Shown here in pieces: positions 1 through 64,000 of a DNA stretch of 64,000 bases. The stretch spans positions 26,925,847-26,989,846 of the forward strand of contig OX463859.1 of NCBI GenBank assembly GCA_949825065.1, written 5' to 3'. Below the pieces are notes generated by a model that was not told where the DNA came from, searched no databases, and saw only the letters and a list, made by a program, of their open reading frames with translations. This DNA comes from Odontocerum albicorne. Its lineage: Eukaryota > Arthropoda > Insecta > Trichoptera > Odontoceridae. How positions within the stretch are numbered: the stretch's first letter is position 1; the number at the start of each line of letters is the position of its first letter. The translations under genes were made by a program, and so were the position numbers.

Positions 1-199
1 AAGTATCAGTATCTCAGTACCCATCGAGATTTATCAAACATTTCGATCTTACCACCCACGCTGTTAAGGAGACAATTACCAGGTGACTCAGCAGTATCCA
101 CATATCTGAGGCATCTGCAGGAGAGAGTGCGCATCTAGAATTGGACTGTTTTTCACAGAAGATCACATGATTGACGTGGAGGAACAGTTCAAGATAAAC

Positions 200-640
200 G
201 TTGGAGGGGCGAAGGGATCCTCAATAACAATGCCCAGCAATGACGATGGGGGACAAAATAAATAAGTTCACATTCATTGCAATCTACATTGGAAGATCAA
301 AATCTTCTTTATTTTTCATGAACACGAGGCCACTTTATGACAAAGAGGAAACTGCACAAAGGTATTCCTCCGGTGGGGAATCATCCGAGTGTGAAATCAA
401 TAGTAACAAAGACATTAAAAGTCCAATATGACGGGTTAAGGAAAATGGAGTTCTAAAAGCTAAGCAAGTATCCAGTACTTTCATGGAAAACTTCTAATGT
501 AACAAAAATATCATTTGACGCCACTAGATTGGAGTAGCTAATCGGTTCAAAGATGTACCAAAGAAGGGAGAGCCCATCGGACGTTATTAATATGACCAGA
601 TGGCTGCAAAAAGAACAAGGCAAAAGCTTAAAGTTTACCA
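200..640 (+). repeat. Dispersed coding-like repeat, copy 1 (unidentified)
   Basis: This segment is similar, over several hundred bases, to 48370-48745. Shared blocks include the stretch around 'TTTGACGCCACTAGAT' (near 515) and a block that translates to a GGESSECE-like peptide in both copies. In this copy a 63-codon frame is open at 240-431; its downstream continuation is broken. The protein family is not recognised. Conservation of similar peptide blocks in two diverged copies suggests an old retroelement or gene-derived repeat rather than simple sequence. Which strand and frame were functional is uncertain. Confidence 0.5.
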
Positions 641-776
641 TTAAAGTTCTCTTGGCCAGCTAGAAATTGGGTAGTCCAATAGCTTGGATATACACACCGG
701 GAGCCGAGGTGCACCCTTTGATGCAAAATTTCAAATTTCTAGATATTATTGTTGACAAACTCGCCTTTTCGCTAGG

Positions 777-880
777 CTGTGATCCCTTTTTTTGGGTACC
801 ACCGGAAATTGATTCCGAAATACCCGGGATGTAGTCGTCATTTCTTTAATACTAAAAAAGCATAGGAACACCTTTCATTA
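777..880 (-). repeat. tRNA-derived SINE fragment (degenerate)
   Basis: Read on the minus strand, the segment resembles the SINE heads seen at 30320 and 45330: a diverged pol III box A region, then a degenerate box B, then 'GGTGGTACCCAAAAAAA'. It is heavily mutated and has no recognisable tail. Confidence 0.4.
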
Positions 881-890
881 AGATTTAAGA

Positions 891-1364
891 ATACCCGTAG
901 AAGAAACATCTTGTATTTTTAGCCTAGATATTCGGCATTGGGAGGAGTAAATCAGTGACTGAAACTTGAGAAGTATTGTTTGAGAAAAGCAGCTTGCTTA
1001 CAACTTCGTTTGGTTAGCTAATCATAAAAGAAAACGACTACAAAGAAATCCGTTGGACGCGGTATGCCCATGCCCATGTTTGCAGTGGGTGTGGGTGTAG
1101 ATGCTGGTCATAGATTGGACTACACGCCACAATCAGAGATGTATCGGAGCTGCTGCAACATTTCAGCCCCTCTTAAAGGCTAGAGGAATCCATTATCCTA
1201 ATTTGATCGGTTTATATATATGCAAATGATTACCAGCTACAAGCTGAGTATTATCGAAATGGATAAGGGAAGTGAACAGGTCTGTGTTTGTGATGACTTT
1301 AATCTAAAGTAAAAATAGCTTAATTTAATTTCCCGTTGTTTTAAGTAAATGCGATATATGGGTG
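891..1364. other. No feature recognised
   Basis: AT-rich sequence with stops in all frames. It may be the 5' continuation of the reverse-transcriptase remnant that starts near 1365, but I could not align it to the other copies. Confidence 0.5.
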
Positions 1365-1475
1365 AATAATTAAAGATTGGAACAAATTGAGAAATTCTGC
1401 TGTTTGGGTAGTATTTTGTCAGATGGTGGAAGAGTCATTGAGGAGAGATATTGAACGGTGTGTAGCCATAGGGAA
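1365..1475 (+). pseudogene. Non-LTR reverse transcriptase remnant (family B), 5' part, split by LTR element
   Basis: Conceptual translation across frameshifts gives pieces of the segment that follows the polymerase motif in non-LTR reverse transcriptases: a 'LGSILSDGGRVIEE' stretch and then an 'ERCVAIGN' stretch. The same peptides occur on the minus strand at 30060-30175 (ERRVAIGN). The frame is cut at AIGN by the LTR element and resumes at 12776. Joining GGAA across the two flanks restores a continuous family B copy, so the LINE was already present when the LTR element inserted. It is non-functional. Confidence 0.7.
1472..1475. repeat. Target-site duplication GGAA (left)
   Basis: The four bases before the first TG of the 5' LTR are GGAA and match 12776-12779 directly after the last CA of the 3' LTR. 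A 4-bp duplication is usual for many Ty3/Gypsy-type integrases. Confidence 0.85.
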
Positions 1476-2014
1476 TGTTAGGACTGTATTTGATAAGTTG
1501 CATAGTTCACATCCCTGATATTAAATTCCTGACATATCATGTTTTATGTAACACGTGGTCTTGGTTACTAACTGAGATTTTAGTATATTTTTTAATACTG
1601 TGGGTAAGATTAGGACAATAGAAAAAAAACATCTCTTAGGTGGTCGCCTCGGGTTGTAAAAACTACATCCCGGATTGTAAAGAATTCCTTGGTCATTGTT
1701 TGTTTAAAAATAAAAAGGGTCTATAATAAAATCTACTTCGTAGTTATTTTCTATTGTAAAGATGGAAATTGTAAGGCCTGCGGTATCGGCTAAGCAATAA
1801 GACCTACGGTCCTATTGTGAGAAGACAAAAGTGAAGTATCATAAAAAAATTATACGGCTCAAGATGGAGTAATAAAGACTGTCTAGACAAACCCTTTTTG
1901 CTGAATTCTAAGGCACACCGATCTCAATTGTCTTTTAAAATAAAGTCTCATGTCTACCAAACGGCTATAGTATTTTTTTAAGTGACAAGGAAATCATGTA
2001 GCATCTCTTTCTCG

Positions 2015-2035
2015 CGCTGGCTATAAAAGAGCAGA
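2015..2035 (+). promoter_or_regulatory. Putative LTR TATA box
   Basis: 'GGCTATAAAAGAGCAG' lies in the middle of the LTR and is conserved in the 3' LTR near 12165. It is followed by a GC-richer stretch with 'CGACCAGACACTACG', a plausible start-site region. The assignment rests on motif and position only. Confidence 0.45.
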
Positions 2036-2372
2036 AATTTTACGAGCAGCTGGCTCTTCGCGACCAGACACTACGCTGACAGGACGTCTCTCCAGAAACG
2101 GTGTTTGTACGGAAGTCTGCCAGACTTGTTTTCCTCATGTATCACAGAGCTTCAGGACGTACAATTCGGTGAATATTATTCCTTTTATTTTAATGTTGGA
2201 TTTCGTCCGGGCGTATAACCATCGCTCAACTTAAATTCAAATTGTTATTGAAATCCCCCTTGCTAATTGTTTTTACAACACAGTCTTTGTAGCCAACTTA
2301 AAACTTTTTTTTTCTCGACATTCGTTCGAGTTTTTTTAATATTTTTTTCTTTTTTCTTTTTTCCATAATATA

Positions 2373-2405
2373 TTGGGTTGATGCAAAAGTAATGATCGTT
2401 TTTTA
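2373..2405 (+). repeat. mariner 1 left ITR
   Basis: Thirty-three bases identical to the reverse complement of 3626-3658; begins TTGGGTTGATGC. Confidence 0.95.
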
Positions 2406-2554
2406 TGATCCCAGGTAAAAAAAATTCCAGGTAAGAAATGATGAATAGTATCTTCTTTTAAATGATTCCATTGTATAAAGGATGCTTTCCCTCTACTTTC
2501 TATTCAGTTTTGGCCTGGCCAGAGTACAGTGAAAAGCCCTTGTATTTTTTCAAA

Positions 2555-3582
2555 ATGTCGGTCGATAAAGTGCATTAACGTCATTGTTTACTTTATGAAT
2601 TCCGTAAAGACAATACCGCGAGTGTGGCAACCAAAAACATTTGCGACGTGTATGGAGCAGATGTCATCAAAGTTCGACAGGTACAAAGATGGTTTACAAA
2701 ATTCCGATCTGAGGATTTTTCACTATTTGATAAACCACGTACCGGGCGGCCATTGAAGTCTGATGACAACAAGTTAAAAGTCATAATTGACACAAATCCA
2801 CGTCTAACCACCAGGGAGATCGCGTCGATGATGGGAGTCAACCAAACAACCGTATTAAGACATTTGAAGCGTATGGGGATGGTTTCGCGGTACAACGTTT
2901 GGATACCTCATCAATTGTCGGCTGCCAATTTATTGGACCATGTTTCAACGTGCTTTGCTTTGAGTGCGAGACAAAAACATGAACCTTTTTTGCATCGTTT
3001 GGTAACAGGAGATGAGAAATGGGTCGTGTACAACAACGTGACAAGAAAAAGACATTGGGCTATACCTGGACAAGCCCCATTAACAACTTCGAAGGCCGAA
3101 ATCCATCAAAAAAAGTAATGCTTTGTGTTTGGTGGAATTGTAAGGGTATTGTGTATTTTGAACTCTTGGAACGCAATCAGACAATTACAACAGAACGATA
3201 TTGTCAGATATTATCCAAATTGAACATCGCCCTTCAAAAGGATAGACCAGAAATGGTAAACAGAAAAGGGGTAGTGTTTCATCCCGACAACGCGTGACCA
3301 CATGTGGCTTTGATGACCCAATACAAGCTAAATGAGTTGAATTGGGATGTTATCAAGCATCCACCGTATTGTCCAGATCTTGCTCCTTCCGATTTTCATT
3401 TATTACGATCGCTGCAAAAAATTTTAAATGATAAAAAATTTGATACAATAGAGCAGGTAAAAACATCCCTTACTACATTTTTCGCATCAAAATCCACGGA
3501 ATTTTACACTAATGGTATTAATAAGTTGATAGAAAGATGGGAGAAGGTTATAAGAACTGATGGAAATCATAAAATTGATTAA
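2555..3582 (+). pseudogene. mariner transposase, D,D34D, disrupted
   Basis: The frame starts at the ATG at 2555 (MSVDKVH) but meets TAA at 2576, in a position where relatives usually have leucine. It then runs through the N-terminal HTH region (QVQRWFTKF, TGRPLKSDD, TTREIASMMGV) and the first catalytic Asp in TGDEKW. A length change in the A-run at 3109-3115 shifts the frame. The second Asp is in FHPDNA and is followed by TGA at 3295, which looks like CGA (Arg) decayed at a CpG. The third Asp is in PYCPDLAPSD. Counting the stop position, 34 residues separate the second and third acids, as in mariner proper. Reading resumes at 3304 and ends at 3582. Two stops and one frameshift make it non-functional. 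Confidence 0.93.
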
Positions 3583-3625
3583 ATAAATATTACAAATCTA
3601 AAAAAAAAATGTTTAATTGTATATG

Positions 3626-3658
3626 TAAAAAACGATCATTACTTTTGCATCAACCCAA
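3626..3658 (-). repeat. mariner 1 right ITR
   Basis: Perfect inverse of the left 33-bp ITR; followed by the duplicated TA. Confidence 0.95.
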
Positions 3659-3919
3659 TAATAAACTGTTTTGTTTTAAAATTATACTTTGTTTAATTGT
3701 GTCGCCTTGTCCCGCTGAGAGTTGAGAGAGAGTTATTCAGAGTTACAGGAATCTAACGAATCCCTGAGATCTAAAAAGTACTTGTCTCTTTAAGAAGCCG
3801 GCTGACCTGTGCGGGCCTGTCGCACCTTGGTAAGATTGATATTTGGTGAATTGATTTATGTAATCAATTGTGTATATATTATTATTGTTTCTTAAATATA
3901 GCAAATAGGCGTGACATTT

Positions 3920-3937
3920 TGACGCCCGAACGTGCGG
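3920..3937 (+). other. Primer binding site (tRNA-Lys-like) of the LARD-like element
   Basis: Three bases after the 5' LTR the sequence reads TGACGCCCGAAC. The well-known lysine-tRNA primer site begins TGGCGCCCGAAC, so 11 of the first 12 bases match; the match weakens afterwards. The offset from the LTR edge is acceptable for Gypsy-like elements. Confidence 0.7.
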
Positions 3938-6834
3938 CGTACTTTGTATCTCTGTCTCTCTAGATCTCTCGTTGGACAAGGTTTTTTTATTTATTATTTG
4001 TTTTGTGTGTTTTTAATAATAATTTGTTTACAGGAAAGTGTATATATATTTTTCCGCGACCGTTTGTTTTCACTATCTTTGTTCCCACGTGTTCATCATT
4101 GTTCGCGACTACATGGTCATCCTTGTTCCCACGTGCTACGGGCTCCGAGTTGGAAAGGCCGTTTTTCGAGTCTTTTTGGAATAGATTTTTAGTTAACTTT
4201 TTCCAAATATTTTCTTGTTAAGAATTGTGTGTTCCTTATCAAATTTGATTTAAAAAGTCAGTGTGTTTAGAAATTTGAACCACGTTTCTGCAGCGTTTGT
4301 TTCCACTATTCGTCACCACGTGGCCACTTTGTTCCCACGTGTATACGGGTTTCATTTTAGTTAAACTGTTTTCGATTTTTTTATTAATGAATTGTGAATA
4401 TAATTTTAGTTAATCGAGGGAAGAAAAAGAATACATTTTCTAGTTAATGTTCGCTAAATATTCCGTTTGAAAGAGAATTGTGTTCCGATTTATTTGAGAC
4501 CAATCTCATATTAAGAGAGTTCGTGGGTAGGCAAAGCGCACGAAACGCCTATCTTTCGTGAAATAATTCGCTGTTCGGTTGGCCCAGTTTTTCGGGTTTT
4601 CTTGCAAGGATTAATCATTTCTTGGTGCTCGGTTTGTCGAAATATGGAGAATTTTAACGGTTTAATATTGCAAAAAAGTAAAAGTTTCGCTTAAGTTAGA
4701 TTCCTCTTTTTCTTAAAAAAGATTCCGTTGGAGCGAGTTATTTTTGGTTTCGATCCTGATTGGCGACAATGGCCGAATCATGAATTGAGTAGTTTCTTTC
4801 AGTAGTGGATCTATGAAGGATATAGTAGTGTATAGAGATTGGATTACATTTTGGTCTATAGTCGTTTGTTGTTAAAATGGAGCTTCAGTTGGCCTCGTGC
4901 CTCGCGGTTGGTTGTTAACACAATTTAGGAAGTTTGTAAATTTGAACTGCGTTGCTAAGAGAAATATTGTTTGTTTAACAAAACGATCGAGTTAGAATTG
5001 TTGTTTTTGTTAGTGAGGTCTTGATTTGCTTCGGTTGGGCTTTTTGTCCTATTGTTTTATTGTTGCAATGTATCCAATTAAGGCCGAGGGAAGATCTCTT
5101 CGTTCTGCTCCTCTGTTTTCAAGAAAAGAAGTGCGCGGTCAGAGAATTGTAAATAGGACTAGTGTGGTATTTCGTGAATAGTCAGGCTTAAAAAGAATTA
5201 AATTCCACGTGGATGGCTAGGCAAAGTGTTATATGCGCATAACTTTCGTAAAAAAAAATTCCAGTCGCGTAAATGATCCGGTTTACGAATTATGTTTAAG
5301 AATAAATAATAATTATTATCTCAGTGGTCAGTTTGTGATTTTGCGAATTGTGGTAGAACGAAAAGGAGATAAAGGATAGGAATCCAATGTTAAGAAAATT
5401 TGAATCAATGAATAGAAGTTGCGTTAAATCAAACACCGGGAAGATAGACGCCATTTTGTTTTGCAGGTAGAAAAACTGCACGATGTTTTACCCCTTGAGG
5501 AAATAGATTCGCATGGTATCGTGTTTGAAACAGATTAAATTAATAAAATAATACAGGAAGTGCGTGGTCATTTGAATGACAATTACTGTTGACTTTCGTA
5601 GAATATTCCAGTTGAATAAGAATTGGTTCCTGGTTATTTGAGATCAATCTCACCTTCGAAAGGAGAAAGTAACTTCCGTAAATAATGTTTCAACCGCGCT
5701 AGTGATCCGGTTTACGGATTTTGTTTAGGAATAATTAATAGTCAAAATCGCAGTGTTCGGTTTAGTAATTTTCAGAGTCAAGGGCAAAAAGAGGAATGGC
5801 GTCGTAATTATGGATAGTTTATTTTGTTAACGGTGCAGCATGTCAAGCAGTAAAAATTGTGGAAGAAGGCTCTAGATGTGAAGAGTATTGCGTCATAGTT
5901 ATATTTTTTTGTGATAGCAGTGGCTGTTATCAAACAATATGTTGGAATAGAGAGAACTGGAATTAAGTTCTAGAAGGGTTTCTTGTAATTAAATATTACA
6001 AATTATTACGCGAAACTACTGTTTTTATGGCGAGTTTGTGTAGATAGTATTGCGTCATAATTAATGTCGTTCGGTGATATTGGCTTTTCTTATTGACAAA
6101 GGGATTGTTAGAAAGGGTTGTTGTATTTTACTGTAGATGAGTCAGTCCATGCTAAGTTTTCTTATATACGCTGTCTGTGAGCGCAGAATGGAATTACGTT
6201 TTAGATAAATTCATTTGTTCTCTTATCAATACCTTTTGATAGACAGGTTTTGTTATTGGGTCTGGATCGAATTTCGGGTGGTTGAATTCCTTTGTTTTTG
6301 TATCAGTACATCTTGATAGCACGGTTGGTTTATAAATTCGAAAAGAATTTCGTTTTGAATAGATTCTTTTGTTTTGTATCGGTGCATTGGGTACAAAGGA
6401 GATGGCTTGTTTGTCCTTGAGGTAGAAGTAAATAGACTTCCTTCAACTTGCCAAAGTTCCTGTGAGATGCAGCATTAACCTTCCCAGAATTAAGGGTAAA
6501 AAGGTAGTGATTGTCATTTAGTCAATAGAGTTTTCCTAGAAGGGTATGGGTCGGAAGACTTTAGGATAAAGCGCAAACTAGACAGGCTTACGTATGGAAA
6601 CAGTCGAGCCCCTTACAGATTATATTCCAAGAAGAGGGAATTTAAAATCATTCTTTAGAGCCACCCTTGTCAGATAACGAATTATCGCGGGTGTAAGAAG
6701 TAATAGCTTAAAGATAGCACAGAGGTTATCTGTTTCCACCCGTCATCAGTTGAGGATTTGTGAAAACTCTGCTCAGTTTTTGAGCTAATAATTAAGGAAG
6801 ATAAAGGATCTCGCCTCGCTTCCTTTTACTTAAG
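3938..6834 (+). other. LARD-like element, 5' interior: non-coding
   Basis: No protein similarity seen. The stretch holds several diverged internal duplications: a CCCACGTG-containing block around 4085-4135 and again near 4330; a block with 'GAGA(C/T)CAATCTCA' near 4498 and 5640; and a block containing 'GATCCGGTTTACG' near 5275 and 5707. They suggest growth by segmental duplication. Function is unknown; packaging or structural RNA signals are possible but unproved. Confidence 0.6.
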
Positions 6835-8430
6835 AACGTGGCCAGGTAATCGGTAGTAGAGTATACCATTCCATGTCATAAAAGTCAGGAGAGAATTAGT
6901 CCGGATTCTCGTAGTCAAAGCACATAAAAGGAGCATGGCCAAGTGATAAATAGAGTATAGCCTCCTTGTCATTGCAATAACGGTAGAGTTATTTGTGTAT
7001 TTTCTCTTTAGAAGCTAAAGAGCGTGGTCGAGTGACCAGTAGTCGAGTATAGAACTGTTTCTCGTCGTAATAGGGAGATCGTAGTTGAGTATTCTCTCAT
7101 TAGAGACTAGAGAGCGTGGTCAGGTGACCAATACATGAGAATGGAACTCTTTGTCGGCGTAACAAAGAAATCGTTAGTTGTGTTATCTCTTTTGAAGTTA
7201 GAGAACGTGGCCAGGTGACAAGAAGTCGATCATAGCACTCTTTTGTCGTTGTAAAAACGAGAGTTAGTTTGTTATCTCTTTTTGAAATTGGAGAACGTGG
7301 CCAAGTGACTAGAAGTCGATTATAGCACTCTTTTGTCGTTGTAAAAACGAGAGTTAGTTTGTGTTATCTCTTTTGAAATTAGAGAACGTGGCCAGGTGAC
7401 TAGAAGTCGATTATAGCACTTTTGTCGTTGTAATAACGAGTAAGTTAGTTTGTGTTATCTCTTTTGAAATTAGAGAACGTGGCCAGGTGACTAGAAGTCG
7501 ATTAGAGCACTCTTTATCGTTGTAATAACGAGTGAGTTAGTTTGTGTTATCTCTTTTGAAATAAGAGAACGTGGCCAAGTGACAAGAAGTCGGGTATAGC
7601 CTCTTTTGTCGTTGTAAAAACGAGTGAGTTAGTTTGTGTTATCTCTTTTGAAATAAGAGAACGTGGCCAAGTGACAAGAAGTCGGGTATAGCCTCTTTTG
7701 TCGTTGTAATAACGAGTGAGTTAGTTTGTCTTATCTTTTTTTGAAATTAGACAACGTGGCCAAGTGACTAGAAGTCGACTATAGCACTCTTTAGTCGTTG
7801 TAAAAACGAGAGAGTTAGTTTGTTATCTCTTTTGAAATTAGAGAACGTGGTCAGGTGACAAGAAGTCGATTATAGCACTCTTTTGTCGTTGTAATAACGA
7901 ATGAGTAAGTTTGTGTTATCTCTTTTGAAATTAGAGAACGTGGTCAGGTGACATGAGGTCGAGTGTAGCATTCGTTGTCGTTGTAATAACGTGAGAGCTA
8001 GTTGTGTTTTCTCTCTTTAGAAACTAGAGAGCGTGGTCGGGTGACCAGTGATTAAGTAGAGAACTCTGTCTTAATGAAGAGAGCGTTAGAAGAGTATTCA
8101 CTCTTTAAACTAAAGATCGTGGTCGGGTGACCAATAATTGTGCATAGAAACCTCTATTGTCTTAATAAACTGAGCGTTAGATGAGTACTCGCTCCGTAGA
8201 ACTAAAGAGCGTGGCTAGGTAACCAGAGCGCGAGTATAGCCTCTTTGTGGTTGTAGTAACAGGAGAGTTATTCTCTCATTGTAGACTGGAAAGCGTGGCC
8301 AGGTGATAGCTGGAGATTATAAAGTTCTGGTCGTTTTACCAGAAACGGAGTTGGGAACTCGGTTGGAACTCGGTTGGAACTAGAAAGCGTGACCTGGAGT
8401 CAAATTATTAAATGTACCATTCTTGTCTTG
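6835..8430 (+). repeat. Tandem array, ~91-bp unit, ~18 units, inside the LARD-like element
   Basis: Units begin with a conserved GARCGTGGYCAGGTGAC core at about 6835, 6933, 7020, 7110, 7203, 7293, 7384, 7475, 7567, 7659, 7752, 7843, 7936, 8029, 8116, 8207, 8292 and 8387. Spacing is 90-93 bp. Each unit also has 'TTTTGTCGTTGTAA' and 'TTATCTCTTTTGAAA'. Central units (7200-7940) are most alike and edge units most diverged, the pattern expected from unequal exchange or template slippage. The period is not a multiple of three and no frame stays open. Confidence 0.9.
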
Positions 8431-11400
8431 TAAGGAGGAAGGAATACAGGGGATATTCTCTTATAAGAAAATGGTTGAAGTTTAGTAGTTGAAGTTTAGT
8501 AGTTACTATATACTATAAATTGACTATTGAATACAGTCTAGCTTAGAATAGACCTTATGCGGTGAGTCCGTCGTCACACGATAAGGACGCGAACATAGGA
8601 TATGGGTCCGGTCCTGAGCACAGCTTCTGTGCCCGGGTGGATTATAGATAAGCTGATAGTTGACAGTGTAGTGATGGGTTCGTCAGCGCCTAATTGGGAG
8701 TCATTCATGGTTAGGAAAATGGTTCTTAAAATAATTAAATTAAATATTTTGTTATATACCTTGAGGATATACACTGTCGGGTTCCTTGGTGAATGACATT
8801 TTAGTATGTCAAGTGACGTCACCGGTGCGAATTTATTATTGCACAAGGGTGAATGAATAAGTGAGCTGGCCGTGGGCAATCTCGTATGGATTCATTTCCA
8901 TATGTTCTATGTATGGGCTGGTGTTCAACCCGGTGACTCCACCAAAGAATACCTGAAAGGTTTGTCTTCCTAATTGTTGTGTTATCTGGTAAGAATTCGT
9001 GAGGTATTCCGAACTTCTTAGTGGAGGGGTGTACCCATCCCACGGGAGTAGCGTTTCTAAGATTGTATAGAGGATTCAGTAGAGTATCTATCATGGATAA
9101 TTGCTTTGCGCTAATGCTATCGCTGGACGGTGGTCCGTAAGTTTAATAGCAGTAGAATTGTTCAGTAGTGCTATGGAGCAGGTGTTGCTTTCCACCAAGT
9201 TGAATTTTGGAAAAGGTTGTACAGATGGTACAGTGGAGTATCCGTTGCGGATAGTTGCACGTAGCAAGTGTTAATTTTTGGACGGGGTTCCATGATGATA
9301 ATAGCCGTTGATGTGTTCAGAATTTCTTGTTGGAGAGGTGTAGCCTTCCACGGTGTTGAAGGGCTATAATATTGAAGTGGATCATTTTGTTGACGAATTG
9401 TCTCCTGTTGAGTGTGGAGTATATAATTTGAAATAAAAATAATTAATTTTTTTTGTTGTTGTGTATAATATTATAATATATTTTGTTCTGTCAAAGCACT
9501 CACAGAGTACGGGGTCGCAAGGTAGTCTGTGAGGCAGCGCGATGAAAAGTTTATGGGAAATGTGGAGGTCGTAGTGGTGCTGCTATGAGGAATAAGGATA
9601 AGGGTATGGTGCGTTCTCGAATGAACTTTGACAGAATTTATGTAACTATTACGGTGATTACCGTTTATATTGTTGTTCCGTTATGAACTTGAACGGAATT
9701 TATGTAACTGTTACGGTGATTACCGTTGTATTGTTTGCTCTGTTTTGAGTTTTGGGATAAGAGCTCTGGTTACTGTAGCGTTGGCAGCATGCGTCATGAC
9801 TGGGGGCTGCGTTTCTTGGATAGTGAAATCTCGAAACGAACCCGTGCCCTTGTGGTCGGACGTATGGTGGGTCTCGCTCCGTAAATTGAATTCCCAGTTT
9901 TTTTTTTGTTGTTTATTATTGTCTCCTTACTTTGGCTCGGTGTGAATCACCGAGAGGCCTTGGGCAGCCTTAAGAGTCCAGGTTGGGAGAAGCTAGCCTC
10001 CCAACCGATAAAGGTTTTGAAGATGGCCTGAGAATACATCTGGGATGGATTGCTGTGTGTCTCCATCACGGGCTTCATGAACCCATATTAGCAATTGCGG
10101 ATACAGATATGTTCTGGCATGTACACGTTTCGGGCTAAGGTAGCTTCGGTTCGTGAGGGTCGCGTGCCTGTCGCTCGGATCCTAGATGACCAAAGTTGTG
10201 TGTGTGGTATCACGTGATTCTTGTCTCTGTTCTGGGGGTCCGTGGACGCGTCCTGCTTTCAGCCGGGGCTACTCGCCAATTTTCTATTATGTTTTGTGTT
10301 TTTTTTTTTAAGGGGCTAAGGGTCCATTTGTACAGTTACCATTCTGTGTGGTGGTGAATTGTTACTGCAACGGTTGTCCAGACCTTGGAGTCTGAGGAAA
10401 CCCAAGTTATGTGAAAAGTTCTGTGTGAACTATAGGATATTTGTAATTCGATGTATAGAGTTCTGTGTGAACTTAAGGAGATATAAGTCCTAAATTTGAG
10501 TTCTGTGTGAACTATAGGATATTCGTAATTTGATGTATAAAGTTCTGTGTGAACTTAAGGAGATATAAATCCTAGATTTGAGTTTTGTGTGAACTATAGG
10601 ATATTTGTAATTCAATGTGTTAGGTTCTGTGTGAACCTTTTGAGATTTATAAATGATAAATATTAGCAATAGCGAAATTTAATGTTATCATTGTTTTTAT
10701 CACTACGCCCGGTAGTGGCCGGAAGTTTGGACCGCCTTGTGCTGTGTGCCGGGGGCGGTCGTATTGTGGAAAGCACCCGTGATAGGGGGCCGCTTTAAAA
10801 TTTATCGGTTCCCGACTGTGCAGTCTAAGGAAGGGCGAAGAAAAGATTGTGTTGTGAGGTAATGTCTTTAGTGTATCAAGGGAAGTGGGGTTGTAATTTT
10901 GTGTTGAGCCATGTGGGTGGTTGGTTGGACGAAATCCGCATTGAAAGGGGAGAATTTCAGGAATCACCTTTGGAGATCAGCTGGTTCATAGGTTGGCCCG
11001 TGACCTGCAGTGAACCCACTAAAGTCAGCCCTTGGGAGAAGACTGCAGTTTTGTTTTATTATTTTGGCTAAGCTGTGTCCATTTCTCAGAATATTGTAAT
11101 GAGAGAATGGCTAAGCTGATTTGTTTCCCTCTTGGTCAACATTTGATTGTTAGTTGACCTTGCTGTTTAATATTTTATTAATTATTACCAGATTGTATAA
11201 TATTATTGTAATTTCCTTTTTGTGTGTGATTTGATTTTATTACTATTATATCAATTTCTTGTAACCTTGTACCATTTTGTAATGTTTTTTTTTATATGTG
11301 TAAGGAGTTGGGAAGGATTGTTTCCCGCTCCTGTGTAACCGGCTTTGTGTTGATGTTAAATTGTTTAGGAGCCTAGTCAAGGAAAGGTTTTACGTGGTTT

Positions 11401-11611
11401 CCTTCCTCGTGGTCGGTCTTACACCAATTAAGACTACACCTTTGGGCAAATGCTGACTAGAGATAAATCGGCCACGAAACCGTATCCGGTGAGGGGTACA
11501 TACACCCCTCGCTCTTTAGAAATATCCCTCGGACTGATGTGTCTGTGATGTATGGAAAATAATTTTTTTTTTTTTTTTGTTGTTTGTTTTTTTTTTGTTC
11601 TTTCGGTAACT
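8431..11611 (+). other. LARD-like element, 3' interior: non-coding, with short duplications
   Basis: No gag, pol or env similarity. At 9622-9735 a ~62-bp unit (TGAAC-TT-GA-..., 'TACGGTGATTACCGTT') occurs twice. The remainder is GC-richer than the flanking genome, with several short open stretches that I do not recognise. Confidence 0.6.
10418..10650 (+). repeat. Tandem array, ~41-bp unit (82-bp higher order)
   Basis: 'GTTCTGTGTGAAC' recurs at about 10418, 10460, 10500, 10542, 10582 (GTTTTGTGTGAAC) and 10624. Alternate units end in ACTATAGGATATT and ACTTAAGGAGATAT, giving an 82-bp dimer. Confidence 0.85.
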
Positions 11612-11621
11612 TAGGATGGGG
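11612..11621 (+). other. Polypurine tract of the LARD-like element
   Basis: AGGATGGGG directly precedes the 3' LTR. It is short and contains one T, but its position is right for plus-strand priming. Confidence 0.55.
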
Positions 11622-12775
11622 TGTTAGGACTGTATTTGATAAGTTGCATAGTTCACATCCCTGATATTAAATTCCTGACATATCATGTTTTATGTAACAC
11701 GTGGTTTTGGTTACTAACTGAGATTTTAGTATATTTTTTAATACTGTGGGTAAGATAAGGATAATAGAAAAAAAACATCTCTTAGGTGGTCGCCTCGGGT
11801 TGTAAAAACTACATCCCGGATTGTAAAGAATTCCTTGGTCATTGTTTGTTTAAAAATAAAAAGGGTCTATAATAAAATCTACTTCGTAGTTATTTTCTAT
11901 TGTAAAGATGGAAATTGTAAGGCCTGCGGTATCGGCTAAGCAATAAGACCTACGGTCCTATTGTGAGAAGACAAAAGTGAAGTATCATAAAAAATTTATA
12001 CGGCTCAAGATGGAGTAATAAAGACTGTCTAGACAAACCCTTTTTGCTGAATTCTAAGGTACACCGATCTCAATTGTCTTTTAAAATAAAGTCTCATGTC
12101 TACCAAACGGCTATATTATTTTTTTAAGTGACAAGGAAATCATGTAGCATCTCTTTCTCGCGCTGGCTATAAAAGAGCAGAAATTTTACGAGCAGCTGGC
12201 TCTTCGCGACCAGACACTACGCTGACAGGACGTCTCTCCAGAAACGGTGTTTGAACGGAAGTCTGCCAGACTTGTTTTCCTCATATATCACAGAGCTTCA
12301 GGACGTACAATTCGGTGAATATTATTCCTTTTATTTTAATGTTGGATTTCGTCCGGGCGTATAACCATCGCTCAACTTAAATTCAAATTGTTATTGAAAT
12401 CCCCCTTGCTAATTGTTTTTACAACACAGTCATTGTAGCCAACTTTAAACTTTTTTTTTTCTCGACATTCGTTCGAGTTTTTTTTATATTTTTTTCTTTT
12501 TTCTTTTTTCCATAATATAATAAACTGTTTTGTTTTAAAATTATACTTTGTTTAATTGTGTCGCCTTGTTCCGCTGAGAGTTGAGAGAGAGTTATTCAGA
12601 GTTACAGGAATCTAACGAATCCCTGAGATCTAAAAAGTACTTGTCTCTTTAAGAAGCCGGCTGACCTGTGCGGGCCTGTCGCACCTTGGTAAGATTGATA
12701 TTTGGTGAATTGATTTATGTAATCAATTGTGTATATATTATTATTGTTTCTTAAATATAGCAAATAGGCGTGACA
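11622..12775 (+). repeat. 3' LTR of the LARD-like element
   Basis: 1154 bp, TGTTAGG to GTGACA, uninterrupted. It shows the pre-insertion state of the mariner site at about 12510 (CCATAATATAATAAAC). I counted about a dozen substitutions and small run-length changes against the 5' LTR, close to 1 percent. Confidence 0.95.
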
Positions 12776-13370
12776 GGAACCACGGCAATAGAACACTAAA
12801 ACATAAATAATTGAACCGGACAGTATCAATATATGTTAATATGGAAGTTCACAATAGTATTTTGGTGCCAACTTGAGGGTATAGGAGTGATACGTGGACA
12901 TGGTAAATTACTAATAGGAGCCAAATAAATGCTGTAGAAATGCAAAATTTGACACGACCACATGTAGTGACAGTGTATAACAGAATATAGAACAAAGTCA
13001 TTAGACAGGAATGTGAATTTAAGGCAGATGTACTAAGTAAGATGGAGAAGAGCACGCATATATTGTTTGAGCATTTGGAAAGAATGAATGAAGAACGTCT
13101 AACAAAACAGATATATAGTGTATATGTTAGTGGAATATGTGTGAAAAAAGAGCAAGAAAACCATGGATGCATCAAGAAAATGATGTGCTGAAAGAAGGAA
13201 ATGTAGAAAGTAAGAGAATTCGTAGAAATTGAATGAGATGATATATGGATGTAGAAGAGGCTATGAATGTGTGTAGAGATAGGAAATTCTGACCCTCTAT
13301 TTTCTCTGCCTATCCCGACAGGGAAATTGCGTGTTGGTATGTATTGTCTTTTGTGAATCAGCACATTTTG
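12776..13370 (+). pseudogene. Non-LTR reverse transcriptase remnant (family B), C-terminal part
   Basis: This continues the frame cut at 1475. Translation across frameshifts gives NNRTLK-like sequence, then EVHNSILVP, YNRIRNKVI-like, 'LERMNEERLTKQIY', and the C-terminal 'MDVEEAMNVCRDRKF' and 'FSAYPDREI'. The FGH-x-x-RMNEERLTK block is a usual hallmark of the region downstream of the RT palm in RTE/jockey/CR1-type LINEs. Copies of the same family lie at 25488, 27950, 29735, 41285, 52550 and 60400. Many stops; dead. Confidence 0.75.
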
Positions 13371-13504
13371 CTAACATTAATATATAATATACAAAAAAGC
13401 AGATATAACAGGTAATTTCAATTTATGTGTACTCATAATCCTACATATTCCCATTTCAATATTTTATTTACACAGAGAGTTTTGACAATATGATTTTTTT
13501 TTTG

Positions 13505-13645
13505 TCATATGGTCAGAAATTGTTATTGTATGGATGTGGAAGAGGCTAAGGATGTGTGTCGGGTTAGGAAAGTATGGCGCTCTTTCCACTATGTATACCT
13601 CGACAGGGAAATGACGTGATGGTATATATGTATGATATGTATGGA
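13505..13645 (+). pseudogene. Family B LINE 3' end fragment
   Basis: Translates to 'MDVEEAKDVCRVRKVWRS' and 'YLDRE', followed by the family's untranslated end 'GGGAAATGACGTGATGGTAT'. Only the last ~40 codons and 3' end remain. Confidence 0.7.
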
Positions 13646-13679
13646 TAAATAAAAAAATTATTGTACATCTTAATACCTG

Positions 13680-14165
13680 TTTTTAAATGGATTAATTTGA
13701 ATAAGATTATTTAATTGCTTCATAAATAAATCAATAATTTGCTCAATAAATCAATGTATTGTCATTGTTAATAACTACATCGTAATGTTCAATTGTACCT
13801 CGTAATGATTATTTTTTAAATTGATTATTGAAAAGTTGCTTAGGGTTATTGAATCGTTGCTTAAGTAAACCAATAATATGTTCAACAAATCACTATTCAA
13901 TTGTCCCTCGTAATTATTATTTTTTAAATTGATTATTGAAAAGCTGCTTAAGATTATTGAATCGTTGCTCAAGTAAACCAATAATATGTTCAACAAATCA
14001 CTATTCAATTGTACCTCGTAATGATTATTTTTTAAATTGATTATTGAAAAGCTGCTTAAGATTATTGAATCGTTGCTTAAGTAAACCAATAATATGTTCA
14101 ACAAATCACTATTCAATTGTACCTCGTAATGATTATTTTTTAAATTGATTATTGAAAAGTAAACT
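13680..14165 (+). repeat. Tandem array, 108-bp unit, ~4 units
   Basis: 'CAATTGTACCTCGTAATG' (or CAATTGTCCC) recurs at 13790, 13898, 14006 and 14114, exactly 108 bp apart. Because 108 is divisible by three, a minus-strand frame is open through the array (13775-14116) with a 36-residue repeat; I regard that as a by-product. More diverged half-units continue to about 14430 and recur at 14870-15345. Confidence 0.9.
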
Positions 14166-14529
14166 TAAATTCTTAAATGGTTGCATAAATAAATGAGTAA
14201 TATCTCAAGTAAATCAACATTTATTTGGAAATCGTTAGGGTTATTTTTGAAAATTGATTAAAGAAACGTTTTTTAAAATTCTTGAATAATTATGAAAATA
14301 AACCAATAAAGTGTTCAATACATCAATAATTAACTGTACATTATAACGCTCATTTTTCAAATTGATTAATGAAAGATCACTTAATGTTATGACATACAAA
14401 GAGTTGCCGAATTTTAAAAAACGCAAAAGGGGAAAAAATTAGGCAGTCGATCGGAGCGTGACTGTTATTGCGACCGGAGTTGGAGTATTTGGACTTGGAA
14501 GAGGAATGACTTGTAGCAAGGCTTTGTAT
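14166..14529. repeat. Degenerate continuation of the 108-bp repeat
   Basis: AT-rich sequence with recognisable but decayed pieces of the same unit (ATTGATTA-GAAA, AATAAACCAATAA, TTCAAATTGATTAATGAAA). After about 14430 the similarity is lost. Confidence 0.5.
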
Positions 14530-14830
14530 TTGTTTTGATGGTTATCTGCGGTATATTGTGGGATAAACTTTTTGGTCTGTCTGATTCGCGTGATGTATAC
14601 ATATGTAATTGAGTGTCACTGTTTGTCAGGTTGATGAGAATGTGCAACGGGGTTTTATGTAATAAAAAATCAGAAAGATATATCGATTTATTTTTTCATG
14701 CCATATGTCCTCAGTGAGATGCAGGCCTAGTTTACTGGGGACACGATAAATGAAAGGCAACAAATCCAGATCCATCAAAATTATGTGTCCAAATTAAATT
14801 ACCTGTTGTTTTTTTCGCAAATTGTGTAAG
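14530..14830 (+). repeat. Interspersed repeat, copy 1 (partner at 42008-42318)
   Basis: About 300 bp similar to the reverse complement of 42008-42318. Shared blocks include GCGTGATGTATA, AATTGAGTGTCACTGTTTGT, TTTTTCATGCCAT, and GGCAACAAAYCCAGATCCAT. Family unknown. Confidence 0.75.
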
Positions 14831-14869
14831 ATTTCTTGTCATGTATAAGTAAAATTAAAATGAAAACAA

Positions 14870-15345
14870 ATTATTAAGTTGTATAAATTTATTAATAGTT
14901 CATTTAATAAATAAATATTCAATTGTTTATCGTAATGCTTTCTTTTGAAAAATTGGTCATTAAAAATGTATTTAAGATTAATTAATGTTCGTGAAATTTT
15001 TAGAAATAATTTCTTTATGTTTGGCAAAGCAATATTTAATAAGCCGAATAATAAAGATATTTAAAGGTATTTCAGATCATTGAATGATTATGGCATTCTA
15101 AGAAATTATTTCTTTATATTGGACAAACCAATAGTTAATTAGCTTAATAATGAAGTTATTGAAAAGGTATTTCAAATTATTGAATGTTTGTGGCATTTTT
15201 AGAAATATTTGACAAATCAACAGTTAATTAGCCAATGTATGAAGTTATTGAAAAGGTATTTTTAATGTTTATGACCTTCTTAGAAATATTTGCTTCTTAT
15301 GCTTGAGAAACCAATCGTATTCGATAAACAAATAATATTTTACTA
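14870..15345. repeat. Degenerate tandem repeats related to the 108-bp unit
   Basis: Recurring 'AAATTATTTCTTTAT', 'GACAAACCAATAGTTAATTAGC' type segments and 'TATTGAAAAGGTATTT' repeat roughly every 110-120 bp. Divergence is high. Confidence 0.5.
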
Positions 15346-15349
15346 GTTG

Positions 15350-15850
15350 CAACCCGTGAAATATTCACGGAAGTAAAACAAATTCTACATTCATGAAAAT
15401 ACGAGTATATATTCATAAATATAGAATTTGTTTATATATATACTTTTTACAACGGTTCCAAAATTGTTAGCTAGGTATTTGAAATTCATTTAGTTATCAC
15501 GGACCCACCGAGATCCAATTTCGTATTCTTTAATGAAGTAAAACAAATTCTACATTTATGAAAATATATATTAATAAATGTAAAATTTGTTTATATAAAT
15601 CATTTAAACATCGTCCCCTTTAACACCGGATCAAAAATTGTTAGCTAGGTATTTAAAATTCGTTCAGTATATCACGGGCCCACCGAGATTCAAATATTGA
15701 ATTACTTTCGGAGAGAATCCAAGTATTCCTCTCTCGCTCTCATGTATTCAAAATTCCAATTAATTGTATTCCAATTTCGAATTAATTTCGCAGAGAATCC
15801 AAGTATTCGTCTCTCGCTCTCTTGTATTCAAAATTTAATTCTCGTATTCT
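15350..15850 (+). repeat. Two successive tandem duplications
   Basis: A ~165-175-bp segment is repeated: 'AAGTAAAACAAATTCTACAT' at about 15372 and 15535, 'ATTGTTAGCTAGGTATTT' at about 15464 and 15638, and CCCACCGAGAT at about 15506 and 15680. Right after it an ~80-bp segment ('GAATCCAAGTATTC', CTCTCGCTCT) is also doubled at 15715 and 15795. Confidence 0.8.
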
Positions 15851-16734
15851 TTCTTTGACGACAACCATCGTATGGGTTTTGGCCTATTTATACTATGATG
15901 ATATCGTAATGCCTATTTGTGAAATAGAATACTGAAAAAAATCTGATTATTGAATCGTTATGACATTATTAAAAATGTTTTCTTGGTTTTTGATAAACCA
16001 TAGTCAGTTATGCATTGTAATGCTTATTTGTAAAATGTAAAACGCTAAATAATCTTATACAAATATTTATTGTGATCTCAAAATACTGCTTCGAAAGTAT
16101 AGTATTTCTTCCTCTTCAATCTTCTCTAATCTCTCATCCTTTATCTCTGGAATACTAATTGAAATCGCATTATTTCGAAACAGGATTCGAGAGTAAATTT
16201 TAATCAAGTCGGATTATTCGATTAACAAATTAATTAAGCTTTGAATTTGTTATCCGTTGCATTATTAATAATCAATTTCCTGAAACGTTTAGTCTCTTCG
16301 AAGCATTTCGTTCTTTCAAAACAACCTCCACCGAGCATTTAATTTGATTTCACCGTTATCAAAACCTTCCCAATATTATTTTTTGGATAATTCACAATAA
16401 ATTAAAAGGACGTTTGAATATCCTTAAAACTTTTAATTCTGTCTTAATTTTAAATTATAATTTTGTCTAAATTTTAACAAGCTTATTTTCTTTCGATTGT
16501 TGACAGAATAACAACCATGGATTACAAAAAAATATATTCTTTCAAGTTAAAATAATTTGTAAGTAATCAGAAGTGGATAAGTAAACAATTTAATGGCCGC
16601 AGCTGACATCTTCCTATTTTATCACTCAATTATTTTATTTTTTGTCCTGAGTTAGAATCTGAGCTAGAACGCCATTAATAAGAAAGAGTCGACTCCTTAA
16701 ACAGAACTACATAAATTATCTTAATAAATGAATT
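15851..16734. other. No feature recognised
   Basis: AT-rich sequence, stops in all frames. A short decayed echo of the preceding repeats is visible near 15900-16050. Confidence 0.5.
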
Positions 16735-16890
16735 AGTCTTTTTTGTGCTCCCTTGATGATGTCTAGAAAACCTTGAAACTGGTAGGGTTATAACTTTAAA
16801 TAAATTGAAATAAACAGTTTTGATAAAATACAGAACAATGTTTTGAAACCTCTACAGTGTTAATGCCTTAACTTTAAATAATAAATAATT
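16735..16890 (+). mobile_element. Penelope-like element terminal fragment
   Basis: Carries the terminal sequence shared with 18437-18700, 23690-23770, 36610-36737 and 48762-49367: 'TTGATGATG', a GAAACTGGTAGGGTTATA block, 'GAAATAAACAGTTTTGATAAAAT', and a tail with 'GTTAATGCCTTAACT'. No coding part. Confidence 0.7.
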
Positions 16891-17689
16891 TGTTTTTTTT
16901 TTATTTTTACTGTTATTTTATTGGGCATGCTGTTAGTCTGATATCATCTAACAGCTAATATAAGACTGGCATTATTATCTACGTGCTAACAACAAGCGAA
17001 TTAAAAATATTTCGCCCCATTTATTGACAAAGCGTGTTTTTCCTGGTTTTTTAATCATCGGTTTTTCTAATCTCCCGTTTTTTCTTGTTCTTTACTTTTC
17101 ACTTTATTTCTGTAATTTAGTATTGAAGTTTTTTTGCTCTATATAAATAAATTAAATCCCCCCATTTAACTCAAAACTATGTATATTATAATCGTAGTTT
17201 GGTTAGAAGTGATTTCCACTTGGCTATATTTTTCATTCGTATGGTATCTAACAATTAAGCTACGTGGATAGTAGTTCATATAGCTAATTTGTATAAATTG
17301 GGCTTAAATCAGTTTTGTTTCCCGACACATATTTTTGATAGGGCATAAATCAGTAGTGTTTGCCGACACATTGAAAAACGTTTTCGGAAAGTAATACTGA
17401 CTTAAGCCCTGTTTATCTAGTTTTTCGATTGAGAATCACTGGAGCTGGAACGAAGCTCACAGTTTGTTGTCGTACATTTTGGCATACTTTAGCACGTAAC
17501 GAGACAACAAGACTTTTTAACCAAACCGAAGCTCTTTCCTTTTTATTTTTTGTCCGGGCATCATCTGGAATCAAACCCAAATTATTCAACGTACAATTCA
17601 AGCGTTTTACTCAATTGTCTGTGAATGTCACCATTTAACATAGCAAAGAAGCCACTATTTTGTATAATTAAGTTTTTTAAATAAATTAG
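16891..17689. other. No gene; one short duplication
   Basis: At 17300-17372 'GGGCWTAAATCAGT' and 'GCCGACACAT' occur twice about 45 bp apart. Two overlapping opposite-strand open stretches at 17413-17638 have no recognisable similarity. Confidence 0.5.
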
Positions 17690-18135
17690 CACTTTGTCAT
17701 GCAAAATCTTCCAATATCCATGTTTCTACGAGTAGTTTAATTTTTTTATATTTTTATTTAATACATTTTCCAAAGGCTGTACCTTTATACATATTTATAA
17801 CTAAATTATTAAAAACCTAACATAATTTCTATATAATAACTATAAACTAACTTAATTTTAATTCACTACGTGTTATTTTTATTTTCATAAACCTAATATT
17901 TAATTTCTAAGAAATAGTGAACACAAATTCACTTCTAACTAGATAACAATTCATACAAATAATTATTTAATTTATTTCTTTATACACACACATACATGTC
18001 CACTTGTTCAGGCTTCTTAAATTTCATCACAATTACTAAGACCTTGGTCATCCCTGCTAATACTGTATGTGTAGTCAGGCAACAGAAAACGCATTAAACT
18101 ATTTTTTAACTGCAGGTCAATATGGTATTCTGTTT
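17690..18135. repeat. Unidentified interspersed repeat, copy 1 (partner at 53050-53425)
   Basis: About 400 bp similar in the same order and orientation to 53050-53425. Shared blocks: 'CTAACTAGATAACAATTC' type sequence, 'CACTTGTTCAGGCT', 'AGACCTTGGTCATCCC' and GTCAGGCAACA. No coding potential seen. It may be an untranslated end of an unrecognised retroelement. Confidence 0.7.
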
Positions 18136-18436
18136 CCGTTTTAACATGTTTGGTTGAGTGAAAAGCTCGACGATTAGAGTACACAGGACACTACTCAAAT
18201 ATGAAAGGTTTAGAATCAAATAATGCTCTTAACCGAATATCACCGCAAAACACGAACATCATGCAATTTGCTGTGGGCGGTTCAACATGGCGAGATTAAA
18301 TTCAACCACAATATTCGAACATACAAGATATTTAATTGTTTTTCACTTATTTTAGTTAATAGTTTCATCAATATCAATTTTAGTAGATTTCGCATTTATT
18401 AATACAAATATATTTAATGGAACCATAAAACATATT

Positions 18437-18700
18437 TTTTAATATTATTCATAGTTAAGCCACAAACATTGTGGAAGTTTTAAGACATTGTTATTTGTTT
18501 TATCAAACACTGTTTATTCCACTTTATGTAACGGTATAACCGTATTGATTTCCAGGTTTTTTACCCCATCATCAGGAGAGCACAAACAAGTATTGTTTGT
18601 GTTCCTCTGATGACGAAGGGAAAGCCTCGGAATCTGTAGGGTTATACCGTTACAAAAAGTGGAATAAACAGTGTTTGATAAAACAAATAACAATTTTTTT
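18437..18700. mobile_element. Penelope-like element ends joined as a palindrome
   Basis: An almost perfect inverted repeat with arms of about 100 bp spans 18487-18694. The left arm starts ATTGTTATTTGTTTTATC and the right arm ends with its exact complement. Only about ten bases separate the arms. Each arm is the terminal sequence of the Penelope-like family (ACGGTATAACC / GGTTATACCGT, GTGGAATAAACAGTGTTTGA). The left arm continues to about 18437 with the tail that reads (minus strand) GTTTGTGGCTTAACTATG. No coding sequence lies between, so this is a head-to-head junction of two termini. Confidence 0.85.
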
Positions 18701-19152
18701 TCTTCCTAGCTTCTAATTTTGTTCTCAAGACGCTATTTAAATAAATAAGCTACCAAAATGCAGAACATAATTGGAGAACATAAAAACCACTTAAATTTGA
18801 AATGTATTATAAAAATGAAACTCCTTAAACATGGAACTACTTAAATATGGAACCACTTAAATAAGGAACCACTGAAACTCGGAATAAATAAAAACCACTT
18901 TCAGCTCTTTATTAAATGAATATCGTTTCTAGAACACTCTTGAATTAAATAAAACAACTTTAATAGTGCTAGTGGGATGAGCTCGGACCTTTTGGTGGCT
19001 TTGCTATTGAATGTGTTTTGTTAACCTTTGCCTTATCATGTATGTTCGCTAGCGGGATATATTTGCTTGCAATTTTGTTTTTCTCTGTGAACTTATAGTT
19101 GTAAAAGTTAAATTAGTGCTATTGACTGCTTATTCATAGCCATTTTTATTTT

Positions 19153-19455
19153 GTTTTTAATTAACATGCACAAGGCTGTGAGCTGAAATATTTGATGTCC
19201 TCGTGACTGGACTCGCCCTCTATTGGTAGATATGAATCTCGACTTGGGGAATGTTATGATGTGAGCCAAAACCTTTTGATAACTTATATCTTAAATATGT
19301 TTTCTGTTTTTAATTAACATGCACAAGGTTGTGGGCTGAAACATATGATGTCCTCGTGACTGGACTCGCCCTCTATTGCTGGATATGAATCTTGACTTTG
19401 AGAATGTTATGATGTGAGCCAAAACCTTTTGATAACTTATATCTTAAATATGTTT
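19153..19455 (+). repeat. 151-bp unit, two tandem copies (relatives at 37650 and 37965)
   Basis: Both copies carry 'AATTAACATGCACAAGG', 'GATGTCCTCGTGACTGGACT', 'GAATGTTATGATGTGAGCC' and 'AAACCTTTTGATAACTTA'. The same blocks, more diverged, occur singly at 37650-37785 and 37965-38100. Not recognised. Confidence 0.85.
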
Positions 19456-19622
19456 TCTTCTCCAATATCTTGAAATTAAAATGCAATTTCATGGTATATG
19501 TACATACGTATATACTATGTTGTTATCAATTAACATCTAAAAGTAAACCAAAACCACTAAAATAGCCATCTATATTAAGGGTTTTTGATACCAGAACGAA
19601 CTTAAAGCAAATGAAAACCATG

Positions 19623-20208
19623 TATTTATTTATTTAACACTTTTATTGCAAATACAATCTGGCGGGCTTATTGCCAGGCGGCAATCTCTTCCAACCAACT
19701 AGACAAAAGTAAATGAAACAAGTTACGTGGTCGCATAAATCATTCAAATGACTATCTATCCCCACGAAATCCATAAACATATACGTGAGCACATGCCCAC
19801 GAACCCCACAAAGACGGACAGTCACCCGAACATTATTTTTCATATAAAGTGAGATATCATCAATCAAAAGGAAATAAAGGGATGATGGAGGGGAAAGGAA
19901 AAGAAAAATCAGGAATGAAACACGTTATTTTACTGACTAGAAATTAAGAGGTTTTTTAGTCGCTTCTTAAAGCATGCCAAGGACGGAGCGAGTCTTATAT
20001 TGGTTTGTAACTAATTCCAGAGTCTCACTGCATGCACAGTAAAGGATGACGTATAAAAAGAGGAGCGGTGAACTGGAAAGGCCAACAAACAATCTTTGTT
20101 TGAGCGTAGCGCTAATCCATGATTGGAAAGACGCTGAAAATTCTCGGTGAGATAAATAAAATCATTTAATTTCCGTCGTCGTAAAAAAAGTCGAACTTCC
20201 CATGTGTT
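19623..20208 (-). mobile_element. Non-LTR retrotransposon family A, 5'-truncated copy (best preserved)
   Basis: On the minus strand this runs from within the reverse-transcriptase C-terminus through the 3' UTR to a TAAATAAATA-type tail. The 3' end has the family signature GAAGAGATTGCCGCCTGGCA, then GCCCGCCAGATTGTATTTGC. Other copies: 39620, 40322, 45040 (minus), 45790, 48110, 60515 and isolated tails. The copy is truncated at a boundary with a satellite at about 20210. Confidence 0.85.
19930..20208 (-). pseudogene. Family A LINE ORF2 C-terminus
   Basis: The frame is open for about 92 codons except for one TAG (20011-20013). It reads DCLLAFPVHRSSF, SFTVHAVRLWN, [stop], LQTNIRLAPSLACFKKRLK, KNLLISSQ and ends at TAA (19930-19932). 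The pattern 'S-F-V-A-RLWN-LP...FKxxLKxLL' is the usual C-terminal end of jockey/CR1/I-like reverse transcriptases. Polymerase and endonuclease domains are absent, so the fragment is dead. Confidence 0.8.
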
Positions 20209-20209
20209 A

Positions 20210-20975
20210 TTATCTTGAAGTAAATGAAAACCACTTAAAAATTACTCTTTATTTACTAAATTTTGCTCTAAGAATGCTCTTGAAGTAAATGAAATTTACT
20301 TAAATACTCTTTATTCGTAGAATTCCGTACCCAAAATACTCTTGAACAAAATGAAAACCATTTAAATAGTACTCTTTTGTTCACTGAATTTTACTCCGAT
20401 AACGTTTTTGAAGTAAATGAAAACAAATTAAACATTACTCTCTATTCACTCAGTGTTGTTAACAGAATGCTTTTGATTTAAATTAAAACCATTTAAAAAT
20501 TAATCATTATTTGCTGAACTTTGCTCCCAGATGATATTGAAGTAAATGAAAACAACTTAAACATTACTCTATATTCACTCAGTGTTGCTAACAGAAAGCG
20601 TTTGATTTAAATTAAAATAATTTAAAAATTAATCATTATTCGCCGAACTTTGCTCCCAGATGATATTGAAGTAAAGGAAAACAACTTAAACAGTTCTCTC
20701 TATTCTCTCAGTGCTGTTAACAGAATGTTTCTGATTTAAATTAAAACCGTTTAAAAATTAATCATTATTCGCTGAACTTTGCTCCCAGATGATATTGAAG
20801 TAAATGAAAACAACTTAAACATTACTCTCTATTCACTCAGTGTTGTTAACATAATGCTTTTGATTTAAATTAAAATAATTTAAAAATTAATCATTATTTG
20901 CTGAACTTTGCTCCCAGATGATATTGAAGTAAATGAAAACCATCTCAATAATACAACATATTTACTGAGTTTCGC
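20210..20975 (+). repeat. Tandem array, 129-bp unit, with degenerate half-units upstream
   Basis: 'GCTCCCAGATGATATTGAAG' recurs at 20523, 20652, 20781 and 20910, exactly 129 bp apart. Each unit is itself made of two diverged ~65-bp halves, both with 'TGAAAACMAYTTAAA' and 'ATTACTC' or 'AATCATTATT'. Upstream, 20210-20395 shows single half-units. The array abuts the truncated end of the family A LINE. Confidence 0.9.
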
Positions 20976-22004
20976 TCACATATTGTTTTGAAAAATAAAA
21001 AAAACATATTTACTCGTATAATTTGCCTACTCAACACACGTTTTAGGGAAAAATATTCACGAGGGCCGCCATGGCGCCGGATTTATGGTTCAGATACACA
21101 AAAACACTTTTTAAAGGAAAATACTGCCTTCAAATATATCCGAGACTGCAGTATTTTTTTGTTATACAATCGATGCAGTCTAGGGAAGAGAGAATTCGAG
21201 TGGAAATTGGGAACAAATTTCAATAATTTCTTAACAAAATGAAATATTAATCGCCGTTCCTCCTTCGTTTAGTTATAAAGTACTTGTCTTCACCCTGAAA
21301 TAAATTTGATGGTTTCATAAAAATTATGTTATGCCAAATTCCAATGCAATACTCACAATAAATACGAATAAAAGGAGAGTTAATACAGCGTTATTCAGTA
21401 CATAAACTTTCCTCAAGGGCAGTCTAACTCGAACTCACTATTACTGACACATTTTTAATATTACAAAATAAATATCTACAGTCAGTTCATACATTTGTCT
21501 TTATGTTAATGTAATGTGTTTGATTCCCCATGATTCATGTCGTAGAACAATATGCTTCCAAAAAGGTCGTTTCCTGTTGAAATGTACACTCCATTGGTCA
21601 GTTTATAATCGATCGTTGTAAACATCGAACGTTAATAAGACCCTTAGAAAATTATTATAAAAAATCCGTACAAGTGGCACGTTCTATACTTTTAATTTTT
21701 AAACGTTGGAAGTGTAAGTTCCACAGCAGAAAAAAAGCAGTATTTGTAGGGAAAATGATATCAGTATAAGGACTGCAAAGAAATTGTTTGAAAAATTTAA
21801 AAAAGAACACTACAAAAAAATTAAGGAATAATTTCGAGTTTCCTGCCTCATCCCCCTTACTCTCCAAATATTGCTCAAAGTGACTATAATTTATTTCTGG
21901 CTCTTCAGATTTTTTATCAGGAAAATAATCAAACGATGTTGAAGTCGAAAAATAAGTTTCCAGTTTTGTAACATCAAAACAAGTTTCATTTTATATGTAC
22001 AAAT
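20976..22004. other. No feature recognised
   Basis: AT-rich; an 84-codon open stretch at 20988-21242 and a 70-codon one at 21655-21867 (minus) have no recognisable motif. Confidence 0.5.
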
Positions 22005-22854
22005 TGTCACGCCTTTTTGCTATATTAAGAAACAACAATTATATGTACACAATTGATTACATAAATCAATTCACCAAATATCAATCTTACCAAGGTGACA
22101 GGGCCGGACAGGTCAGTCGGCTTCTTAACGAGACAAGTACTCTTTAGGTCTCTGGGGTATGTTGGGTTCTCTTAACTCTGAATAAGTCTCTTTCAACTCT
22201 CGCAGGGACAGGCGACACAATTAAACAAGAACAATTTGTAATGAAGCAGTTTATTATATTGTAAAAAAAAAGAAAAAAGAAAAAAATATATAAAAAAACT
22301 TGACGAATGTCAAGAAAAAAGTTTAAAATTGGCAAGGAAATAAAAATGTGTTGTATTTAGCAAGGGAGATTCCAATAACAATTTAGAATTAAAGTTGAGC
22401 GATGGTTAAAATGTGCGGACGAAATTCACATTAAAAATAGGAGGAATAATATTCACCCGTAATCAAGATGGCGTTCTGGAGTTCTGTGATATATGAGGAA
22501 GAGCAGTGTCGGACTTACGTCTGAATCTCACCACGATCTGCACGGAATGGGGCGAGCGAGCTAGCGCCCGCTTCCCCTTCAAGGAAGTACAAAGCGACAG
22601 GGGTGCCAATCTCGACGTAAGTCGTACGTGACAAAGTTGTCATTGAATAAAATGTACCTGACTGCAAGGGTAGCTACCCTTATTTTATTGTCTTTAGTAT
22701 TTTAAAATATTCAAGTATTTCATAATATTTTAATCTTCCTGTTTTCAAGGCAAACACATGGTCTCGACACCACAAGTTTCATAAATTATGATATGTCGCG
22801 AATTAACAATTTCGAGGACGTGAAGTATGCAATTTAACAAATATAGTCCTAACA
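22005..22854 (-). mobile_element. Solo LTR of the LARD-like family
   Basis: On the minus strand it runs TGTTAGGAC to GTGACA, matching the LTRs at 1476 and 11622 over much of its length, notably near its 3' end (TTAATATAGC-like, ACAATTGATTACATAAATCA on the plus strand). It is 850 bp against 1154, so it carries deletions, and is clearly older. AAAT flanks both sides (22001-22004 and 22855-22858) as a 4-bp target duplication, which makes it a solo LTR left by recombination. Confidence 0.88.
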
Positions 22855-23324
22855 AAATGAAATCAAAAAATTACCCGTGAGATGACAAATTGTTGATAAT
22901 GGAGGATAATAAATCATTAATTAAAATAGTCAAATGTGTTTTATTTGCATTGTTTCGAAATTACTTAAAAACACGTACGAATTTATGGACTGACCTAAAA
23001 AAACATAATTGGTTAGTAAATATAGATGAAGAACAAAAAAGGAACCTCTGTAGAGCTTCCGTTGTGCTAATTTTTTGATGAGTGAGTTTTACGTTTCCAA
23101 TTCAAGAGTTTCAACAGCAATAATTATGTTACTTAACATACTTAATAAATGTCAAAGATTAATTAAGCGAATGGTTTCTTTTGAAGTGAAATTTGATCAA
23201 ATAATTTTTATGAAATCCTGTGGTCTAATGTAAACCGAGATTTTTAAACATTGTGTAGTTGAGGACTTAGATCCCAGTTAATCACGAAAAATGAAAGTAC
23301 GACAAGCGATAATTATCTAAGATA
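22855..23324. other. No feature recognised
   Basis: AT-rich; a 62-codon open stretch at 22890-23078 resembles nothing I know. Confidence 0.5.
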
Positions 23325-23775
23325 TATTCTTTATAGTTAAGGTATTAACATTGTGGATGATCAAATACTTTATAATTTGTTTTATCAAACACTGTATGTT
23401 TTATCAAATGCTCTAATTTATTCCTAAATGGCTAAAATTATCACCGTGAAAATCGTACATTTTCTATCGATGGGGAAAATCAGTCGTAACGGAAATAAAT
23501 TGTACAGATTAGAAGTCCTAGTAATATCCAAGTCAGTACATCGGGGTTTACATCTGGCAAACACATATATTCCCAAGATCTCGCCGCTGTTCGTTGAATT
23601 TGTCAGCTGCTTCCCTCTATCTACAACCCCCAACCCGTTTTTTTTCCCATTAGAAGTGTGTATGTCCGTACCAGTTCGAACATAATTCAGCCTTTTTTGT
23701 ACTCCCTTGATGATGAGGGGAAAACTTTGAAACCGGTAGGGTTATACCGTTACATAATGTGAAATAAAACAAATT
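23325..23775 (+). mobile_element. Penelope-like element, truncated copy with inverted termini
   Basis: The left edge (23325-23410) carries the terminal repeat in inverted orientation (TATAGTTAAGGTATTAACATT, TTTTATCAAACACTGT). The right edge (23690-23770) carries it directly (TTGATGATGAGGGG, GGGTTATACCGTTAC). Between them is the C-terminal end of the element protein. Inverted terminal repeats around a truncated body are a known configuration of Penelope-like elements. Confidence 0.78.
23455..23685 (+). pseudogene. Penelope-like protein, C-terminal tail
   Basis: The frame reads GNKLYRLEVLVISKSVHR, then LANTYIPKISPLFVEFVSC. The same segment, frame-broken, follows the GIY-YIG domain on the minus strand at 48900-49020, which identifies this piece. 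Reverse transcriptase and the GIY-YIG motif itself are missing here. Confidence 0.72.
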
Positions 23776-23802
23776 ACAATATTTAAGATACGCAAATGTG
23801 AG

Positions 23803-24400
23803 ATGGGCGATAGACCTGTTGAGATGAATGACATGTGTGAAATTGGTGATAGACCTATTGAGATGGATGACATGTGTGAAATTGCCACAGAAGAAGTAAA
23901 AGCGGTTGTCAGAAATATGAAAAAGGTGAAAACTACAAGGTACGATAGTGTAGCTCCTGAGTATATTGCATATAGAGAGGTAGACTGATTGAATGAATGC
24001 ATATGTTTTTTAATCAATGTTGGATCTTTGAAGACACTCCCTCTGATTGGAGGGAGGCAACAGTTGTATCCTTGTTTAAGGGAAAAGACTCTGGAATGAA
24101 ATGCCACAATTACAGAGCCCTCAGTTGATAAGATGTTGTAGATAAACGGTATACAAGGATTGTGATACAATGAGTGAGAAAAATAACTGAAATGAAAGAA
24201 TAGGATGCGCAAAGTGCTTTTTTTGTTTGTCAAGAATGCATGTACCACATTTTTACGTTACGTAACACGTCTGATAAATGTTTGAAAAGAGGGAAAAAGG
24301 CACTTTGAATTTGAAGAAGGCGGAAGATGTGTTTGAAAAGAAAAGTTTGAAGATCTGTTATTTCGGCATATCTCGCAAGGTACACGGCATTGTGGTATGT
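23803..24400 (+). pseudogene. Non-LTR reverse transcriptase N-terminal palm fragment
   Basis: Translation with frameshifts gives 'EEVKAVVRNMKKVKTTRYD' and 'VAPEYI', the region before RT motif 1. Then 'SDWREATVVSLFKGKDSGMK' and CHNYRALS, the W-R-A-x-x-x-x-FKGK...NYR-x-I/L-S signature. A degenerate VRKITEMKE-x-DAQ and FT-LR stretch follows. The 27-bp MGDRPVEMNDMCEI-coding unit at the start is duplicated. An opposite-strand open frame (23742-24248) is a shadow. It could belong to family B or a related lineage. Confidence 0.75.
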
Positions 24401-24944
24401 ATGTTTGTAGTAAACACTTAAAATATTACCATTAAAGCGATCTTGACATATTTGTTATTAAAATTTATCATACAGAAACTGTGAGTCAAATTCATTAAAA
24501 CAGAAATTTAGAAGCATTAAAACGTCATGAAAGTTAGTTTAAACGCTTTCAAATAAACTTTTCCAAGAATCCGCTTGTAAGTTAAAAAGCTTCTTTCATC
24601 ACCTTCGAAGACCAAAAAGTAAAGTTAGATCGCGAATTTTATGCGTCAGACAAGATACTAATATTTTTATTCCACAAGGAAAATGAAACTGAGGAAGGTG
24701 TGATATTTTATCTATGGAAAGAATCGCATGTTAAAATGGTTGACAATAATTATTGATGGGTCGTCTAAAGAAATAATATTACTTATGAAATATCTCCATT
24801 CATTCAAATTCGTTCTTTTTTTACTTACGTGATCCTGCTAGAAGTTTCTTGAAAACTATTGTTTAAACATTGTCGTAGTAAAACTGGCAAATTTATTGCT
24901 ATGTAGTTGATCTCTTTTAGTCAATATCTGAAAACAAGATGGAA
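24401..24944. other. No feature recognised
   Basis: AT-rich, stops in all frames, no repeat partner noticed. Confidence 0.5.
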
Positions 24945-25026
24945 GAAAAAAATAAAACCAGCGGGAATCAAGCCCGCAATCTATGAGCTGGAAGATAAAT
25001 GTCTCAGCAAGCAAGCCATGATTATC
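24945..25026 (-). repeat. tRNA-like SINE head
   Basis: On the minus strand: a box A-like TGGCTTGCTTGC, then a T-arm with perfect GCGGG/CCCGC stem around CTTGATT, the box B position. The downstream T-rich run suggests a SINE head rather than a working tRNA. A 68-codon open frame across it is incidental. Confidence 0.5.
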
Positions 25027-25249
25027 ATCGAGGAGTTAATGATAGAACGAAAGATTTTTTTTTACAACACCACTGAAAGTGAAATCGGTAACAATCAAAT
25101 ACCCGTTCAGTAAAATCAAATGATTTTTTTTTATTGCTTAAAAAGTTTTAATTTTTGGTAATGACACGCGTTAAAGTTATTATAGTCAAAGTTCGTTTGC
25201 TTAGTCGGTATGAAGTTTGTCTTGTCCCTCTAGGCTTGTTTAACATATT

Positions 25250-25330
25250 TTTGAATGATTGGAAGAGATTACCATATGGCAATAAATCTGCCAGGTTGTA
25301 TTGTTAACTAAATGTCATTAAATACAATCC
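25250..25330 (+). repeat. Isolated LINE A/SINE 3' tail
   Basis: Contains GGAAGAGATTACCATATGGC and AATAAATCTGCCAGGTTGTA, the tail shared by family A LINEs and the SINEs. Nothing upstream is recognisable. Confidence 0.6.
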
Positions 25331-25487
25331 TTTGGTTGAGCCATTCGGTGAAATTTGAGATTTTATTGAGATTTTAAAAATACTTAATTATTAAAAAAAA
25401 AAATTTTTTGTTAAGTAATATTTAAACTGTTATGCTTAAAAATAATAATAAATAACTGGGTTTAAGATAAATATTCGTACATACCAT

Positions 25488-25690
25488 CACAAAGTATCTC
25501 TGCTGGGATACGTAGAGAAAACAGAGCTCCAAACATTTCTATCTTGTTACACATATTTCTCTTCTTCCTCACCTTTACACCTCATACAGCTCCTGCAATC
25601 TCTCTCACTGCTTAATGTTCCTGCTTTCAAAACATCACGCACTTGTTCCAGCTATAATTCTCTCGGTTTTCCTCTGCCACACCTTCCAGT
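25488..25690 (-). pseudogene. Family B LINE C-terminal fragment
   Basis: Minus-strand translation gives a CMRCKGEEEEKYV stretch and 'QDRNVWSSVFSTYPSRDTL', matching the C-terminal CRDR-x-WRS-x-x-SAYPDRE of family B. Frameshifted and truncated. Confidence 0.65.
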
Positions 25691-26564
25691 GTTTTTTTTA
25701 TTAAGATATAGTTAATTAAAACAGATATTAACAATAATAAAATAAATTAATCCAAAACAACAAACGAAAATATATTTGAAAATTAGGATTAAACCAAATA
25801 AAAAAAATATTTTAACAATAAGAATTTTAAATTAAATTATACTCCAATGGCCTTTTAAAGACGTCAGAATATTACAATTTTAAATTGCTCTACAATGTTG
25901 CAGACAAAAGCTTTTAAAGTTACTATTAAACCTTTCTTATATTAACGGGAAAAAACTTTCCCTTAGTAAAGAATATAATTGAATTGTGTACAAAAAAACT
26001 GAGATTAATTTAATGGAACATTAAAAAAATCAATTCGTCGCACGCCATTCGCACCCGATCCGATTTAAAATGGCAAATAAAACTTTTTTCAACTTATTAG
26101 AAAACTAAATGGAAACTGAAAATAAATTCTTCAGTAATGCTGGTTAAAATAAATCCCCAAGCTGTTTCCTGAAAAAAAAAATACGATTTTAATAGATTTC
26201 TTCTAAGTTTTCTATTGTCTCTAATACTGAATTGTGTTCGCAAAAAGTTTACTTACGCAAAGTAAACCTCAACGTTTGCGGTGGAAATAATTTTTTAGTT
26301 ATTGGAAACCTTCGCTGAAATTATATTGGTTTTGTAATTTTCCAACGTTTTAAGTTTTTACTTATTCGTAGCTTCACCATTAAGTTTTATTCTTTCAATT
26401 TTTCTTGTACTGTACTTTCGTTGTATTTAGTACAACATGTTGGGTCCATTGCCTTGTTGCAACATGCAACCAACTAGAAAGATTTTTGTTCTTTTTTGAA
26501 TCTTAGAAAAACCGTTTGTTTCACTTTGTTAATAAAATAAATAAAACCCCACAGTCTCGCGATT
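25691..26564. other. No feature recognised
   Basis: Very AT-rich with many A and T runs. No partner repeat or open frame of note. Confidence 0.5.
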
Positions 26565-27115
26565 CTCGCTAATACCCAGCTTAAAATCAACGGTTCCAAT
26601 TCGGTTTTCATTTAACCTTCGTTAAACATATTTCTAGTTATAAATTTTTTTATAAAATAAATACAACATTTATTTTTTATTTTTTATTCACCACTGTTTT
26701 ATTTGCGTTCACTTACGGTTTCAATGACCTCCGTCTTACTCAACTGTTGAAATTGAACAAAATCATGTCTGAAACTTGCCCGTTCTTTAAATATGTTGCC
26801 CGTTCAAAAGCCATCCGTTTGACGTCTACCTACTCCCCTCCCCTTATTAGCCATTACTCCCCTCCCCTACCCCTCTTCTGTACCTATTACAATTAGAAAA
26901 AATATATTTGAGAAATAATTTAATTCAACTTCATCTGATGAGGAAAATCGAGGTCTTTGAATTTAGTAGTGAAATCAAACAAAACAATGCTGAATACAAA
27001 ATAAAAAGAAGTGTTTTATTTATTGTATTAAAGATGTAGCAAAAAAGATGTTTAAAAAAGGTTTAGATGAAAACCTAACAGGAACCGTTGATTTTAAGCT
27101 GAGTATCAACCAGAA
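26565..27115. mobile_element. Fold-back (terminal inverted repeat) element, ~550 bp
   Basis: The segment 26565-26640 is the imperfect inverse of 27043-27115; both hold CAGCTTAAAATCAACGGTTCC (left; complement on the right) and a GGTTTTCAT block. The interior has no coding. No target duplication could be fixed, so the class is open. Confidence 0.6.
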
Positions 27116-27949
27116 TCGAATATATGATCTCCAAGCTGGAAAATAGGCATATTATCAACTAGGCATGGAGGTATTTATGATATCAGTTTTTGATTATAAG
27201 AAGTGATATTAATGATGAAGGTTAAAACTTTACTACAATTCAAATTTCATCAATTAAGCGAGACAGTGGTTCTTCTGTCGCTTAATGTTATTCAATGACA
27301 CGACCAATTATGTATCTCAAAGCTATGGTACCCTCACAAAGTCACGTTGCTGAAGAAATTATTAAATAATCTTAAAAAATAGTGGAGGGTCTAAAATAGA
27401 AGCATCAATACCCTTAATCGCGCAAAAGATTTTTGGGATTTGTCGTCAATACTACATTTTAAAAGTACATTTTTTTATCTCATTTCAAGTCTTTAATATA
27501 TGAAATTAATAATAAAAGGACGAATAATATATTACCGTTTGGAAACTCTTCACATAGGTGATATTACCCAGGATTCGAACCCATGTACACATTTTTATGA
27601 GATCTCCAAAAATAATTGTATTTAAGGATTGTCTTTATTAAGCTGCACACACCACCCATACCTTTGACACTAAGATGCAGACCATTCCACGCCACAGGAC
27701 AAGTAAAAGCTTTATCGTAATACCCACTCTATTAAATTGATTTGAAACAACCAATTTATTAGATGTACCATAGAATAAATAGACCTAATAGTTCTACTTT
27801 TCTCTGAAAGCACATCTTTCAGAAAAAGCTTTGCAAGATATAATGAAGACACACCATTAAGAGATTAAATACAAAGGGACAAAGTTTGAAATCAATCTGC
27901 TTGTGACACTTAAGTCAGTGTAGTTTGAAAAATATTTTTACGCTGTGAG
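27116..27949. other. No gene; fragments of shared repeats
   Basis: A box B-like GGATTCGAACCC lies at about 27575 without a convincing box A. 'CACACCACCCAT' and ACGCCACAGGA near 27645-27705 recur near 51470-51515, a short interspersed pair. Confidence 0.45.
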
Positions 27950-28260
27950 ATTGCGAGGGATATCGAACGTCGTATAGAACAATAGAACAACAATTAAACG
28001 AGGTACTGAAACATATAAACTCGAACCGGACAATATCATTATCTGTTAAGATGATAAGTTCACAATAGTATTATAGTTCCTTTTTTGATATCTAGAAGTT
28101 AAACGTAGATATGAAAAAGATTCAGAAGAACCGAAAAATGGTCATAGAAATGTGTTCGCTTAAAAAATAACATGGGGTGGTAATATACTTGTACGACAGA
28201 ATACGGAATAAGGGTTAAAGTTTAAATTATGCATTCTTATATTTTCGGTACAATCTAATA
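27950..28260 (+). pseudogene. Family B LINE reverse transcriptase fragment
   Basis: Reads RDIERRIEQ-like sequence, then NEVLKHINSNRTISLSV, a GSSQYY-like piece, and 'YDRIRNKG'. This corresponds to the stretch joining the two halves of the copy split at 1475/12776 and confirms how that copy should read. Confidence 0.65.
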
Positions 28261-28939
28261 ATAATAATAATATAATATTTGTCAGTACATAAAAATAATG
28301 AGGCGGTTTGCTAATCACCTGTATATCTTTATCAACACCAATTACTAGTGTTCTTTATAAGCGCTCTTCTTAATTATATGTTGTAAGTTCTAGACATACG
28401 ACATCCCACTAGACCAAATTAGACTAAACTAGGCTCGCTGGCCAGATCCAGCCTTCGAAGTTCATTTTTGTGGCCCGCGAAGGCATACAGCGTGATGTCA
28501 CAAGACATTAACTACATTAGCGGAATCTAGTACACGTTCTTTCATACTTTTTATATACCATTTCGAGGAACATCCCTACAATTAAATAACTAAAAAAATT
28601 GAAAAAAAAAATTGTACAATTTCCAAATGTTAAATTATTTGAAAATTATATTTAAGTTAAGTTAGCTATTGTTATTAACATGTTGAGTTATTCATATTTT
28701 GCTAGAAATTACTTGTGAAATAAAGTATTACTTACATATAAATCCAAACAAACGTTCTCAATAATGAAAATCCATAAACACCCAACAAAATCAGGATTAA
28801 CTGATACGAGTACCCATTTGTAAGTGATATTAAGGATGTAAGCAACAAACATGTCATATAGCCTGGTAGTGAAACATTGATGGATAATAAAGCAGCTTAT
28901 TTTTTTTCACTGGATATTTTTTAAATTATAGTCTTCTTC
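28261..28939. other. No feature recognised
   Basis: AT-rich. A GC-richer patch at 28430-28500 (CTGGCCAGATCCAGCC, TGGCCCGCGAAGG) looks like the end of a DNA transposon but lacks a partner. Confidence 0.4.
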
Positions 28940-29691
28940 TTCTTCATGTTGGTTTAGGTCGTATGACCTGTTTGTGACAGTGAGCTGTCCTGAGATGATG
29001 ACGTCTAGCTGTCATTCCACCTTTTCGGCGGTCTTCCTGGTAATCGCCTGCTGTTAGGGTTTTAGGTCCTAGCGATTCTTGCCAGTCTTATATCCTCCAT
29101 GCGGTCAACATGATCCCCCCAAAAATGCCTTCTGCTTCTTCACCACCTCACTATGTCTTCAACACGACAGACAGACCTTATCGTCTCATTTCTGATCCGA
29201 TCTCTAAGAGTTCTGCCTGCGATGGAGCGTAGGGTTTTCATTTCTGCTACTCTGAGAAGGTTTTTTATCCTGTTGGTATCGGCTCTGCATTCTATCCCAT
29301 ATGTCATGATGGGGTGGACGCATGTCTTATATATCCTGATCTTACTTTTGGTTAGCATGTGTTTGTTTCTCCATATGGTGTCCCGCATGCAGCCAGCCAA
29401 AGCTGTCGCTTTATTAGTGTGTGCTCGTACTTCACTATATAGGTCACTGTTGCTGGAGATCTCTACACCTAGGTAAGTGAATCGCATGACTTTCTCGACG
29501 GGTACGTTATCGATGATCAGTTTGCATCTGAGTAGCTCTTTTGATATTGTTAAGCACTTTTTTTTATTGACAGAAATCGTCATATTGTATTTCTTAGAAG
29601 GAAGGTGAAATTCGTAGAGCATTCTCTGAAGATCATCTTCGTTTTTTGCTAATATTGCAGCGTCGTCGGCATAACACACTGTACTGATCAA
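28940..29691 (-). pseudogene. Non-LTR reverse transcriptase, catalytic YADD to C-terminus (family C)
   Basis: Starts a few codons before the catalytic YADD (residues 7-10 of the open frame, near 29662-29673). Then FTYLGVEISS, TNKATALAGCMRDTIW, and MTYGIECRA, the TYG-x-E motif. Beyond 29140 the frame continues with a shift as 'FWGDHVDRMEDIRLARIAR' and RLPGRPPKRW, a typical end of an RTE/CR1-like ORF2. It ends in a (GAA)n-like tail at about 28945. The upper boundary is a sharp truncation at 29691. This is the longest uninterrupted LINE frame in the window (183 codons) but lacks most of the polymerase. Confidence 0.88.
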
Positions 29692-29734
29692 TTAATTTCC
29701 CATTTTGTAACCCAGGCCCAAAAAAGTAAATTAT

Positions 29735-30055
29735 AGTAATCGAAGGAAATGTATGACAGAATACGAAATAAAGTGATAAGGTATGAAAATTAAATTAAAG
29801 ATGATGTATTGAGTTAGATGTATAAAGCATACTGAGATAGTTTGGGTATAGAAAACGATTTGAAATAAGAAATATTAACTTAACAAATTTACTGTGCAAA
29901 TGTGAGTGGAAGGTGTGTGAGAGGAAGCCCAAGGAAACTATAAAGTCAGTGAAATCGTAGGGGCTGTATGAGAAGGTATATGTATGAAGAAGGGAAGAAT
30001 GTGTGTCGAGAAAAGAAGGTCTGCGCTGTGTCTACCCCGACATGGGAATTGTTTA
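29735..30055 (+). pseudogene. Family B LINE C-terminal fragment
   Basis: Carries YDRIRNKVI, a degenerate FGHIENDL-like block, and the C-terminal 'RYMYEEGKNVCREKKV' with a PTWE end. It joins directly to a segment of the same family in the opposite orientation at 30060. Confidence 0.65.
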
Positions 30056-30059
30056 GTGC

Positions 30060-30175
30060 CCTAATGACATTGTTTCCTATCGCTACACGCCGTTCGATAT
30101 ATCGCAACTCGTCCATAATCTGCGAAAATACTACCCAAATTTCAGAATTCCTCAATTTTCCCAATATTTAATTGT
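30060..30175 (-). pseudogene. Family B LINE internal RT fragment, inverted
   Basis: Minus-strand frame: GKLRNSEIWVVFSQIMDE, then 'RYIERRVAIGNNVIRALNN'. In an intact copy this lies upstream of the segment at 29735-30055. Here it is 3' of it and reversed, so the locus is rearranged. Confidence 0.72.
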
Positions 30176-30319
30176 TCATCCATATATCGTAGTTACTTAT
30201 TATTTCACTTTTTTTTCGCCATTACTTTGGATTTTGCAGATTTTTTTCAGATCTTCCTCTTTGAATTTTTCATATAGTAAATGCACTGAGAAGTTAAAAT
30301 AATATCATGAAGAATAATA

Positions 30320-30590
30320 GACGACCTCCGTAGCTTAGTAATAACATTCTTCACTTCCACCTGAGAGATTCGTTTTCGATTACCGATGGTACCCAAAAAA
30401 AGGTAAGTCTAAAAGACTTCGTCTGGTAACGATTCTTGCACGCAGTGAGCGGTAGAGTTGTCAACACGTTCAATGACGAACCGCGAGTTCCTTTCTAAGG
30501 TCGAAGCCTCATTTTCTGAGACTGAAGACAATACTGTCTCCCGACCACGCTCTTCACTATGTCCGAAACACTAATTGGGTTATAAAGAGG
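30320..30590 (+). repeat. tRNA-derived SINE
   Basis: Head 'GACCTCCGTAGCTTAGTAAT' (box A region), a degenerate box B within 'TTCGATTACCGATGG', then TACCCAAAAAAAGG. The body follows with CGAACCGCGAGTTCC and 'CTCTTCACTATGTCCGAAAC'. The 3' end near 30590 is approximate. The same head is seen at 777, 43225, 45330 and 51745. Confidence 0.6.
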
Positions 30591-31434
30591 GGTACAATAA
30601 GAATTAAAAAAAGTTGTTAAGGAATATTTTACTGTAAAGAATTTTAAAAATCTTAAATAAAATCTATAAGATTATAGTACTAGTCCTAACAAGTTTAAAA
30701 ATAATTGACAAGGAAACAAGTTAAGAAAAACATATTTTTTTCATGACCCTAGTTACTTCCCTTCCCCCTGACGACAATGAATTCTTAAGGATATAGAAAT
30801 TTCCTCTATTTACTCAAATTTTCACGTCTATCTCCCTTTTCTTCCTGTTGCTTCCCTTTTTGTTCTTTCACTCGGTATCACAATAAATAATGTAGACATT
30901 TTCTATTCATAAGTAAACAAACAAACAAAATAAACATTTTTCTCGTTTCACACAAGTTTTTGTGATAAATTTATTTTTCCTTTATCCGTTTTATTCAAAT
31001 ACGCATATTACAAAATATCATTTGGTGGCAAAATGGGATAATTTAGTTTTTATCTCGAGTAAACAGCTTTTGATGCTACTGAACATTGTCAGCGATTATC
31101 CTTTATGAATTCAATTTAAAGCGAAATTGGTGATTTAAGCAGGAAAAATTTCCTCATGATTTTTTTTCAAAATGGCACGTCTTGCTATTCTAATGATCAA
31201 TCAAATTGTATGGTCCTCTTCTTTTTTTTTTCAAGAACGTGGGTGAGAGAGAACATTGCTTAGAAAGTCTTGATTTTTTTTCTGCGATCTTAAAAACTGA
31301 AACAAGCACGCTTTTCAGTGATATATCATATAAAACTACGAAGTTCTAAATTTTTAAATTACCTTGTTTCAAAATGTTATTCCCTTGATACAAATATACT
31401 TTCCTAGGAATAAATTGAAATTGAAAATAATGTA
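30591..31434. other. No feature recognised
   Basis: AT-rich, no open frame or repeat partner noticed. Confidence 0.5.
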
Positions 31435-31548
31435 TGAGTAAATAAATAGATATTGAGAAAACGAGTGATATATGTGTATTTCGTGATATAAAATTTGGCG
31501 CTCTGACTTCTCTGTCTACTCAGACGGGGAAATAACGTGATGTGTACA
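31435..31548 (+). repeat. Family B LINE 3' end fragment
   Basis: Ends with GGCGCTCTGACTTCTCTGTC and ACGGGGAAATAACGTGATG, matching the family B end at 13560-13625. Confidence 0.6.
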
Positions 31549-31561
31549 CGGTCTCTTCAAT

Positions 31562-32767
31562 GGCAAAGGTGACTGACTTTTATTTTTGCGTAATCACCAG
31601 CGCCACCTGTAAATGAATAAATGAGGTAACTAGCGACACATTACAACTATCTTCCGTAAAAGTTTCAAAGCACTGGAATCGCTGATTAATTCATAATGAC
31701 GTGACAATTTACAGTACCTTCTGAGTCTCGGTTGGAAAAGGAAAAATGGAGCAACGTGCCAACATAAAATTTTGTTTTAAATTGGGTAAAATTTCCACAG
31801 AAACTTTCGAAAATATTCAAACTGTTTATTATAGTAAAGTAATGAGACGTAAAAACGTTTTTAAGTGGTGTACAAGATTTTGTGATGGTAGAAAGAGCAT
31901 TGAAAATGATGAACGGCCTGGACTATCATCGACAGTTCAAATTCTAAGATAATGTTAAATAAGTGGCTGAAATTTTTCAAACTCTACTAGGCTCATTGAG
32001 GAGCTCACTGAAATTCCTAAATCCACTGTCCGTCTCATTTTAACAGAAAATTTGGGCAAAAGAAAGGTATGTAACGATCAAACAGTTTGCAGGGTAGAGC
32101 ACTGCAGAGACATGAAAAGAGCGGCTGATATGGATTCAGACTTTCTATCAAGCATTATCACAGGTAATGAAACATGGTGCTTTCAGTATGAGCCATTACA
32201 AAGCGCCAGAAATCGGAATGGAAGGTTCCACAATCTGTGAAACCGAAAAACGTGCGCATGCAGAAGAGCCGAAGCGAGATTCTGCTCACCGTTTTCTTTG
32301 ATTCCTAAGGAATTATCCATTAAGGCATTCATGCTAGAAGGCCAAATGGAGAACGCCGATATATACTAGGGTGGTTTGAGTCTTTAATAGGCCAAGATTC
32401 TTTATACGGGATAGATAGAATACCGGGAACAACGGGCATGGCCTTTCACCAGTGCACAAAAAAAAAGGTTGTACACAATTTCTTGGTCCAAAAAAGTATC
32501 AACCCTCCCCCATATTCGCCTGATCCATGCGACTTCTGTGTACCCCCGAAACTGAAATTGGCAATAAAATGAAAGCGTTTTGACACGATTTCAGACATCT
32601 AGAAGGATTTTGGAGGCAATTCGGAAGAATGAGTGCTTCAAAAAATTTACAACCGCTTCCAACATCGTACTAACTCACAAGGAGTGTATTTTGAATAAAA
32701 GGTAATGTTAACTAAAAATAAACAATGTCTTGTATTTCATTTCCCGTCAGTCACCTTTTGCATTGCC
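31562..32767 (+). mobile_element. mariner transposon 2 (degraded)
   Basis: Inverted ends: left GGCAAAGGTGACTGAC (31562-31577), right GTCAGTCACCTTTTGCATTGCC (32746-32767). The ends match for about 13 bases, with indels outside, and no TA duplication is convincing. The interior is a broken mariner transposase. Distinct from mariners 1 and 3. Confidence 0.82.
31746..32698 (+). pseudogene. mariner-type transposase, heavily disrupted
   Basis: Starts MEQRANIKFCFKLGK with the N-terminal HTH region (FKWCTRFCDGRKSIEND). It then breaks and resumes with IEELTEIPKSTVRLILTE. A catalytic-region TGNETWCFQYEP follows, where relatives have TGDETW, so the first Asp is Asn. Later pieces include EWKVPQSVKPKNVRMQKS and TVFFDS. 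The C-terminal GVYFE ends at TAA 32698. There are several frameshifts and stops. The second and third acids cannot be placed reliably. Confidence 0.8.
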
Positions 32768-33289
32768 AATACTTTGTTATTAATATTTGTGTGCAATCCT
32801 TACAAAATTTATTTCTATGTTATAAAAACATGTTATTTACAATTTACTTAATTAAAAAAAACACATTTTTTTAACAGCATCGTTGATTAACCGTTATAAA
32901 ACAACGCACCCTTTATTCTATGTTTTCTACCATGAACGCAATATGCCAACATGAATTCATAACCCAGTTATATTAGTTTTGAGTTTATTGTTTACATTGA
33001 CTGCAGCTTGACATTCTTTGATAATACACAAATTGAAATCGGGTTCAGCGAGCGGTAATATTTTATTGCAGTCCATGCACCTAAATTGCAATCAAGTCAT
33101 GGATATAACATATATATACAATTCAAACTTACTTGCATAATTACATTCAAGTTTGTCTCTTTAGCTTGAAATAAAATTGACTTGCATTACTTATTCAGTA
33201 AATTGTATATTATTACTCGTACATCTTGCATTGCGATGTATTATATTTTAAACATAATTCTCAAGCTTAGTGTTTTTTTTTCAATATTG
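32768..33289. other. No feature recognised
   Basis: AT-rich, stops in all frames. Confidence 0.5.
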
Positions 33290-33550
33290 ATTTCGTGTTT
33301 TTAATTATTGATAACATTGTAAAATTACTTATTTATAAACGACTATATATGTTTGCTACATTAATAAATTTTTTAAATTATTTCGATAATAATTTTCATC
33401 AAATCCAAAATATATTGTCGTTGTGCAATTATACCTAACCTAACCTAATTATTGATTACGTTGTAAAACTCGTATTTTTTAAACAACTACGTATACTTTT
33501 TACATTAATAAAGAAAATCCTTTTTCTTTGAAAATAATTCCCATCAAATA
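33290..33550 (+). repeat. Imperfect tandem duplication (~155 bp) with a CCTAA tract
   Basis: 'AATTATTGATWACRTTGTAAAA', 'ACATTAATAAA' and ATCAAAT-ATATT occur in the same order at 33300-33412 and 33447-33555. Between them lies ACCTAACCTAACCTAATTA, three CCTAA units like the insect telomere repeat, probably fortuitous. Confidence 0.65.
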
Positions 33551-33641
33551 TATTATATCAGTGTACAGTGGATCATTGGTAGAATATAAGATTGTAAGAA
33601 AAAAACAATGAATTATTCTAAACTCAGCTCAAAACCTTTAA

Positions 33642-33855
33642 CACTTGCCACCCTGTGATGGATAGCGAGTGACCAGGACTTTTATTTTATTTGATTATTC
33701 GACGTTTTAATACATAGTTAAATGGTTTTTATAGCTTAAACAAAAAATAACCTAGCAGATTTTGCATAATTTTAATTTAAAATATGCATTTTTTACTGGA
33801 CGCTTAGCGTCTAGCACCGTGACTGGCGAAGTTTTTAAGCACAGTAAGGCAAGTG
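33642..33855 (+). mobile_element. piggyBac-type MITE, copy 1 (214 bp)
   Basis: TTAA at 33638-33641 and 33856-33859 flanks CACTTGCC...GGCAAGTG. The interior holds CTGGACGCTTAGCGTC, a small palindrome. The second copy at 44349-44563 is similar throughout. TTAA targets point to piggyBac transposases, but no coding is present. Confidence 0.87.
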
Positions 33856-33879
33856 TTAAACCAAACGATAATAATACCT

Positions 33880-34870
33880 TACGTAAAAAACACTTCCGAA
33901 CCTTTAGATGAAGAATCAATTACCATTTTTAAATAAAACACATTTCTTTTAAACCTAAATATGAAGATTGAATGGGCATTTCTTAACCAAGTTATACATT
34001 TCAAAACCTAAAGCAAACAAATAAATTGGTACATCTAAGCCGAGCGATACTTTTTTAAACTAAAGATGTAGAATAAATGAGCATTTTGAAACCAAGTGAT
34101 ATATTTTATAAACTTAGAATAAATGAGCATTTATAAACCGAGCTACCAAGCAAAATACTTTAAACCTAAAAATGAAGAATAAATAAGCATATCTAAGTCA
34201 AACTAAATACTTTTGAACCAAAAGATGAAGATTAAATGAACATTTCTAAGCCAAGTGAAACATTTTATAACGTAACTAAAGAATAAATGAGTATTCATGA
34301 ACTTGACAAAAAAAAAAAATAAGCATTTATAAACCTATCAAAATATTTTGAAACCTAAATATGGAGAATAAATTAGCATATCTAAGTCAAACTAAATACT
34401 TTCAAACCGAAATATGAAGATTAAATGAACATTTCTAAGCCAAGTGAAACATTTTACAACGTAACTAAAGAATAAATGAGTATTTATAAACTTGACAAAA
34501 AATAAATGAGCATTTATAAACATATCAAAATATTTTGAAACCTAAATATGGAGAATAAATTAGCATATCTAAGTCAAACTAAATACTTTCAAACCAAAAT
34601 ATGAAGATTAAATTTACATTTCTAAGCCAAATGAAACATTTTATAACGTAACTAAAAAATAAATGAGTATTTATAAACTTGACAAAAAATAAATGAATAT
34701 TTATAAACTTGACAAAAAATAAATGAGCATTTATAAACATGTCAAAATATTTTTAAACCTAAATATGGGGAATAAATTAGCATATCTAAACCATGCATCA
34801 TACTTTTAAACTGTTAGATGAAGAAGTATATCTTTTGCCTCCGAGTGAAATACTTTCAAACCATGATGAA
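33880..34870 (+). repeat. Long degenerate satellite (~50-bp motifs, ~190-bp higher order)
   Basis: 'GAATAAATGAGYATTTATAAAC', 'AAACCTAAATATGGAGAATAA' and 'ATCTAAGTCAAACTAAATAC' alternate many times. The block with AAACCTAAATATGG recurs at about 34351, 34540 and 34757. Decay increases toward both ends. Confidence 0.85.
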
Positions 34871-35324
34871 GAATAATTTAAATAAAAAAGTGAAATAAGT
34901 TTGAACCTAACTAACGTCGATAAACCATAGAACTAACATAATATTTACCTCATATTATATTGTAGAACTGTGATGATATTAAATTTATTGTGCTTATTTA
35001 TTTTTGAAGTTCACACGAATATCTTTAAAAGCGTCATTTTTTTGCTGCATAAAGAATTCTCAAACTTTGATCAATTCAGCGAGCTAAAATATTGTACGCA
35101 TTGTGAATTTAAACCTTATTTATAAATTTAATAATTGTTTTACAAATTCTGATAATTTTTTTTTATCGATATTAATGCGTTTTCTTCCAATATAACATTT
35201 TAATAACTACAAATTATACAATAAAATGATAGTATTTCGAATAATTTGATTAATTTATGAATTCTTTATTTTTGATTTATATAAAAAAAATTGCGATGTT
35301 TTATATTCTAAAATTAAAAAAAAA

Positions 35325-35700
35325 ACACTCTTTGTTACGCCAAATCCTTAAAATTGCGGCATTCATAAACAGGAATCAAAATGCCTCATAAAAAAAAAAC
35401 TAAATATATTACGCCTAATCCTTGAAATGGCCGCATTCATAAACAGGAAAAAAGGCCTTATATAACAAAACACTATATTTATTATGCCTAATCTTGGAAA
35501 TTGTGGCATTCACGAAAAGTGGCATTCTTATAAAAAAACATACACCTAATCCTTGAAATTGTCGTATTCATGAGCAAGAAAAAAAATACTTATTAAAACT
35601 GGAAAAAAATGCCTTATAAAAAACACCATATAAATAAATTACGCTTAATCCTTGAAATAGTTGCATTCATAAACAGGAAAAAAGCCTTATCCTTGAACAA
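35325..35700 (+). repeat. Tandem repeat, ~65-bp unit
   Basis: 'TTACGCCTAATCCTTGAAAT', 'GCATTCATAAACAGGAA' and 'GCCTTATAAAAAACAC' recur about six times with variable A runs. Confidence 0.82.
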
Positions 35701-36479
35701 AAAACAATTCAATTATCGAATTCATTCCCTCAACAAAACTCTTGCCAATTTTACGTATTGGACAATACACATAACATACTGACTAGTTTGTATATTGAGC
35801 AACTAATTGGTTCGATAAATTTCTAACAAACTCTCGATTGATTTTTTCAAATATCAAAATTGTATCATGATGTCAAAATAGTTCTTCAGTTTATGTTAAC
35901 ATTAGTATAGTTCAATAATTTTAAAACTATTTTTTATATCTTCATCCGACACAAGAATTATTAAATGTATGTACTGTTTAATAAAAAAATGCTTGATTAA
36001 TATAAGAGAGTAAAACATAAATCAAAACAATGTGAATAAAACATTAATTCAAGATGATTTAAAGTTTAAACTAATTAAGCATGAAAAATGTTGGCGTGAT
36101 CTATAAGCGGAAAGCTCTTCGAAGAAATGTAATATTTATTGGTCGCGGCAAATATATAGCATTTAGTAATTCAAATATGTAAAGTAAAGGAGAAATAAAA
36201 AAAAAACAAATGATATAAGTCTCACCATATCCAGGTTATGTTTGCAGCTATTGATAAACTATTTGTTTTCTTATTGTAAATATTAATTCAGATCTTTTCT
36301 TGGAACAAAAAACTATGGTATTTTATAAAATCACTGAACATTTTACTAATTGGTTGAAAATAGTTAAATATAAAAACAATTTCATGTATTGTAACTAGCG
36401 TATTTAATAATAAAAATTAACAGCATTTCATACGAAACACTGTGTTTTTTTAAGATTTGTATGATAAAATTATAAGCAA
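35701..36479. other. No feature recognised
   Basis: AT-rich, stops in all frames. Confidence 0.5.
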
Positions 36480-36737
36480 GCATAAATCTCAAAAATCTCT
36501 CCACTGCTCGCCGAGGTTGTCCCATGCCATCCTCAACCCCAAATCCCCAACCCAAATGGTCACCGTTAGAAACTTGTATCACGGTACCAGTTCGAACATA
36601 AGTCAGTCATGTTTGTGATCTCCTGATGATGAGGTGAAAGCCTTGAAACCGGTAGGTTATACCGTTACAAAAAGTGGAATAAACAAATGACAATATCTTT
36701 AAACCTCCACAATGTTAATGCCCTAACTATAAATAAT
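36480..36737 (+). mobile_element. Penelope-like element, 3' end copy
   Basis: Begins in the decayed C-terminal coding region and runs through TACCAGTTCGAACATAAGTC, CCTGATGATGAGGTGAAAGC, TTGAAACCGGTAGG, TTATACCGTTAC, GTGGAATAAAC and the tail CCTCCACAATGTTAATGCC. It is in the same orientation as the 23.3-kb copy. Confidence 0.75.
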
Positions 36738-36798
36738 ATATAAGCTAGAAGTTATAATATATTATATTTTGTAAAACAATTCTGATTGTCAGATATAT

Positions 36799-36862
36799 TT
36801 TGCAATATGGCAATAAGCCCGCCAGGTTGTGCGTTGTGAAATGTAAATTTTATAAATAAATA
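36799..36862 (+). repeat. LINE A/SINE 3' tail fragment
   Basis: 'ATGGCAATAAGCCCGCCAGG' and a TAAATAAATA-type end; no body. Confidence 0.6.
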
Positions 36863-37274
36863 TGTAAAATGTAATATCTGCGTACTTGTGAAATAAATCA
36901 TTATTAAAATATTCATGAACCGAGAAACACTTATCGATGAAAATTTACGACTTATAATTAGTTTCATAAACCTGGAAATTCAAATAGAAATCATTTTCAA
37001 AATATTTATTTTGAATTAGTTCTTGTACAAGGGATTAAAAACGATCCTACATACAACCCAAACTTTCTTTGATCCTTGCAAACCACGTGGGGTTTCAAAA
37101 TATAAATCAAATAATTTGCTGAAATCAAATAACAAATTGAAGCCTGAAATTTAATTTGTTGCCTTGAAAAGGTTATTGGACTTTGCAAGCATTTTAAAAG
37201 TCTCTGATAAAATAAATAATACATGAATTAACATTACGGAATCTTGAAAGGATTAGTTAATTTTTGAACTGCTT

Positions 37275-37370
37275 TGAGACTATTGTTTCTCAAACTTTTT
37301 TGTATTTCCAACCCCACCGTTTCATAAACTTCTCTCCAGCGACCCCTAATTTATGATGTAATTTCAATTG
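37275..37370 (+). mobile_element. Possible hAT-type transposon end (left)
   Basis: 'TTGTTTCTCAAACTTTTTTG' followed by 'CCAGCGACCCCTAATTTATG' is the kind of subterminal sequence seen in hAT elements (CA-x-TG-TTCTCAAAC...GCGACCCC). Partner end may be 38695-38757. No 8-bp target duplication found. Confidence 0.35.
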
Positions 37371-37649
37371 ATTTTTTGTGATATTGTGTGTGCGTGTTTG
37401 TGCTTTATCTTCTGATTCATTTCATATAACTACTGAATTATTTCCATATGTTGTATTGTGGTTTGTATGTGTGAACATCATTTTCCATTTGTCGTTTTAT
37501 TTTCATAAAATTTGGACTCCTTGAGGCTTATTTAATTTTTTTTTCTTTTTTTCGTTCTTGTACACAGTTAACCTGAGGTGATATATATGGGTTTACTTTT
37601 TGTTTTGTTTTCTGCTATATATATTTTTTTTTGTTTTTTTAGTCTATAT

Positions 37650-37785
37650 GTACGAAAGGGGGGGGCAGAAAGCCCCTCTATCTCCTTGCGGTCGGGCTCG
37701 CCCTACATTAGTGGGGTGTATATCGGCCGGGGGAATATTGTGAGATGAGCCCAAACCTTTTAATGTATTTTCTTTTAAATGTGTT
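37650..37785 (+). repeat. Relative of the 151-bp repeat at 19153
   Basis: Shares 'GGGCTCGCCCTACATTAGTG', GGGGGAATATTGTGAGATGA and CCAAACCTTTTAAT with the other copies. Confidence 0.65.
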
Positions 37786-37964
37786 TACTGCAGTTTATTT
37801 TGAGATATATGTGCGATTTCGGAATGGATTCATTATATATAATACATATATATACACATTGTGTTGCCGTCAAGGAACCTTTATTTATGGGTTTGAATAA
37901 TCTGAGGCTGTTTTTTTTGTCATCTTTTTATTTACTGGTTTTTTCTTCTTATTCTACATATGCA

Positions 37965-38100
37965 AGGGTGTGAGCTAAACAACATCTAGTGTCGTCGTGG
38001 CTAGGCTTGCTCAATATTGGTGGGGTGTATCTTGGCCGGGGGGATGTTTTTAGATGAGCCCAGGCCTTTTAGTAGCTTCTCTCTTAAATGTATTTTCTGC
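37965..38100 (+). repeat. Relative of the 151-bp repeat at 19153
   Basis: Shares GCAAGGGTGTGAGCTAAAC, 'GTCGTCGTGGCTAGGCT', TGAGCCCAGGCCTTTT and CTTAAATGTATTTTCTGC with the copy at 37650 and the pair at 19153. Confidence 0.65.
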
Positions 38101-38694
38101 CATTTATGTGTTTTTAAAGTGTATTTTAATAAATTATATACATACTATGTTGCTTTTAATAAACCTATATTTATTTTATTTATTTATATATCTTTCAACT
38201 TGAAGATATAATATTTAATGTACTTCTGGAAAAAAGACTCAAGTCATTTTAGTAAGATAATCTCAAAAATCAAGCCTTGGATTAAAGTCACAGACATTGT
38301 TATGGCAAAAAAAAAATTTATATGGTAGGGACGTTGTTCTAATATTCTTAGCTCAGTGTTACTGACTGGCCAGTATTTTTTACGCTGAATGAAGAATATT
38401 GGTACAATGTTCATACCCTATAAAAATCAATTTTCACAATAACAATATATGTGACCCACTAAGAGTGATATCAATAAAACAAAATTTATACCAGCGGCAG
38501 TTACATACTCGTATACGAGTATTATATATATTTTTTATATTATTCAAAATCTAATAAAAAAAAATCCAGCATTAAAATGCGAACTGAGGCAGCACGGCAC
38601 GTCAAGACTACACGCTAGTATGGTCGTTTGTAAAATGATCACTCAGCATCTCGTGTTGTTTTTTACCACCTCCTGCTGACCTCCATGCGCCATG

Positions 38695-38757
38695 GTGTTC
38701 GTATTGATGTTCCTAGCGCCCCCCAGGGAGCAGTACTGCCCGCTTTGGGAATCAATG
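38695..38757 (-). mobile_element. Possible hAT-type transposon end (right)
   Basis: On the minus strand 'CATTGATTCCCAAAGCGGGC' leads into CTCCCTGGGGGGCGCTAGG, a hAT-like end. It roughly mirrors 37275. The pairing is tentative. Confidence 0.35.
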
Positions 38758-39328
38758 ATTTTACCCTATTTATTGTCACGTTGGCAATTTTGTAACAAGG
38801 CTTTTACAAAATTAACTCAGCGTTTTAAGTTTTCCAAACAAAGTAGTATGTTAAACGTTGGTTTTATTTAAAATTCTACAAATTGAATACAATTTCTAAA
38901 GGATACTCAACATTTATCAAATATTTTTAGTCTAATTTAAACTGAATGAACACTGAAATAACGTTTTGTAACATATTGAAGGATAATATAAAAGCGAGAG
39001 GGGGGTTGATCCAAGTAAAATTCTTTCTTCTATTTTTTTTTATATTTTTTTATTTCCCCTGCGTCGTGACCTCAATAATGAGGAACGTGACCCACACTGG
39101 AATCGTTGTATATCATGCAAAATTTTATCTAGCCCTCGCGGTATTCTGCTGCCCGCAGAGCTTTTGATAATATCAAACCCGAAACACTCTTCACTTGGTC
39201 ACTAAAGCATATTGTGATATATTTGCTTCTGCGATCTTTTATATTACCAATGACCATAAGTTATTCAATGTTTGTATTACTGCGTAACACCATTTAGCAA
39301 TAAACACGCCTTCCTTTTCACACCTCTT
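38758..39328. other. No feature recognised
   Basis: AT-rich. A patch at 39060-39170 (GCGTCGTGACCTCAATAATG, GTGACCCACACTGG) looks transposon-derived but has no partner. Confidence 0.4.
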
Positions 39329-39404
39329 CGGTATTCATGATCTTTCAGACCTCTGAAATCGGTATTCATGATCTTTCAGAACTCTGAAATCGGTATTCAT
39401 GATA
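39329..39404 (+). repeat. 31-bp tandem repeat, ~2.4 units
   Basis: 'CGGTATTCATGATCTTTCAG' recurs every 31 bp, with 'CTCTGAAAT' between. Confidence 0.9.
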
Positions 39405-39699
39405 TTGATTTCAAGTACTTACTTCTTATTTCATGGTTAATCATAAGATTACTGCTAAACTTTGTTACCGATGATTTATGTAAAACAATTTGTTGTTTTT
39501 GATAAGTTTTTTGGGAGGTCTTATTAAAATATATGGTTTTATATGAACACTATGCACAAATCAAAAAACCTACAAAGGTTTCTTTGTAGGTAGATTTTTG
39601 TAAATAATTAACTGTCCCGCCTCCCTTTCTTATCTTGCAGAAAATTTTCAGCGTCTTTTCGATCATAAACTAGCACTACGCTCAAACAGAGATTGTTTT

Positions 39700-39984
39700 T
39701 TGGCCTTTCCAGTTCACCGCTCTTCTTTTCCTACGCCGTCTTTCACTGTCCATGCAGCAAGACTCTGGAGTCAGTTACAAACCAACGTTAGACTCACTCC
39801 GTCCTTTGCAATTACCACAAACCTATCCTTTCCCGATTCCCAAAAAGATCCAAAAATTTCCAATAAATATCTTAACAGTCAGAACTTATCCGATGAAGGA
39901 GTAGGGTGTCCTACCATCGGACCGAAACTCCGAACAAGCTATCCATCACTTGTCCGTCCTTTGCATGCTTTAAGAAGCGACTGA
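39700..39984 (+). pseudogene. Family A LINE ORF2 C-terminus, interrupted
   Basis: Begins AFPVHRSSF, SFTVHAARLWSQLQTNVRLT as at 20100-19980 of the minus-strand copy. It then runs into unrelated residues encoded by the nested insert before meeting the native HALRSD-region DNA in a shifted frame. The 94-codon open frame is thus a chance fusion, not a real protein. Confidence 0.75.
39811..39952 (+). mobile_element. Nested 142-bp insertion with 13-bp direct repeats
   Basis: 'TCCGTCCTTTGCA' occurs at 39798-39810 and 39953-39965, whereas the other family A copies have this site only once. A 13-bp duplication is the size made by LINE-type retrotransposition. The insert contains CCGATGAAGGAGTAGGGTG and 'ACCATCGGACCGAAACTCC' and no poly(A). 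Origin unknown. Confidence 0.7.
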
Positions 39985-40321
39985 AAAAACTCTTAATTAT
40001 ATAATGTGTTTCATTCCTCATTTCTTCCTTTCCTCTCCACAATCCCTTCCTTTCCTTTGATTGATAATATCTCACTTTATATGAAAAGGAATGTTCGGGT
40101 GGTTTTTCGCCTTTGTGGGGTTTGTGAGCATATTTGCACGTATATGTTCATGTTTTTCGTGAGGATGAATAGTCATTTGAATGTTTTTGCGACCATGTAA
40201 CTTGCTTCATTTACTTTGGTCTAGTTAGTCAGAAGAGATTGCCACCTAGCAATAAACCCGCCAGATTGTATTTGCAACAAAAGTGCTTAATAAATAAATA
40301 AAATAATAATTTAAAATACTT

Positions 40322-40515
40322 TCTAGTTCACCGCTCTTATTTTTTTAATTCGTCCTTAACTACTCATGCAGTGAAACTCTGGAACCAGTTACAAACTAAC
40401 ATAAAAGTAGCTTCGTATTTGGCATGCTTTAAGAAGCGACTAAAAAACTCTTAATTTCCACATTAATATAACGTGTTCCATTCCTAATTTTTGTATACTC
40501 TCTACCATCCCTCAT
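40322..40515 (+). mobile_element. LINE family A fragment
   Basis: Reads 'CTAGTTCACCGCTC', a CTACTCATGCAGTGAAACTC block, 'GGCATGCTTTAAGAAGCGAC' and AACGTGTTCCATTCC. It follows the tail of the preceding copy almost directly and lacks its own tail. Confidence 0.75.
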
Positions 40516-40632
40516 TTAGAATGCTGTTTTTCATATTATTCCACAAATAAGTCTTGAGTTAACTTTCATCCCTAGTCACTTGAATCCGTATTATTGCATA
40601 TGTTGTCAACTCACATATTCTTCTTATGTGAG

Positions 40633-41285
40633 TTGGATTCTAGGTACATTCATGGATTATGGATTCTAGGTACAGTACCCGGCGGTAAGTAATACACACC
40701 GGGCTTAAGAAAGAGACTGTCGTCCATAATCGGCTAACTTCGGCTTTGTAGAACGTCGTCTCTGTTTTAATTTATTTTTTAAAAAGAATATATTTGACCG
40801 AAGTCATAGGTATCCTTATACCCCTGAAGTCCAGTATGATATCGAGTGACCATGCACTCCATAATTCCAGTATTTCATCATCTATGGAACAATACGCCAT
40901 TACGAGGGATTTGAGAATTATTATGGATAGAAGAAAAATAATCCATAAAATAAAAATAATATATGTGACAGCTGGGATCTTGTAATAAATCTACAAACAT
41001 ACAAGTATCCGGCGGTAAGAAATACACATCGGGCTTAAGAAAGAGACTGTCGGCCATAATCGGCTAACTTCGGCTTTGTAGATCCTCGTCTCTGTCCCTA
41101 GAACGCTTGACAACGACTGACAAATCGCAACGGAACACGTTAACCAATTATGGCCGAAAGTCTCTTTCTTAAGCCCGATGTGTATTACTTATCGCCGGGT
41201 ACTGTACATTCTTTTTTATGGATTCTAGGTACATTCATTATGGATTCTAGGTTCATACTTATGGATTCTAGGTACATTCATATAA
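40633..41285 (+). repeat. Minisatellite (TATGGATTCTAGGTACATTCAT-like), interrupted
   Basis: 'GGATTCTAGGTACA' occurs at about 40634, 40660, 41220 and 41266, with a variant (GGTTCA) at 41243. The first two lie left and the others right of the 40673-41204 element, which split the array. Confidence 0.8.
40673..41204. mobile_element. TA-flanked inverted-repeat MITE (532 bp) with internal partial copy
   Basis: TA (40671-40672; 41205-41206) flanks CAGTACCCGGCG...CGCCGGGTACTG. The inverted arms match for about 65 bp (GTAAGTAATACACA, GGGCTTAAGAAAGAGACT). A second direct copy of the left arm lies at 41003-41095, so a related element inserted inside or the arm was duplicated. CAGT ends with TA targets suggest a pogo/Tigger or Tc1-type source. 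Confidence 0.82.
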
Positions 41286-41705
41286 ATTATAAGACCATTT
41301 GAGATGAGATGTATAGATTCAAAAGGTGTCCCAAAATGAATACACTAACACGTGGAGTGACAATGTATGACAGAATATGGAATGAAGGCATTAGGGATGA
41401 ATGTGAACTTACGGATGATGTGTTAAATAAGATGAAGAAGAGCATATTGAGATAGTTTGGGCATATAGAACGAATGAATGAAGAAATACTTACAAAACAG
41501 ATACATAAAGAAAATGTAAGTAAAAGGCGTATGGTTAGATTAAGTGAATGATCTTCTGAAAATGTTGAACCATATCAAGTTAGAAAAATCGTTGTATGAG
41601 AAGGTGTACGGGTGTAAACAAGGCTATGAATGTGTGGCTAGATAAGAAACTGACGCTCTATCACATCTGCCTACCCCAATAAGGAAATTGATTGATGGTA
41701 TATAA
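41285..41705 (+). pseudogene. Family B LINE C-terminal fragment
   Basis: Translates (with shifts) to VTMYDRIWNEGIRDECELT, DDVLNKMKKSILR-FGHIE, ERMNEEILTKQIH and CKQGYECVAR-like end, then 'GGAAATTGATTGATGGTAT'. It is the most readable version of the RMNEE-x-LTKQI block but has many breaks. Confidence 0.75.
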
Positions 41706-41806
41706 AGGGTTTTTCAAATTGAGCGTTTTTTTTTTATTCTTGAATAAAACACAATTCGCTTTGATTTCATTTTTTTATTGATCATTGAAGTATTAATGTA
41801 TGTAAT

Positions 41807-42430
41807 TTAAACACAAAAAACTATATGCGCCGAATGTTCACCGCTTGCAGCTCCACAGATGTCTACTCTCTTGTCAACATTTTTGATGACATTTTGACGC
41901 AATTGCGGTTCTAACTCACCAATAACGCCAATAATTTCGTCTTTCAGCTCAAGAATTGATTGGAGGTCATTCTTATTTTTTAAAATTATTTTACACATGA
42001 AAAAAAATGTTCATAATTTGCAAAAAATCAACAGGTAATTTAATTTGGACACAATTTTAATGGATCTGGGTTTGTTGCCTTTCATTTGTCGTGTCCCCAG
42101 TATAGACTTTTGGCTGTATCTCACTCACTGAGGAAACATGGCATGAAAAAGTAAATCGATACTTCTTTCGAATTTTTTATTTCTTAAAACCTCGTTACAC
42201 ATTCTTATCAACTTGACAAACAGTGACACTCAATTACATATATATACATCACGCGAAATCAAACTCCTCACACTTTATCACTCCAGACATATCAAAACAT
42301 TCATCCCGATATAGATCTGGCTTTTCACGTAACCCCAGAGAAAATAATCCAACGATATCAGATCACATGATCTTGGTGGCCAATTAACACCACCGTTCCG
42401 GAGATTACAGCACATAAAATAATTCAATAA
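41807..42430 (-). pseudogene. Tc1/mariner-superfamily transposase C-terminus, split by a repeat
   Basis: On the minus strand, 42410-42340 reads 'NWPPRSCDLISLDYFLWGYV', the third-acid region of a widespread insect transposase group (PPRSCDLTPLDYFLWGYVK). The final part is at 41998-41807: LQSILELKDEIIGVIGE, RQNVIKNVDKRVDIC and GEHSAHIVFCV, stop. The two are separated by a ~300-bp repeat that also occurs at 14530-14830. No ITRs were identified. Confidence 0.82.
42008..42318 (-). repeat. Interspersed repeat, copy 2, inside the transposase remnant
   Basis: Inverse of 14530-14830 (see that entry). Its position between the FLWGYV block and the C-terminus suggests it inserted into the transposon. 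A residue of the transposase frame is missing at the junction, so the edges are approximate. Confidence 0.72.
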
Positions 42431-43224
42431 TTTTAACGCATTGTCACATTGTATACGACTCTATTTTTATAAATTTCATACATTACACTTCTCAAATGTC
42501 ACAAGACCCAGGCAAGTTCGCGACGGCATCTGTGTTTTACCCAATAATAAAAAAACCCGCTTAATTTGAAATACTCTTTACACGTGTGTATGTAGAAAGA
42601 TATCCGCAATGGTTTTCGATTGCGAGAATTCTATAAAGGCAATGATATATCAATGTAATCCCATTGAATCATGGGAAATCAGTTGAATATATCGTGTAAT
42701 TTCCAATCACTAATTTTAATCAATTAGGAGACATGCCATCAAAAGTGTCTCGTTCACCATAATCAATTCATCCCAATAGATATAAATATATTATAGTTGA
42801 TTAGATTTAATTACATTTGAGACCCTGTAGTATTTCATGTTTGATATTTGATTGATAGTCAGTAAAAATATTTTTTTAAGAATGTTTATTCGGATGAGAT
42901 GTTATTTCTGCAAATAATTTCAACTCTTCATTTTCTCTGTATTTATGTAATGTTTATAATTTTTCTAGTTCTTGGAATAAATTATGACATGGAACTGTAC
43001 TAACCACGTTGTATTGTATTAACAAAACTATGATACAACACAATACAAAGGTATATGATGTTTTTTTTATCTTTATAGTGAGGATACATCTGAACGTTAA
43101 GAGCGGGAGCTCATTAAACAGACCTTTTGATTTCAGATAATTCAAGTGTTTCTTGTTAAACACACAACACCAATATTAATGTATATATTTTTTATTGTAT
43201 TACTTAGTTTTTTCTATTAAAAAT
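42431..43224. other. No feature recognised
   Basis: AT-rich; presumably includes the decayed 5' part of the transposase element, but I could not read it. Confidence 0.45.
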
Positions 43225-43445
43225 CGACAACCTCCATGGCATAGTTGATAATACGCTTGTCTCCTAGCCCGAGGATTGGGGTTTGATTTCCGTTGAAGCC
43301 TTTAAAAAAAATAAGATTCCAATCTAGTTTTCACTAAATACCCTTTCATTATCTTTCTGGAAGAGAATGCCGCATTACAATAAGCCGGCCAGGTTGTTAT
43401 GTATACAACAAAATTATAATTCAATACAATGCAATACAATACAAA
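43225..43445 (+). repeat. tRNA-derived SINE with LINE A-type tail
   Basis: Head: 'ACCTCCATGGCATAGTTGAT' (box A) and GGGGTTTGATTTCCG (box B). Body with 'AGTTTTCACTAAATACC'. Tail: GGAAGAGAATGCCGC, 'CAATAAGCCGGCCAGGTTGT', then repeated AATACA units. The tail matches the 3' end of family A LINEs. Confidence 0.8.
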
Positions 43446-43963
43446 ATATAAAAAAAACGATTGTTCTTCTTATTTTATCTTTAGTTAGACCTGTGGTATT
43501 TTATAATCAGAACTGCCTCTCTTGAGATGTTGACTATCGGCTTATCCTTTTTATATTTCTGCTAAACGATTACCTGCGGGTATTTTATGAATTGCCACGT
43601 GGGGAATTCTTGTGTTATCCATAATTTTTAAGTGCCCATTCCACCTATGTCTTCTACTGTTATACTCCATCTTAAAATACCTTACATTTCACATATTTAT
43701 CGGATACAGGAGTTTCTCAATTGATCAGTGTTCTACCAGTAATAGCACTGAGTTCTTTCATTTCATTAGTATTTTTTTGACTCGATTACGTAAGTCATGA
43801 TTGACTTATATTTTTAACCTAACTGTCTGTTCTCATATCACACTCAAGTATTGTTCGATCACGTGAATCAAACTGAGATGGGAAAGAAACCCCTTGACCA
43901 AGTTTTTTTATTATAATGTATGACATGATCTTTACTCAAACATAAATGTTTCCCATCTTCTTA
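43446..43963. other. No feature recognised
   Basis: AT-rich; a 62-codon open stretch at 43612-43800 has no recognisable motif. Confidence 0.5.
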
Positions 43964-44098
43964 TTATTCTTTATTGCATGCTCAATGCTAAGCGTTGTTG
44001 TACTCTGTTATTCTTTATTGCATGCTCAATGCTAAGTGTTGTTGTACTCTGTTATTCTTTATTGCATGCTCAATGCTAAGCGTTGTTGTACTCTGTTA
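43964..44098 (+). repeat. 44-bp tandem repeat, three units
   Basis: 'TTATTCTTTATTGCATGCTC' plus 'AATGCTAAGYGTTGTTGTAC' and TCTG, repeated three times with a single base difference; a recent triplication. Confidence 0.95.
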
Positions 44099-44348
44099 CT
44101 TTTCGAACTCAAAACATATTTAATGTCCCCAGTTAAGTGTTTTTTTTAAAGTGACGTGATGTCTGAACTTAAGGAGAGTTCATAAAATATATTTTGATAG
44201 CCAAGTGTTTCTTGTGAAAAATGTTACGCGAATATTGATATACACCTTTTTTCTTATGTTACTTTCTTTTGATATCAATAACGATTTAAACATAAAATTT
44301 ATAAAACAGTTAAGACCTTACCCATTTGTATTTTTGGTCGTTCTTTAA

Positions 44349-44563
44349 CACTTGCCATCCAGTGATGGACAGCGAGTGACCAGGACTTATATTTTATTTG
44401 ATCATTCTACGTTTTAATATATAATAAAATTATTTTTATACCTAGTTACACAAAATAACCTAGCAGATTTTGCATAATTTTAATTTAAAATATACATTTT
44501 TCACTGGACGCTTAGCGTCCAGCACCGTGGTTGGGGGAATTTTTCAGCACAGTAAGGCAAGTG
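44349..44563 (+). mobile_element. piggyBac-type MITE, copy 2 (215 bp)
   Basis: TTAA at 44345-44348 and 44564-44567; same termini and interior as 33642-33855, with CTGGACGCTTAGCGTCCAG as an uninterrupted palindrome here. Confidence 0.87.
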
Positions 44564-44567
44564 TTAA

Positions 44568-45039
44568 ATTGCTTTAGATCCCAAGGAGCTCTCTAAATCG
44601 ATAGACAAAGTGAGCTTAATAGTGTCGGAAATCGGAGCTTAAATAATAGCCGATGACTGTTATGAAATAATACCTCGGTTGGATTCTCATATTTTGATCA
44701 TAATCTCTTTCTCAAAGAATTCGACCTGATATGTACATTGTAGTATACTCTGAATCGTCTAAGGCGTGCTAACAGTGATAGTGTGCTCACCTTAGAAAGT
44801 GGGGTTTTATGGCTTCAGTTGGTTTCATGGTGGAGGAGTGTTCAATATATACAATCCCGGAAGGACTGAAAGAGATTCATTAAGCTTCACCTAAGGTTGT
44901 ACCATAGATAAGAGACATTAACGTCTATTTATGAAAATGAAACCATACAAGAGAAAAACTGGCATTTTGCATTTTTGATAAATATGTACTAGTTTTCTAA
45001 ATTCGATTACATTATATTAAATTTGATAAGGTAATTATA
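44568..45039. other. No feature recognised
   Basis: No open frame. 'AGTTTTCTAAATTCGATTA' near 44990 recurs in similar form near 52255, a small interspersed repeat. Confidence 0.45.
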
Positions 45040-45240
45040 TTTATTGAACACTTGAATTGCAAATACTCGTACAATCTGGCGAGTGTATTTTCAGGTGGTA
45101 ATCTCTTCCAGCCGACCAGATAAAAGTAAATTAAGCAACCATTGCAAAAAAACATTCAAATGACAATCCATGTCCACGAAATTCATGAACACATACGTGA
45201 GTCCACGACCCCACAAAAGACGGACAATCACCCAAATAAA
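45040..45240 (-). mobile_element. LINE family A 3' end (minus strand)
   Basis: Tail and 3' UTR only: AACACTTGAATTGCAAATAC, 'ACAATCTGGCGAG', GGTAATCTCTTCCAGCCGAC, and CACGAAATTCATGAACAC, the inverse of the family A 3' UTR. Confidence 0.78.
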
Positions 45241-45329
45241 TACTACTGCACGTATTAGAAATACTATAATAGATAAGCACTAACACTCGAACACTAGTAT
45301 TGTTACCATGCGAATTCTATCAACAGACT

Positions 45330-45415
45330 TGTACCCCATTTTTTTTTGGTATCATTGGAAATTGAAACTTTTGTATGAAAGGTCAGTGTTTTACTAATAA
45401 GGCCATATATTGGTG
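45330..45415 (-). repeat. SINE head (minus strand, degenerate)
   Basis: Inverse reads GGCCTTATTAGTAAAACACT (box A), TTTCAATTTCCAATGATACC (box B region) and an A-rich run, as in the 30320 SINE. Confidence 0.5.
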
Positions 45416-45789
45416 TTGCCTTTTTCTCGCTCAATGGCCATTATTATGATTATGTATCAACTTAAAATGTTTTTTTATAATTAAAGTAAAAATGTTGACA
45501 TCTTTCAAAGAAAACAGGAAACCCCTGTTATTTTTTTAACCTTCTCCTCTTATCACCTTTTGCATAATTATTTGGAACAAAAAGCGGGAGCTCGCTCTTT
45601 ATACAAAGTACCTGAACAATTACTTCAGCCTTATCGTGTTTAAACAAGTATGTACCGAAACAAAATATGAGTTAGAACGCCTCAGAAAACGAGAAGACTT
45701 AGTCAAAAAAAAAGGAAAATAAAACAAACCGTTATAAATAACAAGATAAAAAATAATTTTAAGATTTATTATAAGAGTTGGTTTATCAG

Positions 45790-46262
45790 CCTTTCTAGTT
45801 CATTGCTTTTCTTTTTTTACGTCATCCCTGACTGTCCATGAGGTGAGGCTCTGGAATCAGTTACAAAACAATGTTACAATGTTAGACTCACCCCATCCCT
45901 TGCATGCTTTAAGAAGCGATTGAAAAAACTTTTAATTTCTAGTCAGTAATATAGCGTGTTTCATTCCTCATTATTTTTTTCTTTCGTCTCCACCATCCGT
46001 TCCTTTTCCTTTGATTGATGATATCTCACTTTATATGAAAAGGAATGTTCGGGTGATGGTCCGTCTTTGTGGGGAATATGGGTATATGCTCATGTATGTG
46101 TTCATGGATTTCGTGCGGATGGATAGTCATTTGAATGGTTTTTGCAATCATGCTTGCTTAATTTACTTGTATCCGGTTAGTAGGAAGGAATTGCCGCATG
46201 GAAAGAAGCCCACCAGATTGTATTTGCAATACAATCTGGTGGGCAAGTGTTAAATAAATAAG
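45790..46262 (+). mobile_element. LINE family A, 5'-truncated copy
   Basis: Partly readable C-terminus (KQLQNNVT-like, 'GCATGCTTTAAGAAGCGATT', AAAAAACTTTTAATTTCTAG), then 3' UTR with TCACTTTATATGAAAAGGAA and ATGTTCGGGTGATGG. Tail: GCCCACCAGATTGTATTTGC followed by its own inverse (CAATACAATCTGGTGGGC), then TAAATAAATAAG. The inverted tail duplicate is unusual. The 80-codon open frame at 46011-46253 lies in the 3' UTR and is not a gene. Confidence 0.8.
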
Positions 46263-46427
46263 TTTAAAAAATAAGTGTTTTGGAATAGCGGACACATTTT
46301 CAGACGTGAGACAGATAATCTGTAGAAATTAATGAGAATAGAAAGTCTGCCAAAAAAAGAGGTAGAATAAAGCGCAAGCAAGATACAGTGGTGTAAGAAT
46401 TGACTGGGGGGAACCTGTACATTTGAG

Positions 46428-47080
46428 TTGACTCATATAGATTACATACGACTAGATCTGATTACTTCGAAGCACATTCAAGGATCCCTCAAGGATCAAA
46501 TTTTAAAGCCTACGCTCTTCTTCCTTATCATTATCAATGATATTGGATTGGTAATAAGGCACTCTCAGTTCCTTTTATTAACTGAAGACTTTAAGGTCTA
46601 TGAAAAAATATTTATTTGATTATTATTTAAAAGTGGAGTAAAGTGAAAAAAACTCAATTTTATTATATCAATTAATAAACTCTTGAATTTCTTTCGTCGT
46701 TGCCAGGCCTTGTAGTCGAGTATCCCCTAAAGGCTTTAAAGTTAAATTTCTCTAGAGCAATGGTTTTCGTAATTTTTTTGTTAATCTCTGAATAATGTTA
46801 ATACTCAAAAAGTAGATAGCAACAATGACTGAGATATTAATTTCAACTATTTGCTTTCATTTGGTCTTCACGTAGAGGAACTTTGTGAATTTGCATATAG
46901 AGTATGCGGATTGGTCCTACAAGTCTCTAACTCGTTAAAAGCGGGAGAGGTTCTCAGATGTCCGCTGGTACGTAGCAATATACAATAGAATGAAGAATAT
47001 TGGCATGGAGCCCGAGAGAGAGTTGTTAATTTCAAATATTTGAGAAATCAGAAATCTGATGAGATATCTTTATAATTATT
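46428..47080 (+). pseudogene. Non-LTR reverse transcriptase fragment (jockey/CR1-like)
   Basis: 'IRLDLITSKHIQ', then GSLKDQILKPTLFFLIII, NDIGLVIRHSQFLLLTEDFK. This mirrors 'GVPQGSILGPLLF-x-x-FINDI', the RT motif before the catalytic box; the YADD position reads LTED. Later, with shifts, 'RVCGLVLQVSNSLK' and CPLVRSNI resemble the following RT block. The fragment is old and carries many stops. Confidence 0.72.
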
Positions 47081-47516
47081 GTAATTGCGGATGTGTGATG
47101 CTCTTTCCTCTATGTTTCTAATAAGTATGTTGGAATTCCATTGTGTTTTATACTCCTGACACCTATTTGGGATTCAAAAATATTAGTTATATTAGAGTGG
47201 CAATAAAAAAACTAGCTTCCTAAATCCTCTTTTTTTGTTTTGCAAGCAGTCTCTTGTAGAACCAACAGCATTTTAGAAAAAAAAATCAGAGAAAATACGT
47301 ACCATAGCAGTTTATCAGCATTATTTTCACGACCATCACCCTTAATTTTAAATCTTCGTTGACACCATCCGGGATCACCACGGCCCAAAACGCCAAGATG
47401 AAATAAGCCCAAAGAGAGTTAATGACAACATATTTTTGGAATCATCAAGAAACTGTATGAATTGACTTCAAAGAGAGAAACACTAAGAGAGTAATCGAAC
47501 TTTGAAACAAAGACAA

Positions 47517-47722
47517 CTATCGTAGCCTACTTGGTACGAAGCATGTCTACCGACCCGGATGTTGCGAGTTCAATCCCCGCAGGAACCCATTTTTTTTTAG
47601 TCTGGTTTTCACTAAGAGCCTCTGACATCATTCTGGTTAGTTGGAAAAGATTACCACCAGACAATAAACCCGCCAGGTTGTACTATATACCACGAAAGTG
47701 TAATTCAATACAACTTCCAGAG
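47517..47722 (+). repeat. tRNA-derived SINE with LINE A-type tail
   Basis: Head: 'GTAGCCTACTTGGTACGAAG' (box A) and GCGAGTTCAATCCCCGC, a box B with a paired GCG-GG/CCCCGC arm. Body: 'GGTTTTCACTAAGAGCC'. Tail: 'GTTAGTTGGAAAAGATTACC', 'CAATAAACCCGCCAGGTTGT', then AATTCAATACAA. A 93-codon open frame across it is incidental. Confidence 0.82.
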
Positions 47723-47855
47723 AGAACACTATCTTTGAGGGCCGTTATTGTAATTACGAAATTTGGCACACATGATCGCTTAGTGCATCTTTGCCATATA
47801 TTTTACATTTAGAAAATATACATGAAGCCAATAAACCACGTTAGCAATTTGGGTA
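47723..47855. other. No feature recognised
   Basis: Short spacer between a SINE and a MITE. Confidence 0.5.
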
Positions 47856-47998
47856 GAGTCCACGCGGCGTAAGGAAAAAAACCACTTCTGTATTTTTAAA
47901 TGAATAATAAATAAATAAACGAAATAATTTGAATATATAATAAATAAATAATCATGGTCACCCTTCTACGCTATTCTTTCCTTACGGCGCGTGGACTC
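47856..47998. mobile_element. Compact MITE, 143 bp, TA target
   Basis: TA (47854-47855; 47999-48000) flanks inverted ends GAGTCCACGCGGCGTAAGGA / TCCTTACGGCGCGTGGACTC, differing at one base in about 22. The interior is AT-rich (AAATAAATAAACGAAAT) and non-coding. TA targets fit a Tc1/mariner-type source. Confidence 0.88.
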
Positions 47999-48109
47999 TA
48001 TACAGTAATCAATTTTTTTCCGGCTACTGTGTATGCTTACAATTACGTTCCATAATGATATACATTTAACACGTTTATAATGAAGTTTTGGCAACGAAAA
48101 AATTTTCTA

Positions 48110-48335
48110 ACGATATATGTCATGTCCTTAACTGTCCATGCCGTGAGACTCTGAATCCAGTTACAAACCAATGTCAGACTCGCTACGTCCTTGGCATGCT
48201 TTAAGAATGAGAAAACTTAATTTCTAGTCAGTAATATAACGTGTTTCATTCCTGATTTTTTTTCCTCTTCACCATTCCTTCCTTTTCCTTTGATTGATGA
48301 CATCTCAATTTTACGTTTTTTATGTATATTTTCAT
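48110..48335 (+). mobile_element. LINE family A fragment
   Basis: 'CTTAACTGTCCATGCCGTGA', 'AGTTACAAACCAATGTCAGA', GGCATGCTTTAAG and 'TAACGTGTTTCATTCCTGAT' mark ORF2 end and early 3' UTR; decays after 48310. Confidence 0.75.
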
Positions 48336-48369
48336 AAATTTTATAAAGATGAATGATCAATTCAGTTCG

Positions 48370-48745
48370 ATCCCACTACACCCACGCTGTTATGGGGGGC
48401 AAAATAAGTCCCCATCCAGCGCGGTCTAGACTAGAAAATCGAAATCTTTTTTTATTTTTTTTATGAGCGTGCGTCATCACATCGTTACGAAAAAAGAACT
48501 GCCCAAAGGGATGTCTTCTCCGGTGGCAACACACTTGAGTGTGAAAAGAATAGTTGTGACGACGGACTTGTACAGAAGGTCCAACACCACAGCAGAAGAA
48601 AATGTACTCACAGCGCAGTAATTTTTTTCTTATAAAGTCGCTCAAGGTCTGGAGTTCAAACAGCTAGCAAGTTTCAAGTGCAACAAAACTATGTTATAAT
48701 TTGACGCCACTAGATCGGAGTACTCAATCGGTCGCAAGATGAACA
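48370..48745 (+). repeat. Dispersed coding-like repeat, copy 2 (unidentified)
   Basis: Pairs with 200-640. Conserved blocks: 'GAAAATCGAAATC', a TGCCCAAAGGGATG/TCTTCTCCGGTGG block and 'TTTGACGCCACTAGATCGGA'. This copy is also full of stops. It is immediately followed by the Penelope-like insertion, whose left target duplication starts at 48750. Confidence 0.5.
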
Positions 48746-48761
48746 GATAAATAATCCTTTG

Positions 48762-49367
48762 TAATTTATTTTTATTAAACACTGTTTATTCCACTTTTTT
48801 GTGACGGTATAACCCTATCTGTTTCAAGGCTTTCACCTCATCTTCAGGGGAGCGCAAACAAGACTAAATGTTGTTCGAATTGGTACCGATATACACGCTT
48901 CAACGGTTGGGGGCTGAGGGATGAGGGAGGCAAGAAACAATTTCGGCCAAGAGTGGAGAGATTTTTGGGACATAACTATTCAACAGATGTTCGGATCGGT
49001 GTACTGACTTAGAAATTTCTAGGGCCTCTAATCTGTCCAATTTATTTCCGTTACTACTGATATGTAGGAATTTGGCATCATCGATAGAAAAGAATGGTTT
49101 TCACAGTGACAATGATTATCCATTTCAGAATAAATTAGAGGATTTGTTAAGGCGGATTTGTGTTCACAAAATCTCTTTTCAAAAGATCTTCCTGTCTTTC
49201 CTATATAGAAATTATCACAGTCACCACATAAAAGGTTATACACACGACTGTTAATAAACCGGTGGGGTTATACCGTTACAAAAAAGTGGAATAAACAGTG
49301 TTTGATAAAAATAAATTACAATGTCTTTAAACCTCCACAACGTTAATGTCTTAACTATAAACAACAT
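48762..49367 (-). mobile_element. Penelope-like element, truncated insertion with 12-bp TSD
   Basis: AATAATCCTTTG flanks both sides (48750-48761 and 49368-49379). The left edge has the family terminus inverted (TTTATTCCACTTTTTTGTGA, CGGTATAACC), the right edge has it direct (GGTTATACCGTTAC, GTGGAATAAACAGTGTTTGA, CCTCCACAACGTTAATGTC). The body holds the GIY-YIG end of the protein on the minus strand. Reverse transcriptase is missing, so it is a 5'-truncated copy framed by inverted terminal repeats. Confidence 0.86.
48900..49250 (-). pseudogene. Penelope-like GIY-YIG endonuclease and C-terminal tail
   Basis: The frame from about 49250 reads YNLLCGDCDNFYIGKTGRSF, EKRFCEHKSALTN, then ENHSFLSMMPNSY and stops at 49028. 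C-x2-C followed by FYIG-x-T-x-R-x-F-x-x-R-x-x-EH is the GIY-YIG nuclease core with the cysteine pair seen in Penelope-like proteins. Past the stop, other frames give the tail also seen at 23455-23685. The reverse transcriptase domain is absent, and the start is a truncation point, not a start codon. Confidence 0.88.
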
Positions 49368-49404
49368 AATAATCCTTTGATTTTTTGCGACCTTTATTTA
49401 CATT

Positions 49405-49488
49405 TGCCTGGTCAGTTGGAAGAGATCGCCTTCTGACAATAATTCCGTCAGATTTTTTTTTACAATAAAGCATTCAATAAATAAATAT
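49405..49488 (+). repeat. LINE A/SINE 3' tail fragment
   Basis: 'GGTCAGTTGGAAGAGATCGCC', TCTGACAATAATTCCGTCAG and CAATAAATAAATA; body not recognisable. Confidence 0.65.
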
Positions 49489-50004
49489 CAAAATATAAGG
49501 CACTTGTCAAGTAAATAAATATAATAAAAAAAACGCATTATTTTTTAACTCAGTTCACTTGTTCCTTCTTTCTTTTTCCTTCCACATGAGAGGCTATAAA
49601 ATGGATAATAGTTAACGGTATAACGGCTGGTATTAAAGCCTCGTTCTTGGGTCAACTTACACATTTGTTAGAAATATTTATAAAATTTCCGTCCTCATAA
49701 CCCATTAAATGGATTACTTGGGTTAGGTCGGTATTAAATTATTGAAACATAATATTACTTCTTACGTAATTATCTCAATATTGCCAGGTCACTTCCGAAA
49801 AATTAAATTGGTTATAGTTAATTTTGTTATGTAGCTAAATCCGTGCAGAACTTTGTGGCTTTGTTGTTTAAGTGTTCTGTATTCACATGAGATTTTCAAG
49901 TTGGACACTTGACGGTAGCAAAAAATAAAAAGAAAGTTATAGTAATAAAATGAGTCCCGGTTTTATGTATTCTAATAAAAATATTAATAAAACGTAATTT
50001 AAAT
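49489..50004. other. No feature recognised
   Basis: AT-rich, no open frame of interest. Confidence 0.5.
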
Positions 50005-50065
50005 AGATGTTTGAAGAGCAAACTCTCCTCAAGGATGTTTGAAGAGCAAACTCTCCTCAAAAACC
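50005..50065 (+). repeat. 30-bp tandem duplication
   Basis: 'GATGTTTGAAGAGCAAACTC' plus TCCTCAA occurs twice in succession; each unit contains GAGTTTG/CAAACTC-type inverted bases. Confidence 0.9.
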
Positions 50066-50154
50066 TACTTTTATTGACAGATAAAAAATTACAAAATAAA
50101 TATATAAAAGTCGAGTGTAAGGATAGGAAGGTATTGATGGTGGCCATTAGATAA

Positions 50155-51316
50155 GGTTTAAAAATATTTGGTAAGAGAACATATTTGGTAAGTAAACATA
50201 TTTGGTAAGAAAACATATTTGGTAAGCGAACATATTTGGTAAGAAACATATTTGGTAAGGAAAAATATTTGGTAACAAAACATATTTAGGAAGAACACAC
50301 ATTTGGTAAGAAAACATATTTGGTGAGAAAACATATTTGGTAAGAAAACATATTTGGTAAGAAAAGATATTAGGTAAGACAACATATTTGGTTATATAAC
50401 ATATTCGGTAAAAAAGCATATTTGGTAAGAAAACATATTTTGTAAGAAAACATATTTGGTAAGAAAACCTATTAGGTAAAAAAACATATTTGGTTATATA
50501 ACATATTTGGTAAGAAAACATATTTGGCTAGAAAACAAACACATTTGGTAAGGAAACATATTTGGTTATAAAACGTTTTTGGTTAGAAAACACATTTGGT
50601 AAGAAAACATATTTGGTAAGGAAACATATTTGGCTATATAACATATTTGGTAAAAAAAAGCATATTTGGTAAGAAAACATATATTGTAAGAAAACATATT
50701 TGGTAAGAAAACATATTAGGTAAGAAAACATATTTGGTTATATAACATATTTGGTAAGAAAACATATTTGGTTAGAAAACGAACACATTTGGTAAGGAAA
50801 CATATTTGGTTATAAAATGTTTTTATTAAATATAACATATTTGGTAAGAAAACATATTTGGTTAGAAAACATATTTGGTAAGAAAGCATATTTGGTTAGA
50901 AAACATATTTGGATACAAAACATATTCTGTAAGAAAACCTATTTGGTTATAAAAAACATATTTGGTAAGAAAACATATGTGGTAAGATAATATATTTGGT
51001 AAGAAAACATATTTGGTAAGAGAACATATTTGGTAAGAAAATGTATTTTGTTAGAAAACATATTTGGTAAGAAAACATATTTGGTAAGAAAACATATTTG
51101 GTAAGAAAGCATATTTCGTTAGAAAACATATTTGGATTTAAAACATATTTTGTAAGAAAACCTATTTGGTTATAGAAAACATATTTGGTAAGAAAACATA
51201 TTTGGTAAGAAAATATATTTGGTAAGAAAACATATTTGGTAAGAGAACATATTTGGTAAGAAAACGTATTTTTTTAGAAACCATATTTGGTAAGAAACCA
51301 TATTTGGTATGAAAAG
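50155..51316 (+). repeat. Minisatellite of 17-bp units (~68 units)
   Basis: The unit is CATATTTGGTAAGAAAA with variants (GGTTATATAA, GGTTAGAAAA, GGAAGAACA). Because 17 is not a multiple of three, three units form a 51-bp/17-residue period and the minus strand is open in several frames, with peptides such as MFSYQICFLTKYVFLPN. Larger blocks (for example 50420-50520 and 50640-50760) repeat as higher-order copies. Confidence 0.95.
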
Positions 51317-51420
51317 ATGAACTATAAAGAAATCGTTGTAGATCTTCCGATATAGTTGCACATTCGGTTTTAGGTGTAGTGTAGTGTATGTGTAGTATTC
51401 ATATACAATCAGAAATTATG
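51310..51420 (-). repeat. Interspersed repeat (partner at 56440-56545)
   Basis: Inverse reads 'ACACATACACTACACTACACC', CCGAATGTGCAAC and TATCGGAAGATCTACAA, matching 56470-56525 on the plus strand. Confidence 0.7.
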
Positions 51421-51744
51421 GTAAGACCTTCTAAAAATGATAGTCTTCAAGTACTTCCTAAAGCTCTACACACCACCCATGCATAACACTCAGAAGCAAA
51501 AAAAAAATACGCCACAGGATCCGCCTTCTTGAATTGAATTGAATTCGGAACAATGCTTTTATAAGATGAAGACAAAATCGACCGACATCTATGAGAAACA
51601 GATTTGAAATATACATTTCATATAGAATATAAAGAAATATGTATTACGTTTCATTGTATGCAATACAGGCTAGCAAATGTATTGCCATGAGACAATATCT
51701 TCTAATAAACCTCAAAGATCAAGAGGTCTGAAGGGAAAACCACG
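51421..51744. other. No gene; short shared repeat
   Basis: CACACCACCCATGC and ACGCCACAGGATCC near 51470-51515 echo 27645-27705. Confidence 0.45.
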
Positions 51745-51828
51745 CTGAACCCCTTTTTCTTTAAATCAAACCATCAGCCCCCGAATCATTAGACAGGCGT
51801 TTTAACCACTAAGCCATGGAGGTCGTCA
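51745..51828 (-). repeat. tRNA-derived SINE head
   Basis: Minus strand: GACGACCTCCATGGCTTAGT (box A), 'GGTTAAAACGCCTGTCTAAT', then a degenerate box B. Best-preserved box A of the family in this window. Confidence 0.68.
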
Positions 51829-52549
51829 GACCTTGTTCGTAGTTTGGTTATTTTTGTTGTAATTTAAAACGGTAAGTAAATTTTCCTTCGTTTAAGCGTT
51901 AATTTTGACAAATAAGTACCATTTAGCCTAATTATGTGGGGGTTGAGTTAGGTTGGTTGAGGCTAGGTTATTTATTGTAATTTGATTGTGTTGTATCGTT
52001 GAAAGACGTTATTTCCTAACGTTTTAGTGGGTATTTTGAAAAATACGAACCGTTCAATTTGGTTAAGTAAAGTTTGGTGAGGTCAGGTTATTTTTGTTAT
52101 TTTTCACTGTTTTGTAATATATAATCATTATGCTGTATACAGAACAACTTAACGAACTTATTCCCGTGTATTGATCTCATCAATTTTATTTCTCTGTGCC
52201 ATTAAAGATAAAACACCTCACGCCTAAACATTATTTTTTGATAAATATATACCAGTTTCCTAATTTCGATTAGATTATATTATGATAAATTTGATAAAGT
52301 TGTAATTTTTTTTCAATTTTAATGTGCTTTTATGTTATTTTTTCACTTTTTATGGTTAAAAAGATAACATTCTTAATATTTATTATTTTTAACATGTATA
52401 ACATCAAATTCCAGAGGCTTGATACACCCCGATAATAATAGCAACAAATACGTTGTTACTTGTATAGCATTGTTTTGTTATAAAATATCATTTTAATATT
52501 GTCAGCTTTTGAATTCATAAACTGTGGCTTGTAAGCGCATTTCTGTATT
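51829..52549. other. No gene; TTAGG-like scatter
   Basis: 'GAGTTAGGTTGGTTGAGGCT' and 'GGTGAGGTCAGGTTATTTTT' near 51955 and 52075 are the diffuse TTAGG/TTGG-type tracts common in insect genomes. Confidence 0.45.
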
Positions 52550-52910
52550 AGGGATGCAGAGAAAACAGTGCATCAGATTTTCTTATCTGAACATATCATC
52601 CATCTATTCTGAATACATTTACCAACTTATACGACTTCTACGAGTTCTGTCTTTCAAGATCGCCTTCTTTCAAAATATCATTCACTTGACCTAATAATAC
52701 TTTCCTTGGTATTCTTCTGTCACGTCTTTCTCTCAAATTTACATCATATATTTGTTTTTGTAAGTCGTTCTTCATACAATAATTTTACATGTTCACCCCC
52801 TATTCTTAATTTTATTCAACACTTTTGTCTTTATTTAACATTCGTTCCCAATCACTTTATTCCGTTTTCTAAACAACATTGTCACCATGTATTATTCCCA
52901 ATTTACTCAT
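52550..52910 (-). pseudogene. Family B LINE C-terminal fragment
   Basis: Minus-strand translation with shifts includes YEERLTKTNI and later 'DKKI-CTVFSAS', with the GKCIQNRWMICSDKK region corresponding to MDVEEA-x-NVCRDRK. The opposite-strand 108-codon frame at 52706-53032 is a shadow. Confidence 0.6.
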
Positions 52911-53049
52911 TTTTCTTCAGTTTTTATTTGACTCGTCTCATTTTTTTTTCCTTACACATTTCACTCGCATACATTCAAATTGGTATTGAAATACTATTGA
53001 GTGAATACAATGACTTATTAATATTTACCTGACCATTGACAAAAGTATT

Positions 53050-53425
53050 GCTGCTTGTAATATTTAAAAATATATCAGAATTTTTTATTTTTTATTAAAC
53101 AAAGTAAATTATTGTACCAACATTTGTCAAGGCTATACCTATATACAAATTTATTACTTAACTAATCTTAATTGTATGTTATAATTTATGAACTTACTTA
53201 ATCTTATTTTCCTACATATCATTTTATTTTATTTATTCAATCTTAATATATGAGATCTTAGAAATAATTAACACTTACATACTACTTATAACTAGATAAC
53301 AATTCTTACACTAATTATTTAGCAAAAACACGTCCACTCGTTCAGGCTACTTTTATTCCATCACATTCACTCAGACCTTGGTCGTCCCAGCTAATACTAT
53401 AGGTGGACTAGTCAGGCAACATATG
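53050..53425. repeat. Unidentified interspersed repeat, copy 2
   Basis: Partner of 17690-18135; see that entry. Best blocks: 'CTAGATAACAATTCTTACA', CACTCGTTCAGGCTAC, 'AGACCTTGGTCGTCCCAGC'. Confidence 0.7.
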
Positions 53426-54249
53426 GTAAATTGACGACGTGAAAATAACTGTCTGGTTTCCAATAAACTCGTCTTTACCTCTTCATAATTGGATGTAATT
53501 GCCACATGCCAACAAACTCACTAGTTAATACTGTATATAACGAAAGGTATGTTAAATAAGGGAAGTTTATGAAAATAAAGCGGAGTTATCAATTTTTCCT
53601 TTCACAAACAAATTGAATGTTTAGTATACATGAACTATTTTGTCTTTTTCTCAACAATAACTCCGTGCGTAATGAAAGATAATGTATTTCATGTAATAAA
53701 AATCTATTTATATTTTTTTTCTTACATCTATAAACCTTATTTGATGTGTAACATCGAGTATGACTCTTGTGTTTTTTTTAGCAGTAAATTCTTGGTTCGT
53801 TTTTTTTGCAGTTTATTCCAGGGATGTGGCCTGTTAGCCACCCCTCTATCTCTTCGAGGGCCTGCCTAGTTCTGGTATCTTTATTTTTTTGTGATATCAG
53901 CAATAACGTATTTTCTGCGTTCTTCATCTTTGCCTTAACACCCCCTTCTAGCTTCTGTATCATTTATTGTATCTTTGAGCGGTTCACTTGCTGTACATCG
54001 CAAGAGTTTCATTTCTGATGCTCCAAAGAGTGCCTTAGTTAATTTATTTATATATTTTATAAATATTACATATATAAGTAAAAAACACCCAATTACATAC
54101 AAAATTTAAAAAAATTAAATAAAGTAACATGAACAAAATATTTATACAAAGCTTAATGCTATATTATATAAATCAGCAAGAAAATAAAAATAAGTAAACA
54201 AAAAATATATGTTTAGCTGTAACAATTAACTCCCATTACTGTTGCAGTC
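53426..54249. other. No feature recognised
   Basis: AT-rich; 53630-54018 holds short overlapping open stretches on both strands without recognisable motifs. A decayed LINE A-type tail may lie at 53490-53560 (AATTGCCACATGCCAACAAA). Confidence 0.4.
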
Positions 54250-54720
54250 CTAAGACTGGTTTGCAGCAATTTCAACTCTTCTCCTCCATTCCCCCCTGTC
54301 CTGTGCGGCTCTTTTTAAATCTGTATATGTTGAGCAGCGCACGTCCACCAACAGGTCCTCCAGGTACTCTCGGCGTGGGCGTCCCCTAGAGTTTGTCCCC
54401 TCGGTCATACCCTCCATTATGGCATGCAAGAGGCCCTCTTGTCGTATTATATGACCGATCCATCTCGCACGCCTTTCGGACAGGATTCTGAGCAGGTGCC
54501 TTCCTCCTTCGATTCGTTGGAGAACCTCTTCATTTGTGATGCGGTCTCTCCAGGAAATTCCTAATAGTCTTCTATAGGACCACATCTCAAAAGCCTCTAG
54601 TCTTCGTCTATCTCTTTCGAATAGGCACCATGTCTCGCAGCCGTACATCAAGATACTCCAAAATAAAAGGTCGAAAATAATAGAATCAAATAATATAGAC
54701 CTAAAACTGAGAATACTCCC
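54250..54720 (-). pseudogene. Non-LTR reverse transcriptase C-terminus (family D)
   Basis: An open 150-codon stretch: ILMYGCETWCLFERDRRRLE, AFEMWSYRRLLGISWRD, RITNEEVLQRI, RARWIGHIIRQEGLLHAIM, GRPRREYLEDLL, DRGEWRRRVEIAANQS then stop at 54250. YGCETW, FEMW-x-YRR and WIGHI-x-R are hallmarks of the region after the polymerase core in insect LINE ORF2 proteins. There is no internal stop, but the catalytic core is missing and the upstream sequence is unrelated AT-rich DNA from about 54720. It is a relatively young 5'-truncated insert, distinct from families A-C. Confidence 0.9.
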
Positions 54721-54739
54721 ATTACTAAGAGAGAACAAA

Positions 54740-56159
54740 ATACTTTTTTTTAAAACATTTTCGGAAATTTTAAAGACATCAATATCCGAGACCTTTTAAA
54801 AAAGCCATAGCCCGTGATACAGAGAAAAATCACTTGGAAGGTAAGTTCTATATATTTCCAGTCTAGATTGATCAATATTTTATACATCTTAGAGTTGTCA
54901 GGATCTCATCGCCTTTTTTCCAATAGAGTTGGATTACGTGATATAGGCTCTAGTTTTAATGGCACATGTCAGTATAGGTTAAAAAAATTATTTAAAGATT
55001 AGTTCCCTTTTTTTAATAATTAATTCAATTATTTTGAAATCAAATTTCAAAATTTTGAGAAGCTTCGCACGATGTAATAAATTCAACTATTTTACAACCA
55101 AAGATTTATCTTTTAAATAAATATCCCATCAATTGTTGATTTTAACCGACTCCCCTAAATAACGGAAAAAGGCTTGATGCAAAAATCAAACGGAATTACA
55201 TACAATCCATCCTCAGAACCTATTTGTCTCTCGGTAACAAGCAAAATTTATCTTCCAGCTAACTTTAATCAAAAAAAATTCCTCCTTTTTCTATTTTGCT
55301 GCTTGATAAAGAGCGCTCTCTGTTTTCTTACAAGCGTTTCTTCTAAACTCCTATTTACATCCACATCCTTAGCGATAAAGCGAGGAAAACACTTATATTA
55401 CCTAAAAGGTAGAAATCAGAAGAATATCCGATGTTTGTGGCAAATAATGAACGGTAAAAACAAGTAGAATTTTGTTGTTATTCAGTCTAACAAACGACTT
55501 AAAAATATATTTTTTAGCGGTCATATGTCATATTTTTTTCCTTTTACTTTTCAATATATTCAAACTAGTGTTTCAGACATATCAATGAGCGTTGTCGGGA
55601 GATGATATTGTCTTCGGCCCCAGTAAGCGAGCCTTCGAGTTCAAAATCTCTGGAGTAGACACATAACTCAAACTTGAGGGAACGACTAGCAAAAAGAGAA
55701 ACAAACGATTTGCATATCGCATTTTTGCAACAATGTATCACCACAAGGGCGCTATGGTTTGAAATTCGTAAAATGTGATTCATGAAAACAAGATATAAAT
55801 TCCAAAACTCCAAAAACCTTTTGTATAATTCGTTTCCAAAAACCGAATCCTCGTGAATAGATTGAAGTGTATACAACTGGCAAACGTTAATTCGTCAGTC
55901 ATTAATACACGGTGGCCCATCAGTCGCGGTCTAATATGAAACATTAATTTTTTTATGGTTTAACCCTTTTTTAATTATTATATTCGCACAATTTAAAAGG
56001 TATCCTTACATTTTACTGTAGACATTTTTTATAATAGAGAAACGAATGGTGGTGGAACTATATTTATCAATTCAAGATTCAATTATTCGAATATAAGATC
56101 AGCAATATTGACAAACAGGTGAATAATTGCACGCTTTTGACAGCAAGTATCGGTAGTTG
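54740..56159. other. No feature recognised
   Basis: AT-rich; open stretches at 55174-55467 (plus) and 55565-55876 (minus) are about 100 codons but show no motif I recognise and no second copy. Confidence 0.45.
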
Positions 56160-56245
56160 AGTTGCCATGAGTCCGAAGGATCAGTAGTTGAGTTGTATTG
56201 AGCCCGAAGGATCAGTAGTTAAGTTGCCTTGAGACTGAAGACTTT
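56160..56245 (+). repeat. ~36-bp tandem repeat, three units
   Basis: 'CAGTAGTTGAGTTG' or near variant plus 'GAG(T/C)CCGAAGGAT' occurs three times (about 56150-56235) with few changes. Confidence 0.85.
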
Positions 56246-56439
56246 TATTCGCATTTATGAGAATATTCAAAGGGTGCAATTGAGACTTGCTAATGATGAG
56301 CAACTTAAAAAAGACGAAAATGTCTCAAACGATACTGCAACAAATCTTTGGAAAATATTGTACCTCTTTCCATATAAAAATCAGTTTGAGCGAGAATTGA
56401 AACCACAAGATCAACAACAACATCTTGAAAAGGAACATC

Positions 56440-56545
56440 TTTTTCTGATTATATATGAACATTAAACACATACACTATACTACACCTAAAGTCGAATGTG
56501 TTACTCTCGTATATCGGGAGATCAACAAAAGATTTATTTGTTGTT
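56440..56545 (+). repeat. Interspersed repeat (partner at 51310-51420)
   Basis: See 51310. Shares 'ACACATACACTATACTACACC', TCGAATGTGTTAC and ATATCGGGAGATC. Confidence 0.7.
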
Positions 56546-57489
56546 CACATTCCCTTAGTTAGTTTTATTGCGATTTTCAAAGAATTTTTTTTTTCTAAAC
56601 ACGTTGAGATGTGGGAAAGTTCCTTATCTAATAGCCATAGCTACAATCTTTCTTTTATTATCCTTAAGTTGTATTATTTTTGGATTATACGAGTATTTTT
56701 AATATTTCAACGATAGTGTATTTGAATCACACGTCTGAGTGCTTTTAAAACGTCATCGTCGTTGCCAACGATCCCCTCGCTATTCCAACGTCAATTTAGT
56801 TGGTAAGCGAAGCAGTGCCGTGGAGATGTCATTTTTTCCCCTCTAGAATAAGTGAGTGGTTGTACATCAGCAAACTTACCAGCCAAACCGCTGTACTGGA
56901 TCCGATAGCACACCTGATGTGAGATGATTGGAGCACACCGGCATGTTTTTTTTTCATATTCTTTAAAGAATAAATATGATTTAAATCATAGGTATCCCTA
57001 TACCTTCAAATACTAGGCGGAAAAAAATGTCTATGTCATTAGAGGAGAATAGCACAGCGCAACTTTCAAAACAGTCAACTCTCTAAACGGCTCTTTATAA
57101 AATGTTTTTTTAATATTATCGGAACGCAATTTATGGGTGGTCCTGTAGAATATTTGTCAAATCACAAACCTATCGATTTACACCCCACTAGTGTTTGATG
57201 TCAATATGTCTCATTGTCTTGTGTCTGAAGGTGACATGTGCACTGTGTGGAATATAGACCCCTTATGGCAGATACTCAATTGTCCGTATAATAGGGGCGG
57301 ACTAAAAGCTTATAATAAGAGACATGTCCCAAAATATTATCGTTACGTATCGATAATTTGAAAAGGACCTTAGTGATGAGTATGTGGAAAAGAGACGAGG
57401 TGATATCATTTCTCCAGCAATAATACGACAGCCTATTTTACCTTCTTGTTAAAACGTCAGTTTTCCAGCCTGGGAATTAAAACATTGTT
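56546..57489. other. No gene; one shared fragment
   Basis: 'AAATCATAGGTATCCCTATACC' near 56980 resembles 'GTCATAGGTATCCTTATACC' inside the MITE at 40800, so part of that element family is present here. Confidence 0.45.
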
Positions 57490-57860
57490 CTGTTGTCTTT
57501 GATATGTTCGATCATAAAATTATTTTGCGAAGACTTACGATGGGTATGGATTTTCAGGCAATTTCTTCACGTGGATTGAATGATATATTTCAAATATAAC
57601 GTAATCAGTTGTTACAAATTGATAAAAATCTTCTTAGGATATTTTAATGTATGGTGTACCACATGGGTTGGTACTAGGGACGTTGCTTTTTGTTCGTTAT
57701 ACTAATTGTAGCAGTAATGTCATTGATATGGAGGGTTTTGAGTTTTAAGTTTATGTGTATGATAGTCTGTTTTTTAGATTCTGTGATGCATATGGAAACA
57801 ATATTCTGAAAGTGTCTGAACGATGTTCCTTCCGAGAGAAGTAGAACTTTGAGATTGATT
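57490..57860 (+). pseudogene. Non-LTR reverse transcriptase fragment
   Basis: Reads 'FDMFDHKIILRRLTMGMDFQ' (compare FD-x-VDH-x-ILL-x-KL), and from 57650 'YGVPHGLVLGTLLFVRYTN' (compare GVPQGSVLGPLLF-x-x-YIND). The catalytic box position reads VYVYDSLFF where FADDT or YADDT is expected. At least two stops. A jockey/CR1/I-type lineage is likely. Confidence 0.8.
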
Positions 57861-58727
57861 TATGTTTCTAGGTTTCATATTGTAGATTATTCAGCTCTTC
57901 TACCTGATGCCACTTCTGCAGCACTTATGTTTTTCATTTAATAAATTGGTTGATCCAAATCAATCCAATGAGACCGAGTATAATGATTAAGCTTTTGCTG
58001 CTGCTGGTCGTGTGGTGTGCAATGGTCTGATTTCTAGTGTCAGCGATAAGAGTGGTGAGTGTAACTTAACAAAGCACTTAAAAATAATATTTTTTGGGAG
58101 GTCGTATCAACATGAGTATGTCCAAATCCCAAGTCAAAGCGCCCTGGACGAAAATTTGCTCTCTGATCGGCATTTTATGAATTGTCATTTTACTATTATT
58201 ATTATTAGGATCATGTTCATTATAACATAGGGTTTAAAGCTGCAAATCTTATTAAAGTTCAGCTTCTTCTATCATGTGTATGAAGACAAGGAGAGCTTTA
58301 TAAAGTGCCCTTTTATTAATATAATTAATGGTTCGATTTCTATTGGAACTTTATTAATTAAAATAAAAGTTCTTATCAGGTTTCCACTTGACCTTTTCAT
58401 CATATTTTCGATTATTATAAAGCATACAGAGACATTTATACTACATATCTTTTTAGTTTTAGCTTTAACGAATATTTTCTATTTTACTCGTTAAAAAGTG
58501 TTTCATTTCCCAAAAAAATAATTAAAAGGTTCTAGAAATTTCGTTTTAGAACTGTACAAAGAGTGTTTGTTAATTAAGTCTAATGATCAAAACACCACAA
58601 ATTCGACACAGAAAATTAATTCAAGTTTGCAGCACGGAATTTCGTTATTATTTGCCGATCATATTCCCATTTGCATCCCTGTGTGGTGTCACGGGTAAGC
58701 GGCTTAATTGTGTTTGCCTTGCAAATT
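57861..58727. other. No feature recognised
   Basis: Two short open stretches (58012-58230 and 58276-58494) show no similarity I recognise. Confidence 0.45.
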
Positions 58728-59367
58728 CAACATGAATTGATTAACATTATTTGTCAGGTCTTCACTGTATTGTGAATTTACATAATCTTGTTTTGTGATT
58801 TGTTAATAGTGAAGCTTAAAAGCTAAGAGTATTCAGGAAAGTATAACAAAATGCTACAACCAATACTTTGATGTTCCTACATATATTTTTATTTTCCACA
58901 ATACATAATGTACAATTGATGTCGTTTAAACAACATGACGTTAATCAACATGAATTGATTAACGTTTTTTGTCAGGTCTTCACTGTATTGTGAATTTACA
59001 TAATCTTGTTTTGTGATTTGTTAATAGTGAAGCTTAAAAGCTAAGAGTATTCAGGAAAGTATAACAAAATGCTACAACCAAAAATTTGATGTTCCTACAT
59101 ATATTTTTATTTTCCACAATACATAATGTACAATTGATGTCGTTTAAACAACATGAAGTTAATCAACATGAATTAATTAACGTTTTTTGTCAGGTCTTCA
59201 CTGTATTGTGAATTTACATAATCTTGTTTTGTGATTTGTTAATAGTGAAGCTTAAAAGCTAAGAGTATTCAGGAAAGTATAACAAAATGCTACAACCAAT
59301 ACTTTGATGTTCCTACATATATTTTTATTTTCACACAATACATAATTTACAATTGATGTCGTTTAAA
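58728..59367 (+). repeat. 218-bp tandem triplication
   Basis: CAACATGAATTRATTAAC starts units at 58728, 58946 and 59164, exactly 218 bp apart. The three copies differ at only a few sites each. 'TTTGCCTTGCAAAT' precedes the first unit and recurs at 61395 with flanking similarity, so the source unit is interspersed. No coding. Confidence 0.93.
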
Positions 59368-59484
59368 TGTAAAGTTGAACCGCAGATTATGCGATGCTAA
59401 AATTCTCTTTTTGTGGATATAGATAACCGCTTCACAAGGAAAGGCCTATGACCAAGTGGTCTCATTGTTTTATCATATATTGAA

Positions 59485-59600
59485 TATATTTTTTCTTCTT
59501 CTTCGTCGCATGATCAATACAGAGCTTCGTGGTCCTCTGATATGTTTCAAACTCGGCGCGCTACCTGTCTCCATCCCTCCTGGTCCAGGACCATGTTGAA
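59485..59600 (-). pseudogene. LINE ORF2 C-terminal fragment with (GAA)n tail
   Basis: Minus-strand translation: 'LDQEGWRQVARRV', then NISEDHEALY and the GAAGAAGAAGAA run. D-x-x-GWR-x-VA is the last motif of many LINE ORF2 proteins, and the GAA-type tail resembles the one at 28945. Confidence 0.6.
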
Positions 59601-59918
59601 TGCTGCAATTTTAGAGAATCTTTAAGGGCTGCACACAACATGGTCCAGGTTCACTTGCCCTGTCTTATTATAAAGTTTAATTTTTAACCCTTTAGTCAAT
59701 ATGGCACTGAACAACATCAAAATTTGTAAAGATTACGATAGTTCACAAAAGTTTTCTAGCACCAACTTTGATGTTTCTGTGTGAAACGTGGGCGTGGATT
59801 AAAACTTATGGAATGCGAATAAACGCTTGTTTCAATCCGGTCAGAACTTGGTATGCCAAAAGTTAACGCTTTATAAGTTTTTCTGATTTTTAACTTTAGT
59901 TCCATTATCACCGAAGTA

Positions 59919-60352
59919 TCGTATTAGCCCGACTATAAGGCAAGGTTTTTATTCAAAAAGGCGACACGTAAATAGGGGGATTGCCTTATATTCGAGTCAC
60001 AAAGGACAGTTTTTGAGGTGATTTTTTTTTAACTGTGCTTCGTTTTGCATCTTTGCTACCTCAAAGAATATTATGACTGACCATATTGAAAGACGAGGAG
60101 TTCAAAAAATTAAGTGAGTCAAGAAATATGCAGAAGCTATGATTCCAATTTGAAGGTTATGGTGGTGCGTGCTGCAGAAACAACCAACATCTGTGCGGCT
60201 GCCAGACAATTCGGTATCACGGCAAATAATGTTAACTGTACTATTTTTCATAATATTATAATGGTGAGGGAAATGTTTTTTTCTCCAAAAAGCAGATTAA
60301 AAAGTAGGTGTCACCTTATAATCAGGGTCGCCCTATAGTCGGGCCAATGCGG
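59919..60352 (+). mobile_element. pogo/Tigger-like deletion derivative (434 bp)
   Basis: TA (59917-59918; 60353-60354) flanks inverted ends; left TCGTATTAGCCCGACTATAA, right (inverse) CCGCATTGGCCCGACTATAG. About 20 of the first 24 bases agree. The interior retains a piece of transposase DNA-binding domain but no DDE domain, so it is an internally deleted non-autonomous copy. Confidence 0.83.
60114..60233 (+). pseudogene. pogo/Tigger-type transposase, N-terminal HTH fragment
   Basis: Reads SYDSNLKVMVVRAAETTN, ICAAARQFGITANNVN. The S/RYD-x-x-x-K-x-x-V...A-x-x-x-N-x-x-AAR-x-FG-(I/V)T-x-x-NVR pattern is a familiar HTH start of pogo/Tigger-type transposases. It ends abruptly where the internal deletion begins, and the sequence upstream is frame-shifted. 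Confidence 0.78.
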
Positions 60353-60399
60353 TAGCACATAATAATGAATTAAATTGACGCACTTATAAAGCGTTTAAG

Positions 60400-60514
60400 A
60401 CATCAAAAAATGTCTGTCGAAATGCATTCACTGAGAAGAAGACACTGTGTGACAATTTATGAGAGAATACGATATGAAGTGGGTAAGGAGATATGAATTA
60501 AGGATTGATGTATT
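60400..60514 (+). repeat. Family B LINE fragment
   Basis: GTGACAATTTATGAGAGAATACG corresponds to the V-T-x-YDRIR-codons of family B. Very short and decayed; cut by the family A copy that follows. Confidence 0.55.
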
Positions 60515-60735
60515 AGGTCGCTCCATCCTTAGCATACTTTAAAATGCGACTGAAAAATCTTTTAACTTCTAGTAAGTAAAATAACATGTTTCATTCCTGA
60601 TTTTTCTTTTCCTTTCCTCTCCACCATCCCTTCCTTTTCTTTTGATTAATGATATATCACTTTATATGAAAAAGAATGTTCGAGTGGTTGTCCGTCTTTG
60701 TGAGGTTTGTGGGCAGATTTTGATACTGTTTGTTT
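60515..60735 (+). mobile_element. LINE family A fragment
   Basis: 'CGCTCCATCCTTAGCATACT', 'ATGCGACTGAAAAATC', 'TTTCATTCCTGATTTTTC' and the 3' UTR blocks TCACTTTATATGAAAAAGAA and ATGTTCGAGTGGTTGTCC; no tail. Confidence 0.75.
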
Positions 60736-61474
60736 CATGTATATATCATATGTTTAAGCGTATCATTGACTTTTTTTCATATCGCGTCCTTTTTATAATT
60801 TTTTTTTAATATGTTATATCAAATTTAAAAAGTCACAAGGCTACTTGCATAAGGTAATTAAATTAAAAAATAAATGTCCCATTTTTTCAGTTACTTTTCC
60901 GATCGCCAAGTTTATGAAAAATGTTTTTTCTATACACGACAAAAAAACTTCCCCTCTGTTTAACAAGAAACGGGTATCATCTTAAAAGACTTAGTATTTT
61001 CCCCCATTATAATTATTTTTTATTTTGCCAACTCCAATTTATCATCTTTTTACGAACCTCTCCTCTCCCTCTAAGAATCGATATATTTAACGGGTAATCA
61101 GTCTTGATAAAAACAAAATCCTCCCCCACTGGTGACTACAATTTGGAAATATATATTATTTTCCTAAAAACCATTTAATAATACGAAATATAAATAAACG
61201 AAATGAAAGAACTTATATAATTTCTTCATAAAAAATCAATTAAGACACTTAGTAAATAATTTCCACTATCAAATAACATGTTGCAAGAGAATTTGATTAA
61301 TACATGATGAGAAATTCCTATACAATCTACTGATACTGTGTACATAATTTGCATTTCCTCGTGTGTCAATTATTAGCCGGCAGCCTTATTATGTTTGCCT
61401 TGCAAATATCAAATATTAATGGATATCAAATTTCAAGCTTCTAGGGACTCGGGGAATGTGTAAGGAGTGTGATG
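60736..61474. other. No gene; one shared fragment
   Basis: AT-rich. 61340-61420 resembles the sequence just before the 218-bp triplication (TTTGCCTTGCAAAT and flanks). Confidence 0.45.
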
Positions 61475-61476
61475 TA

Positions 61477-61504
61477 CTAGGTTAGTCAAAAAGTTTTGAA
61501 AGCG
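61477..61504 (+). repeat. mariner 3 left ITR
   Basis: 28 bases identical to the inverse of 62719-62746. Confidence 0.93.
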
Positions 61505-61655
61505 ACATCTATGGAGCAGTAGAAAAACCAAAATTTCTACGCCATTTTAATATTTCACCTTTCATAAGAACGTACTCAAAATTTCATTTCGATCTGTCTA
61601 TTCTTTCTTTGTTTACAAGCCATTTGAAGTTGACGTGTCAGTGTATTTTTTAACA

Positions 61656-62682
61656 ATGGAAAAATCCGAATATCGTGCAGTGATTAAATTCTTTGTTTTG
61701 GAAGGTTTATCGGCTACTGAGATCCATGCAAAGATGGTGAAAGTATTAAAGGAGTCTTCTCCTTCATTTCCAACCGTTCACCGATGGGTTTTGGAGTTTA
61801 AGCGTGGCCGTACAAGCGTTGAAGACGATCCACGCTCAGGACGTCCAAAAAGTGCATCAACACCAGAAATCATAGCGAAAATACAGGATATGGTTTTGGA
61901 AGATCATCAATCGACTATGGATGTGATAGCTAACAACATGGCATATTTTGGCTGAAATTTTGGGTTTCAAAAAACTGTGTGCACAATAGGTGCCGCATTT
62001 GCTAACAATGCAACAAAAACACGTTCGAATGCGACTTTCTGAGCAACATTTGGAGCAATTTCGAAAGGATAAAAAGGATTTTCTGCGTCGATTCATCACT
62101 ATAGATAAGACTTGGGTCTACCACCATGATCCTGAATCAAAACAAGAGGCTAAGGATTGGTGTGAACCAGGCACTTTGGCTCCGAAGCGAGTTCGTGTCC
62201 AGAAATCGGCCAAGAAGGTGTTAGCGTCAGTTTTTTGGGATGCAAAAGGAATTTTATTGATAGATTATCTCCAAACTGGTAAGACAATCAACTCTGATTA
62301 TTATTGTAACCTTTTGGACCAGTTGGATGAAAAAAATTGTGAAAAAAGACCCGGTTTGCAGAAGAAAAAAATTATTTTTCATCAAGACAATGCACCTGCT
62401 CACACAGCTCAAAAAACCATCGCGAAAATCAGTGAATTGGGGTACGAATTGTTGCAGCATCCACCCTATTCGCCAGATTTAGCTCCCTCTAACTTCTGGC
62501 TGTTCTCACATCTCAAAAAATTCCTTCGTGGAAAGCATTTTTCATCAAACGAAGAGGTTATAGCCGTCGTAGAGGAGTATTTTGCAGGCCTTCCAGAAAG
62601 TCACTTCCGTGATGGGACAACAAAGTTGGAAGATCGTTGGACCAAGTGTATTGATCTTATGGGAGACTATACTGAGCAATAA
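61656..62682 (+). pseudogene. mariner transposase, irritans-like, with D-to-N at the third catalytic site
   Basis: Starts MEKSEYRAVIKFFVLEGL at 61656. The N-terminal HTHs follow (VHRWVLEFKRGRTSVEDD, SGRPKSAST, STMDVIANN). A small deletion near 61935 shifts frame; WHILAEILGF then continues to a TAG at 61987. From 61990 the frame is open for 230 codons: ITIDKTWVYHHDPE (first acid), IFHQDNAPAHTA (second acid), 'PPYSPDLAPSNFWLF' (third position), 'GLPESHFRDGTTKLEDRWTK', stop at 62680-62682. Thirty-four residues separate the second acid from the third position, but that residue is Asn rather than Asp. In usual relatives the first motif reads DETW; here it is DKTW. A frameshift, a stop and the D-to-N change abolish strand transfer; DNA binding could persist in fragments. 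Confidence 0.93.
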
Positions 62683-62718
62683 AAGTGATTTCCCCCCAAA
62701 AAAATGTATTTTCATTTC

Positions 62719-62746
62719 CGCTTTCAAAACTTTTTGACTAACCTAG
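62719..62746 (-). repeat. mariner 3 right ITR
   Basis: Perfect inverse of the left ITR, followed by TA. Confidence 0.93.
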
Positions 62747-62748
62747 TA

Positions 62749-63307
62749 GCTCTCCACAAAGAAGAACGGGGACAGAGATACCATGCAAAACTAAATAATT
62801 AAAGTATTTTTAAACAAATATACAGTACTCGTAATATTTACTTAGATAAAACAATTTTAGTAAACGCTTCACAAATATCAGAATTCCTCAAAAACAAGCC
62901 GGGCGCTATTTTAATTTTGATTGAGCCTTGAAAGTGTTTAGGGTAATAGACCGCAATAACAAACTGCCACCAAAGAATGTTAATCTTGGTCTAGAAGTGG
63001 TATTCGATTTTATTTAATAAAGCTTTAATACTACCAACAATGAAGAATTGAAGCTGAGGGGTAAATAAAAACCGCAATGGGGAAGAATGCGATACCAAAA
63101 CTGGAAAAGATATGGAAGATCAGAATCATCACCATCACGACAAAAATGCGCACAGTTAAGTATCTCACATTCGCAATATTTATATTTGGCGCGGAGATTT
63201 GGCCTCTGAGAATAAACGAGACTTAAGATTATATTAAAAAAAATATTTAAATTTGTTGAGTAATTTTGTGTGTCAATTTTCGAGTTGAGTTCGAAATATT
63301 TTCATTA
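62749..63307. other. No feature recognised
   Basis: AT-rich, no open frame or repeat partner noticed. Confidence 0.5.
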
Positions 63308-63312
63308 ATCAA

Positions 63313-63925
63313 TGTATCGGACGTGTGCCGCCACCCGTGTGTGTGTATGTGATATGAGGAAAAGGACATTGTGTGTAGATCTGTATATTGAACTGTGTAT
63401 GAACTCTTTATTATATTACTCCTGTAATTCTATAAAAGGTAAAATGCTTGTATGTAAATCCTTATATTTTCATGTAAATTCTTGTATGGTCTTATAAATC
63501 TATGCTATGGAAATTTGTATTGTGTTATAATAATATGTAAATATATATGTTTGTTTGACTCCGATCGCATTCGCGACCGCGCTGGAAATAAGTGACTTGC
63601 AAAGCGGTGCGATCGGAGTAGGTCTGGGTTCAGTCGGCGTAAGCAGGGCCCAAACCCCGAAAGGGGCGGGGCAATGGGCGCTTGTGAAGGCCGACTGACC
63701 ACTTATATAGAGGGCCTCCTGATTTTGAAATATACAATTCTCAGTAATACCGACTTTACCGTGTTTTTACTTGAGACCCGCTACCCTACATCGACTGCCT
63801 GAGAGGAATCTCTCCCTGCTCTACTTCTTCTGCTGGATCTTCGCTACGGAATTCGCTAGCTCGATTCTCTAAGCGCTACGCGGCGACCAACCACCTATCT
63901 ACAGTCTTTGTGCCTGTCCGGTACA
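63313..63925 (+). mobile_element. Solo LTR, 613 bp, second LTR family
   Basis: ATCAA at 63308-63312 and 63926-63930 flanks TGTATCGGAC...GTCCGGTACA. The terminal 10 bases are inverted repeats with one mismatch. A TATA-like CTTATATAGAGG lies at 63702, followed by a C/T-rich region. No primer site follows the right edge; the target duplication does, so it is a solo LTR. A 5-bp duplication fits Copia or BEL/Pao as well as some Gypsy elements. It is GC-richer than its surroundings. The strand is set by the TATA-like box and is tentative. Confidence 0.85.
63698..63712 (+). promoter_or_regulatory. Putative LTR TATA box
   Basis: CCACTTATATAGAGG lies about 220 bp before the LTR end, a usual distance for a promoter in a short LTR. 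Motif and position only. Confidence 0.4.
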
Positions 63926-64000
63926 ATCAATGTTCAAACTGACCGAAAATTAACGAGAAAATATTACTTTTTTATGATTATTCAACAATCGCATAATTAT

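What the first reader, a model, noticed from the sequence alone, without database searches (positions are those of the whole stretch)
1476..12775. Ten-kilobase LTR retrotransposon with no gag or pol in an animal genome
Seen: near-identical LTRs, GGAA target duplications, a lysine-tRNA-like primer site, a short purine tract and 7.7 kb of interior with no recognisable protein. Known: LARDs of this build are described mainly in plants. Inferred: the copy moved recently with enzymes supplied in trans and its interior is maintained for another reason, such as packaging, length or structural RNA. A conserved non-coding interior of this size in an arthropod would be notable.
Basis: partly seen in the sequence, partly recalled or inferred. 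Interest (0 to 1): 0.78.

Follow-up and report, generated by a model that had tools for sequence, protein, structure and literature searches.

The report
Non-coding retrotransposon with coding partner
A ten-kilobase jumping element with no protein genes belongs to a large, recently active family, and it shares its end sequences with a gene-carrying element in the same genome that probably moves it; similar pairs are already known in mouse.

Summary
At 1476-12775 lies a complete LTR element: 1,154-bp LTRs (12 substitutions and one 1-bp indel between them), GGAA target duplications, PBS, PPT, and a 7,705-bp interior with no recognisable protein domain in six frames. The 5' LTR is split by a 1,286-bp mariner.

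It is a family, not a single deletion. All 20 copies read from the same 1.29-Gb genome carry the same collinear non-coding interior (one lacks much of its repeat array and 3' end). LTR pairs were found in 19 of 20, 98.96-100% identical; target duplications are 4 bp in 10 of 10 readable.

I found a likely helper. Of 100 listed sites with the family's LTR-end+PBS motif, 29 are followed by one coding element's gag and six more by an integrase. Of 99 gag hits at 94% identity or more, 85 have an integrase downstream. Of the 29 sites, 26 end in the family's PPT+LTR-start motif.

So this is a LARD-type parasite, built like mouse ETn/MusD, of a probably Ty3/gypsy-like element. Non-coding LTR elements with tandem repeats are published for Culex, and LARDs are annotated in bees. 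New member of a known kind; the located helper and LTR exchange between copies add interest.

The parts
1472..1475 (.). target site duplication GGAA, left copy
1476..3916 (+). 5' LTR, interrupted by a mariner; starts TGTTAG, ends TGACA
2373..3658 (+). nested mariner, 1,286 bp, terminal inverted repeats, TA on both sides; transposase frame interrupted (three open segments)
3920..3938 (+). primer binding site TGACGCCCGAACGTGCGGC, 3 nt after the LTR; relatives have TGGCNCC here
3917..11621 (+). 7,705-bp non-coding interior, collinear with 20 other copies; G over C and T over A on the + strand
6837..8440 (+). array of about 92-bp units; 17 matches to a core CGTGGYYRRGTRAY (one substitution allowed) plus a weaker one at 8387; 13 to 32 matches in 19 of 20 other copies, 3 in one; a stem-loop of -2.0 kcal/mol or better before the core in 12 of 18 units
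8517..8916 (+). most conserved stretch of the interior (mean identity to aligned copies 96-98%)
10417..10662 (+). three tandem units of 82 bp containing AGTTCTGTGTGAACT-type inverted repeats
11613..11621 (+). polypurine tract AGGATGGGG next to the 3' LTR
11622..12775 (+). 3' LTR, 1,154 bp; TATAAA at LTR position 547, AATAAA at 898 among others
12776..12779 (.). target site duplication GGAA, right copy

Best explanation
This is a non-autonomous LTR retrotransposon of the LARD type, one copy of a high-copy, recently mobile family. The LTR drives an RNA whose interior of about 8 kb codes for nothing. The RNA is packaged and reverse-transcribed by Gag and Pol supplied in trans by a coding element, probably of Ty3/gypsy type, that keeps the same LTR-end, PBS, PPT and LTR-start motifs. 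Shown: the anatomy, the lack of detectable coding, the family, the recent movement, and a coding element with the shared end motifs. Inferred: that this element's proteins do the work, that the RNAs are co-packaged (from LTR exchange between copies), and that the interior carries cis-acting packaging or structural signals.
For: Anatomy and lack of coding. Family: the interior query gave 41 rows, 40 of 492 candidates scored, one row being this copy and two rows one other place; I read 20 of the 39 other places and 20 of 20 carry the collinear interior. LTR pairs in 19 of 20 copies, 98.96-100% identical, 8 at 100%, several compared over part of the LTR only (180 bp at least). 4-bp target duplications in all 10 copies with both ends readable. 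Indels relative to this copy are multiples of three in 234 of 1,805, against coding. Shared ends: LTR-end+PBS pattern 205 exact sites, reversed control 0; PPT+LTR-start pattern 211, control 0. Partner: at 13 PBS sites sampled, 9 carry the LARD interior and 4 an open gag. Of 100 listed PBS sites, 29 have gag downstream and 34 an integrase, 28 both, 35 either; controls upstream or on the wrong strand 0; no overlap with the 16 sites marked LARD. 85 of 99 gag hits have an integrase 2-6 kb on; of the 80 whose distance was printed, 79 lie at 3.40-3.48 kb; many of these integrases sit in an open frame of 1,065 codons. 26 of the 29 gag-bearing PBS sites have the shared PPT+LTR start downstream, 25 at 8.9-10.4 kb and one at 12.3 kb. 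LTR exchange: copies 33 and 35 differ by 0.1% in interior blocks but 4.7% in the LTR, 44 of 50 differences within LTR positions 150-549.
Against: Mobilisation itself is not shown; there are no RNA data. The partner's LTR could not be read, only its end motifs matched. Six of the 35 sites have an integrase but no listed gag, so they may be other elements. Pfam found no known family in the 100-aa gag piece. The window copy's own PBS has TGAC where the pattern has TGGC, so it is not among the 205 sites. Other coding elements in the genome could also supply enzymes.
Confidence: 0.85

Rival explanations
1. The LARD is a replacement derivative that shares its 3' half with the coding partner. The partner's pol probably ends near 5 kb after the PBS (inferred from frame lengths) but its PPT lies at about 9.2 kb, so about 4 kb of partner sequence could be the source of LARD sequence downstream of the repeats. 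Only the 5' half of the LARD would then be foreign.
For: PBS-to-PPT distance of 8.9-10.4 kb in 25 of 29 gag-bearing sites against gag and integrase positions.
Against: None found; the DNA search that would test it did not complete. The one interior stretch searched, 6000-7000, has no scored match at a gag-bearing PBS site.
Confidence: 0.4
2. The interior is passive ballast: an old coding element decayed past recognition, then amplified by a helper, without selection on the interior.
For: Of five pair comparisons of divergence along the interior, three show no significant shared pattern (Spearman -0.07, 0.00, 0.33), which fits mosaic recombination. Structure scores are stronger on the minus strand (z -2 or lower in 16 of 34 blocks) than on the plus strand (8 of 34), against selection on the plus-strand RNA.
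Against: No domain trace in six frames. Interior pairs stay 91-100% identical while the LTR diverges up to 33%, although in 11 of 55 pairs the LTR is not the more divergent part. Two of the five comparisons share conserved places (p 0.026 and 0.002).
Confidence: 0.35
3. Single deletion copy of an ordinary coding element.
For: None.
Against: 20 of 20 copies read have the same non-coding interior.
Confidence: 0.01
4. The helper is a BEL/Pao element.
For: BEL/Pao elements with long open frames are present. One LTR match on C39 lies 2.1 kb from a PF05380 match.
Against: Compared by eye, no listed PF05380 match lies within about 10 kb of the 100 listed PBS sites, whereas gag and integrase of another element do.
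Confidence: 0.04

Closest known systems
ETn/MusD pair of mouse (PMC6466679, passages seen)
   Same: LTR element without coding capacity that outnumbers (about 240 against about 100 in one analysis cited there) a coding relative which supplies the enzymes; many recent insertions and solo LTRs
   Different: MusD belongs to class II ERVs of the betaretrovirus group; trans-mobilisation was demonstrated there, not here. A tandem array of about 92 bp is a feature here
LARDs such as Sukkula of grasses (PMC7215508 and PMC3532108, passages; the original Kalendar 2004 is not held)
   Same: LTRs, core domain without proteins, multi-copy, assumed to depend on enzymes in trans
   Different: LARDs are said to have LTRs of about 4.4 kb and central domains of about 3.5 kb (PMC3532108); here LTRs are 0.86-1.24 kb with an interior of about 7.7 kb, and a coding partner with shared end motifs was located
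Non-coding LTR elements with tandem repeats of Culex quinquefasciatus, cqUNK series (PMC3286476, section 14 read)
   Same: No coding, LTRs over 98% identical, PBS, PPT, tandem arrays (periods include 88, 92 and 93 bp), sizes up to 14.6 kb
   Different: No master copy found there; target duplications mostly 5 bp there, 4 bp here
LARDs annotated in honey bee and bumblebee (PMC4028053, PMC4414376, passages)
   Same: Large non-coding retrotransposon derivatives in insects, 3.1% of the honey bee genome
   Different: Class labels from a pipeline; those authors left derivative elements out of detailed inspection unless they carried another element

Membership tests
LARD | paired LTRs with target duplication | tested here: met
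LARD | PBS and PPT present | tested here: met
LARD | large interior without retrotransposon proteins | tested here: met
LARD | interior conserved across a multi-copy family | tested here: met
LARD | conserved RNA secondary structure | tested here: inconclusive
   z -2 or lower in 8 of 34 blocks on the plus strand and 16 of 34 on the minus strand; one further block had too few rows. Single-sequence folds of two stretches of the array z about -2.2; unit stem-loops z -6.2 with a simple shuffle of related units
ETn/MusD-type helper pair | coding relative shares LTR ends, PBS and PPT | tested here: met
   end motifs only; full LTR of the coding element not read
ETn/MusD-type helper pair | mobilisation in trans | not testable with these tools
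   needs an assay
Ty3/gypsy (of the helper) | integrase towards the C-terminal end of pol, no BEL peptidase | tested here: inconclusive
   Integrase about 3.4 kb after gag start, often in a 1,065-codon frame; PF05380 not near the listed PBS sites by eye; order within pol inferred from frame lengths; RT not typed
TRIM | total size under about 1 kb (PMC3532108) | tested here: not met
   10,014 bp

The most novel reading that the evidence does not exclude
The non-coding interior is a selected RNA machine: the array of 13-32 units of about 92 nt, many with a stem-loop before a shared CGTGG core, is a multivalent Gag-binding or packaging signal that lets a long RNA with no genes out-compete its coding parent, so the family is an RNA parasite whose length and repeat number are under selection.
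Probability: 0.17. Interest if true: 0.72.

Novelty: new member of a known kind. Interest (0 to 1): 0.5.

Why it matters
Non-coding LTR elements are often reported without a known helper, as in Culex and in the ant TRIM paper. Here one genome holds both partners in many recent copies with matching end motifs, plus copies whose LTR and interior have been reshuffled. That makes it a natural system for asking what part of a retrotransposon RNA is needed to be packaged, and whether a long gene-less interior is under selection.

Tried and rejected
Rejected: single deletion copy; decayed gag/pol (the nested mariner's open pieces were recognised by the same library); BEL/Pao helper. Rfam found nothing at gathering threshold in the window and one chance match at E 9.4 in the interior. 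ARAGORN found no tRNA in the window. The gag piece matches no Pfam family and is not in the LARD copies (two chance tblastn hits, E 6.4). Selection on the interior: mixed (its pair comparisons are not strictly independent). Of nine places around the nearest LTRs, three were LTR pairs whose ends match the LARD interior and six had no adjoining LARD interior, one of these beside an inverted nested LTR with the 3' end of an interior. Not reached: tRNA identity of the primer, host taxon, RT clade, PF17921, comparison of the LARD 3' half with the coding element.

Of the 150 integrase rows I left out the two on C424. PBS and PPT lists are the first 100 of 205 and of 211.

Literature: searches. PMC3286476 section 14 read, plus passages; PMC4028053, PMC4414376, PMC3532108, PMC6466679, PMC7215508 passages only; Kalendar 2004 not held under the DOI I tried, which I gave from memory.
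Full report
The element is real and complete. The two LTRs are 1476-3916 and 11622-12775; without the nested mariner they differ by 12 substitutions and one 1-bp indel in about 1,157 columns. The mariner, 2373-3658, has terminal inverted repeats and TA on both sides, and two of its three open segments are recognised by Pfam (HTH_48, Transposase_1). GGAA flanks both ends. A PBS-like stretch starts 3 nt after the 5' LTR and a short purine tract abuts the 3' LTR.

The interior, 3917-11621, codes for nothing recognisable. Its longest stop-to-stop segment is 109 codons, below the mean of first-order shuffles (121.6; 140 of 200 reach 109); segments of 50 codons or more number 50 against 41.8 in shuffles, a mild excess. 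Pfam scans of six frames, in nine pieces per strand with X at stops, gave one match on the + strand (E 0.044) and three on the - strand (best E 0.016), all below the families' cut-offs. Indels between copies and this one are multiples of three in 234 of 1,805 cases. Base composition is skewed: G 24.4%, C 14.6%, T 34.5%, A 26.5% on the + strand.

It is one of many. The genome (1.287 Gb in 1,241 contigs) gave 41 rows for one kilobase of interior, with 40 of 492 candidates scored, and 42 rows for the LTR, with 40 of 1,408 scored; the tool calls such counts lower bounds. Of the 39 other places with the interior I read 20. All 20 have the same interior in the same order; 68-97% of it was aligned per copy, and mean identity per 200-bp window runs from 77 to 98%. 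Copy 41 lacks much of the repeat array and the interior's 3' end. LTR pairs were found in 19 of 20, 98.96-100% identical, 8 at 100%; several were compared over part of the LTR because the fetched piece ended, and in the twentieth no 3' LTR was found within the piece. Target duplications are 4 bp in all 10 copies whose two ends could be read. Ten complete copies are 9.36-10.42 kb long, a sample biased to shorter ones. So the family has moved recently; the window copy is among the older ones.

The helper. Reading the LTR end and PBS of the copies gave a pattern with 205 exact sites genome-wide and 0 for the reversed control (the first 100 listed). At 13 of the sites with one PBS variant I read 301 bp each: 9 carry the LARD interior; 4 carry instead a near-identical sequence with an open frame that begins with a methionine a little over half a kilobase after the PBS. 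A protein search with 100 residues of it gave 150 scored matches of 566 candidates, 99 of them at 94% identity or more over the query, most in frames of 376-437 codons. Integrase (PF00665) gave 150 scored of 623, many in a frame of 1,065 codons. Of the 99 gag hits, 85 have an integrase 2-6 kb downstream on the same strand; of 80 distances printed, 79 are 3.40-3.48 kb and one 5.7 kb; none lies 2-6 kb upstream. Of the 100 listed PBS sites, 29 have gag and 34 an integrase downstream, 35 either, 28 both; 16 coincide with scored LARD interiors; no site has both kinds; controls are 0. The six sites with integrase alone are less certain. The PPT+LTR-start pattern has 211 exact sites, control 0; it follows 26 of the 29 gag-bearing PBS sites (25 at 8.9-10.4 kb, one at 12.3 kb), 15 of the 16 LARD sites at 7.7-9.1 kb, 7 of the 9 sampled LARD sites at 7.2-9.1 kb, and 37 of 46 unclassified ones at 3.4-12.1 kb. 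So a coding element keeps the same LTR-end, PBS, PPT and LTR-start motifs as the LARD. A gag frame followed by a long pol frame with integrase, and no BEL peptidase nearby by eye, fit Ty3/gypsy, as do 4-bp duplications in the LARDs (recalled); I could not type the RT.

Recombination. LTR and interior do not share one history. Copies 33 and 35 differ by 0.1% in interior blocks but 4.7% in the LTR; 44 of the 50 differences lie at LTR positions 150-549, none beyond 750, and none in the first 700 nt after the LTR. Copies 43 and 47 differ by 3.2% and 31%. In 44 of 55 pairs the LTR is the more divergent part; in 11 it is not. Strand transfer between co-packaged RNAs would leave this; that step is inferred.

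What the interior does is open. It carries 17 matches to a core CGTGGYYRRGTRAY, none in 13001-64000 of the window and 0.04 expected in shuffled interior. A stem-loop before the core is more stable than shuffles (z -6.2) and one after it weakly so (z -2.7), but units are related, the shuffle is simple, and 6 of 18 units show little or no stem-loop. Alignment-based folding gives z -2 or lower in 8 of 34 blocks on the plus strand but 16 of 34 on the minus strand, which speaks against selection on the plus-strand RNA alone. Variance of divergence along the interior is 2 to 12 times binomial, yet the same places are conserved in only two of five comparisons. Packaging by a repeated hairpin is the mechanism I find most likely, at low confidence.

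Compared with what is known: ETn/MusD of mouse is the closest working model (PMC6466679, passages); Culex has non-coding LTR elements with tandem repeats and no master copy (PMC3286476, section 14); bees have annotated LARDs (PMC4028053, PMC4414376, passages). The finding is therefore a new member of a known kind, with an unusually clear partner.

Noticed in passing
coding loci such as G000 C1:53861512 (+): The coding partner's PPT lies about 9.2 kb after its PBS while gag and pol probably end near 5 kb, leaving about 4 kb unexplained: an envelope-like gene, or sequence shared with the LARD.
   Followed up: partly
window 22005-22520 (-): A piece matching the last 520 bp of the LTR at 81%, probably a degraded LTR of the same family.
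   Followed up: no
window 61551-62682 (+): A second, different mariner transposase in two adjacent open frames (Pfam HTH_48, Transposase_1, DDE_3).
   Followed up: partly
window 50160-51315: Large 17-bp tandem array, about 67 copies.
   Followed up: no
L043/L044 against other copies: LTR length differs by lineage (856-861 bp in nine copies, 1,244 bp in one, 1,154 bp in the window) while the interior stays alike.
   Followed up: yes
lower rows: A second group of gag relatives at 63-69% identity, mostly with open frames of 267 or 389 codons; none of the 21 compared lies near a listed PBS site.
   Followed up: partly
G000 C41:8333534-8361980: Seven BEL peptidase fragments within 28 kb, each with one TAA inside, suggesting a tandem duplication.
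   Followed up: no
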